Below, in pieces: positions 1 through 33,475 of a stretch of DNA of 33,475 bases. The DNA is taken from contig NZ_KQ959948.1 in NCBI RefSeq assembly GCF_001553035.1, forward strand, positions 1 through 33,475, read 5' to 3'. The translations under genes and the position numbers were made by a program. Below the pieces are notes generated by a model. It saw nothing but the letters and a program-made list of their open reading frames with translations. It had not been told where the DNA came from and did not search any database. How positions within the stretch are numbered: position 1 is the stretch's first letter; each line of letters begins with the position of its first letter. Origin of the DNA: Gemella haemolysans (lineage in GTDB: Bacteria; Bacillota; Bacilli; Staphylococcales; Gemellaceae).

Positions 1-347
1 CTTTTGTACATTTTTATATTGACATTTACAGCGTAAGAAAGGTAACATACATGTGGAATGGGATGTTTCAAGGCAAATCAATAGCAGAAGGACATATTCA
101 ACAAGGTAATAAGAAGTTGAATGAAAAAAGGATACATCCTACTCAAAAACCAGTGAATCTATATCGATGGATAGTTGATAAATATTGTCGGCCAGGATTT
201 AAAATATTAGACACGCATGTAGGTAGTGCAAGCAGTTTAATAGCATTTAGAGAAGCTAACTTTAATTATGTGGGATTTGAAATAAATACAGAGTATTTCG
301 AGAAAGCGAAAGAGAGGATAAGAGATGTTGAAAAAAATATGGAATAA
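1..347 (+). CDS. Phage DNA methyltransferase, C-terminal part (5' cut by window edge)
   Basis: The frame is open to the left edge (first whole codon at base 3), so the ATG at 51 is internal. The visible part has WNGMFQG, then HPTQKPVNLYRWI, then ILDTHVGSASS and GFEINTEYFEKAKERI. This is the C-terminal half of phage N6-adenine/N4-cytosine methyltransferases, where the target-binding segment precedes the S-adenosylmethionine-binding loop. The catalytic (D/N)PPY motif would lie upstream and is not visible, so base specificity cannot be judged. No restriction partner is seen. A phage enzyme of this kind probably modifies phage DNA against host restriction. Its end overlaps the next gene by 23 bases. 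Confidence 0.85.
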   Translation, partial: FVHFYIDIYSVRKVTYMWNGMFQGKSIAEGHIQQGNKKLNEKRIHPTQKPVNLYRWIVDKYCRPGFKILDTHVGSASSLIAFREANFNYVGFEINTEYFEKAKERIRDVEKNME

Positions 348-549
348 CATAGAAATTATATTAATCACATTATCAATGCTGTTAGCGATGTTCACTGTAG
401 GATTAATGGTAGGGGTATATATTTCAAGTGAGAATATCGAAAAATTGAGCACTGAAAATATAAGACAATATCAAACTATCCAGCAACAAAAAGAAAGAAT
501 AAGAGAATTACAAGAGTTTAAGCAGTTGAAGGAGATATACAATGCTTAG
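325..549 (+). CDS. Small membrane-anchored coiled-coil protein
   Basis: A 74-residue protein with one hydrophobic segment (about residues 9-33, IEIILITLSMLLAMF and following) and then a charged, glutamine-rich helix (about 40-72) with heptad-like spacing. The ATG lies inside the methyltransferase gene, and the stop overlaps the next ATG, so the three genes are probably translationally coupled. No family is recognised. The layout suggests an inner-membrane protein with a cytoplasmic helix. Confidence 0.6.
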   Translation: MLKKIWNNIEIILITLSMLLAMFTVGLMVGVYISSENIEKLSTENIRQYQTIQQQKERIRELQEFKQLKEIYNA

Positions 550-697
550 ATATGTTTTTGAATGGTTTGGAATCATACTGTTATTTGGTTTCATAATGAC
601 AATGTGTAATACTAAGTTTACTGCAGAGGATGGATATGTAATAACATTTGTGTGGGCGATATGTAGAATTTGTCTCACATTTGAGAATAAGAGGTAA
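542..697 (+). CDS. Small hydrophobic phage protein (51 aa)
   Basis: The ATG at 542 overlaps the end of the previous gene. GGAGA (530-534) sits 7 bases upstream and is a good ribosome-binding site. The product has two hydrophobic stretches (about residues 8-20 and 32-46) and four cysteines, three of them in the C-terminal half. No family is recognised. The coupling to its neighbours and the ribosome-binding site are the only evidence that it is real. Confidence 0.5.
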   Translation: MLRYVFEWFGIILLFGFIMTMCNTKFTAEDGYVITFVWAICRICLTFENKR

Positions 698-706
698 GGA
701 GATGTA

Positions 707-991
707 TTGATTATGTTTTGGGAAAAAGAGAAAGAAAAAAGAATAAGAATTAAAGTAACTGGAATTAAAAGAATAGTGAAAATCGAAGAGAATAAAGATG
801 AGAAACTAGAAGATTTAATCAATGATTATATTATGAGTTTAGAGTTTTCAGAACATGTTTTAGATATTAAAGTTATAGAAAATAAAAGATTTGAAGAAAC
901 AGGAATTTATTATTCAAAAGAAGGGAACTGGAAAAGAGAAGAAATATATTATGCAGCATATATATGTATAGGAGGGAAAATTTATGTTTAA
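707..991 (+). CDS. Hypothetical phage protein
   Basis: Up to 94 residues, rich in Lys, Glu and Ile, with no recognised family. AAGGAG at 696-701 sits 5 bases before TTG 707 and 11 before ATG 713, so TTG is the better-spaced start and ATG an alternative. The predicted fold is mixed alpha/beta without membrane segments. The end overlaps the next gene by 8 bases, which supports a single early-region operon. Confidence 0.55.
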   Translation: MIMFWEKEKEKRIRIKVTGIKRIVKIEENKDEKLEDLINDYIMSLEFSEHVLDIKVIENKRFEETGIYYSKEGNWKREEIYYAAYICIGGKIYV

Positions 992-1187
992 AAATAAAGA
1001 ATTCGAAATAATATTCATAATGAAAGATGATGAGACTATTTGTGTTAGGGCTAGTAAAAATATTGTTGATATGGTATATAAATTACATAAAGATTTAGAT
1101 GAACTCAAAGGTGATATAATACTAGATTTTAACGGGAAGAAAGTCGATTTAAGAAAAGTAGATTATTTCAGATGGTATATGATTTAG
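984..1187 (+). CDS. Hypothetical phage protein (67 aa)
   Basis: A small soluble protein, charged and rich in Lys and Asp, with no recognised family. GGAGGG at 971-976 is 7 bases upstream of the ATG. It overlaps the preceding gene by 8 bases and ends 12 bases before the next start, so it belongs to the same transcript. Confidence 0.55.
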   Translation: MFKNKEFEIIFIMKDDETICVRASKNIVDMVYKLHKDLDELKGDIILDFNGKKVDLRKVDYFRWYMI

Positions 1188-1199
1188 GAGGACTAAAAA

Positions 1200-1841
1200 A
1201 TGGCAAAGTATTGGGAAAATCTAAAGTATCACGAAGATACAGTAGTTAAAGAAAAATTAAGTAATGATGATGTAAAATTTTTAAAGGAATTACAGAAAGA
1301 AATAAATACAGAAGACAACGGAGGAACTGCTAATCCTAGATATTGGGTGATTAGACAACCAGAGAGGATATACCATCTAGATGAAGATGAAGCTGATTAT
1401 TACATGTTTCTAGATGAGTATGATCACCAGGAAATGACATTAGAAGACTTAAAAGAAAAGCTTGAAGATTTAAATGACGACAATTTAAAAAGTATAGAGC
1501 TAAAAGATGGAGTATTAACTTTTGGATATTTCGATGAATCGTTAGAAGAGGTTGACGAATATAAGGTAGATTATGATAATTGTTATCGAGATGGATTAAT
1601 TAAGATATCAGAATTGTTAGAGTTTGAAGTAAGAGTTATTTATTATAGTGAACTAGATGTAACTGTTGATAATTGTATGTTTTTAACTCAAATAGACGCT
1701 GAAAATCACTTGAGAGCTAACGATTACCATTACCACGAAGAAGCGAGAACCTATTGTATGCACGGATGGAGAAATCCACGTTTTGAAAGATTAATAAATA
1801 TTTTATCAAAAACAGATTTTGATAGTATGTTGGAGGACTAA
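1200..1841 (+). CDS. Acidic hypothetical phage protein (213 aa)
   Basis: A soluble, strongly acidic protein with many Asp, Glu and Tyr residues and no membrane segment. The C-terminal third holds a His/Tyr-rich stretch (RANDYHYHEEARTYCMHGW, about residues 171-189) that could bind metal. I do not recognise a characterised family. Hypothetical proteins of this acidic type are common in the early region of streptococcal-type siphoviruses. It begins with the first copy of the reiterated GGAGGACTAA leader, and its stop is 2 bases before the next gene. Confidence 0.65.
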   Translation: MAKYWENLKYHEDTVVKEKLSNDDVKFLKELQKEINTEDNGGTANPRYWVIRQPERIYHLDEDEADYYMFLDEYDHQEMTLEDLKEKLEDLNDDNLKSIELKDGVLTFGYFDESLEEVDEYKVDYDNCYRDGLIKISELLEFEVRVIYYSELDVTVDNCMFLTQIDAENHLRANDYHYHEEARTYCMHGWRNPRFERLINILSKTDFDSMLED

Positions 1842-1843
1842 CA

Positions 1844-2104
1844 ATGAAATGGAATAAATTAACAGTAAGAGAGCTAACTAAAGAAGAACAAGAAGAGTAT
1901 GGATATGAAACGTTATGGGATGGACCATTACCTGAACTTGATGAAGAAGTACTAGTAACTTACCCTTTGTCTTCTGGAGAGTTTGTTGATACATTTATCG
2001 ATACGTGGGTAGATTTTGAAGTGGGATTAGGTTTCGAAAATACTGATAATGATGTTATTTACTGGATGGAATTACCAAAATATAACGGAGAATTAGACGA
2101 TTAG
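1844..2104 (+). CDS. DUF551-like small phage protein
   Basis: 86 residues with the signature seen in DUF551-type phage proteins: a WDGPLPELDEEVLVTYP segment (the position of PPxxGxxVLV), an Asp/Trp-rich middle, and a closing VIYWMELPKY (compare xxHWMPLPE). Members are widespread in phages and of unknown function. The gene is tightly packed between its neighbours and uses the second copy of the reiterated leader. Confidence 0.6.
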   Translation: MKWNKLTVRELTKEEQEEYGYETLWDGPLPELDEEVLVTYPLSSGEFVDTFIDTWVDFEVGLGFENTDNDVIYWMELPKYNGELDD

Positions 2105-2116
2105 GAGGACTAAAAA

Positions 2117-2647
2117 ATGTCAAATAGACACTATCTAAATTTAAAAAATAAAATAACAGGAGAAGAAAGTAGCGTACAACTTTTTGGCAATAATGAGTGG
2201 TATGATACGTTCTTTAAATACTTGAAAACATTAAATCCAGAAATTGCAGATTTCGAAGATAGTTTTGAAGATGTCGTGGTTTTAAATATTAAGGATTTAA
2301 TCAAAGCTATAGATGAGTCAATATGGAATGAAGTTATTGCCAGTAAAATTCATAAAAATAAAAATTCAGAAACTTTTGTTGAATATTATTCAACCATGCT
2401 TGACTTCTCTTGTAATTTATTAGACGGAGAGGGAAATGCTAGAAGTTCATTGTATGGTGCAGCTAGATATATAGTGAATTACGGATATATAATGATATCG
2501 TATATGGTTTATAATTGGTTAAAAAATCAAGGTGCGATAGTAAATGAGGAATTCATAAAAGTTGAGCATAATTATTGCAACAGAAATAGTTATGAACGTT
2601 TAGGTGAATTGAGTGATAACTTTATGTTAACTATTTCTTATTATTAA
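2117..2647 (+). CDS. Hypothetical phage protein (176 aa)
   Basis: A soluble protein of mixed helix and strand with no recognised family. A weakly hydrophobic stretch (GAARYIVNYGYIMISYMVYNWL, split as residues about 114-135) may be a buried helix rather than a membrane span because it carries Arg and Asn. It uses the third copy of the GGAGGACTAA leader. Its neighbours suggest a mid-early role, but no function can be named. Confidence 0.6.
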   Translation: MSNRHYLNLKNKITGEESSVQLFGNNEWYDTFFKYLKTLNPEIADFEDSFEDVVVLNIKDLIKAIDESIWNEVIASKIHKNKNSETFVEYYSTMLDFSCNLLDGEGNARSSLYGAARYIVNYGYIMISYMVYNWLKNQGAIVNEEFIKVEHNYCNRNSYERLGELSDNFMLTISYY

Positions 2648-2665
2648 TATGTTGGAGGACTAAAA

Positions 2666-2848
2666 ATGACTAACAGAATATATTTAGCATTAAAATATAA
2701 AGATGCACAAATTATAAAACACGCATTACAAGAATATGTTAAGAGATCAGATGTAAAAAATGAAACAGATATTGAAGAAGAATCTGCATTACTTAATAGC
2801 ATTGAAGAAGAAGTTAACCTATTCAAGAGTAAGAATGGAATTAAGTAA
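2666..2848 (+). CDS. Hypothetical phage protein (60 aa)
   Basis: A short, highly charged and probably all-helical protein (two helices, about residues 8-28 and 33-56). It uses the fourth copy of the reiterated leader with good spacing. No family is recognised. Confidence 0.55.
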   Translation: MTNRIYLALKYKDAQIIKHALQEYVKRSDVKNETDIEEESALLNSIEEEVNLFKSKNGIK

Positions 2849-2871
2849 GAGGTAAAAGGGGTGTTTTGCTA

Positions 2872-3003
2872 ATGGAATTAAAATCAATGTTTATAATCGA
2901 CGTACTGCTTTACATCATCGGAATATTCTTCTGTGTATCGCTAATATCTGTGATGGTGTTTATGGTTGTTGCTTTAAAGAGATATATTAACTGGAGGAAG
3001 TAA
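2872..3003 (+). CDS. Single-pass membrane protein (43 aa)
   Basis: The ATG at 2872 opens a frame coding for a short N-terminus, one long hydrophobic span (about residues 7-35) and a basic end (KRYINWRK). This is the layout of a tiny type I or tail-anchored membrane protein. The upstream ribosome-binding site (AAGGGG, 2856-2861) is 10 bases away. The stop is one base before the next ATG. No family is recognised. Confidence 0.5.
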   Translation: MELKSMFIIDVLLYIIGIFFCVSLISVMVFMVVALKRYINWRK

Positions 3004-3004
3004 G

Positions 3005-3337
3005 ATGTACGATTTAAAAGCTTATACTCCAACTCAAGGGGTTAAATCAGTGACACGTTATAATTTTAGAACACAAGAAGTTGAGCTAGAAGTAGCACCT
3101 TATATGCCTGTTAAAACTAAGAATTTTAAGTTGTTACGTTGTAGTGAATTAAAGGATATATGGGGTAATTTAATATATGAAGATTATATTGTAAAATATA
3201 AAGATGATTTAATTGGTGTAGTTAAATTTATAAAAGGTAAGTTTGTTGTTGAGTTTAAACAAATAACAGTTGATTTATGCAATATCTATGATAGATTATT
3301 AATAATAGGAGATGTGTATGCAGGAAACGAACAATAA
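3005..3337 (+). CDS. YopX-like phage protein
   Basis: 110 residues. The second half follows the YopX pattern: D-I-W-G-N-L-I-Y-E-D-Y-I (usually DxxGxxIYEGDIV), then VVKFIKGKFVVEF, then a closing IIGDVYAG (usually IGNIYEN). YopX-type proteins are common in Firmicute phages and their job is unknown. GGAGG at 2994-2998 serves the ATG. The end overlaps the next gene by 20 bases, which suggests translational coupling to the late activator. Confidence 0.65.
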   Translation: MYDLKAYTPTQGVKSVTRYNFRTQEVELEVAPYMPVKTKNFKLLRCSELKDIWGNLIYEDYIVKYKDDLIGVVKFIKGKFVVEFKQITVDLCNIYDRLLIIGDVYAGNEQ

Positions 3338-3800
3338 GAATAATAAAGCGAATAGAAGAGGTAAAGAGAGTTATTTCAAGAAAAAGTTTCTAGAGCAAGT
3401 AAAATACTTAAGAGGATTGATTGAATCTGATAAAAGGTTACTTGAAGAAAACGAGTATAGTTTAATTAATATTAAAGGCATGGATTATTCAAAAGATAAA
3501 ATAAGAGGTGAAACAAAATCAACTCTTGAATCCCGTCTAGATAAATCGGAAGAATTAAAAAATCGAATTCTAAAAAGCATAGAAGCACTTTTAGAAATGC
3601 AAAATAAAATTAAGGAATATATAGACAACATGCCGAATTTAGAATATAGATTATTGCTGCAGTTAAGATACTTAGAATGTAAGACATGGGCAGAGGTTGA
3701 GCATATATTAGATATTGAATATACAACTAGAAATCAAAAGCATTCATTAGCTATTAATCAGATATTCATTCCAGATATAATAAAATATAAAAAAATATAA
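3318..3800 (+). CDS. DUF1492/ArpU-like late transcription regulator
   Basis: An all-helical protein: a long coiled coil, then LEYRLLLQLRYLECKTWAEVEHIL (split as about residues 108-131) and an AIN helix, the sigma-like helix-turn-helix end of DUF1492 proteins. Such proteins lie just upstream of HNH and terminase genes in Firmicute siphoviruses and, by analogy with ArpU and RinA, switch on the late operon. I prefer ATG 3318 over 3312, because AGGAG at 3307-3311 abuts ATG 3312 but is 6 bases from 3318. An AT-rich untranslated region with a -10 box follows directly, as expected for its target promoter. Confidence 0.75.
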   Translation: MQETNNKNNKANRRGKESYFKKKFLEQVKYLRGLIESDKRLLEENEYSLINIKGMDYSKDKIRGETKSTLESRLDKSEELKNRILKSIEALLEMQNKIKEYIDNMPNLEYRLLLQLRYLECKTWAEVEHILDIEYTTRNQKHSLAINQIFIPDIIKYKKI

Positions 3801-3931
3801 TATCATATAATAAAATATAAATAAATATAATAACATATAAACAAATATAAATTCAAATGTAATATAATATATGTGTGAATGATTTCACAAATATTAAGAT
3901 CCTTTATATAAATAATAATCGTATACCAATT
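3801..3931 (+). promoter_or_regulatory. AT-rich spacer, probable late promoter region
   Basis: About 130 bases without a gene. The first part consists of near-repeats of AAATATAA/AATATAATA (about 3785-3852). A TATAAT box is at 3863-3868 with no -35-like hexamer 16-18 bases upstream, as expected of an activator-dependent promoter. It lies between the activator gene and the terminator before the packaging genes. The assignment is inferred from position. Confidence 0.4.
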
Positions 3932-3957
3932 AAGCGTGATTTGTATCACGCTTTTTT
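3932..3957 (+). terminator. Rho-independent terminator
   Basis: A nine-base stem, AAGCGTGAT (3932-3940) with ATCACGCTT (3945-3953), a TTGT loop and then a T run. It separates the early operon from the HNH/terminase genes. If the late promoter is upstream of it, late transcription must read through or start again downstream. Confidence 0.85.
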
Positions 3958-3970
3958 GTATGGAGTTTGA

Positions 3971-4261
3971 ATGTATAAAACAAAAGAACAAAAGCAAAGA
4001 TTCTATAAGAGTAGTAACTGGTTAAAGTTGCGACTGAAAGCATTGAAGAGAGATAACTATGAGTGTCAACAGTGCAAGAGATTAGGTAAGGTGAGCAAAG
4101 GTCAGAACGTTCACCATAAATTAGAAATAGAATTCTATCCTGAACATGCACTTGATATTGATAACCTAGAGGCATTGTGCATTAATTGTCACAACGTTGA
4201 GCATGGTAGATTGTTTGGCAATGGTAGTAGGAAGAAGAGATGGAACGATGAAAAGTGGTAG
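3971..4261 (+). CDS. HNH endonuclease, packaging-associated
   Basis: A 96-residue HNH protein. Zinc-binding C32-x2-C35 and C70-x2-C73 flank the nuclease core, with H48-H49 as the HH motif, N65, and H74/H78 after the second knuckle. Short HNH proteins next to TerS are needed with terminase for specific cos cleavage in HK97-like and related phages. Here the gene lies immediately before the probable cos region and TerS, which fits that role. GGAG at 3962-3965 is the ribosome-binding site. Confidence 0.9.
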   Translation: MYKTKEQKQRFYKSSNWLKLRLKALKRDNYECQQCKRLGKVSKGQNVHHKLEIEFYPEHALDIDNLEALCINCHNVEHGRLFGNGSRKKRWNDEKW

Positions 4262-4399
4262 TATTTCCCACGTAGCCCACTATTATTTCCCAGAAATACC
4301 CCCCTCAAAAAATTTTGAAAAAAATTTTTTTCTTCAGGAGCGGGCGGGTCTCTTTTTCGGAGCTGAATCGATATTTTTTTCACGAGGGGGGGGAGTGGT
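4262..4399 (+). other. Probable cos region
   Basis: About 140 non-coding bases between the HNH and TerS genes, where cos lies in HK97-like Firmicute phages. Composition is unusual for this genome: CCCCCCTC (4302-4309), a self-complementary A/T block (AAAAAATTTTG...AAAAATTTTTTT, 4311-4332), a GC-rich block GGAGCGGGCGGGTCTC (4337-4352), and a G8 run (4386-4393). The exact cut site and overhang cannot be read from sequence. Long frames crossing it look like chance ORFs. Confidence 0.55.
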
Positions 4400-4726
4400 A
4401 TAGCTAATGATAAAAAAAAATCGACCGTAAACCAAAAAGAATTGAAAAAATTTCTTTTGGAAAAGATTAATCAACCTGATAATATTCTTGAGATTGAGAA
4501 GGTAAATAGGTACATGCAATTTGTCGAATTAATAGCGAAACTTAAGCAAGATATTAAAAAGCAAGGAGTAACTATTGTAGTAGAAAATGGTAGTCAAAGT
4601 TATATAAAAACTCATCCTGCCATCGCTGAAATTAGTAAATTAAACACTAGTATGCTTGCAATCGAAAGAACATGGAATTTTAAAGTTGATTACATAGAAG
4701 ATATTAATGATGATGATCTAATATGA
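4400..4726 (+). CDS. terS: Terminase small subunit, P27 family
   Basis: The protein matches P27-type small terminases: an N-terminal lysine-rich arm, EKVNRYMQFVELI, then NGSQSYIKTHPAIAEI and SMLAIERTW. It recognises phage DNA at cos and presents it to TerL. The start is odd. The frame is open from 4367 but has no ATG, GTG or TTG before TTG 4442, which lacks a ribosome-binding site and would drop about 14 residues. Starting at ATA 4400 gives MANDKKKSTVNQKE, a normal-looking TerS N-terminus, with a purine-rich GAGGGGGGGG (4384-4393) upstream. The stop overlaps the TerL start (ATGA). Confidence 0.85.
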   Translation: MANDKKKSTVNQKELKKFLLEKINQPDNILEIEKVNRYMQFVELIAKLKQDIKKQGVTIVVENGSQSYIKTHPAIAEISKLNTSMLAIERTWNFKVDYIEDINDDDLI

Positions 4727-6357
4727 TTTTAAATAAATATGTAGAAGAGTATATTAGTGATTATCGTGAAGGTAAAATAGTATTAAATAAAGAACGTATT
4801 CAGCTAATAGATATATTAGAGAAATATGTTTTTCCAAGAGACGATATATATTTCAATGATGATTTAATTGAAAAGTGTATAAAGTTTGGAGAGAAATATT
4901 ATTTTAAATTACAACCATTTCAAAAGTTTATAATTGCTTTTGTTTTTTTATTATACAAGAAGAATGATAAGGCATATTATAGACGTTTTTTAATTATGAT
5001 GGGACGTGGTGGAGGAAAGAACGGATTAATTTCTGTTTTAACAAATTTTTTAATTAGTTCACTCCATGGTATCCCAGATTATAATATTTCAATAGTTGCC
5101 AACTCTGAAGAACAAGCTAAAACATCTTTTAATGAGAGCTATAATGCTATTACAAGAAACCAGCGAATGGTTAAGAGTTTTAAATGTACTCTTGAACAAA
5201 TACAAAATCTTAAGACTAGAAGTATCTTGAAGTTTAGAACATCAAATGCAAGTACGAAAGACGGATTAAGAGATGGAGCTGTAGTATATGATGAAATCCA
5301 TCAATATGAAAATAATAATACTGTTAGAGTATTCTCAAGTGGGTTAGGTAAAAAGAAAAATCCACGAGAGTTTTTTATTACTACAGATGGTTATGTAAGA
5401 GATGGATTCTTAGATAAGCAAAAAGCAAAAGCTAGTAAAATTTTAAGCGGTGAAAGTCCTAACAGTAATATGTTTATTTTCATCTGTAAGCTTGATGATT
5501 ATGAAGAAATTGATAATCCAGATGTTTGGGAAAAAGCTAATCCAATGTTTAGTAATCCTAGAAGTGAATATGCAGATAATCTTTTTGATGTTATTTTTGA
5601 CGAATACAGAGATTTAGAAGATGAACCAGAGGGACGTGAAGAGTTCATAACTAAACGTATGAATCTTCCTGAAACTGATTTAACTAAAAGTGTTGCTACT
5701 GATGAAGAAATTTTCGCAACTAATAGACCTATGCCAAATGTTAAACATAGAACGTGCATAGGGGGACTAGATTTTGGTTCTATCCGAGATTTCACTGCTG
5801 TAGGATGTTTATTTAAAATTGATGGTGATTATGTTTGGAAAACTCACTCATTTGCAAGAAAAGAGTATCTTGACAAAGCTAAATTGAAACCACCTATAAG
5901 GGAATGGGAAAAACAAGGACTTTTAACGGTTGTTGATGAACCATCAATAAATCCTGAACATGTTGTAAATTGGTTTGTAGAAATGAGAAAAGAGCATGGG
6001 TTAGAGACTATAGTTGCTGATAATTATAAACTAGATTTACTACGACCGCTTTTGGAAAAACAAGGCTTTGAGGTTGTATGCATTAGAAATCCTAAGGCTA
6101 TTCATCCTCTACTAATTCCTAGAATAGAGAGTGCTTTTGCTAACCGTCAAATTATTTGGGGCGATAATCCTTTAATGAGATGGTACACGTTTAATGTTTA
6201 TGTAAATATAAAAAAAGATGGAAATAAGGTATATGAGAAAAAGGATGAACACAGAAGAAAAACAGATGGATTCCAAGCATTTGTACATGCTATGTATAAG
6301 GCTGGAGAGTTGCTTAATGATGAAGTCGATTTCTTCTTAAATAATTTAGAATTTTAA
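4723..6357 (+). CDS. terL: Terminase large subunit
   Basis: A 544-residue packaging motor with an ATPase and a nuclease. Visible motifs: Walker A MGRGGGKN (93-100), Walker B VVYDE (187-191, D190 and E191) and the RNase H-like nuclease start GGLDFGSIRDFTAV (D350). Length and motifs fit the Terminase_1 (HK97/phiLC3-like) family. It translocates DNA into the prohead and cuts concatemers at cos. The start overlaps the TerS stop, the normal coupling of the pair. Confidence 0.95.
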   Translation: MILNKYVEEYISDYREGKIVLNKERIQLIDILEKYVFPRDDIYFNDDLIEKCIKFGEKYYFKLQPFQKFIIAFVFLLYKKNDKAYYRRFLIMMGRGGGKNGLISVLTNFLISSLHGIPDYNISIVANSEEQAKTSFNESYNAITRNQRMVKSFKCTLEQIQNLKTRSILKFRTSNASTKDGLRDGAVVYDEIHQYENNNTVRVFSSGLGKKKNPREFFITTDGYVRDGFLDKQKAKASKILSGESPNSNMFIFICKLDDYEEIDNPDVWEKANPMFSNPRSEYADNLFDVIFDEYRDLEDEPEGREEFITKRMNLPETDLTKSVATDEEIFATNRPMPNVKHRTCIGGLDFGSIRDFTAVGCLFKIDGDYVWKTHSFARKEYLDKAKLKPPIREWEKQGLLTVVDEPSINPEHVVNWFVEMRKEHGLETIVADNYKLDLLRPLLEKQGFEVVCIRNPKAIHPLLIPRIESAFANRQIIWGDNPLMRWYTFNVYVNIKKDGNKVYEKKDEHRRKTDGFQAFVHAMYKAGELLNDEVDFFLNNLEF

Positions 6358-6372
6358 AAAAGAGGTGAGATT

Positions 6373-7509
6373 TTGGGATTTTTTGGCAAAAAAAAAGAAA
6401 TCGACATACTCCTAGATTTAGATTTAATAGAAAATAGTTATGAGAATGTACATATGAAGAATATGGCATTACATACAAATATAGATCTTATCGCAAGAAC
6501 TATTTCACAATTAGAATTTCTTGTTGTGAAAAATGGTGAATATATAAAAGATAGGCTATATTACAAGTTGAATGTTAAACCTAATAAAAATCAAAATGCT
6601 TATGAATTTTGGAAACAATTTGTTGAAAATATATTTTATGAGAATGAGTGTTTAATTATTAAAACTGATTCTGATGATTTAGTTATTGCAGATGACTTCT
6701 ACAGAGAAAAATCCGCATTATATGAGGATAAGTTTTCTAATGTACAAATTGACACATTTAGGTACGATAGAGATTTCTATAGTGAGAGTGTGTTATATTT
6801 TCATTACAGCAACCGTAGATTACAAAACTTTGTAAATGGTATATATAAAGATTACGGAGAACTTTTTTCAAGAATTGTAGCATTCCAAAAAAGAAAATCT
6901 CAAGTAAGGGCAGTTACTAAAATTGATACTACAAAATATGATCAAAGTAAAACTCATGAGATTCAAGAATTTATTAATAGGATAACTAAAGCATTTAGAG
7001 ACCAAGAGTACGCTAATGTACCTATGCAAGAGGGACTTGAATATAGTGAAGCAAATAAAAACAGCGTTAAGGCTGAATCAGTTGATGAGGTAGCAAAAGT
7101 TGTTAATAACTTTACTAATCATATTGCTAATTGTTTAGGAATACCTGTTGGTTTGCTGAATGGTAATTTAGCAGATGTAGAGAAGCAAACTGATAATTAT
7201 ATGAGGTTTTGTATTAATCCATTAATTAAGTTTATTATTTCCGAGTTTAACGGGAAATTTTTTACAGAAAAAGAGATATTAAATGGTGATGGATTAGAAG
7301 CAAATACAACTCCAATAATGATCTATAATATATTTAATTCTGCGAGTTCTATTGATAAGTTGATTGCTAGTGGAATGTACACTATTAATGAGCTTAGATT
7401 AAAATTAGGTGATAAATTGTCTACTGAAGAGTTGGCAAATAGACATCATATAACTAAAAACTATGAAACTTTAGGAGGAGGTGAGCAAGGTGACAAAGAA
7501 GAAAGTTGA
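6373..7509 (+). CDS. Phage portal protein, HK97 family
   Basis: A 378-residue protein of the HK97 portal family. Typical parts are the N-terminal GFFGKKKE, the IARTISQLEF helix, the YEFWKQFVENI segment and the crown-side NCLGIPVGLLNG...NYMRFCINPLI stretch (about residues 250-283). Twelve copies would form the ring at one capsid vertex. The start is TTG 6373, with GAGGTGAG at 6362-6369 correctly spaced. An ATG start would remove the conserved N-terminus. It overlaps the protease gene by 20 bases. Confidence 0.92.
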   Translation: MGFFGKKKEIDILLDLDLIENSYENVHMKNMALHTNIDLIARTISQLEFLVVKNGEYIKDRLYYKLNVKPNKNQNAYEFWKQFVENIFYENECLIIKTDSDDLVIADDFYREKSALYEDKFSNVQIDTFRYDRDFYSESVLYFHYSNRRLQNFVNGIYKDYGELFSRIVAFQKRKSQVRAVTKIDTTKYDQSKTHEIQEFINRITKAFRDQEYANVPMQEGLEYSEANKNSVKAESVDEVAKVVNNFTNHIANCLGIPVGLLNGNLADVEKQTDNYMRFCINPLIKFIISEFNGKFFTEKEILNGDGLEANTTPIMIYNIFNSASSIDKLIASGMYTINELRLKLGDKLSTEELANRHHITKNYETLGGGEQGDKEES

Positions 7510-8203
7510 TTACTTTTTTAATTCAGTACAAACAAATGGAAAAACTGAACTAACTATTAGTGGTGCTATTGGTGAGAGTTCATATTTTTATGAAGCAACA
7601 TCAGCTAAAGATGTTAGAGAAGCGTTAGAAAATGCTACTGGAGATATTCATATATATTTAAATAGTGGTGGTGGAGATGTATTTCAAGGTATTGAAATCT
7701 ACAATTATTTAAAAAACATCTCAAACAATGTTACTGTTGAGGTTACAGGAACAGCTTGTAGTGCTGCTTCTATTATTGCAATGGGTGCTAATAAATTAAT
7801 AATGAATACTGGAACTTCGCTTATGATTCATGAAGCCTCAACAATTGCTTGGGGAAATAAGAATGAAATCAAGAAAACATTAGGAGCGTTAGAAACAATT
7901 GACACTCTACTTGTTGATATTTATAGCGAAAAAACTAATATTGATAAGTCAGAGATAGAAAACTATATTTCAAATGAAACATGGTTTACTGCAGATGAAG
8001 CTGTAGAACTTGGTTTTGCTGATGAGAAAAAATCAGAAGTAAAAGCAGATGAAAATATGGAAAATATTTTAACGAATGATTTTATTGAGAATTTATTCAA
8101 AAATGAAACATTTGTACAGAAAGTTTCTAGTATGGTTAATAACAATGTGTTAGACAATAAAGAAGATGAAGAAACTATAAATAACAATGGTTTCTTTTTA
8201 TAA
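7490..8203 (+). CDS. ClpP-like prohead protease
   Basis: A serine protease of the ClpP (S14) fold used by HK97-like phages to mature the prohead. Visible: the oxyanion segment NSGGGDVFQG (58-67), the nucleophile region TACSAASIIAMGA with S94, and the histidine region LMIHEAS with H114. WFTADEAVELGFAD (about 165-178) closes the catalytic core, followed by an acidic, low-complexity tail. I choose GTG 7490, not GTG 7481, because AGGAGGTGA at 7475-7483 is the ribosome-binding site and covers the first GTG. It lies between portal and capsid genes, as expected. Confidence 0.92.
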   Translation: MTKKKVDYFFNSVQTNGKTELTISGAIGESSYFYEATSAKDVREALENATGDIHIYLNSGGGDVFQGIEIYNYLKNISNNVTVEVTGTACSAASIIAMGANKLIMNTGTSLMIHEASTIAWGNKNEIKKTLGALETIDTLLVDIYSEKTNIDKSEIENYISNETWFTADEAVELGFADEKKSEVKADENMENILTNDFIENLFKNETFVQKVSSMVNNNVLDNKEDEETINNNGFFL

Positions 8204-8216
8204 CGGAGGAAAATAA

Positions 8217-9371
8217 ATGACAATTAAATTTAAAAATTTCGAAGAAAAAAAACGTTTATATGCAGATTCAGTGTTAAATAATGAATCAAAGGAAACACAA
8301 AGTAAAGCATTTGATGATATGATGTCAACAATGGTTGATGAAATCAGAGATGATATTTTATCAAATGTGAATACTAATAATATGGACAATGTTATTTTAA
8401 GTAATAGAGGACAACAAGTCTTAACATCTGAAGAATTGAAATTCTTTAACGCTGTAATTGAGCAAGGTGGATTTAAAGAACATGATATTTTACCAAAAAC
8501 AACTCAAGAGCGTGTATTTGATGATTTAGTAAAAGAACATCCATTATTAGCAAAATTAGGGTTAGAAAACTATGGAGCTATTACAGAATTTATTTATGGT
8601 AATCCAGAAGGTGCTGCAGTTTGGGGAGAACTATTTGGAGGAATTCAAGGTAATTTAAATGCTAACTTTAGAAAAGAAAAAATCGGTCAATACAAACTTA
8701 CAGCATTCTTTGCAGTATCTAATGATATGTTATCATTAGGACCTGTTTGGGTTGAAAAATATGTAAGAACATTCTTAGTAGAAGCTTTAAAAGTAGCTTT
8801 AGAAAAAGCGTTTATTTTAGGAGATGGGAAAAGTCAACCTATTGGATTAAACCGTGATTTATTAGCTGCAGTTACTCAAGGACAATATGCTGAAAAAGCT
8901 TCAGCAGGTACTTTAACATTTAAAGATACTAAGACTATCATTGCTGAAATTGCAGGAGTTCATAAAAATCTTGCAAAATATAAACGATTGAAAAAAGATG
9001 GAGTTACTGAAGAGGATGAGTTCCAAGCTAGAAATATTGCTGGTAAGGTGGTTATGCTTATTAATCCGTTTGAATATTACGATATTATGGCAAGAGCAAC
9101 TGTTCAAAATGCTTCTGGAACATTCATTACTGCTTTACCATTTAATCCAACGATTATTGAGTCAATTTTCGTTCCAACAGGAAAAGTAATTTTCTTTGTA
9201 GAGGGTGAATACTTAGCGATTACTGCTGGAAGTTTTGGAATTAGTCAATTTAAAGAAACTCTAGCTATGGAAGATGCAACATTATATATTACTAAAATGT
9301 ATGCAAATGGTAAGCCAAAAGATAACTACGCAGCACAAGTATATAATTTAAATATTACACCACTAGCATAG
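8217..9371 (+). CDS. Major capsid protein, HK97 fold
   Basis: 384 residues. A charged, helical N-terminal arm of about 100 residues (MTIKFKNFEEKKRLY to about NNMDNVI) is the likely scaffolding delta domain removed by the ClpP-like protease. The HK97-fold body includes GAITEFIYGNPEGAAVWGE, AFFAVSNDML, ALEKAFILGDGKSQPIGL (split) and a closing TLYITKMYANGKP. GGAGG at 8204-8208 serves the ATG. The adjacent protease and the separate head-joining genes support the assignment. Confidence 0.93.
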   Translation: MTIKFKNFEEKKRLYADSVLNNESKETQSKAFDDMMSTMVDEIRDDILSNVNTNNMDNVILSNRGQQVLTSEELKFFNAVIEQGGFKEHDILPKTTQERVFDDLVKEHPLLAKLGLENYGAITEFIYGNPEGAAVWGELFGGIQGNLNANFRKEKIGQYKLTAFFAVSNDMLSLGPVWVEKYVRTFLVEALKVALEKAFILGDGKSQPIGLNRDLLAAVTQGQYAEKASAGTLTFKDTKTIIAEIAGVHKNLAKYKRLKKDGVTEEDEFQARNIAGKVVMLINPFEYYDIMARATVQNASGTFITALPFNPTIIESIFVPTGKVIFFVEGEYLAITAGSFGISQFKETLAMEDATLYITKMYANGKPKDNYAAQVYNLNITPLA

Positions 9372-9382
9372 GAGGATAAGTT

Positions 9383-9646
9383 ATGGTTAAAGTAAAAATT
9401 TTAAGTTCTTTTGTGGATAAATATTCTGATGAAGTATATAAAGTAGGTGATACTGTAGATTTCCCTGCTGAAAGACTAAAAGAGCTAAAACAAAATTTAT
9501 CAGTTCATGATAGAGAATTTTTCGAAGAAGAAAAGAAAGAAGTCAAAGCTGTTGAAAATGTTGAAGAAGAAAAAGTAGAAGTAACATCAGAAGAGAAAGC
9601 TGCAGAAGAAAAAGTAGAAAAAACTGTAGAGACTACGGAAGAATAA
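9383..9646 (+). CDS. Small post-capsid protein with acidic tail
   Basis: 87 residues. The first 45 (VKVKILSSFVDKYSDEVYKVGDTVDF...) resemble the small beta-rich proteins often found just after the capsid gene in Firmicute phages. The rest is a Glu/Val/Lys low-complexity tail. It may decorate the capsid or help head assembly, but this is inferred from position only. AGGAGG at 9371-9376 serves the ATG. Confidence 0.65.
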   Translation: MVKVKILSSFVDKYSDEVYKVGDTVDFPAERLKELKQNLSVHDREFFEEEKKEVKAVENVEEEKVEVTSEEKAAEEKVEKTVETTEE

Positions 9647-9649
9647 TCT

Positions 9650-9913
9650 ATGGATGAACTATTAAAAAAGTTAAAAGATAGATTACATATTTTACATAAT
9701 GATGAAGATGAGCAACTTAAACAGTTGCTTTCTTCATCTATTTTTTCGTTAAAAAATCAGTGTGGATATTTTGATGAGACAACTAATCTTTTAGCACAGG
9801 AGTTAATTTTTGAAAGAGTTAGATATGCATACAATGATAGTTTAGAATATTTTGATAAAAATTTTAGGACACAAATTATTAATCTTGCTTTATCAGTAGG
9901 AGAAATAGAATGA
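9650..9913 (+). CDS. Head-tail connector, gp6-like
   Basis: An 87-residue all-helical protein. The pattern LLKKLKDRLHI...DEDEQLKQLLSSSIFSLKN...LAQELIFERVRYAYND matches the HK97 gp6/SPP1 gp15 adaptor family, which sits under the portal as a ring. The gene starts 3 bases after the preceding stop, with no strong ribosome-binding site of its own, and overlaps the next by 4 bases (ATGA), so translation is probably coupled. Confidence 0.8.
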   Translation: MDELLKKLKDRLHILHNDEDEQLKQLLSSSIFSLKNQCGYFDETTNLLAQELIFERVRYAYNDSLEYFDKNFRTQIINLALSVGEIE

Positions 9914-10284
9914 TAAATCTAGGAAAAAAACAAGAAAAAGTTAATCAGACATATAATGATGGAATAGCTAAATTTGTAAAGTATGAGTTTGGAAAAGATA
10001 AGTTTAACACTAAATTAACATCAAAAACTGAAAAAGAAATTAATAAGTTTTGGTTTAGGAAGTTAAATATTACATCTGTAGAAAAATATCAAGCTTTACA
10101 AGTTGATACAGAAGTATCAAGAAGAATAGCGATTCGTTTATTTCCACAGATTGATGATTATATTTTAAGTGATCTATTTATCATTATTAAAAATAAATCC
10201 TATACGATTTCTAGAATTTGGCATAATCATAAAAAAAATGAAACTGAATTATCATTGGTCGAGGTGATTAAAAATGAGCATTAA
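9910..10284 (+). CDS. Head closure protein
   Basis: 124 residues with a beta-rich body: FWFRKLNITSVEKYQALQ, VSRRIAIRLFP and YTISRIWHNHKKNETELSLVEV. This pattern and the gene order (after the gp6-like connector) fit the SPP1 gp16/phage head closure family, which plugs the connector after packaging. It overlaps both neighbours by a few bases. Confidence 0.7.
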   Translation: MINLGKKQEKVNQTYNDGIAKFVKYEFGKDKFNTKLTSKTEKEINKFWFRKLNITSVEKYQALQVDTEVSRRIAIRLFPQIDDYILSDLFIIIKNKSYTISRIWHNHKKNETELSLVEVIKNEH

Positions 10285-10618
10285 AGAGTTAATATTTCAG
10301 ACTATATCAGATATGGAATTGAATATTCCAGTTTCTTATGGATTTAGTGATGATACTGATTTTCCTAAAATTGTATATTTTCATGTACATACTACAGAAA
10401 AAAGATTATCTGATAAGCGAAAAATTAAACACCATGTATATCAGTTAAATTTCTATGATCTAGTGCCACATGATTTGGATAGTTCAGAAATTTTACAAAA
10501 GATACAAAATTCATTGGATGATACTAAATTAAATACTGGTTCTTGGCAAGAAGTAATTGATGTGGATGCTGACAGAAAAGAAACTCAATTTATGTATTTC
10601 TTGGAGATTTACTCATGA
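10274..10618 (+). CDS. Tail terminator/tail completion protein (probable)
   Basis: 114 residues with an alpha/beta pattern: a helical start SIKELIFQTISDM, then strands FPKIVYFHVH and HHVYQLNFYD and the helix SSEILQKIQNSL. This matches the general shape of tail completion (DUF3168/gp17-like) proteins. It lies between the head closure and HK97 gp10-like genes; the order of the two tail-joining genes varies among phages. Family assignment rests on shape and context. Confidence 0.6.
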   Translation: MSIKELIFQTISDMELNIPVSYGFSDDTDFPKIVYFHVHTTEKRLSDKRKIKHHVYQLNFYDLVPHDLDSSEILQKIQNSLDDTKLNTGSWQEVIDVDADRKETQFMYFLEIYS

Positions 10619-11043
10619 CAAAAGAGTTTGGTTTTAGTGGAGCAATTGCTAAGTTAAATAAGATTAGCAGTAATGCTAAAACTATTAATAGCATAGTAGA
10701 AAAAGAAGCAGAAGAAATTAAAGATGATGCAAAAAAAATCGCTACTAGCAAAGGTTTAAAAGTAACTGGTGCTGGTGTTGAGGGGATTATCGCAAAACAT
10801 GCATTATATGAAAGTACAGTAGGTTGGGCAGGTAGGCCCAATCTACATTTATATTTCCATGAAGTAGGATTTCATGCTGGGTTTTCTAAAGCTACTAGTA
10901 GAGAAAGACGTGGTAAGCGTGCAAGAAGATATAAAAAAGGCAGTAGAAAATATGTTGCTCCTAAGCCACATATTAGACCTGCAGCATTACAACACAAAGA
11001 TTCATTTGCTAAGAAAGTTAAAGATAAATTATTAAATAAATAG
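10615..11043 (+). CDS. HK97 gp10-like tail-joining protein
   Basis: 142 residues. A helical N-terminus (to about residue 45) is followed by LYFHEVGFHAG, a strongly basic stretch (RRGKRARRYKKGSRK, 98-112) and PHIRPA (118-123), the conserved end of HK97 gp10-like proteins (usually PxLRPA). These proteins join head and tail or help tail completion. It overlaps the preceding gene by 4 bases and ends before the major tail protein gene. Confidence 0.8.
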   Translation: MTKEFGFSGAIAKLNKISSNAKTINSIVEKEAEEIKDDAKKIATSKGLKVTGAGVEGIIAKHALYESTVGWAGRPNLHLYFHEVGFHAGFSKATSRERRGKRARRYKKGSRKYVAPKPHIRPAALQHKDSFAKKVKDKLLNK

Positions 11044-11054
11044 GAGGAACTGAA

Positions 11055-11708
11055 ATGACAGTAACTAAAGAGAGAGTAGAAAGAGCGTTAATGACAGGTG
11101 TTGGTGCTGGTTATTTACAAAAAGTAAAGACAGAACCAACTAGTGAAAGTGGATTAACATATGAGGATAAGGTATACGAAGTATTCGCAATAGATAAAGT
11201 AGCATTTAAAGGACAGACAAAAAATAAAACAGTATATTTATCAAACAATAAATTACGTGACATTGTTAAATTCTCAAGTGCAGAGATGACTGTAGATATT
11301 GGATTCTTCCCAGAAGGTTTTGTAGAAGAAATGAGTGGAATGATTAAACTTGCAGATGGTGCATATGTTCAGGGAGATAGTCCGAAGTATAAATATTTCA
11401 GATGGTCATTCCTTGTTACAGATGAAAATGGCGGAGAAATTATTTACAACTTCCCATACTGTCAATTAAAACATCCAGATTTCAATGCAGAAACTGAAAC
11501 TGATGAGAAGAAAGAAAATATTGCACAGGTTACTATTGAGGCATTCCCAGTAATTGGAAATAAAAAAGTATACTCTAAAATCGACTTACGTACGACTAAT
11601 TTATATGATCGTGAGAAATTATTATTAAATGGTTTCTATGATGCAGAAACTTTAAAAGCATGTATTAAAGACGGTCAAACAGATTCTACAGTAGTCCCTA
11701 GAGCATAA
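11055..11708 (+). CDS. Major tail protein, phi13 type
   Basis: 217 residues of a beta-rich tail tube protein. VGAGYLQKV, KDRVYEVFAIDKVAF-like strands, EMTVDIGFFPEGFVEEMSGM and YFRWSFLVTDENGG fit the phi13-type major tail protein family. Hexameric rings stack to form the tail tube around the tape measure. AGGAGGAAC at 11042-11050 is the ribosome-binding site. A strong terminator directly follows, which may set the ratio of tube protein to the downstream tail genes. Confidence 0.88.
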   Translation: MTVTKERVERALMTGVGAGYLQKVKTEPTSESGLTYEDKVYEVFAIDKVAFKGQTKNKTVYLSNNKLRDIVKFSSAEMTVDIGFFPEGFVEEMSGMIKLADGAYVQGDSPKYKYFRWSFLVTDENGGEIIYNFPYCQLKHPDFNAETETDEKKENIAQVTIEAFPVIGNKKVYSKIDLRTTNLYDREKLLLNGFYDAETLKACIKDGQTDSTVVPRA

Positions 11709-11720
11709 TAAATAAGATTT

Positions 11721-11750
11721 AAAGAGCCGGCATAAGTTGGCTCTTTTTTG
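11721..11750 (+). terminator. Terminator after major tail protein
   Basis: AAAGAGCC (11721-11728) pairs with GGCTCTTT (11739-11746), with a ten-base loop, and runs into a T tract. Because the late operon continues, it probably acts as a partial terminator that lowers transcription of chaperone, tape measure and tail-tip genes relative to capsid and tube genes. Confidence 0.85.
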
Positions 11751-11760
11751 GAGGTATTAA

Positions 11761-12207
11761 ATGAGTATTTTTAAAAAAAATATAGAGACTTTTAAAACAG
11801 ATATTCTTGGGTATGGAGTTGAATTAAGATGTAATTTAGCGGTTTGGTTATATTTAGAAGCAGACTTTGGTATTAAACAAGGTGATTGGGTAGATGTTAT
11901 TACTAAAGAAAAAAATATAGCAATTGCCAAGTTTTTAGTTTCGATTTTGAAAGCTAATAAGTTACAAACAACACTTGAGGAAGTATTAGAAAATGTTACT
12001 GATACAGACTTGGAAGTATTTCTTATAAAATATCAAGAAGCTATGTATGGAGATCAAACAGCAACATTACTTCAAATGTTAGGAATTACTGATGATAGCG
12101 AAATGGGAAAGAGTTTTTTAGAAGAACAGGTAGAAGACCTAGTTCCTACACAACCAAAAGTAGTGAGCAGGAATCCGAAGAGAGCCAAGAAGAGACACAA
12201 GAAATAA
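11761..12207 (+). CDS. Tail assembly chaperone gpG
   Basis: 148 residues, placed between the major tail protein and tape measure genes like the G chaperone of lambda and HK97-type siphoviruses. The helical body includes RCNLAVWLYLEADFGI and FLVSILKANKLQTTLEEVL, and the end is basic. It coats the tape measure during tail assembly. The gene carries a programmed -1 slippery site near its 3' end (12105-12120) that gives the longer gpG-T form. Confidence 0.82.
   Translation: MSIFKKNIETFKTDILGYGVELRCNLAVWLYLEADFGIKQGDWVDVITKEKNIAIAKFLVSILKANKLQTTLEEVLENVTDTDLEVFLIKYQEAMYGDQTATLLQMLGITDDSEMGKSFLEEQVEDLVPTQPKVVSRNPKRAKKRHKK
12105..12120 (+). promoter_or_regulatory. Programmed -1 frameshift site (two tandem heptamers)
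   Basis: In the gpG frame the sequence reads ATG GGA AAG AGT TTT TTA. It holds G GGA AAG (12105-12111), the heptamer used by lambda G/T, and three bases later T TTT TTA (12114-12120), another canonical slippery heptamer. Both send ribosomes into the same -1 frame, which stays open to 12392. Confidence 0.85.
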
Positions 12208-12392
12208 TAGATTGGGATGATTTATTTTATAAGTGTAGAACTTGGTTCAACATGACTAAGGATGAATTTATGTATGATTATTCATTCGACTATATTATTT
12301 ACATGATAAATAGATATATCAAAGAAAATTATACAACAGATGATTCTGAAGAAGAAGGTATGCGAGTTACTAACGTAAGTAATGTACTGTAG
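12111..12392 (+). CDS. gpT extension of the gpG-T tail chaperone (made by -1 frameshift)
   Basis: This frame is entered from gpG by -1 slippage and has no start codon or ribosome-binding site suited to independent translation. It reads through an acidic Ser/Glu/Gln linker, then EIIDWDDLFYKCRTWFNMTKDEFMYDYSFDYIIYMINRYI (given in pieces: IIDWDDLFY, MTKDEFMYDYSF). This is typical of gpT domains, which recruit tail tube protein to the gpG-coated tape measure. It ends at TAG 12390-12392, 9 bases before the tape measure ATG. The coordinates give the extension only; the fusion starts at 11761. Confidence 0.82.
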   Translation, partial: EFFRRTGRRPSSYTTKSSEQESEESQEETQEIIDWDDLFYKCRTWFNMTKDEFMYDYSFDYIIYMINRYIKENYTTDDSEEEGMRVTNVSNVL

Positions 12393-12401
12393 GAGGTAAA
12401 A

Positions 12402-15400
12402 ATGGCAAATTACATGGATAAAGTCGGTGTCATACTGACTGCAGAAGGTGTAGGCTCTTTTACCTCTGCTATTAAGCAAGGTGAAAATGCCTTACGACAA
12501 CTTCAAGCAGAAGCTAGAAGAAATATAGCTTCATTAGGTAGTGGTGCAAAAGCATACGATATCTACAAGGCAAAGATGAGTGGACTAACTACTCAAATGA
12601 AGCAATCAGCAAGTAATGTTAATAATTTAAAAGATAAATATGATGCTTTAAAAAAATCTACTAGTGAAATACCTAAAGAGATTGAAAAGTTATCGAATGC
12701 TTTTAGGCAAAAACAATCAGTTTTAAAGACAAATGGAACGTTGTTACAAAGTCAAAAAGAGCATTTAAAACACTTAGAAAGCACTTATGGTAAGAGTAGT
12801 GCTGCTGTTCAAAAATATAAAGAAACAGTAGCAAACACAAGCAAAGCATATAAGAAGACTGAACAGGAAGTCAAGAGCCTTGAAACGCAAATTAAAGGCT
12901 TGAACAATACGTTAAGTACTCAACAGAAAGAATTAGGAGCATTACCAACTAAAATAGCAAACGCTGAAACAAGCTATTTTAAATTAAGAGATGCAGTTGA
13001 GAAAACTCATACTGCATTTAGAAATAGTGGTGGTAGGTTAGCTGATACAGCTCAAAGATTTAATGATGTTGGTACTAGAGCACAAGTTCTAGGACAGAAG
13101 ATGTCGGGAGTTGGTGACGGTTTAACAAGAGCGACTGCTGGGATATCTTCTGGAATGTTATTAGCTGCTAGAAGTGCAATCAATTTTGAAAGTGATTTTG
13201 CTGGAGTAGTTAAGACTGTAGATGCAACACCACAGCAATTAGAGAAGATTAGACAGAGTTTCTTAAATCTTTCTACAGAGATCCCTGTTAGTGCAAATGA
13301 ATTAGCTAGAATTGGTGAAGTAGCTGGGCAGTTAGGTATTAAAACTGAAAATATAGTTGACTTCACAAAGACCATTGCAGATTTAGGAGCTACTACTAAC
13401 TTAAGTAGTGAGGAAGGTGCAGCAAGCTTAGCTCAATTCATGGCTGTAATGGGAACAAGTCAAAGTAGTATTAGAAATCTAGGTTCTACGTTAGTAGAAT
13501 TAGGAAATAACTTTGCGACAAATGAAAGATCTATTGTAGAAATGTCTCAAAGATTATCTGGTATGGGTAAACAAACTAATATGTCAGAGGCTGATGTATT
13601 AGGATTAGCAGCTGCAATGAGTACCGTTGGTATCGAGGCAGAAGCTGGTGGTAGTGCAATGACACAGGTTATGACAAAAATGCAAAATGCTGTAATGTCA
13701 GGGGGAGAAAACTTAGGTAAGTTTGCGAAAGCCGCTGGAGTTAGTGCGAGTGAATTTGCTAATGCATTTAATAATCGACCTGTAGAGGCACTTGGATTAG
13801 TTCTTAAAGGTCTTAAGAATGTAAAAGAAAGTGGAGGTAATGTTAACGATGTACTGGCATCATTAGGTGTAACAGGTATTCGTGAAGCTGATGCCATGAA
13901 GAGACTTTCTGGAGCATTAGATGGAGATAGTGGATTAGGTAAAGCTTTAGAAATTGCTAATAAAGGATGGAGAGAAAATTCAGCATTAACTAAAGAAGCA
14001 AGTATCAGATACCAAACAAGTGCTAGTAAAATTCAAATGGCTAAAAATGAAATTCAAAAAATGGCCATTGAAATGGGTTCTGAATTGTTACCAAGATTAG
14101 CAGAAGTATTGCAACATTCTAAACCTGTAGTGAAAACATTAGGTGACATGATGTTATGGTTTAGTAAATTACCACCAACTGTCCAATTAGCTGTGTTAGG
14201 TATGGGCCCTTTCCTATCTGTTTTAGGTAGATTAACAACTGGTGCAGGTGCAGGAGTTAAGAGCATAGGTACTTTGATTCAATGGTTAGGTAAAATCAGA
14301 ACTGGTAAAGCAGTAGCTGATGTTGCCAAATTAGGTACTGAAATTGCTGGAGTAGGAACTAAGGCTGCAACTACTGGGAGCATGTCTTCTATGTTAACTA
14401 ATCCATATGTTGCAGGAGCTGCATTAATTGGAGCTGCTTTTGTCGGATTAGGATATGGAATATATCGTGAAATGACAAAAGATAGTAGAAATCATGAAGC
14501 ATCCGTTGAGCAAACAAACGGAAAGTATAAAGAATGGTACGATCAAGTTATTAAAGGTGCAACACAATCTGGAAGTGCAATCGACAGATTAAAAGGTGAT
14601 GTTCAAAATAATAGTAAAGCCATAGTAGAGGAAACTGAAAAGATTAAAAAAGCTAATACCTCAATCATGGAAAGTCTTGATAAAAACTTTAAAGAAGGTA
14701 GTTGGTATTCTTCTGATGGAGAAATCAGAAAGAAACTAAAAGAGAATCTATCTTTAAGTGATGAAGATGTAAACGAGATTGAAACTAAGTTCAGAAACTA
14801 TGGAATTATGTTAGGTAATTCATTATCAAGTATTCAATCAAGCTATCTGGAGAATAAAACTATTACAGCAGATTATGCAATGGCTCAAATAAAAACTATT
14901 AACGATTTAACGTTATCTACCGTTGAAGGTATTGAAAAGCGTAGACAAGCTGAAATGGATAGATTAAATGCTCTTAAAGCACAGGGAATAATTGAGGAAG
15001 CAGAGTATAAAAAACAAGCAGAAGTTGTAAAACAAACCTTTGATACTCAGATTAATTCAGCAAAAGAAGCACAAGGAAGAATTAAAGAAATTCTATCTAA
15101 TGCTGCAAAAGACCATAGAAGTTTAACAACTCAAGAGATGAATGAAATAGAGAATCTCTATAAGAGACTAGGTAAGAGTGCGGTAGAGGCGGCAACCTCA
15201 AGCAAAGAAGCTCAAGACCTTCTGAAAAAAGGAATGGAAGAAACAGCCTTGGCCGCTAAAATTGCAGCGTTAAAACAAATTGGATTGATTACTGATACTA
15301 AAGAAGAATATATTAATAATTTAGGTTCTATTGAAGCCAAAGTAAAAGAAGTTAATGAAATTCTAAATAATTGGACTAGTCACTCAGATATTAAAGCTAT

Positions 15401-16562
15401 AGGAATTAAATTTGAAGGTCATGATCTTGTATTTAATTTTAAAAGTGATTATGAACGACTTATTGCATTACCAGACATAATGAAAGCAATAACTATTGCT
15501 GAAAGTCAAGGTCGTACTATTAAGATGACTAAAGAAGATTTAGAATGGTTGGATAAGAAAGGAATACATCCTAAAAATGTTGAGATTGTAGATAAAGCAA
15601 GTCTGCCATTAGATAATATCAATGGAAAAATAGATACATTTAAAAATGCTAGTTTGCCGCCTAAATCAATTATGTTAAGAGATGAGGGAAGTACAAGTAT
15701 AGATAATGTATTTAAAAAGGTTTTAGATTATAACGCACAAGCTGTTAATGAAAAAAGTCTAAAAGTTAATGATAATGCAAGTCAACCAATTACAGATGCA
15801 CAAGGGAAGTTAGATTTATTTAACGGAACAAATCCTGTTGATAAGAATTTATCAGCTAGCGGAAATGCTAGTCCATTTACACAAGATGCAACAAATAGTT
15901 TAAATGTATTTGCAGCAACTAATCCTGGAACAAAAAGTATTATGGCTCAAGGTAATGCGACACCATTTACTGATACAGCAAAAGCTTCAGTAGATAGATT
16001 TAATGCTACACCTACACCTACAAAGCAATTAGAAGCTAATGATAATATCACGAACAAAGCTAATAGTGCTTCTTGGGCAGTAAGAAGTATTCCTCAATTT
16101 TGGCAAACTGTTATTTCAGTGGCTGCTAGTGGACCTATTCAATTGCTCCAAAAATTAGGGTTATTTGCCACAGGTGGAAAAATTGATTTATATGCTCATG
16201 GTGGGAATATTGATATGTTTGCTAATGGTGGTATGATAGGAGCTACTCAAAGTTTACCACCAAGATATCAAGGTATCGTAGGAGAAGCTGGCCCAGAATT
16301 ATTCCAAGTTACTAGAAGTGGTGTAAACATTACACCATTATCAACAAGAGAAAAAATCAAAGGAATAAGTGGAACGTTAGCAGAACAATATGGAGCCAAT
16401 AATCCTAATGTTAATATTACTATCAACGTAACAGGCAATAATATAAACAACAAAGAAGACATTGATACATTAGTAAAAGAGATTGAACAAAAACTAGTGA
16501 GATCTATGAAAGAATACAAAAATATGAGTTTTGGAGGTGGTAGAAATGTCGTTACATTATAA
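12402..16562 (+). CDS. Tape measure protein
   Basis: A 1386-residue tail tape measure. Residues 1-210 are long coiled coils with Gln/Lys-rich heptads. Residues about 260-590 hold the TP901-type tape measure domain (DFAGVVKTVDATPQQL, LGATTNLSSEEGAASL, AGGSAMTQVMTKMQNAV). A hydrophobic segment (about 590-690) with MGPFLSVLG and YVAGAALIGAAFVGLGYG follows, then more coiled coil and six exact-length 30-residue repeats (1064-1243). Near the end come TGGKIDLYAHGGNIDMFANGG and GIVGEAGPELF. It sets tail length and helps DNA ejection. GGAGG at 12392-12396 serves the ATG. Confidence 0.93.
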   Translation: MANYMDKVGVILTAEGVGSFTSAIKQGENALRQLQAEARRNIASLGSGAKAYDIYKAKMSGLTTQMKQSASNVNNLKDKYDALKKSTSEIPKEIEKLSNAFRQKQSVLKTNGTLLQSQKEHLKHLESTYGKSSAAVQKYKETVANTSKAYKKTEQEVKSLETQIKGLNNTLSTQQKELGALPTKIANAETSYFKLRDAVEKTHTAFRNSGGRLADTAQRFNDVGTRAQVLGQKMSGVGDGLTRATAGISSGMLLAARSAINFESDFAGVVKTVDATPQQLEKIRQSFLNLSTEIPVSANELARIGEVAGQLGIKTENIVDFTKTIADLGATTNLSSEEGAASLAQFMAVMGTSQSSIRNLGSTLVELGNNFATNERSIVEMSQRLSGMGKQTNMSEADVLGLAAAMSTVGIEAEAGGSAMTQVMTKMQNAVMSGGENLGKFAKAAGVSASEFANAFNNRPVEALGLVLKGLKNVKESGGNVNDVLASLGVTGIREADAMKRLSGALDGDSGLGKALEIANKGWRENSALTKEASIRYQTSASKIQMAKNEIQKMAIEMGSELLPRLAEVLQHSKPVVKTLGDMMLWFSKLPPTVQLAVLGMGPFLSVLGRLTTGAGAGVKSIGTLIQWLGKIRTGKAVADVAKLGTEIAGVGTKAATTGSMSSMLTNPYVAGAALIGAAFVGLGYGIYREMTKDSRNHEASVEQTNGKYKEWYDQVIKGATQSGSAIDRLKGDVQNNSKAIVEETEKIKKANTSIMESLDKNFKEGSWYSSDGEIRKKLKENLSLSDEDVNEIETKFRNYGIMLGNSLSSIQSSYLENKTITADYAMAQIKTINDLTLSTVEGIEKRRQAEMDRLNALKAQGIIEEAEYKKQAEVVKQTFDTQINSAKEAQGRIKEILSNAAKDHRSLTTQEMNEIENLYKRLGKSAVEAATSSKEAQDLLKKGMEETALAAKIAALKQIGLITDTKEEYINNLGSIEAKVKEVNEILNNWTSHSDIKAIGIKFEGHDLVFNFKSDYERLIALPDIMKAITIAESQGRTIKMTKEDLEWLDKKGIHPKNVEIVDKASLPLDNINGKIDTFKNASLPPKSIMLRDEGSTSIDNVFKKVLDYNAQAVNEKSLKVNDNASQPITDAQGKLDLFNGTNPVDKNLSASGNASPFTQDATNSLNVFAATNPGTKSIMAQGNATPFTDTAKASVDRFNATPTPTKQLEANDNITNKANSASWAVRSIPQFWQTVISVAASGPIQLLQKLGLFATGGKIDLYAHGGNIDMFANGGMIGATQSLPPRYQGIVGEAGPELFQVTRSGVNITPLSTREKIKGISGTLAEQYGANNPNVNITINVTGNNINNKEDIDTLVKEIEQKLVRSMKEYKNMSFGGGRNVVTL
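15591..16130 (+). repeat. Six 90-bp coding repeats in the tape measure gene
   Basis: Units begin exactly every 90 bases at 15591, 15681, 15771, 15861, 15951 and 16041. Each codes for 30 residues with the pattern (D/G)-(K/N)-A-S/T ... a helix ... K-x-(I/L) at the end, for example GNASPFTQDATN... and GNATPFTDTAKA.... Units 3 to 5 are most alike; units 1, 2 and 6 are diverged. Confidence 0.8.
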
Positions 16563-17268
16563 TGGGTTAATCTTCAAAGGGAAGTCTACCGCCGATTTTC
16601 CCTTTGAAATTTTTGTAATAGAAAATGATGGAATTAATAAAGGGAAAAGAAAAGATAAAATATTTACATCTGATGATATGTCAGGAGGAATTGTAAGAAC
16701 TTCTACAGCTTATGAGCTTGTAGAAAAATCATATAAGCTATTAATCCACGATGTAAAATTAAATCAAATCAATGAATTATTAGTGTGGTTAGAAGGTAGT
16801 GGTAAATTAATAGCCTCTGATAATCCTGGTAGATATTATGAGGTATTAACTGTATCTGCAGTTAGAGCTAGACTAGGTGAAGTAGATGAATATGAAATAG
16901 ATGTAGTATTCACTTGTAATCCATTCTCATATAGCATTGCATCTGATATTAAGACATACACAAGCAATGGAGTTATCAACAATGAAACTAATGTAATAAT
17001 GTATCCTAAAATCACTCTATATGGAAATTCAACGAGTGGCACATCATTAACCATAAGTAATCAGGTAGTTAGATTAAAACAACTATCTGAAAAGCTAGTT
17101 ATTGAATGCAAGCAAGGTGAACAAAATGTATATGATAAGAACGGAAATCTATTAAATAGTGTAATGCTGGGAGCGTTCTTTGAGATTAAACCAGGAGTGA
17201 GTGGGATTGTTCTAGGAAATGGAATTACTAAGTTAGAAATAGAGTGTAGATGGGGGGCGTTTATTTAA
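16546..17268 (+). CDS. Distal tail protein (Dit)
   Basis: 240 residues. The N-terminal part (LHYNGLIFKGKSTADFPFEIFVIENDGINKG) and the DDMSGGIVRTSTAYELVEKSY segment match Firmicute Dit proteins (phage tail family, SPP1 gp19.1-like), which form the hub between tail tube and tail tip. The C-terminal half is a beta-rich galectin-like domain. I choose ATG 16546 because GGAGGTGG at 16533-16540 is its ribosome-binding site. The TTG at 16531 lies just before that site. It overlaps the tape measure end by 17 bases. Confidence 0.88.
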   Translation: MSLHYNGLIFKGKSTADFPFEIFVIENDGINKGKRKDKIFTSDDMSGGIVRTSTAYELVEKSYKLLIHDVKLNQINELLVWLEGSGKLIASDNPGRYYEVLTVSAVRARLGEVDEYEIDVVFTCNPFSYSIASDIKTYTSNGVINNETNVIMYPKITLYGNSTSGTSLTISNQVVRLKQLSEKLVIECKQGEQNVYDKNGNLLNSVMLGAFFEIKPGVSGIVLGNGITKLEIECRWGAFI

Positions 17269-20200
17269 TGTTATGGTTATATGATGAATTTGAAACAGAC
17301 TTTACTTATAACGGAATAGTGTTGAATAATGCTTACGATTCAGACATTCACTGGGTGTTGAATACAATGTATAAACTGACATTCAAATATCCAACAGTTG
17401 ATAATGACCTATATTCTTTCATTGAAAAAGGAATGATTGTAAAAGCTGATGAGCATGACAGAACAAACTTATTTAGAATTAAGGATATTGATATATCTGA
17501 AAATGATAAATGTATTACTGTAACTGCTTATCAAAAGAACTATGATTTTAGTAAAAGATTAGTGAATAACTTCGGAAGACTTCGTGTAAACTGTATGTCA
17601 GTGCTTGATGAATGGTATTCAAACTTTTTATCTAGTGAAAAAGATTTCTCATATTATTCAGATATAAATGCCATTAATTCATTTGTATCACATAATGATG
17701 ATACTGACAATAAACTTAGAACATCATTTGAATTATTAGGAGGAATTGCTGATACTTATTCTGCAGATATTGATATGCATGATAAACAAATTAGCTTGTT
17801 AGAACGTTTAGGACGAGACACTGAAGAAGTATTAACTACAGCTAAAAATATAAGTGAATTTGTTAATACTAGTAATTCTGATGAAATTGTTACTAGAATT
17901 TATGCTAGTTCAACTTTTAAAGTTGGTGATAAGTACGATAAGAAAGACTTGCGAGAACAGCACAGACAACAATTAAAAGCCTTGAGAGAATCTCAAAAAG
18001 AATACTCGCAAGGTAGAAATGCTGTTAAAATAGCTGAACAAATGAAAGATGAAATAGCTAAAAAATACGCTAAAGAACTTGCTAAGAATAACAAGAAAGT
18101 AAAGCGTAGTGGTAAAGTAATCAAATCATATTCTCAAATTGAATCAGAAGTAAATGCTAAATATCAGGAAAGAGAGAGAAAATCTCAACAAAGAAAAGCT
18201 GAAAGTCAAGCGATAGCTGATAGAAAGAAAGCTGAAATTGAATCATTAAAAGCACAACAAAAAGAAGAACTAGAAGCATTAGATGAAGAAATTACTATTA
18301 ATCTAATTGTAGAAAGTCCGTTGATTAATGATTATCCATTCATCAATGAAATAGCAGTATCCAACAATGATTTAAGAACTGCTGAAGAGTTAGAAGAATG
18401 GGCCATGGAATATTTTACAAAACAAAATATCGACAAGCCAAAAAACTCTATCAAAGTTACTTATGAACAATTATCAGAGGATATCAATCGTGGAGATACT
18501 GTAATTTTAAAATATTTAAAATATGGTGTAGACGAAAGAATAAGAGTAGTTGAAACTCACTATGATCCAATACTAAAAAAATGGAAAGAGTTTATTCTAG
18601 GTGAAAAAGAAGGTAGATTAGGTTCAGAAGTATCAAATGCTAGTAGTGGAGCGATAGCTAAAGCTAACGCATATACAGATATAATCACTATGGACATAGA
18701 GCGAAAAGTCAAAGAACGTAGTGAAAATTATGATAAGCTGTTTAAGAAAAATACAGATGAAATCAATAAAAAGATTGAAGATGGATTTGAGAAAGCTAAG
18801 GCATCAAGTGAAGTAATAACAGCTAAGATTGATGAAAATCTAGAGAAAAAACTAGCACCTATTAGAAACCAAGTATCAATAACAGTTGAAAACTACAATA
18901 GGCAATTCCAAGCTACTAATCTAGAAATAACTAAGAACAGAGTTGAAGCTACTAAGCAAATTCAAGCAGCTAATCTAGAAATAAGTAAAAATAGAGTTGA
19001 AGCAACAAAACAAATTCAAGCGTTGTCTGATCGAGTTAACAACATGCAGGATATTTCTAGTAATTCAACAGTAGTTGAGTTAAAAAAATTAGTGAATGAA
19101 GCTAAAGAAACTGGGAAAAATATAAATCAAAAAGTAACCGAGTTAGAGGGTAATGTAACAAGGGAATTTAGTTCAGTCAAAGCTAAAAACGAAAATGATT
19201 TAAAAGTTATCCGAGGGGAAATAAAAGCTGGTGTAGATGGTTTAACTAGTAAAATCAGTTCCCTTGAGGAATATAAAAATCAAGATGGCAGTAGAAATGA
19301 AAGCTTGAAGCAATGGGTGCAACGTGATACAGCTAGTCAATTAAGTCGTGAACGAACTGAAATCAATAGAGTTATTGATAGTAAAGGTTTTGTTAAGAAC
19401 ACAGAATTTAGTAGTAAGTTTACAGAAAATGCTAGAGGTATCACTAACCAATTAACAGCGTTAGAAAACTACAAAAATCAAGACGGAGTAAGAACAGCTA
19501 ATTTACAAATTTGGGTTCAAAATAACACTGCTAACCAACTGACTACTGAAAGACGTAACATTGAAAGTTGGGTAGATGATAAGGGGTATGCAACTACATC
19601 TGTTGTGGAAAATAAAGTTCAAGAAACAGCTAACAGTATTTCAAGAGAAATCAGAAATATTAGAGAAAGCATTCCTACAAGTGTTGGTGGCAGAAACTAT
19701 ATAACTGATAGTGAGAAATTGCAAAGTAAACCACATTGGGGTAGCAATAAATGGGATGAAACAGTTGATGGAGATACCATCATTTTGACAAAAAAAGGTG
19801 GTAGTGATAATACAGGATTCTTTTTTGCATTAACTGACTTAGTTAAAACTCAATTCCAAAATGAGACGTTAACATGGTCTATCGATGTTAAGGCTAGTAG
19901 GGATATGACTCTTAACACTGTTGGTTTTGAAACCAATGGATTGAGACGTGTAGATATTTCAACGCAATGGAAACGAATGTCTCATACATTCATCAATAAG
20001 TTTACTAATTTTTATGCTTTTGTATTTTACCACCCTACTACTAATTTTAATAACGGAGATAAAATTTATATACGTTTACCAAAATTAGAAAAAGGAAATG
20101 TTGCAACTGACTGGACACCAGCCCCAGAGGAGAATAATGCTTTTGTTAAAAACACAGAATTTTCTAATAAGTTCAATGAAAATGCACAAGGTATTAATCG

Positions 20201-22505
20201 TCAATTAACAGCATTAGAACAATATAAAAATCAAGACGGTGCAAGAGTTGCTAATATGCAAATTTGGGCACAAAATAACACAGCTAATCAACTGACTGCT
20301 GCAAGACGTAGCATTGAAAGTTGGGTTAACGAGAAAGGTTATGCAACAACCTCTGTTGTTGAAAACAAGGTGCAAGAAACAGCTAATAGTTTTAGTCGAG
20401 AAATCAGTAATGTTAGAAATAGTATTCCAACTAGTGTAGGTGGGAGAAACTATATCCTTAACTCTAACTTTGCTAAAGAGCTTGAAAACTGGGAAATGGC
20501 TAGATTGAATAATAGTGGACTAAATTGGCAAAAAGGACACGCTATCCAGAATTTCGGTAGAGGGTTGCATATTTGGGGTACACCTAACGGAGATTATAAA
20601 GGATTAGGGACTATGTTTAACTTAACAGCGAAACAAGGTGAGAAATTAACCTTATCAATGGATTTAGGAAAAGATGCGTTAACACAAAATGCTATTTTAT
20701 ATATAGGATTACATTATGTCGTTGATAATGATATAGTTTCACAACAATGGCAACCATTGGATTTAGCAACACAAAATTTTGAAGTTAAGAAATATAAACG
20801 TATTTCAAAAACGTTCACAGTTACCGCTGATATGAATAAATGTAGGTTGATGATACACACTCAAAATAATAAACTTATCAATTTTTACATTGATAATATC
20901 AAACTAGAAAAAGGTGATATATCTACAGACTGGACACCAGCTCCTGAAGATGTAGAACAAAATGTGAATGAGTTAAACACGTGGAAACAAACTACCAATC
21001 AAACTTTAAACACAGTTACTAGCACATTAAACGATACTGTAAGGCACGCACAACTTCGAATAGGAGCTGATGGAATTGATTTTGGTTCAAACAAAGTTTT
21101 CAACGGAAGAAACCTTGCTAGTATTCTTTCCGTTAGTCCAGAAAGTATTCAAGCAATAACTGATAGATTAGTAATCTCACCAGCTAATGAGAATTTAGTT
21201 AAAAGAGAATATAGAGATACTTTCATTTTAAATGTTAGAAATGGTGTTTTAAATAGAATTTATGGAAGTAATGTTGATTTAGTAGGCGAATATCAATTTA
21301 AAGTTGCTATAATTGATTTTGATACACCTACACTTAATGCATCAATACATGTGAAGTATAAAGATGGAACAGATAGTTGGTTTAATTCAGAATTTCCAAC
21401 ACCTAGTATAGCAACTTTAGAAACAAGTACTTCTGTAAAAGTGCAAGTGGAATCGAGAAAAGAAATTGAATATATAGAACCTTTAGTTTTTCAAAATAAA
21501 TGGAGCGATTTTTATAGATTTCATTTGAAAAAATTATTTGTAGGTAAAAAGAAAAGTGCAGAATTAATCGTTGATGGTTCAATCGAGGGTCGACAAATTA
21601 AAGCTGAAACTTTAGAAACAGGACATCACAAGGCAGGAAGTATCACTTCAGAAATAATTGCTGCTAACGCTGTTAAAGCTAAGCATATATTAATAGATGA
21701 TGGTTTAATCAATAATCTAGTAACGCACAATGCTTTCATTTCTAAACTGTGGGCACAAGACGCTTTTATCAGAAGTTTAAAAACTGTTAAAATATCTACT
21801 ACTCAACTAGATACTGACTGGCTTTCAGCTTATACAGGAGATATTGGAGGATTCAGAATTGGTAAGAACCCGAACCAACCTGGAGACTTTTGGCTTACAG
21901 GTTCTAACAACTTCAACTGTGGATTAAACCCAGGTCACAACATTGGGACACGTGGTGCTCAAATTTGGGCAGCATGGGGATATAATTGGAATCAAGCAGG
22001 ACCGAATGCATGGTGGGTTGATGGACAAGGTAGAATGAATTGTAAAGGTTCAGCTACATTTTATGGTGGATTACATGTGTATAATGCCAGACTTGATACT
22101 CACGGTCAAGATATTCAAGGAGATGCGAATAGTAACGGAGCTAAAACTACTGTTATTTGGTGGTCACAAATTAACAGGGTTAAAAGTTCAGTATCTGATA
22201 AACGTTTCAAAACTAATATTAAACCAACTAAAGTTAAGGCAGTAGATTTACTTAATAAAATTGAAATGGTTGAGTTCAACTGGAAAAAAGATAATAAATT
22301 CGAAAAAATCGGAGCAATAGCTCAACAAGTTCAATCAGTAGAAGAAAGCCTTGTTGTTAAGGATATGGATTCTAAGCAATCACACAGTGATTATTTAAGA
22401 ATTAGTTACTATGACACTATACCTTATCTAATCAAAGCGGTACAAGAATTATCAGAAGAAAATAACAAATTAAAAAACAAACTGGAGGGAATAATAAATG
22501 GATAA
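17268..22505 (+). CDS. Tail-tip/tail-associated protein with carbohydrate-binding-like modules and S74 chaperone
   Basis: About 1745 residues. The N-terminus (LWLYDEFETDFTYNGIVLNN) is the gp27-like tail hub; residues about 220-345 form a Lys/Glu/Gln coiled coil. Then come a 20-residue tandem repeat (LEITKNRVEATKQIQA, twice, about 545-585) and two copies of a roughly 250-residue module (708-958 and 959-1228). Each module has a helical linker and a beta domain from GGRNYI to DWTPAPE, like carbohydrate-binding domains. The last about 100 residues (from SDKRFKTNI, S1643) are an S74 intramolecular chaperone, probably cut off before that Ser. It likely binds the host surface. ATG 17268 overlaps the Dit stop (TAATG); ATG 17250 is an alternative. 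Confidence 0.88.
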   Translation: MLWLYDEFETDFTYNGIVLNNAYDSDIHWVLNTMYKLTFKYPTVDNDLYSFIEKGMIVKADEHDRTNLFRIKDIDISENDKCITVTAYQKNYDFSKRLVNNFGRLRVNCMSVLDEWYSNFLSSEKDFSYYSDINAINSFVSHNDDTDNKLRTSFELLGGIADTYSADIDMHDKQISLLERLGRDTEEVLTTAKNISEFVNTSNSDEIVTRIYASSTFKVGDKYDKKDLREQHRQQLKALRESQKEYSQGRNAVKIAEQMKDEIAKKYAKELAKNNKKVKRSGKVIKSYSQIESEVNAKYQERERKSQQRKAESQAIADRKKAEIESLKAQQKEELEALDEEITINLIVESPLINDYPFINEIAVSNNDLRTAEELEEWAMEYFTKQNIDKPKNSIKVTYEQLSEDINRGDTVILKYLKYGVDERIRVVETHYDPILKKWKEFILGEKEGRLGSEVSNASSGAIAKANAYTDIITMDIERKVKERSENYDKLFKKNTDEINKKIEDGFEKAKASSEVITAKIDENLEKKLAPIRNQVSITVENYNRQFQATNLEITKNRVEATKQIQAANLEISKNRVEATKQIQALSDRVNNMQDISSNSTVVELKKLVNEAKETGKNINQKVTELEGNVTREFSSVKAKNENDLKVIRGEIKAGVDGLTSKISSLEEYKNQDGSRNESLKQWVQRDTASQLSRERTEINRVIDSKGFVKNTEFSSKFTENARGITNQLTALENYKNQDGVRTANLQIWVQNNTANQLTTERRNIESWVDDKGYATTSVVENKVQETANSISREIRNIRESIPTSVGGRNYITDSEKLQSKPHWGSNKWDETVDGDTIILTKKGGSDNTGFFFALTDLVKTQFQNETLTWSIDVKASRDMTLNTVGFETNGLRRVDISTQWKRMSHTFINKFTNFYAFVFYHPTTNFNNGDKIYIRLPKLEKGNVATDWTPAPEENNAFVKNTEFSNKFNENAQGINRQLTALEQYKNQDGARVANMQIWAQNNTANQLTAARRSIESWVNEKGYATTSVVENKVQETANSFSREISNVRNSIPTSVGGRNYILNSNFAKELENWEMARLNNSGLNWQKGHAIQNFGRGLHIWGTPNGDYKGLGTMFNLTAKQGEKLTLSMDLGKDALTQNAILYIGLHYVVDNDIVSQQWQPLDLATQNFEVKKYKRISKTFTVTADMNKCRLMIHTQNNKLINFYIDNIKLEKGDISTDWTPAPEDVEQNVNELNTWKQTTNQTLNTVTSTLNDTVRHAQLRIGADGIDFGSNKVFNGRNLASILSVSPESIQAITDRLVISPANENLVKREYRDTFILNVRNGVLNRIYGSNVDLVGEYQFKVAIIDFDTPTLNASIHVKYKDGTDSWFNSEFPTPSIATLETSTSVKVQVESRKEIEYIEPLVFQNKWSDFYRFHLKKLFVGKKKSAELIVDGSIEGRQIKAETLETGHHKAGSITSEIIAANAVKAKHILIDDGLINNLVTHNAFISKLWAQDAFIRSLKTVKISTTQLDTDWLSAYTGDIGGFRIGKNPNQPGDFWLTGSNNFNCGLNPGHNIGTRGAQIWAAWGYNWNQAGPNAWWVDGQGRMNCKGSATFYGGLHVYNARLDTHGQDIQGDANSNGAKTTVIWWSQINRVKSSVSDKRFKTNIKPTKVKAVDLLNKIEMVEFNWKKDNKFEKIGAIAQQVQSVEESLVVKDMDSKQSHSDYLRISYYDTIPYLIKAVQELSEENNKLKNKLEGIING
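19389..20950 (+). repeat. Tandem duplication of a ~250-residue tail-tip module
   Basis: Unit 1 (19389-20141) and unit 2 (20142 to about 20950) both read FVKNTEFS.KF.ENA.GI, LTALE.YKNQDG.R.AN, QNNTANQLT, then GYATTSVVENKVQETANS and IPTSVGGRNYI, and end in DWTPAPE. A third partial copy (EEYKNQDGSRNESLKQWVQ..TASQL) precedes unit 1. The linker halves are much more alike than the beta domains that follow them. Confidence 0.85.
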
Positions 22506-22680
22506 TCAATTACAACCAATCGACTTAATCGCACAAGAATTAAGCGAAAAAACAATGCAATTAGCACATTATAAAGTTGCTTACAATAAGTTAACTAACG
22601 AGCTAGAAGCTAAGGAGAAAGAGCTTAAAGAATTAAAAGAAACTAAAGTAGAAGAAGTAAAACATGAGGAGGAACAATAA
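22498..22680 (+). CDS. Small coiled-coil tail-region protein (60 aa)
   Basis: An almost wholly helical, charged protein (LAQ/LSEKTMQLAHYKVAYNKL then a Lys/Glu-rich end). ATG 22498 overlaps the end of the tail-tip gene; GGAGGG at 22485-22490 is well spaced. Small coiled-coil proteins after the tail-tip gene are common in streptococcal-type phages, and the function is unknown. A second ribosome-binding site for the next gene lies in its 3' end. Confidence 0.6.
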   Translation: MDNQLQPIDLIAQELSEKTMQLAHYKVAYNKLTNELEAKEKELKELKETKVEEVKHEEEQ

Positions 22681-22681
22681 T

Positions 22682-23437
22682 ATGGCTTTAGAAATTTCAG
22701 TTAAACAACCTAATCCAACTGCTGGTGGATACAAAAGCGTAAACGTATATTTTAACATGAATACCGGAGGAATTTATTTCAACGGTAACGTAGAATTGCC
22801 AGGTAAATTTGCAACTGCTAATGATGCAGAAATTTTAGAAGAGATTAGAAAGCAAATTGCAGTTCAGATGTACACAGGAGAAGCAACTCCAGCACTAGTT
22901 GCTGAATATGCTAATCTGAATAAGCAAGTAGGAATTTTAACGGGAAACAAACAAGATACAGCAGAACGTGAGAAAGCATTAACTAAGTTTGCTAATAAGG
23001 TAAATAAGGGTAATGATAAGGTGATTATGGCGCTGCTATTGAACGTGTTAGATCCTAAGACTATTAATGCTAAAAAAGATGTAATCATTAATGCATTTGA
23101 TTCTTATGAAGTCAACACAGATTATTCAGTAGGAGATAAATTCAAATATGACAATAAACTGTATGAAGTAGTGGAAGACCATACAAGTGTTGTTGAGTGG
23201 GTGCCAAGTGCTGAACCAACTAAATATAAAGAAATTACATTTGAACGTACTGAAAATAAAGAACAGTTAGAAGATGATAACAACCGCTACATCACTAAAT
23301 TACAACTTGATGAAGCATTAACAAAAGTAGTCCAAACAATTATGGAACAATTATCACAAGACGATGAAGGAGAAGAAGAACATGACAATCACGGAGAAAA
23401 TAGCAACAATTTATCACACAGCGAGGGGGATAATTAA
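22682..23437 (+). CDS. DUF1366-like tail-region protein
   Basis: 251 residues. It starts MALEISVKQPNPTAGGYKSV and has a helical middle; residues about 140-185 read YSVGDKFKYDNKLYEVVEDHTS..EWVPS, resembling the short chitin-binding-like (CBM5/12) fold in phage adsorption proteins. The end is acidic. Proteins of this type (DUF1366) lie between tail fibre and holin genes in streptococcal phages. ATG 22682 is preferred over 22664, because AGGAGG lies between them at 22667-22672. Confidence 0.6.
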   Translation: MALEISVKQPNPTAGGYKSVNVYFNMNTGGIYFNGNVELPGKFATANDAEILEEIRKQIAVQMYTGEATPALVAEYANLNKQVGILTGNKQDTAEREKALTKFANKVNKGNDKVIMALLLNVLDPKTINAKKDVIINAFDSYEVNTDYSVGDKFKYDNKLYEVVEDHTSVVEWVPSAEPTKYKEITFERTENKEQLEDDNNRYITKLQLDEALTKVVQTIMEQLSQDDEGEEEHDNHGENSNNLSHSEGDN

Positions 23438-23438
23438 G

Positions 23439-23792
23439 ATGAAATTTAGCTTAAAACATGCAAAATTTAAACAAAACGATTATTTAGTACAAACTCATAT
23501 GAGATTAGTAATTACAGAGGTTGAAACTTTAGAACAAGTCCCTAACTTTGGAAACTTACGTGAAATGGTTAGGTTAGCAGTTGAGGAATTCAAACGAAAA
23601 GAAGCAGAACTTAAGGCAGTTGAAGAAGTAGCCACACCTAAAGAAGTTGTAACTGAAGCACCAAAAGAAGTCGTTGTTACTCCTGCTCCAGTAAGTGAAA
23701 CTCCAAAAGAGGTAGTCACTCCAACACCAACAGTAAGTGAAACACCAAAAGATAATACTGAATCAGAAAGAAAAGAAGAGCATGCAGAATAG
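23439..23792 (+). CDS. Hypothetical protein with Thr/Pro/Val-rich repeats
   Basis: 117 residues. A short folded N-terminal part (KFSLKHAKFKQNDYLVQTHMRLVITEVETLEQV) and a helix are followed by repeats of the type TPKEVV/APKEVV/SETPKEVV and TPTVSETPK, an extended linker-like tail. I prefer ATG 23439, 2 bases after the preceding stop, with GAGGGGG at 23423-23429 upstream. ATG 23382 in the same frame, with AAGGAG at 23366-23371, would add 19 residues and overlap the upstream gene. The stop lies inside a terminator hairpin. Function unknown. Confidence 0.55.
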   Translation: MKFSLKHAKFKQNDYLVQTHMRLVITEVETLEQVPNFGNLREMVRLAVEEFKRKEAELKAVEEVATPKEVVTEAPKEVVVTPAPVSETPKEVVTPTPTVSETPKDNTESERKEEHAE

Positions 23793-23805
23793 CATGTTCT
23801 TTTTT
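23776..23805 (+). terminator. Terminator before lysis module
   Basis: AAGAGCATGC-type stem (23776-23785) pairs with GCATGTTCTT (23792-23801), with an AGAATA loop and one G-U pair, followed by a T run. It overlaps the stop codon of the upstream gene and separates tail from lysis genes. Confidence 0.8.
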
Positions 23806-23819
23806 ACGAGGTAGTCTAA

Positions 23820-24251
23820 ATGACGAACTATATTTTGCAATTTATATTGCAGCTTTTTACAGTAGCTATTATTCCATTAGTTAAGATTTGGTTTGACAAC
23901 AGCAATAAACAAATCACAAAACAATTTGAACAGTTAAGTAACGAAGTAAAAAGCACGCAAGATAAAACAGAAAAGCAACTTGATAAGGTAAGTATGGAAG
24001 TAAAGAACACGCAAGATAAAGTCGATGAAGTAACACAAATAGGACTACATAATCGTGACTCAAATAAAAGTATAATGTCTTATAGGTTGCATAAGGAATT
24101 TAGTGAGGCTATAGATCGAGGATATACTACAAGCGAAGATTTATCAGAGCTAAGTGGACTATACAAAAGTTATAAGGAAATCGGTGGCAATGGTAAGATT
24201 GAAACTTTATTCAATAGATTTGCAAAGTTGCCAATAAAAAATAGGAGATAG
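23820..24251 (+). CDS. Membrane-anchored coiled-coil lysis-module protein
   Basis: 143 residues. One N-terminal membrane span (about 3-24, ILQFILQLFTVAIIPLVKIW) is followed by a coiled coil with a repeated unit (EVKSTQDKTEKQLDKVSMEVKNTQDKVDEV, in two halves) and a C-terminal GYTTSEDLSELSGLYKSYKEIGGNGKIE segment. This organisation is seen in holin-associated proteins upstream of holin and endolysin genes in streptococcal and lactococcal phages. It may tune lysis timing, by context only. Confidence 0.65.
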   Translation: MTNYILQFILQLFTVAIIPLVKIWFDNSNKQITKQFEQLSNEVKSTQDKTEKQLDKVSMEVKNTQDKVDEVTQIGLHNRDSNKSIMSYRLHKEFSEAIDRGYTTSEDLSELSGLYKSYKEIGGNGKIETLFNRFAKLPIKNRR

Positions 24252-24256
24252 AGGAA

Positions 24257-24397
24257 ATGAAAAAACTAGTAAGAACAAATTTAACTAATACTCCTAACAG
24301 ACGTGGAACTAAGGATTTAAATATTCAATTCTACTCACAAGACAAGAATAATGCTGGATTTGAGTTTGTGGTAAAAAATGAAACTGATTTTAAATAA
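24257..24397 (+). CDS. BppU N-terminal-like small protein, possibly broken
   Basis: 46 residues; RNRRGTKDLNIQFYSQDKNNAGFEF-like sequence (exactly TPNRRGTKDLNIQFYSQDK) resembles the start of the BppU-type baseplate upper domain, which tethers baseplate proteins by an N-terminal clip. The usual BppU continuation (DFKLNNITLQNV...) is found, but in the overlapping frame of 24378-24497, so the domain seems split by a frame change after NETDF. GAGG at 24251-24254 serves the ATG. It may be a remnant or two tiny overlapping genes. Confidence 0.45.
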   Translation: MKKLVRTNLTNTPNRRGTKDLNIQFYSQDKNNAGFEFVVKNETDFK

Positions 24398-24497
24398 TAT
24401 TACATTACAAAATGTAACTAGTGAAATGCTAAAAGGAATCAATTTAGGCTTAATAGTATATCCGACTCAAGAAGCATGGATGACAAAATTACCTTAG
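24378..24497 (+). pseudogene. Continuation of the BppU-like segment in a second frame
   Basis: 39 codons from ATG 24378 to TAG 24495: MKLILNNITLQNVTSEMLKG, then a short end. It overlaps the preceding small gene by 20 bases and has no clear ribosome-binding site. The LNNITLQNV stretch looks like the next part of a BppU-type N-terminal domain. I read it as the second piece of a broken gene; a frameshift or translational coupling could also join them. Confidence 0.35.
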
Positions 24498-24513
24498 AAA
24501 GGGGGTGAGTAAT

Positions 24514-24777
24514 ATGCCAGATTTACAAACAGCATCAGTATTTCTAATAGTTGCACTATTAGGGATGTTGGGAAAATTTTTAAAAGAATCTAAATTCTTT
24601 CCAGATGAAATGATACCTAATATTTTAGGAGTATTAGGAGGGTTAATCGGAACGATTCTATTCAAAGACCCTACTGCAATTGCCTTAGGTTTTAGTGCGG
24701 TTGGGGTTCACCAATCTTACAGACAAACTGTAGGAAAAAATGATACAAATAATATAAACAAAACGGAGGATAAATAA
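24514..24777 (+). CDS. Holin
   Basis: 87 residues with two membrane spans (about 5-24, ASVFLIVALLGMLG, and 37-70, MIPNILGVLGGLIGTIL...AIALGFSAVG) and a charged C-terminus. It resembles phage holins of the Hol44/superfamily V type. It would form the membrane lesion that releases endolysin. The AAAGGGGGTGAG block (24498-24509) is the ribosome-binding site, so ATG 24514 is chosen over GTG 24505. The stop overlaps the endolysin ATG (TAATG). Confidence 0.85.
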   Translation: MPDLQTASVFLIVALLGMLGKFLKESKFFPDEMIPNILGVLGGLIGTILFKDPTAIALGFSAVGVHQSYRQTVGKNDTNNINKTEDK

Positions 24778-25502
24778 TGGTTAGAACAAGTGAAATTGTA
24801 AATGAAGCAAAAAGAATAGCGAATCTAGGAATCGGAGTAGATCAAGACGGAGCTTATGGAACACAATGTGTTGATTTACCTAACTATCTATCAGTGTTAT
24901 TTTTTGGTAAAGCTCTGTGGGGCAATGCTATTGATTTACTAAATAGTGCTGCTGCATTAGGATATAAAGTTGAATATAATGAAGCTGGTAATCTTAATAG
25001 TAAACCACGAGCAGGAGCTATATTTGTTATGGATACAACATATATCTATGGGCATCCATATGGGCATACTGGAACAGTAATTGAGGATAGTGATGGATAT
25101 ACTATGAAAACTATTGAACAGAATGTTGATGGTAATGCTGATAGTTTATATGTAGGTGGCCCAGCACGTTATATGCAACGTGATTTTAACGGAATTGTAG
25201 GTTGGTTCTATTTCCCAGTTGATGATAACGAAGTAGTAGAAACAAACTCTGATCTAATCTCATTGCCTGAAGTACGTGTATATACAGTTGGAGTTGATAA
25301 ACTTAATATTAGAAATGCACCATCTACAGATGCAGAAATCGTAGGTTCATATGAAAAAGGTGAAGAATTCAATTACATGGAATTCTGCAATGCTAACGGA
25401 TATGAATGGTTATCTTACATTTCTAACAGTGGTGTAAGACGTTATGTGGCTTCAATGGATTTAGAGACATTTGAAACTCACGGAACGTGGAGAAAAAAAT
25501 AA
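24777..25502 (+). CDS. Endolysin: CHAP domain plus C-terminal SH3-like wall-binding domain
   Basis: 241 residues. The N-terminal CHAP amidase/endopeptidase has C31 (GTQCVDLPNY), H97 (YGHTGTV) and E114/N116 (TIEQN). The C-terminal part (about 165-241) has VRVYTVGVDKLNIRNAPSTD, then GEEFNYMEF and GYEWLSYISNSGVRRYVA, an SH3_5-type cell-wall-binding fold. It cuts peptidoglycan at lysis after release through the holin. It ends the late operon, and a terminator follows within 30 bases. Confidence 0.93.
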   Translation: MVRTSEIVNEAKRIANLGIGVDQDGAYGTQCVDLPNYLSVLFFGKALWGNAIDLLNSAAALGYKVEYNEAGNLNSKPRAGAIFVMDTTYIYGHPYGHTGTVIEDSDGYTMKTIEQNVDGNADSLYVGGPARYMQRDFNGIVGWFYFPVDDNEVVETNSDLISLPEVRVYTVGVDKLNIRNAPSTDAEIVGSYEKGEEFNYMEFCNANGYEWLSYISNSGVRRYVASMDLETFETHGTWRKK

Positions 25503-25531
25503 CTAACTGAATAAATCATAATGACTATTAT

Positions 25532-25561
25532 AACCCCACTTAATTGTGGGGTTTATTTTTT
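25532..25561 (+). terminator. Terminator at the end of the late operon
   Basis: AACCCCAC (25532-25539) pairs with GTGGGGTT (25546-25553), with a TTAATT loop, followed by a T-rich tract. It isolates the accessory operon downstream from late transcription. Confidence 0.88.
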
Positions 25562-25586
25562 TTATATATATTTTTTAAAAAAACTA

Positions 25587-25615
25587 TTGACACGCTCGAG
25601 CGTGTATAGTATAAT
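25587..25615 (+). promoter_or_regulatory. Strong promoter of the accessory operon with palindromic operator
   Basis: The consensus -35 TTGACA (25587-25592) and -10 TATAAT (25610-25615) are 17 bases apart. A 16-bp perfect palindrome, ACACGCTCGAGCGTGT (25590-25605), overlaps the -35 end and fills most of the spacer. It is GC-rich in an AT-rich surround. A bound dimeric repressor would block RNA polymerase directly. No obvious repressor gene is in the window; one of the operon's own small products could do it. Confidence 0.85.
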
Positions 25616-25649
25616 TATAAATGTAAGATAAAGAAAGAGGTAAAACATC

Positions 25650-25976
25650 ATGGCATACACAATTTACAAAAGAGGTCAAATCACAAAATACGAAGCAGGA
25701 GTTGTATACAGAGCGTACAAAAATAATGAAATTAACTGCTTACCAGAATTCACAAAATGGTTATATGATGAAACAAACGCTTATATTGGAACAGCTATTC
25801 AACGTTATAATCAAGATGCTAGAACTTACGACAGAGTATATGAAATAGTTAGAAGTATCTTAGACAAAGATTTTGATAAAGCTAATGAATTAATTAAAAT
25901 AATTCAAGATGATTTTATTAGATTATGTGGTAAAAAATCAATGTTTTATAAATATAAAAAAGAAGAAGATAAATAG
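25650..25976 (+). CDS. Unrecognised 108-aa first gene of the accessory operon
   Basis: A soluble, Tyr/Lys/Asn-rich, mainly helical protein with no family I recognise. Residues about 9-26 (QITKYEAGVVYRAYKNNE) could form a helix-turn-helix-like pair. It is the first gene after a strong operator-controlled promoter, beyond the endolysin and near the attachment end. That is where Listeria and streptococcal prophages often carry anti-CRISPR or other anti-host genes, some of which repress their own promoter. This is inference from position only; size is compatible with an Acr. AGAGG at 25635-25639 serves the ATG. Confidence 0.6.
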   Translation: MAYTIYKRGQITKYEAGVVYRAYKNNEINCLPEFTKWLYDETNAYIGTAIQRYNQDARTYDRVYEIVRSILDKDFDKANELIKIIQDDFIRLCGKKSMFYKYKKEEDK

Positions 25977-25988
25977 GAGGAAATGAAA

Positions 25989-26504
25989 ATGAAAGCACAA
26001 GAAATATTAAATTTAATGAAAGAAACAATAATAAATGGGGGCGAATTAAACTTCGCCCTTAAACACAAAAGAATAAACAGATATTTAGCTAACTATGATA
26101 CTAAAAACTACGCTGGAGTATTTGCTTTTTCAAACGCAGGAATTTACGGTATATACGGAGATTTTTTAGAAGAAAGTTTTGATTTTGAAAATAATCAAAT
26201 TGATAATAGAAATCAAAAAGATGAAACAATTTTAGAAGTTTTAGAAGCTATTCTAGTTGATTGGGAACTAGTAGAAGAAGTAAAAGATAATAAACTAGAA
26301 TACAGTTTTAAACCTTATACAATTAGATATGAGCCTCAATATGTTCAAGATATTGCACAAGATAAAAGAATTTATATATCTAAACAAGGTAATGAAGTAA
26401 TTGAATTTACAATTGATGGTTGCAAATGGAATATGAAATTAGAAAAATTTAACGGTGAAAAAATCAGATACAAATTAGACAAAGCTGTAGTGGAGTATCT
26501 TTAA
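25989..26504 (+). CDS. Unrecognised 171-aa accessory protein
   Basis: A soluble alpha/beta protein. The helical start (MKAQEILNLMKETIINGGELNFALKHKRI, in pieces) is followed by Tyr/Gly-rich strands (YAGVFAFSNAGIYGIYGDF) and an acidic middle. No family is recognised. ATG 25989 is chosen over 25983, because AGGAGG at 25975-25980 leaves 8 rather than 2 bases. It lies 12 bases after the first gene and 1 base before the next, so the operon is tightly packed. Its job is probably linked to its neighbours. Confidence 0.6.
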   Translation: MKAQEILNLMKETIINGGELNFALKHKRINRYLANYDTKNYAGVFAFSNAGIYGIYGDFLEESFDFENNQIDNRNQKDETILEVLEAILVDWELVEEVKDNKLEYSFKPYTIRYEPQYVQDIAQDKRIYISKQGNEVIEFTIDGCKWNMKLEKFNGEKIRYKLDKAVVEYL

Positions 26505-26505
26505 T

Positions 26506-26856
26506 ATGTGGAAAACAATTCAATTTAATAAGCAAAACATTGAATATGAATCTGACAGGGCAGTATTAATAAAACTGCCCAACAGTTCATATTATAAAAA
26601 TTATAAATTTTGGCATCCTTCTAAACTAATTAGACCGCTAAAAAAAGGAAATGGATATTTCTTAAGTTTATCTTACACAGATGAATTCAGATTTAAAATA
26701 TTCAAAAATGATAAAACAACTAAAGAAATATGTGGTGAAGAATTAGCGTTATGTTTTAATCAACTTACAGAAGAAGATGACACAAGTTATTTAGAAATAA
26801 CAGAACCTGTTAAGATTAACAAGAATGTGGAAATAATTTCAGAATTGGAGCGTTAG
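26506..26856 (+). CDS. Unrecognised 116-aa protein, partner of the downstream helicase by position
   Basis: A beta-rich protein with RAVLIKLPNSSYYKNYKFWHPSKLIR (residues about 19-44, quoted in part: FWHPSKLIR). Similar short proteins are found upstream of SNF2-like helicases in streptococcal-type phages. It ends one base before the helicase ATG, so the two are probably translated together. It might bind nucleic acid or the helicase; nothing in the sequence proves this. Confidence 0.6.
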   Translation: MWKTIQFNKQNIEYESDRAVLIKLPNSSYYKNYKFWHPSKLIRPLKKGNGYFLSLSYTDEFRFKIFKNDKTTKEICGEELALCFNQLTEEDDTSYLEITEPVKINKNVEIISELER

Positions 26857-26857
26857 T

Positions 26858-28099
26858 ATGCTTACAGAAAACCAGAAACAAGCATTTGAGAAGTTTAAAA
26901 AATTAAAAGTAGGTGCTTTGTTCATGGAACAAGGGACAGGGAAAACTAAGGTAGCGTTAGAATTAATTAAAACTACAGATTGTGATTTAGTTTTGTTTTT
27001 CTGTCCTTTTTCTACAAAAGACAATCTACAAGATGAAATAAATAAATGGACGTTAGACATAGATTATAAAATTATAGGATATCAAACTTTATCAAATAGT
27101 GATAAAACTTACGTTGAATTACTTGAAGAAATAGAAGATAAAAAGCTATTCATCGTTGCTGATGAAAGTATATTTATTAAAAACGATGATACAAAACGAT
27201 ATAAAAGGCTTATAAACATTGCTAAAATGAGTGATTACAGATTGATTTTAAATGGCACACCATTAACTAAAAATGAATGGGATATTTACAATCAGATGAA
27301 TTTCTTAAGTGATAAAATCATTGGAATGAGTAAACAAGAATTCTTAAATGTATTTTTTAAAAAAATATCATATAAGAAAGTTGGCCAACGTCCTAAAGAA
27401 TTTTACAAGTTATCTGATGTTAACATAGACTATTTACATAAACTGATCGCACCGTATATATTTGAATGTGAGTTTGAATTTGATAAAAACGAAGAAATTA
27501 AATATATTAGAATAATTGCAAGTGAAGAAGCACAGGAGAGCTACAATCGTAAAAAGCAACAATTACTGAATTCAATCAGTAAGGGAGAAAGCATAATAGA
27601 TCAATTTCAAAATCTAGCTTATAGTTGTTTTAATGATAAAAAAAGACATGTAGAAATAGCTGAATTTATAAAAAAAGAAAATCAGATAATAGTTTTTTGT
27701 ACTTTAGTAAATGAAGCTGTAAATATTGCTAATCTATTAAATTGCTATTTAATCACAGGTGATACTCCATTAAGTAAACGTTCTGAAATAAAAGAGAGTT
27801 TTAAAAAAGATAATAAACCTTTAGTAATGACTTTAGGAACAGGTGCTTATGCTTTGAATTTACAATTTTGTAATAAGATTGCATTTAGTAGTATAACATT
27901 TGATTATGCAAAAACAGAACAAGCTCTTAAAAGAATTAAAAGAATGGGCCAAGAAAAAGATATTGAGTATATTTATTTTACTTCTAATTTAGGTATATTC
28001 AATATGATCTTTGAAAATAACGAAAAGAAAAGAAGTTTAAAAGAATTGTTGATAGACAAGATTAATGAAGGGAGTGATTATTTTGAAAATATATTGTAA
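26858..28099 (+). CDS. SNF2-like superfamily 2 helicase
   Basis: 413 residues with complete SF2 motifs: Walker A QGTGKT (25-30), Walker B variant VADES (100-104), motif III-like LNGTPLTKNE (131-140), motif V MTLGTGAYALNLQ and motif VI QALKRIKRMGQ (355-365). The arrangement is SNF2/DEAD-type with no extra nuclease or DNA-binding domain. It would be an ATP-driven translocase on double-stranded DNA. In phages such proteins usually lie in the replication region; here it is in the accessory operon with an IbrA/IbrB-like pair. A ribosome-binding site (GGAGCG, 26847-26852) is just upstream. Confidence 0.88.
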   Translation: MLTENQKQAFEKFKKLKVGALFMEQGTGKTKVALELIKTTDCDLVLFFCPFSTKDNLQDEINKWTLDIDYKIIGYQTLSNSDKTYVELLEEIEDKKLFIVADESIFIKNDDTKRYKRLINIAKMSDYRLILNGTPLTKNEWDIYNQMNFLSDKIIGMSKQEFLNVFFKKISYKKVGQRPKEFYKLSDVNIDYLHKLIAPYIFECEFEFDKNEEIKYIRIIASEEAQESYNRKKQQLLNSISKGESIIDQFQNLAYSCFNDKKRHVEIAEFIKKENQIIVFCTLVNEAVNIANLLNCYLITGDTPLSKRSEIKESFKKDNKPLVMTLGTGAYALNLQFCNKIAFSSITFDYAKTEQALKRIKRMGQEKDIEYIYFTSNLGIFNMIFENNEKKRSLKELLIDKINEGSDYFENIL

Positions 28100-29381
28100 T
28101 GAAAATGTATTTGAAGCTAGTAAAGACAGAGTAAAATATATATTTGATGAATTTGAAAATATATATGTGTCTTTCTCTGGTGGTAAAGATAGTGGAGTAT
28201 GCATGCATTTAATGTGTGAAGAAGCTAGAAAAAGAAATAGAAAAATAGGTGTCTTATTCATTGATATAGAAGCACACTATCAAATGACTATTGACTATTC
28301 AATTCAAATGATAGAAAAGTATAAAGATGTAATTACACCTTACTGGATATGTTTACCTATGCTTACAGATAACAGTTTATCCTACAATGAAATGACTTGG
28401 AGTTGGTGGGAAACTGAAAAGAAAGATATTTGGGTAAGGGAAATGCCAACAATGGATTATGTTATCAATGTAGATAATAATCCTATTGATTATTACAAGT
28501 ACAATATGACTTTTGAAGATTTTGTTGCTAAGTTTGGTAAGTGGTTTGGTAAAGATGAAAAGACAGCCTGTATAATAGGTATAAGAACACAAGAGAGTTT
28601 AAACCGTTGGAGAGCCTTAACAACTAAAAATAAACGTAAATACAAAGATATAATGTACTCTACACAGGTTGATGAAAATGTATATAATTTTTATCCTATA
28701 TATGATTATACAACAGAAGATATTTGGACTTATTATGGAAAGACTGGGAATGAGTACAATAAATTTTATGATTTAATGTATAAAGCTGGAGTATCAATTC
28801 ATAGTATGAGAATTGATGAACCGTTTGGAGATACAGCAAAAGCTGGATTAAATATGTTTAAAATAATTGAACCTAAAACTTGGGTGAAAATAGTCGGAAG
28901 AGTTGCTGGAGCTAATTTTGGAAATATCTATGCAAATTCAACTATAAATACAGCTAATTATAAATTACCGAAAGGTCACAGTTGGGAAAGCTTCACATAT
29001 TTTCTTTTAGATACATTGCCAAAAAATGCTAGTGATCATTACAAAGAAAAATTCAATAAGTTTATAAAATGGTGGACAGAGAAAGGTTCTGGAATGAGAC
29101 AAGAAGACATCGATATATTAAATATCAATTACAACGGAGCTATATTTCAAACTGGAGAAATGAGTACTAGAGGTAATAAGGATAAAGAGGTAATTAAGTT
29201 TAATCATGTTGTTGATACTATTCCAGAACTTGACAGTAAGCAAGATGTTTTAACGTGGAAAAGAATGGCAATGTGTATTATTAAAAATGATTATTTCTGC
29301 AAAAGTTTATCATTTGGAATAAGTAAGGAACAGTTGAAAAGAAGAAAGGAGACAATGAAGAAATATGAGTCAATTTTGTAG
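28083..29381 (+). CDS. IbrA-like PP-loop (PAPS reductase/DUF3440) protein
   Basis: 432 residues. The PP-loop SGGKDS (32-37) marks the ATP pyrophosphatase/PAPS reductase fold, and the C-terminal region (VGRVAGANFGNIYANST, LPKGHSWESFTYFLL, HYKEKFNKFIKWW) fits the DUF3440 domain of IbrA-type proteins. These pair with a ParB-like IbrB, as here. The family is poorly understood; IbrA/IbrB were described as regulators in Escherichia coli, and related folds activate substrates with ATP, including in DNA sulfur modification. The start is TTG 28083, with AAGGGAG at 28068-28074. ATG 28065 overlaps that site. It overlaps the helicase by 17 bases. Confidence 0.82.
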   Translation: MKIYCNENVFEASKDRVKYIFDEFENIYVSFSGGKDSGVCMHLMCEEARKRNRKIGVLFIDIEAHYQMTIDYSIQMIEKYKDVITPYWICLPMLTDNSLSYNEMTWSWWETEKKDIWVREMPTMDYVINVDNNPIDYYKYNMTFEDFVAKFGKWFGKDEKTACIIGIRTQESLNRWRALTTKNKRKYKDIMYSTQVDENVYNFYPIYDYTTEDIWTYYGKTGNEYNKFYDLMYKAGVSIHSMRIDEPFGDTAKAGLNMFKIIEPKTWVKIVGRVAGANFGNIYANSTINTANYKLPKGHSWESFTYFLLDTLPKNASDHYKEKFNKFIKWWTEKGSGMRQEDIDILNINYNGAIFQTGEMSTRGNKDKEVIKFNHVVDTIPELDSKQDVLTWKRMAMCIIKNDYFCKSLSFGISKEQLKRRKETMKKYESIL

Positions 29382-29880
29382 TCCAGTATATAACATTAAA
29401 AGAGTGCCTGTAGAAAAAATTCAAGCAAATAGCTATAACCCTAACCATGTAGCACCGCCAGAAATGAAACTACTTTATAAATCAATTCTAGAGGACGGTT
29501 ACACAATGCCTATAGTGTGTTACTACTTAGAAGATATAGATAAGTTTGAAATAGTTGATGGCTTTCATAGATATACTGTGATTAAGAAGCATAAAGATAT
29601 ATTTGAGCGTGAGGGCGGCTGTTTGCCAGTATCTGTTATTAATAAACCTATAAGTGATAGAATGGCTTCAACTATCAGACACAATAGGGCAAGAGGCTCT
29701 CACGATGTCGAACTTATGACTAATATTGTAACTGAATTAGTAGAAAGTGGTTGTTCTGATAGATGGATAATGAAGAATATTGGAATGGATGCAGATGAAT
29801 TATTAAGATTAAAACAATTAAGTGGGTTAGCAGCGATATTTAAAGATAAAGAATTTTCAAAAGCATGGGTTGTTGAATAA
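29365..29880 (+). CDS. IbrB-like ParB-domain protein
   Basis: 171 residues with a ParB/Srx-like N-terminal domain: VPVEKIQANSYNPNHV, GYTMPIVCYY, the EIVDGFHRY motif (62-70) and RHNRARGSH (105-113). This is followed by a helical end resembling the DNA-binding part of ParB (CSDRWIMKNIGMDADELLRL). In ParB-fold proteins the GxxR and (D/E)GxHR motifs bind CTP or ATP. It overlaps the IbrA-like gene by 17 bases, and the two form the standard IbrA/IbrB pair. It is the last gene of the operon. Confidence 0.82.
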   Translation: MSQFCSPVYNIKRVPVEKIQANSYNPNHVAPPEMKLLYKSILEDGYTMPIVCYYLEDIDKFEIVDGFHRYTVIKKHKDIFEREGGCLPVSVINKPISDRMASTIRHNRARGSHDVELMTNIVTELVESGCSDRWIMKNIGMDADELLRLKQLSGLAAIFKDKEFSKAWVVE

Positions 29881-29923
29881 ATTTATTTTTGATATAATTA
29901 TAAAAAAAAATTAGGAGAAGGAC

Positions 29924-30103
29924 ATGAATAAAATATCTGAAGCTAAACTAAGAAGCAATAAAAAATGGGATGATAATAATCGTGAACGTAAAAGATATAT
30001 CAATAAGAGATCCACGGCAAGAAGTTTTATTAAAACAATGGAACGAGAAGACATCCCAGAATTTGAAGCATTATTAGAAGAACGTAAAGCTAGAAAAGAT
30101 TAA
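29924..30103 (+). CDS. Small basic phage protein (59 aa) next to the anti-repeat RNA
   Basis: A highly charged helical protein: SEAKLRSNKKWDDNNRER then YINKRSTARSFIKTM and EDIPEFEALLEERKARK. Proteins of this pattern occur near the ends of streptococcal-type phage genomes, with unknown function; the basic first half may bind nucleic acid. TAGGAGAAGG at 29912-29921 is the ribosome-binding site, and TATAAT at 29893-29898 could be its promoter. Its stop lies 8 bases before the extended -10 of the anti-repeat RNA gene. It could be expressed in lysogeny. Confidence 0.65.
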   Translation: MNKISEAKLRSNKKWDDNNRERKRYINKRSTARSFIKTMEREDIPEFEALLEERKARKD

Positions 30104-30110
30104 TATTAAA

Positions 30111-30119
30111 TGTTATAAT
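30111..30119 (+). promoter_or_regulatory. Extended -10 promoter of the anti-repeat RNA
   Basis: TGTTATAAT fits the extended -10 consensus TGnTATAAT exactly. No good -35 hexamer is seen 16-18 bases upstream, which an extended -10 does not need. The predicted transcription start is near 30,126, a few bases before the anti-repeat. Confidence 0.7.
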
Positions 30120-30125
30120 AAATTT

Positions 30126-30183
30126 GTTAGTAGAATTCAAAATTTACATAGGAGGGGCAGCATTAAAGCTGCCTCTTTTTTTT
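30126..30183 (+). ncRNA. Phage anti-repeat RNA (tracrRNA-like decoy, putative)
   Basis: A predicted transcript of about 58 nt. Bases 30130-30150 are the exact reverse complement of 33455-33475 in the first CRISPR repeat (21 nt, and the window ends there, so the match could be longer). The core is GTAGAATTCAAAATTTACAT. The host tracrRNA has the same segment at 33319-33337 with one A missing. Right after the anti-repeat the phage RNA has a terminator hairpin. It lacks the lower-stem anti-repeat (TCAAAT), nexus and UUCG hairpins needed for Cas9 binding. Predicted effect: pairs with pre-crRNA or crRNA repeats and competes with tracrRNA. Not experimentally known to me. Confidence 0.75.
30153..30183 (+). 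terminator. Terminator of the anti-repeat RNA
   Basis: A nine-pair stem, AGGGGCAGC (30153-30161) with GCTGCCTCT (30168-30176), has an ATTAAA loop and one G-T pair. It is followed by T up to 30183. The T run is on the + strand only, so the RNA is made from left to right. Confidence 0.9.
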
Positions 30184-30324
30184 AGGGGCATGGGGGTACA
30201 AATTAGGGGCAAATTTCCTCGTAAAAGCATTTTTTTACGGGAAAATACGAGAGTGGAAAGTCAGTAATACAAGGAGTTTTGAGCATATTCGAGGATATAT
30301 GATATATATGAATATGTCAATGCG
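30184..30324. other. Prophage right end / attR region
   Basis: About 140 bases between the RNA terminator and recognisable cas9. They hold a direct repeat TAGGGGCA (30183-30190 and 30204-30211), an interrupted inverted repeat CTCGTA...TACGAG (about 30218-30252), and CATATTC (30284-30290) opposite GAATATG (30310-30316), spaced by 19 bases. These could be recombinase arm or core sites. The crossover must be at or near 30,316-30,340, where sequence changes from phage to cas9. A 25-codon frame at 30190-30267 is probably not a gene. Confidence 0.6.
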
Positions 30325-31452
30325 AAAGATGCTTATCTAAATATAGTGGTAGGAAATGTCTATGATACTAAGTTTACGCGTAACGTATTTAATTTTATTA
30401 AAGATAAAAAAGATGGAAGAAAATATTCACTTAATAAGGTATTCTATGAAAATGTTAGTGATTCAAAAACAGTAGCTTGGGAAATGGATAAAACAATTTA
30501 TCAAGTGGAAAAAGTCATGAATAATAACAATATCCTAGTAACAAGAAGAACATCTGAACAAAAAGGTGGGTTATTCGATGCTACAGTCTATAAAGCTAAA
30601 GTTGCAGCGAAAGCTAAAGATGGTGTATATTATCCATTAAAAACTTCTAATTCTGTAGTGAAAGATGTTGCTAAGTATGGTGGATTCACAAAAATTAAAA
30701 TAGCGTATTATTCTATTTTTGAATATGTACTTGTTAACAAAAAAGGTGAAGAGAAAATAACAAGAATTATTCCAATTCCAATTTATATCTCGCAAAATAT
30801 TAAGGATGATAATACACTATTAGAATTCGGTAAAACTCAAATTAATTTGAAATCTGGTGAAGAAATTAAAGACCTTAAGTTGAAATATAGAAAATTATGT
30901 ATAGGTGATAAAATTTGTTTAGAAGGATATCCATATTTTGTTGGAGGTAAAACAAGTGATTACTTTGTATATGATAGTGCAGTACAAGTATTAATAGATA
31001 AAGAAAATGAAAAATATATTAAGGAAATTGTGAAGTTTACAAATTGGAAAAAAGATAATAAAGATGGAGAATTATCGAAGAACATTACTCGCAAGAAAAA
31101 TACGGATTTATACAATACATTATTGCAAAAAATGAAAACACCAGAATTAATCAATAAAAAACCAAATAAATATCAAGAATTTGAAAAAGAGAAAACAATA
31201 CATAAATTTAATGACTTAAACGAGGAGGAACAGAGCAAAGTTCTTTTAGAAATGTTAAATCTTTTAACAGATATGAAGACGGTTTATGATTTAAAACTAA
31301 TAAATATAACAGCAACTAGAGGAAAACAAAATTTTGATTTAACAAGTTTAAAAGAATTTACAATTGTAGAACAATCTGTTACAGGATTCTATGAAAAAGA
31401 AATAACAATAATAGGGGATAAAGGGAATGACATGGAGAACAATAATAGTTAG
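30325..31452 (+). pseudogene. cas9: cas9, 3' fragment (RuvC-III end plus PAM-interacting domain), split by the prophage
   Basis: The frame reads KDAYLNIVVGNVYDTKFTRN at its start, the RuvC-III motif of type II-A Cas9 (HHAHDAYLNAVVG in Streptococcus pyogenes). It then runs through the C-terminal domain (YSIFEYVLVNKKGEEKITR, YRKLCIGDKICLEGYPYF) to the closing SVTGFYEKEITI. About 375 codons match residues about 985 to the end of S. pyogenes Cas9. Upstream, where HHA is expected, it reads VNA, and a TGA occurs at 30280. RuvC-I/II, the bridge helix, REC and HNH are all absent. GTG 30346 has no ribosome-binding site, so the fragment is probably not translated. It overlaps cas1 by 26 bases. Confidence 0.93.
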
Positions 31453-32302
31453 AGATAGGGCGAAGCTAGACTATAGCTTGAATTTCCTAACTGTAAGAAA
31501 AGAAGCGGAGACTAAAAAAGTTAGTCTTAACGAAATATACATGATCATTATTGAAAGCACAGCGGTAACTATTACCGCCGTGCTTTTAAATGAACTCATG
31601 AAAAATAAAATTAAGGTAATATTTTGTGATGAAAAAAGAAATCCTAGTTCGGAATTAATACCATACTATGGAAGTCATGATACAAGTCTAAAGTATAAGA
31701 ATCAGCTAGAATGGTCTACCGAGAGTAAAGAAAGAATTTGGACAAGGATAGTATATGAGAAAATTAATAATCAAATGCTGCTGTTAAAGAAATTAGGTAA
31801 AGAAGAGTATAAGTTATTAGAACAATATCTTACAGAACTAGAGTGGAATGACAGCAGTAACAGAGAAGGACATGCAGCCAAGGTTTACTTCAATGCCATG
31901 TTTGGTATGGGTTTTAGTAGAAATAAAGAATGCTTTACGAATGCTGCATTAGATTATGGTTATTCAATTATATTATCTGCCTTTAATAGAGAAATTGTAT
32001 CGTGTGGATATTTTACGCAGTTAGGCTTATGTCACAGAAATCCATATAATAAATTTAATCTAGCCAGTGATTTTATGGAACCTTTCAGAATATTAGTAGA
32101 TGAAATAGTATTTGGTTTAGATGCTGATGAATTTACTAAAGATCATAAAAACTTATTAGTTAATATTCTAAATAACACCATTGAAATTGATGACAAAGAA
32201 CAAACTGTAGCTAATGCGATTAAAATATATGTTCGTAGTTTGTTTACCTCATTAAAAGAAAATGATTTAGAATATATAAAGATGTATAAGTATGAGTTAT
32301 AG
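31427..32302 (+). CDS. cas1: Cas1 integrase, type II
   Basis: 291 residues with the type II start MTWRTIIV. Metal ligands are E147 (REGHAAKVYFNAMFG), H203 (GLCHRNPYN) and D215/E218 (ASDFMEPFR). Cas1 and Cas2 integrate new spacers at the leader end; type II-A also needs Cas9 and Csn2 for this. The start overlaps the cas9 end, AAGGGA at 31421-31426 abuts the ATG, and GGGGATAAAGGG lies just upstream. In the lysogen it is separated from the cas9 promoter, so expression needs an internal promoter or phage transcription. Confidence 0.95.
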   Translation: MTWRTIIVRDRAKLDYSLNFLTVRKEAETKKVSLNEIYMIIIESTAVTITAVLLNELMKNKIKVIFCDEKRNPSSELIPYYGSHDTSLKYKNQLEWSTESKERIWTRIVYEKINNQMLLLKKLGKEEYKLLEQYLTELEWNDSSNREGHAAKVYFNAMFGMGFSRNKECFTNAALDYGYSIILSAFNREIVSCGYFTQLGLCHRNPYNKFNLASDFMEPFRILVDEIVFGLDADEFTKDHKNLLVNILNNTIEIDDKEQTVANAIKIYVRSLFTSLKENDLEYIKMYKYEL

Positions 32303-32612
32303 ATTTATGAGAGTATTAGTAATGTTCGATCTTCCTACAGAAACATCTCTTCAAAGAAAAAATTATAGAAAATTTAGAAAAACATTAATAAAAAATGGAT
32401 TTATAATGATGCAAGAATCAGTTTATGTTAAATTAGCGATGAATCAAGGTAGTGCGGATTTGATTGTGAAGAGTATTCGAAAAATGTGTCCGGATGAGGG
32501 GATAGTTCAAGTATTACAGATTACTGAGAAACAGTTCTCCAAGATGGAGTTTTTAGTAGGAGAGAGTCAGACTGAATATGTGGATAATAATGAAAGGTTA
32601 TTAGAACTATGA
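32292..32612 (+). CDS. cas2: Cas2
   Basis: 106 residues of the ferredoxin-like fold: RVLVMFDLPTETSLQRKNYRKFRK (quoted in part: VLVMFDLP, D13) and then FIMMQESVYVKL. It forms the scaffold dimer of the Cas1-Cas2 integrase. The ATG overlaps the end of cas1, and its stop overlaps the csn2 start (ATGA). Confidence 0.95.
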   Translation: MSYRFMRVLVMFDLPTETSLQRKNYRKFRKTLIKNGFIMMQESVYVKLAMNQGSADLIVKSIRKMCPDEGIVQVLQITEKQFSKMEFLVGESQTEYVDNNERLLEL

Positions 32613-33283
32613 TGATTATTAACAAAAACTGGCAGAGAAAAATAGAAATAGAAGATAATATTATATATACATTAGTTTTTGAAAATAAAAAATATTATCG
32701 AGAAAATATAATTGAATTAATCAATCAACATAAAGGTAACGAAGGGAGTTACATTTTGTCAAATGATAATAAGGAAATATCATTTGACAAAAATAGTTAT
32801 ATTATTACAGATATATTTAATATAGACGTTAATAGTAAAAGAGTACTAACCAAAATATATAACTCATTACTTAAAGAAATAGTAGAAGATATTTCGAGTT
32901 ATAATGAATTATCAACAAATATTAGAGTATATTTTGAAAAATTAATATTTAATAGTTCTTTAGAAATTGATCAAAGTGAAGAGATAGATATGTCGTCGTT
33001 ATTAAAATTAGGAGATTTTAGAGTTCATGTTGAAAATGATGATATTTTAGAAAAATTTTTAAAATTTTTAAAAGTATTAACAGAACTATGTGGTTGTAAA
33101 ATTATTTTTGTAGTAGGACTTCATAACGTTTTCACTCAAGATGAAATAATAGAAATTTATAAAGAAGTATGTTTGAATAAAATAAATATCATAAATATAG
33201 AGTATCAACAATTTAATAATTTATCTACAAAAAATTATAGAGAAATAGTTTATATATTTGATAAAGATAATTGCGAAATATAG
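32609..33283 (+). CDS. csn2: Csn2
   Basis: 224 residues, the length of the short Csn2 subfamily of type II-A systems. Csn2 forms a tetrameric ring that slides on double-stranded DNA ends and is needed for spacer capture. The protein lacks strong motifs, but position (last gene after cas2), length and pattern (KIIFVVGLHNVFTQDEI near the C-terminus) agree. It defines the locus as II-A. No truncation is seen. Confidence 0.9.
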   Translation: MMIINKNWQRKIEIEDNIIYTLVFENKKYYRENIIELINQHKGNEGSYILSNDNKEISFDKNSYIITDIFNIDVNSKRVLTKIYNSLLKEIVEDISSYNELSTNIRVYFEKLIFNSSLEIDQSEEIDMSSLLKLGDFRVHVENDDILEKFLKFLKVLTELCGCKIIFVVGLHNVFTQDEIIEIYKEVCLNKINIINIEYQQFNNLSTKNYREIVYIFDKDNCEI

Positions 33284-33285
33284 TA

Positions 33286-33314
33286 TTGCATTTTTGTGAA
33301 AATACTTGTATAAT
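33286..33314 (+). promoter_or_regulatory. tracrRNA promoter
   Basis: TTGCAT (33286-33291) and TATAAT (33309-33314) are 17 bases apart, directly after the csn2 stop. The start would be near 33,320, at the first bases of the anti-repeat. Confidence 0.8.
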
Positions 33315-33318
33315 ATAG

Positions 33319-33402
33319 GTAGATTCAAAATTTACATTCAAGTTCAAATAAAGATTTTATCTAAATTGCCTTCGGGCTGGATCGGTGTCGGTCCATTTTT
33401 TT
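33319..33402 (+). ncRNA. tracrRNA
   Basis: The anti-repeat GTAGATTCAAAATTTACAT (33319-33337) pairs with the repeat, with one base missing relative to a perfect complement. After a bulge, TCAAAT (33344-33349) pairs with the repeat start GTTTGA. The nexus stem AGAT/ATCT (33352-33362), a GCC-TTCG-GGC hairpin (33368-33377) and a seven-pair terminator TGGATCG/CGGTCCA (33378-33395) with T7 follow. This is the complete plan of a II-A tracrRNA: it pairs with pre-crRNA, allows RNase III cutting and binds Cas9. It lies on the + strand between csn2 and the array. Confidence 0.92.
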
Positions 33403-33444
33403 ATACCCAAATTCAAAATTTTTTTCTCCAAATCTCAATTTGAG
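33403..33444 (+). promoter_or_regulatory. CRISPR leader end with ATTTGAG anchor
   Basis: Only 42 bases lie between the tracrRNA terminator and the first repeat. The last seven, ATTTGAG (33438-33444), are the leader-anchoring motif at which type II-A adaptation inserts spacers. No convincing promoter for the array is visible here. Confidence 0.8.
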
Positions 33445-33475
33445 GTTTGAGAGATATGTAAATTTTGAATTCTAC
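33445..33475 (+). CRISPR. First repeat of the CRISPR array, cut by window edge
   Basis: 31 bases starting GTTTGAGAGATATGTAAATT, of the II-A repeat type (GTTTTAGAG...), expected total about 36. The identity rests on its position after ATTTGAG, the upstream tracrRNA with a matching anti-repeat, and the cas genes. The second repeat and spacers are outside the window. The array runs to the right. Confidence 0.88.

Follow-up and report, generated by a model that had tools for sequence, protein, structure and literature searches.

Does a prophage that splits cas9 carry an inhibitor of Cas9, and if so, which gene encodes it and what controls its expression? The question is raised by a stretch of 33,475 nucleotides from Gemella haemolysans (contig NZ_KQ959948.1; hereafter, the window), in which an operon follows directly on the lysis genes of a temperate phage. 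The original prediction, made from the sequence of the window, had placed anti-CRISPR candidates here, with the first gene of a three-gene operon as the best candidate for inhibitor, autorepressor or both. Here, we compare this locus with related loci in phages and genomes. We consider it probable, if well short of certain, that the locus is an acr-aca operon in which the second gene encodes a Cas9 inhibitor and the last gene, which encodes a 59-aa protein, its repressor.

Promoter, operon layout and the interrupted cas9 gene

Downstream of the endolysin gene, which has its end at 25502, a terminator-like hairpin on the + strand (25532–25553) closes the lysis genes and separates them from a sigma70-type promoter, TTGACA-17-TATAAT (25587–25615, + strand). 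As predicted, this promoter matches the consensus, at 12 of 12 positions, and carries a 16-bp perfect palindrome, ACACGC-TCGA-GCGTGT (ACACGCTCGAGCGTGT; 25590–25605), across its −35 box and spacer, with three small genes downstream. A loose scan of positions 22000–31500 found 54 promoter-like sites compared with 54.3 expected in shuffles; thus, only the score of 12 of 12, which this site alone reached, is notable. The palindrome, a putative operator, is present in one copy in the window, and no copy with up to 3 mismatches was found in a 14.9-kb contig stretch comprising the 5′ part of cas9 and the prophage's left arm. An inverted repeat lies inside the core promoter, as expected of an acr-aca operon.

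The three small ORFs encode proteins of 108, 173 and 116 aa (gene 1, 25650–25976; gene 2, 25983–26504; gene 3, 26506–26856; all + strand). The expectation that all three belong to no known family holds in that none has a Pfam match at E ≤ 1, but gene 3 matches phrog_27058 (1.4e-40), a family of unknown function. Likewise, the three ORFs are present as predicted, but the operon does not end at 26856: later genes, separated by gaps of 1 to 43 bases or overlapping, continue to 30103. Based on Pfam and PHROGs, these encode, all on the + strand, an SNF2-type helicase (phrog_62; 26858–28099), an IbrA-like PAPS reductase/DUF3440 protein (28065–29381) and an IbrB-like ParB-domain protein (29365–29880); the gene for the 59-aa protein (phrog_2277, 2.7e-15) follows at 29924–30103. 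No strong + strand terminator is listed between the operon genes, the only hairpin being one of 5 pairs inside ibrB, and a single transcript may cover all of them.

The C-terminal part of cas9 starts approximately 250 bases beyond the 59-aa gene (Cas9_PI, 1.4e-47), while the N-terminal part is found on another contig as a 1029-aa ORF followed by an integrase gene. The prophage therefore splits cas9. The split is near the conserved HHA-K-DAYLN (window 30103–30346; L030 3440–3620); the left part ends in ...DFHHAK and then runs out of frame, and the right part begins with ...AKDAYLNIVVGN. The two flanks of the prophage share no 12-mer. Repeats of TTAGGGGCA are present just inside both prophage ends. 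Downstream of csn2, L215 has a CRISPR array with 36-base repeats and spacers of ∼30 bases, of which 9 are readable and the rest masked. None of the 9 readable spacers matches the prophage, the best having 6 mismatches, in a T-rich stretch, and the others at least 9. A literature search combining Gemella and anti-CRISPR returned no paper.

Gene 2, AcrIIA24 and the slot upstream of gene 3

Gene 3 gives access to comparable loci. Using tblastn, it was found in 18 Streptococcus phage records at 48–52% identity, and in all 18 the slot immediately 5′ of gene 3, which gene 2 occupies in the window, holds either acrIIA5 (6/18; D4276, CHPC877 and CHPC1062, each twice) or a member of the CHPC1148_0023 family (12/18; CHPC1148 twice and 10 S. 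equinus phages). These records are strongly redundant; in the five regions that were read, the lysin is followed by one or more small genes and then by gene 3, helicase, IbrA and IbrB. AcrIIA5 is annotated as such in D4276, and the D4276 locus (PMC6060171) has the gene order of the window, from the lysin through a small gene, an Acr and gene 3 to the helicase, IbrA and IbrB, except that it has AcrIIA5 where the window has gene 2. Residues 91–170 of CHPC1148_0023 match PDB 7vlm_A (6.2e-43), and 7VLM is reported to be AcrIIA18 (PMC13131331). The N-terminal half of AcrIIA18, to which the RNase residues are assigned in a review (PMC9953297), is not matched by CHPC1148_0023, and we therefore regard this family as half-relatives of AcrIIA18. 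Proteins that combine the C-terminal half of AcrIIA18 with an unrelated N-terminal half are encoded in L006, L007, L014 and L028, which suggests domain shuffling in this slot. A Staphylococcales MAG (L027, 1081–1882) encodes an AcrIIA5 of 50% identity (6lkf, 1.1e-38) in the order Gp111-like gene, AcrIIA5, gene 3, helicase, IbrA, IbrB, HTH gene.

Gene 2 itself also points to a known inhibitor. First, it aligns with AcrIIA24 (AZF92405.1) at 26.7% identity over 90 residues, from residue 4 to residue 91, with a blastp E of 3.3e-5 in sets of 13 and 15 proteins. AZF92405.1, named AcrIIA24 by Song et al. 2022 (PMC8934645, Table 1), is from Streptococcus phage CHPC930 and corresponds to the CDS at L045 4001–4315. 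Second, a profile of the AcrIIA24 family, built from 13 sequences with gene 2 left out, scores gene 2 at 23.4 bits, while the highest score among 20,000 shuffled versions of gene 2 was 15.0. Third, when 1,999 distinct ORFs (≥80 aa) of the collected loci are ranked by the profile, gene 2 and a one-residue variant of it come directly below the 11 family members, and the next ORF has 13.3 bits. Fourth, AcrIIA24-family genes also lie in post-lysis loci beside other Acrs: a 104-aa member is upstream of acrIIA5 in CHPC1062, and in CHPC930 and CHPC1246 members lie 3′ of a 183-aa gene that resembles AcrIIA6. These comparisons identify gene 2 as a remote homologue of the tested Cas9 inhibitor AcrIIA24. 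Residues 4–105 of gene 2 are colinear with AcrIIA24; gene 2 differs by its identity of only ∼27%, an insertion of ∼7 residues near 63–70, a longer C terminus, another host and the lack of an HTH fusion, as present in Javan350, where a family member is fused C-terminally to an HTH. Neither Pfam nor PHROGs links the two: gene 2 has no PHROG match and, at E ≤ 1, does not hit phrog_1529, although known members of the AcrIIA24 family do; thus, gene 2 is a relative rather than a filed member of this family. The structure prediction that had been proposed was carried out for gene 2 and gave a poor model (pLDDT 61.7), better at residues 1–30 and 51–100 (helix, strands, helix); Foldseek found no significant match to it in the PDB. 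Matches of gene 2 in Staphylococcus (E 7e-5 to 9e-3) were rejected as relatives, all lying within ORFs of 387–418 aa that, by analogy with a PDB match (2o1b), appear aminotransferase-like.

Gene 1 fared differently. Searches of phages, genomes and the PDB yielded no credible relative outside the prophage itself and a near-identical copy, matches at E 1e-3 to 1e-2 being attributed to chance because they lie inside long ORFs or cross stops. Searches for an HTH in gene 1 and gene 2 found none, the best gene 1 match (E 0.043) being far below the cut-off. None of genes 1, 2 and 3 has homology to AcrIIA5, AcrIIA6, AcrIIA18, AcrIIA25, AcrIIA2 or AcrIIA3; the best match, at chance level, is between gene 3 and an AcrIIA18-like protein over 25 residues (E 0.01). 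The idea that gene 1 is the prime inhibitor or autorepressor is therefore dropped: gene 1 is an orphan, and the operator tracks the 59-aa protein instead (see below). Gene 2, rather than gene 1, is the best inhibitor candidate of the operon; gene 1 is a possible second inhibitor with nothing specific in its favour.

It is conceivable, but in our estimate unlikely, that gene 2 is derived from AcrIIA24 yet has lost its activity against Cas9 or targets a different defence, and that gene 1 or none of the genes is the true inhibitor, in which case the operon would still be an accessory anti-defence operon. The low identity to AcrIIA24 and the extra stretch in gene 2 are compatible with such a loss, and gene 1 comes first in the operon, as expected of a fast-acting product. 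Moreover, AcrIIA24 itself is selective, strongly inhibiting St3Cas9, weakly SpyCas9 and not at all St1Cas9, and the same study reports 17 candidate neighbours of Acr genes without inhibition (PMC8934645), so that neighbourhood alone is weak evidence. Against this stand the position of gene 2, which in the 18 phage records is exactly that of an Acr or a gene resembling one, and the lack of any homologue of gene 1 near an Acr in our searches.

The wider distribution of gene 3 bears on a second, improbable alternative, namely that the operon is unrelated to CRISPR, has the helicase, IbrA and IbrB as its core, perhaps for DNA sulfur chemistry or another modification, and includes the small genes to assist this core or counter other defences. 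An AcrIIA5 or AcrIIA18-like gene is present in the slot in 4/15 non-window viral loci (L012–L015) and 2/3 genome loci (L027 and L028); in the other 12/18 non-window loci, all with a divergent gene 3, no Acr was recognised in the slot. Gene 3 therefore tracks the cassette and is not confined to loci with Acr genes. Similarly, phage 94 has the operator, IbrA, IbrB and the 59-aa gene without gene 3 or a recognised Acr. Against this alternative, the small genes of the closest relatives encode either known Acrs or proteins with half of an Acr, and gene 2 has homology of its own to an Acr with tested activity. The helicase/IbrA/IbrB cassette (window 26858–29880) is conserved beside gene 3 across very different viral contigs and is possibly a DNA-modifying module.

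Thus, the original prediction of a post-lysis, operator-controlled operon in an anti-CRISPR context is supported by the AcrIIA5 and AcrIIA18-like genes in the slot of relatives and by gene 2. Among the loci compared, neither a predominance of homologues in hosts lacking Cas9 nor a clear assignment to an unrelated family was seen, either of which would have counted against that prediction.

Operator types and the 59-aa protein

Scanning the promoters of related loci revealed an inverted repeat at the equivalent position, the type of which varies with the type of locus. TGTTGAC-N4-GTCAACA, or a sequence near it, is present in four AcrIIA5 loci (L004, L005, L008 and L012), TATCAT-N2-ATGATA in three AcrIIA6 loci (L044, L045 and L048), and ACACGC-N4-GCGTGT, with the half-sites and spacing of the window, in four AcrIIA18-type loci (L006, L007, L014 and L015). 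The half-site would be expected by chance with a probability of 4.7e-5, given the base composition. The half-sites of the window are also present in L056, L101 and L126; L013 and L028 have other repeats, and in L027 the scan found no promoter. Scanning viral contigs for ACACGC-N4-GCGTGTATA gave 29 stretches, most of which lack a promoter and are attributed to chance; among the matches listed, loci such as L098 (the near-identical copy of the window), L099, L114, L125 and L101 have a strong promoter. L056, which covers the opposite end of the L114 operon, has a second ACACGC promoter before an AcrIIA24-family gene.

The operons with the ACACGC operator share one gene at their end. Wherever the end of such an operon is in view (the window, L006, L007, L015, L056, L101 and L126; the L014 sequence stops before the corresponding position), the operon includes the 59-aa gene, which is the sole gene common to those readable to the end. 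By contrast, the four AcrIIA5 operons with the TGTTGAC-type operator have an HTH protein at this place, and the D4276 locus accordingly differs from the window in both operator and terminal gene. AcrIIA18-type operons (CHPC1148 and Pika; PDB 7VLM) resemble the window in operator half-sites, spacing and the tail from gene 3 to the 59-aa protein, but in most of them the first gene matches AcrIIA18 over the C-terminal half alone, and they lack genes 1 and 2.

Promoter palindromes are common, being present in 13/31 strong promoters of the locus set, and we therefore count only covariation as evidence. Among the matches listed, 80 of 189 viral loci and 9 others yielded 46 distinct proteins of the 59-aa family; by script, 28/46 have a promoter palindrome and 18/46 do not. 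ACG-type operators accompany 9/10 distinct proteins of the YI type, i.e., with YI in a conserved stretch, versus 0/18 others (Fisher p 1.4e-6, uncorrected for relatedness and with the class split and operator pattern chosen post hoc). Of two individual cases, L144, the exception, has a nearer promoter with ATACGC-ATTA-GCGTGT, and L143 (phage phiadh) has a degenerate operator below the threshold. Because the operator covaries with it, the 59-aa protein is the likely regulator.

What kind of regulator would this be? The 59-aa family matches residues 89–141 of PDB chain 8ye6_B, ‘A32’ (E 4.7e-21; 1.3e-6 for the single sequence). Judging from the chain name and a reference to the AcrIIA32 structure in PMC13089141, ‘A32’ is probably AcrIIA32, which Song et al. 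report to be a fusion with Aca13 (PMC8934645). If so, the 59-aa protein would correspond to Aca13; like Aca13, the family is small and found in acr operons, but the protein of the window stands alone at the end of the operon, whereas Aca13 is fused in AcrIIA32. A remote acr homologue (gene 2) and a homologue of the C-terminal part of A32 (29924–30103) are thus on one strand in one operon. AcaFinder describes Aca13 as not validated and having no HTH (PMC9765179). The model of the 59-aa protein consists of four helices (pLDDT 86) with no strand and no recognised DNA-binding fold, and Foldseek found no match in the PDB; the missing strand led us to reject a classical ribbon-helix-helix fold. The autorepressors Aca1–10, as described in PMC9410906, share with the window an inverted repeat in the acr core promoter and a small regulator gene in the operon but are HTH proteins, and no recognised HTH is seen in the 59-aa model. 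The Listeria LP-101 locus, which carries AcrIIA2 and AcrIIA3, and AcrIIA6-like loci also have relatives of the 59-aa protein. We conclude that the Aca13-like 59-aa protein is a probable autorepressor that binds the operator, which also suggests that Aca13 is a real operator-binding regulator. That gene 1 or gene 2 is the autorepressor instead is improbable: several AcrIIA proteins have their own DNA-binding domain and prophages encode AcrIIA24-family members as fusions with an HTH, but neither gene has a detected HTH, and both are absent from L006, L007, L101 and L126, which have the same operator and the 59-aa gene.

A model for early inhibition and later repression

In the acr-aca reading, the promoter at 25587–25615 would fire strongly upon entry of the phage DNA, when no repressor is present, and the AcrIIA24-like product of gene 2 would be made early and inhibit the type II-A Cas9 of the host. 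This block would probably be at cleavage, a guess based on the report that AcrIIA24 does not block DNA binding (PMC8934645). The Aca13-like product of the last gene would then accumulate, bind ACACGC-N4-GCGTGT across the −35 box and turn the operon off; gene 3, the helicase, IbrA and IbrB would be co-expressed cargo. More broadly, and only tentatively, we suggest that a non-HTH 59-aa autorepressor with a readable operator code controls post-lysis anti-defence operons in phages of Streptococcus, Listeria and Lactobacillus, and that the product of gene 2 is a new inhibitor of Cas9 and protects the phage up to its integration into, and destruction of, cas9. If true, this would be a two-step attack on one immune gene, cas9, and gene 2 is a specific candidate for a Cas9 inhibitor in a cas9-integrating phage.

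The ACACGC-N4-GCGTGT operator together with the 59-aa protein may also serve as a sequence marker for finding further acr operons. In L101 (14027–14989), nearly the same promoter and operator precede a gene for a 243-aa protein and a 59-aa gene of 75% identity. By eye, the C-terminal half of the 243-aa protein is ADP-ribosyltransferase-like, a likeness that comparisons with Pfam and the PDB did not support. Based on operator and gene order, the two genes are a candidate second acr-aca pair.

Follow-up and report, generated by a model that had tools for sequence, protein, structure and literature searches.

The window, as the whole 33,475-nt stretch of Gemella haemolysans DNA analysed here is called, is taken from contig C35 of a genome available in 82 contigs (1.89 Mb). 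Towards its right end, a prophage borders on part of a type II-A CRISPR-Cas locus. The relevant features are the following:

29924-30103, plus strand: last phage gene, 59 aa, phrog_2277 (unknown function), containing the -35 region of the putative promoter below
30091-30119, plus strand: putative sigma-A promoter (TAGAAA, 17 nt, TATAAT; 10 of 12 matches, extended -10 TG)
30126-30183, plus strand: predicted 58-nt RNA, anti-repeat at the 5' end and terminator hairpin at the 3' end
30130-30150, plus strand: anti-repeat, exact complement of repeat nucleotides 11-31
30150-30183, plus strand: predicted intrinsic terminator (RNA fold), 12-bp stem AGGAGGGGCAGC/GCTGCCTCTTTT at 30150-30179 followed by a T-run
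30182-30212, plus strand: TTAGGGGCA repeats beside attP, at 30182 and 30203, mirrored on the left flank (L009 4652 and 4663)
30310-31452, plus strand: 3' part of cas9 (PAM-interacting domain); the N-terminal part is on contig C31
30319-30325, plus strand: attR core ATGCGAA, common to both flanks; junction of prophage and cas9 in RuvC-III codons
31427-32302, plus strand: cas1
32292-32612, plus strand: cas2
32609-33283, plus strand: csn2
33319-33401, plus strand: host tracrRNA; its anti-repeat GTAGATTCAAAATTTACAT has a 1-nt deletion relative to the perfect complement
33445-33475, plus strand: first CRISPR repeat, 31 of 36 nt inside the window; the array goes on over C35 and C80

The TIGR01865 profile detects cas9 as two separate segments: C31 covers profile positions 1-732, and the window covers 727-1069. 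The split occurs at the RuvC-III motif HHAKDAYLN (junction regions: window 30310-30330; L009 4580-4600): C31 reads ...NDFHHAK before passing into phage DNA that encodes a tyrosine integrase, and the window picks up at AKDAYLN. Integration into these codons means that lysogeny inactivates Cas9. Both halves are open, and cas1, cas2, csn2, tracrRNA, and the array are present, so that excision would probably restore an intact CRISPR locus. The TTAGGGGCA repeats are probable integrase arm sites, judged by their placement. As proposed in the preliminary description, the anti-repeat element adjoins the cas9 insertion point, lying inward of attR by about 140 bases. In the circularized phage genome, attP would be flanked by TTAGGGGCA repeats on either side, and the element would point toward the end of the integrase gene, leaving nothing downstream for it to control. 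Other phages inserting into cas9, sought via the integrase, were not found, and in the part of the literature that was searched neither the use of cas9 as an attachment site by phages nor a prophage in cas9 was described. A further feature of this cas9 gene concerns its 3' part: the encoded C-terminal part (window 30346-31452) is 74% identical to that of the sister species G003 compared with 96% for the N-terminal part, and the PAM-interacting end seems, from these values, to have been exchanged.

The sequence at 30130-30150 on the plus strand, GTAGAATTCAAAATTTACATA, is the 100% reverse complement of 33455-33475 in the first CRISPR repeat (21 of 21 nt). Reading the contig on past the end of the window yielded the full repeat of 36 nt, GTTTGAGAGATATGTAAATTTTGAATTCTACAAAAC, which recurs along the remainder of C35 and at the end of C80; the phage anti-repeat pairs with nucleotides 11-31 of it. 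When up to three mismatches were allowed, these two positions were the sole sites in the window, and in 100 shuffled versions of the window no site was obtained at this threshold. From base composition, about 7e-6 shared 21-mers are expected between the repeat and the prophage part. Among 300 order-2 Markov copies generated from the prophage, exact matches to the repeat did not exceed 17 nt, a length reached once; the real sequence has a match of 21 nt and, if the element is excluded, matches the repeat over at most 11 nt. Both the exact complementarity and its rarity by chance, far below one per window, had been claimed beforehand and are fully supported by these values. A chance match could be favored by the AT-rich composition of the sequence (31% GC), but the expected number, the shuffles, and the Markov maximum refute this explanation.

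The anti-repeat is embedded in signals suggesting a small RNA gene. From the position of the putative promoter, transcription is expected to start near 30126, four bases 5' of the anti-repeat, and on the other side the terminator hairpin abuts the anti-repeat without a gap. The extended -10 promoter on the 5' side and the 12-bp hairpin plus U-run on the 3' side are most naturally read as giving an RNA of 58 nt with a 5'-terminal anti-repeat; the predicted fold of this RNA has a minimum free energy of -20.2 kcal/mol. The terminator was missed by a consensus scan, we think since the stem takes up part of the T-run. Taken alone, the promoter is weak evidence, because promoter-like sites are equally common in shuffled sequence (42 in total versus 36.7 +/- 6.1). 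It is the order promoter, anti-repeat, terminator that appears as the striking part of the arrangement. Thus, the unit described beforehand is recovered as a set of sequence signals.

Two other ways of transcribing this sequence were considered. A repeat mimic of the Racr type would be produced if the minus strand were transcribed, and there is indeed a promoter-like site at 30320-30292 (10 of 12 matches) reading toward the repeat-sense strand. However, no terminator-like site is listed on the minus strand between 30130 and 30059, that is close behind this site, which makes a repeat-sense reading less likely. Moreover, such an RNA would contain repeat nucleotides 11-31 only and lack nucleotides 1-10, the lower-stem part. 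The promoter and terminator signals favor the strand yielding the anti-repeat, and a Racr-type RNA is considered very improbable here. Alternatively, the anti-repeat could be 3' untranslated sequence belonging to the last late operon, in which case the hairpin would terminate this operon and the promoter would be a product of chance. The 59-aa gene ends 22 nt ahead of the expected start, and the frequency of promoter-like sites given above is in line with this view, but the exact match of 21 nt would be left unexplained, and the 3' end of a late transcript could still act as the same RNA. This explanation appears highly improbable as well.

Comparison with the host tracrRNA was informative about the possible origin of the element. 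The tracrRNA contains GTAGATTC where a perfect anti-repeat would be GTAGAATTC, and the resulting 1-nt deletion is common to the tracrRNA of G003. The likeness of the phage element to tracrRNA stops at the end of the upper stem; sequences for the lower stem, the nexus, and the 3' hairpins needed for Cas9 binding are missing, and the terminator follows directly. On both points, the deletion and the boundary of the homology, the preliminary description was correct. Since the phage copy is without the tracrRNA deletion and matches the repeat, descent from a repeat, or maintenance through selection for pairing, looks more likely than descent from tracrRNA, as far as can be judged from one copy. As an observation on tracrRNA genes elsewhere, the start of tracrRNA seems to be duplicated around a masked stretch in genome G001 (L122 7170-7320).

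Better pairing of the phage copy with crRNA had also been claimed, and the predicted interaction energies bear this out in part. With the full repeat, about -23.5 kcal/mol was obtained for the phage RNA versus -21.7 kcal/mol for tracrRNA, and in a spacer-repeat-spacer context -22.8 versus -17.3 kcal/mol. The claim does not hold for the processed repeat, nucleotides 1-22 only, for which the phage RNA reached -7.5 and tracrRNA -10.5 kcal/mol. In addition, tracrRNA has a toehold at repeat nucleotides 1-7 that the phage RNA lacks. Because tracrRNA is the stronger partner only on nucleotides 1-22, the model calculations suggest that the phage RNA would compete best before processing, and it could be displaced by tracrRNA entering at nucleotides 1-7. 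Preformed complexes of Cas9, crRNA, and tracrRNA would stay unaffected.

The sister species G003 possesses an identical repeat, a nearly identical tracrRNA, and an uninterrupted cas9 gene. Of the 27 spacers in its array (L120), seven match the prophage with zero to four mismatches, one of them over 30 of 30 nt in a ParB-like gene (29670-29699), while the best shuffled control spacer showed seven mismatches. The 3' flanks of the seven protospacers, TGAACAGC, AACCCCAA, TAGACCGC, TGAACCAT, TAAACCAT, TAAACCTG, and GAAGCCAT, agree on a PAM near NNAACC. These matches with consistent flanks show that arrays with the same repeat have repeatedly taken spacers from this phage lineage. In the host's own array, which is partly masked, none of 22 unmasked spacers is within five mismatches of the phage. 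The prophage location and the same-repeat spacer matches place the anti-repeat on a mobile element that is confronted with the cognate CRISPR system.

Relatives of the element were searched in several collections. No second copy was detected in the eight other genomes of the genus, no exact match in IMG/VR, and none in GenBank phages. The closest phage, IMGVR_UViG_2808606616_000001, is 96% identical at the DNA level over 3.7 kb, but its record runs only as far as the stop codon of the 59-aa gene, immediately short of the position of the element. A relative of the last phage gene is found in G007 beside a tRNA gene, without the anti-repeat element. Phage sampling for the genus is thin. The genus scan with up to three mismatches gave two matches that were rejected, one inside a glycosyltransferase-like gene of G004, which has no Cas9, and one in G007 representing a lone decayed repeat by cas9. 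When the anti-repeats corresponding to two more repeats from the genus were used, IMG/VR gave eight matches in total, apparently within coding sequence and none with a terminator behind, and these were also dismissed. Upper anti-repeats of the streptococcal and Listeria type yielded 16 matches in IMG/VR, again none followed by a terminator.

Several other phage sequences with repeat-like elements were also encountered. Streptococcus phage 128 carries a mini CRISPR array with S. thermophilus CRISPR1-type repeats between terS and terL (L194 540-910), flanked by promoter-like and terminator-like sequences, and 18 further Streptococcus phage records match this repeat. In Streptococcus phage Javan263, a solitary CRISPR3-like repeat between the repressor and early genes (L193 1501-1536) is a candidate for a Racr, and the satellite phage Javan624 harbors an array of about six degenerate II-A-like repeats (L195 1150-1560). 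In the two phages whose flanks were examined for transcription signals, the elements look repeat-sense. In the window itself, a weak match to RAGATH-22 at 16681-16823 (31.5 bits, cut-off 120.3) is probably due to chance.

Taken together, we put the probability at about one in two that the phage RNA is an anti-CRISPR pairing with pre-crRNA and thereby blocking tracrRNA pairing and Cas9 loading. Its single-stranded 5' part would pair with the upper-stem part of the host repeat. By occupying repeats of pre-crRNA, it would keep tracrRNA off, and crRNAs would not be matured on, or loaded into, Cas9. The duplex may in addition be cut by RNase III. Lacking lower stem, nexus, and 3' hairpins, the phage RNA would lead its pairing partner into a dead end. 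Its effect would be important when Cas9-positive cells are infected and a second time at induction, at which point excision would rebuild cas9. Transcription, pairing in cells, and loss of interference are steps that we infer. This interpretation is supported by the exact 21-nt complement far beyond chance, by signals oriented to give the anti-repeat and not the repeat, by the match to the repeat and not to the deletion-bearing host tracrRNA, and by the stronger predicted duplex with the full repeat, and it is strengthened by same-repeat spacers targeting the phage lineage. Its main weakness is that a single copy is known; furthermore, Cas9 of the lysogen is already broken by the insertion. 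Confidence was also lowered by the possible displacement by tracrRNA and by the fact that loaded complexes would not be dissolved. Accordingly, the RNA anti-CRISPR advocated in the preliminary description retains its anatomy and gains the targeting of the lineage (7/27 spacers), but loses better pairing where the processed repeat is concerned.

Two further explanations were considered. The element could be a passive relic, a functionless inverted fragment of a CRISPR repeat captured beside attP. A single copy with no conserved relative found, and the presence of only 21 of 36 repeat nucleotides, would fit, but the boundary of the fragment coincides with that of the upper stem, its sequence contains no errors, and it has an extended -10 promoter on one side and a terminator on the other; a relic is regarded as unlikely. 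Pairing with pre-crRNA might, on the other hand, result mainly in cleavage and loss of crRNA instead of blocked loading, the RNA serving as a lure for RNase III or in antisense control. A perfect 21-bp duplex is a plausible substrate of RNase III, and here the duplex abuts the terminator stem. However, productive tracrRNA-guided cleavage by RNase III also falls in this duplex, and cleavage alone need not be harmful; a lure of this kind is regarded as unlikely. With a probability slightly below even, the phage RNA is the first natural stand-alone anti-repeat RNA, a crRNA trap without a Cas9 partner, in a phage that also breaks cas9 by integrating into its RuvC-III codons; the RNA would cover infection and induction, during which cas9 is whole, and integration would cover lysogeny.

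If true, this would reveal another RNA-based way of countering CRISPR-Cas9, with crRNA as the target instead of Cas proteins. The combination of an anti-repeat RNA with an attachment site in cas9 is a testable two-step counter-defence, and the minimal natural design of promoter, 21 nt, and terminator could be searched for systematically with any tracrRNA-dependent system. Searches for solitary repeats that are blind to strand and terminator context could have missed a class of anti-repeats. In the part of the literature that was searched, no stand-alone anti-repeat RNA was found.

Among known systems, Racr RNA anti-CRISPRs are solitary repeat units that copy the crRNA side and bind Cas proteins (PMC10651486). 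Both they and the RNA described here are small RNAs of phages that originate from CRISPR and presumably interfere with assembly of the host effector, but the present one is the complementary strand and would bind crRNA, whereas the transcribed strand of a Racr corresponds to the repeat. Like type II-A tracrRNA, it has an anti-repeat at the 5' end and a terminator at the 3' end; it differs by the absence of lower-stem pairing, nexus, and tail, and thus of the Cas9-binding hairpins that define a tracrRNA. Synthetic anti-CRISPR oligonucleotides block the pairing of crRNA and tracrRNA, which dominates binding of crRNA to Cas9-tracrRNA (PMC6555185). The same block is proposed for the phage RNA, but the oligonucleotides mimic the repeat, bind tracrRNA, and are synthetic and modified. 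As a precedent in favor of the present interpretation, a phage RNA with a perfect anti-repeat has been interpreted as a crRNA trap before, namely a phage tracrRNA accompanied by a RuvC-dead phage Cas9 and directed against a type II-C host system (PMC10910872). Host spacers match the phage system there as well, and the perfect anti-repeat to the host repeat is shared (21 of 21 nt here). In contrast to that system, there is neither a phage Cas9 nor a tracrRNA body in the present case, the genome containing only the two halves of host cas9. Because one tested feature fails in each, the strand in the former and the phage Cas9 in the latter, the phage RNA is filed neither with the Racrs nor with the phage tracrRNA. 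It joins the idea of a crRNA trap (PMC10910872) with the small size of Racrs, without a Cas9, and a stand-alone anti-repeat lacking the parts that bind Cas9 would be a new variety of RNA anti-CRISPR.
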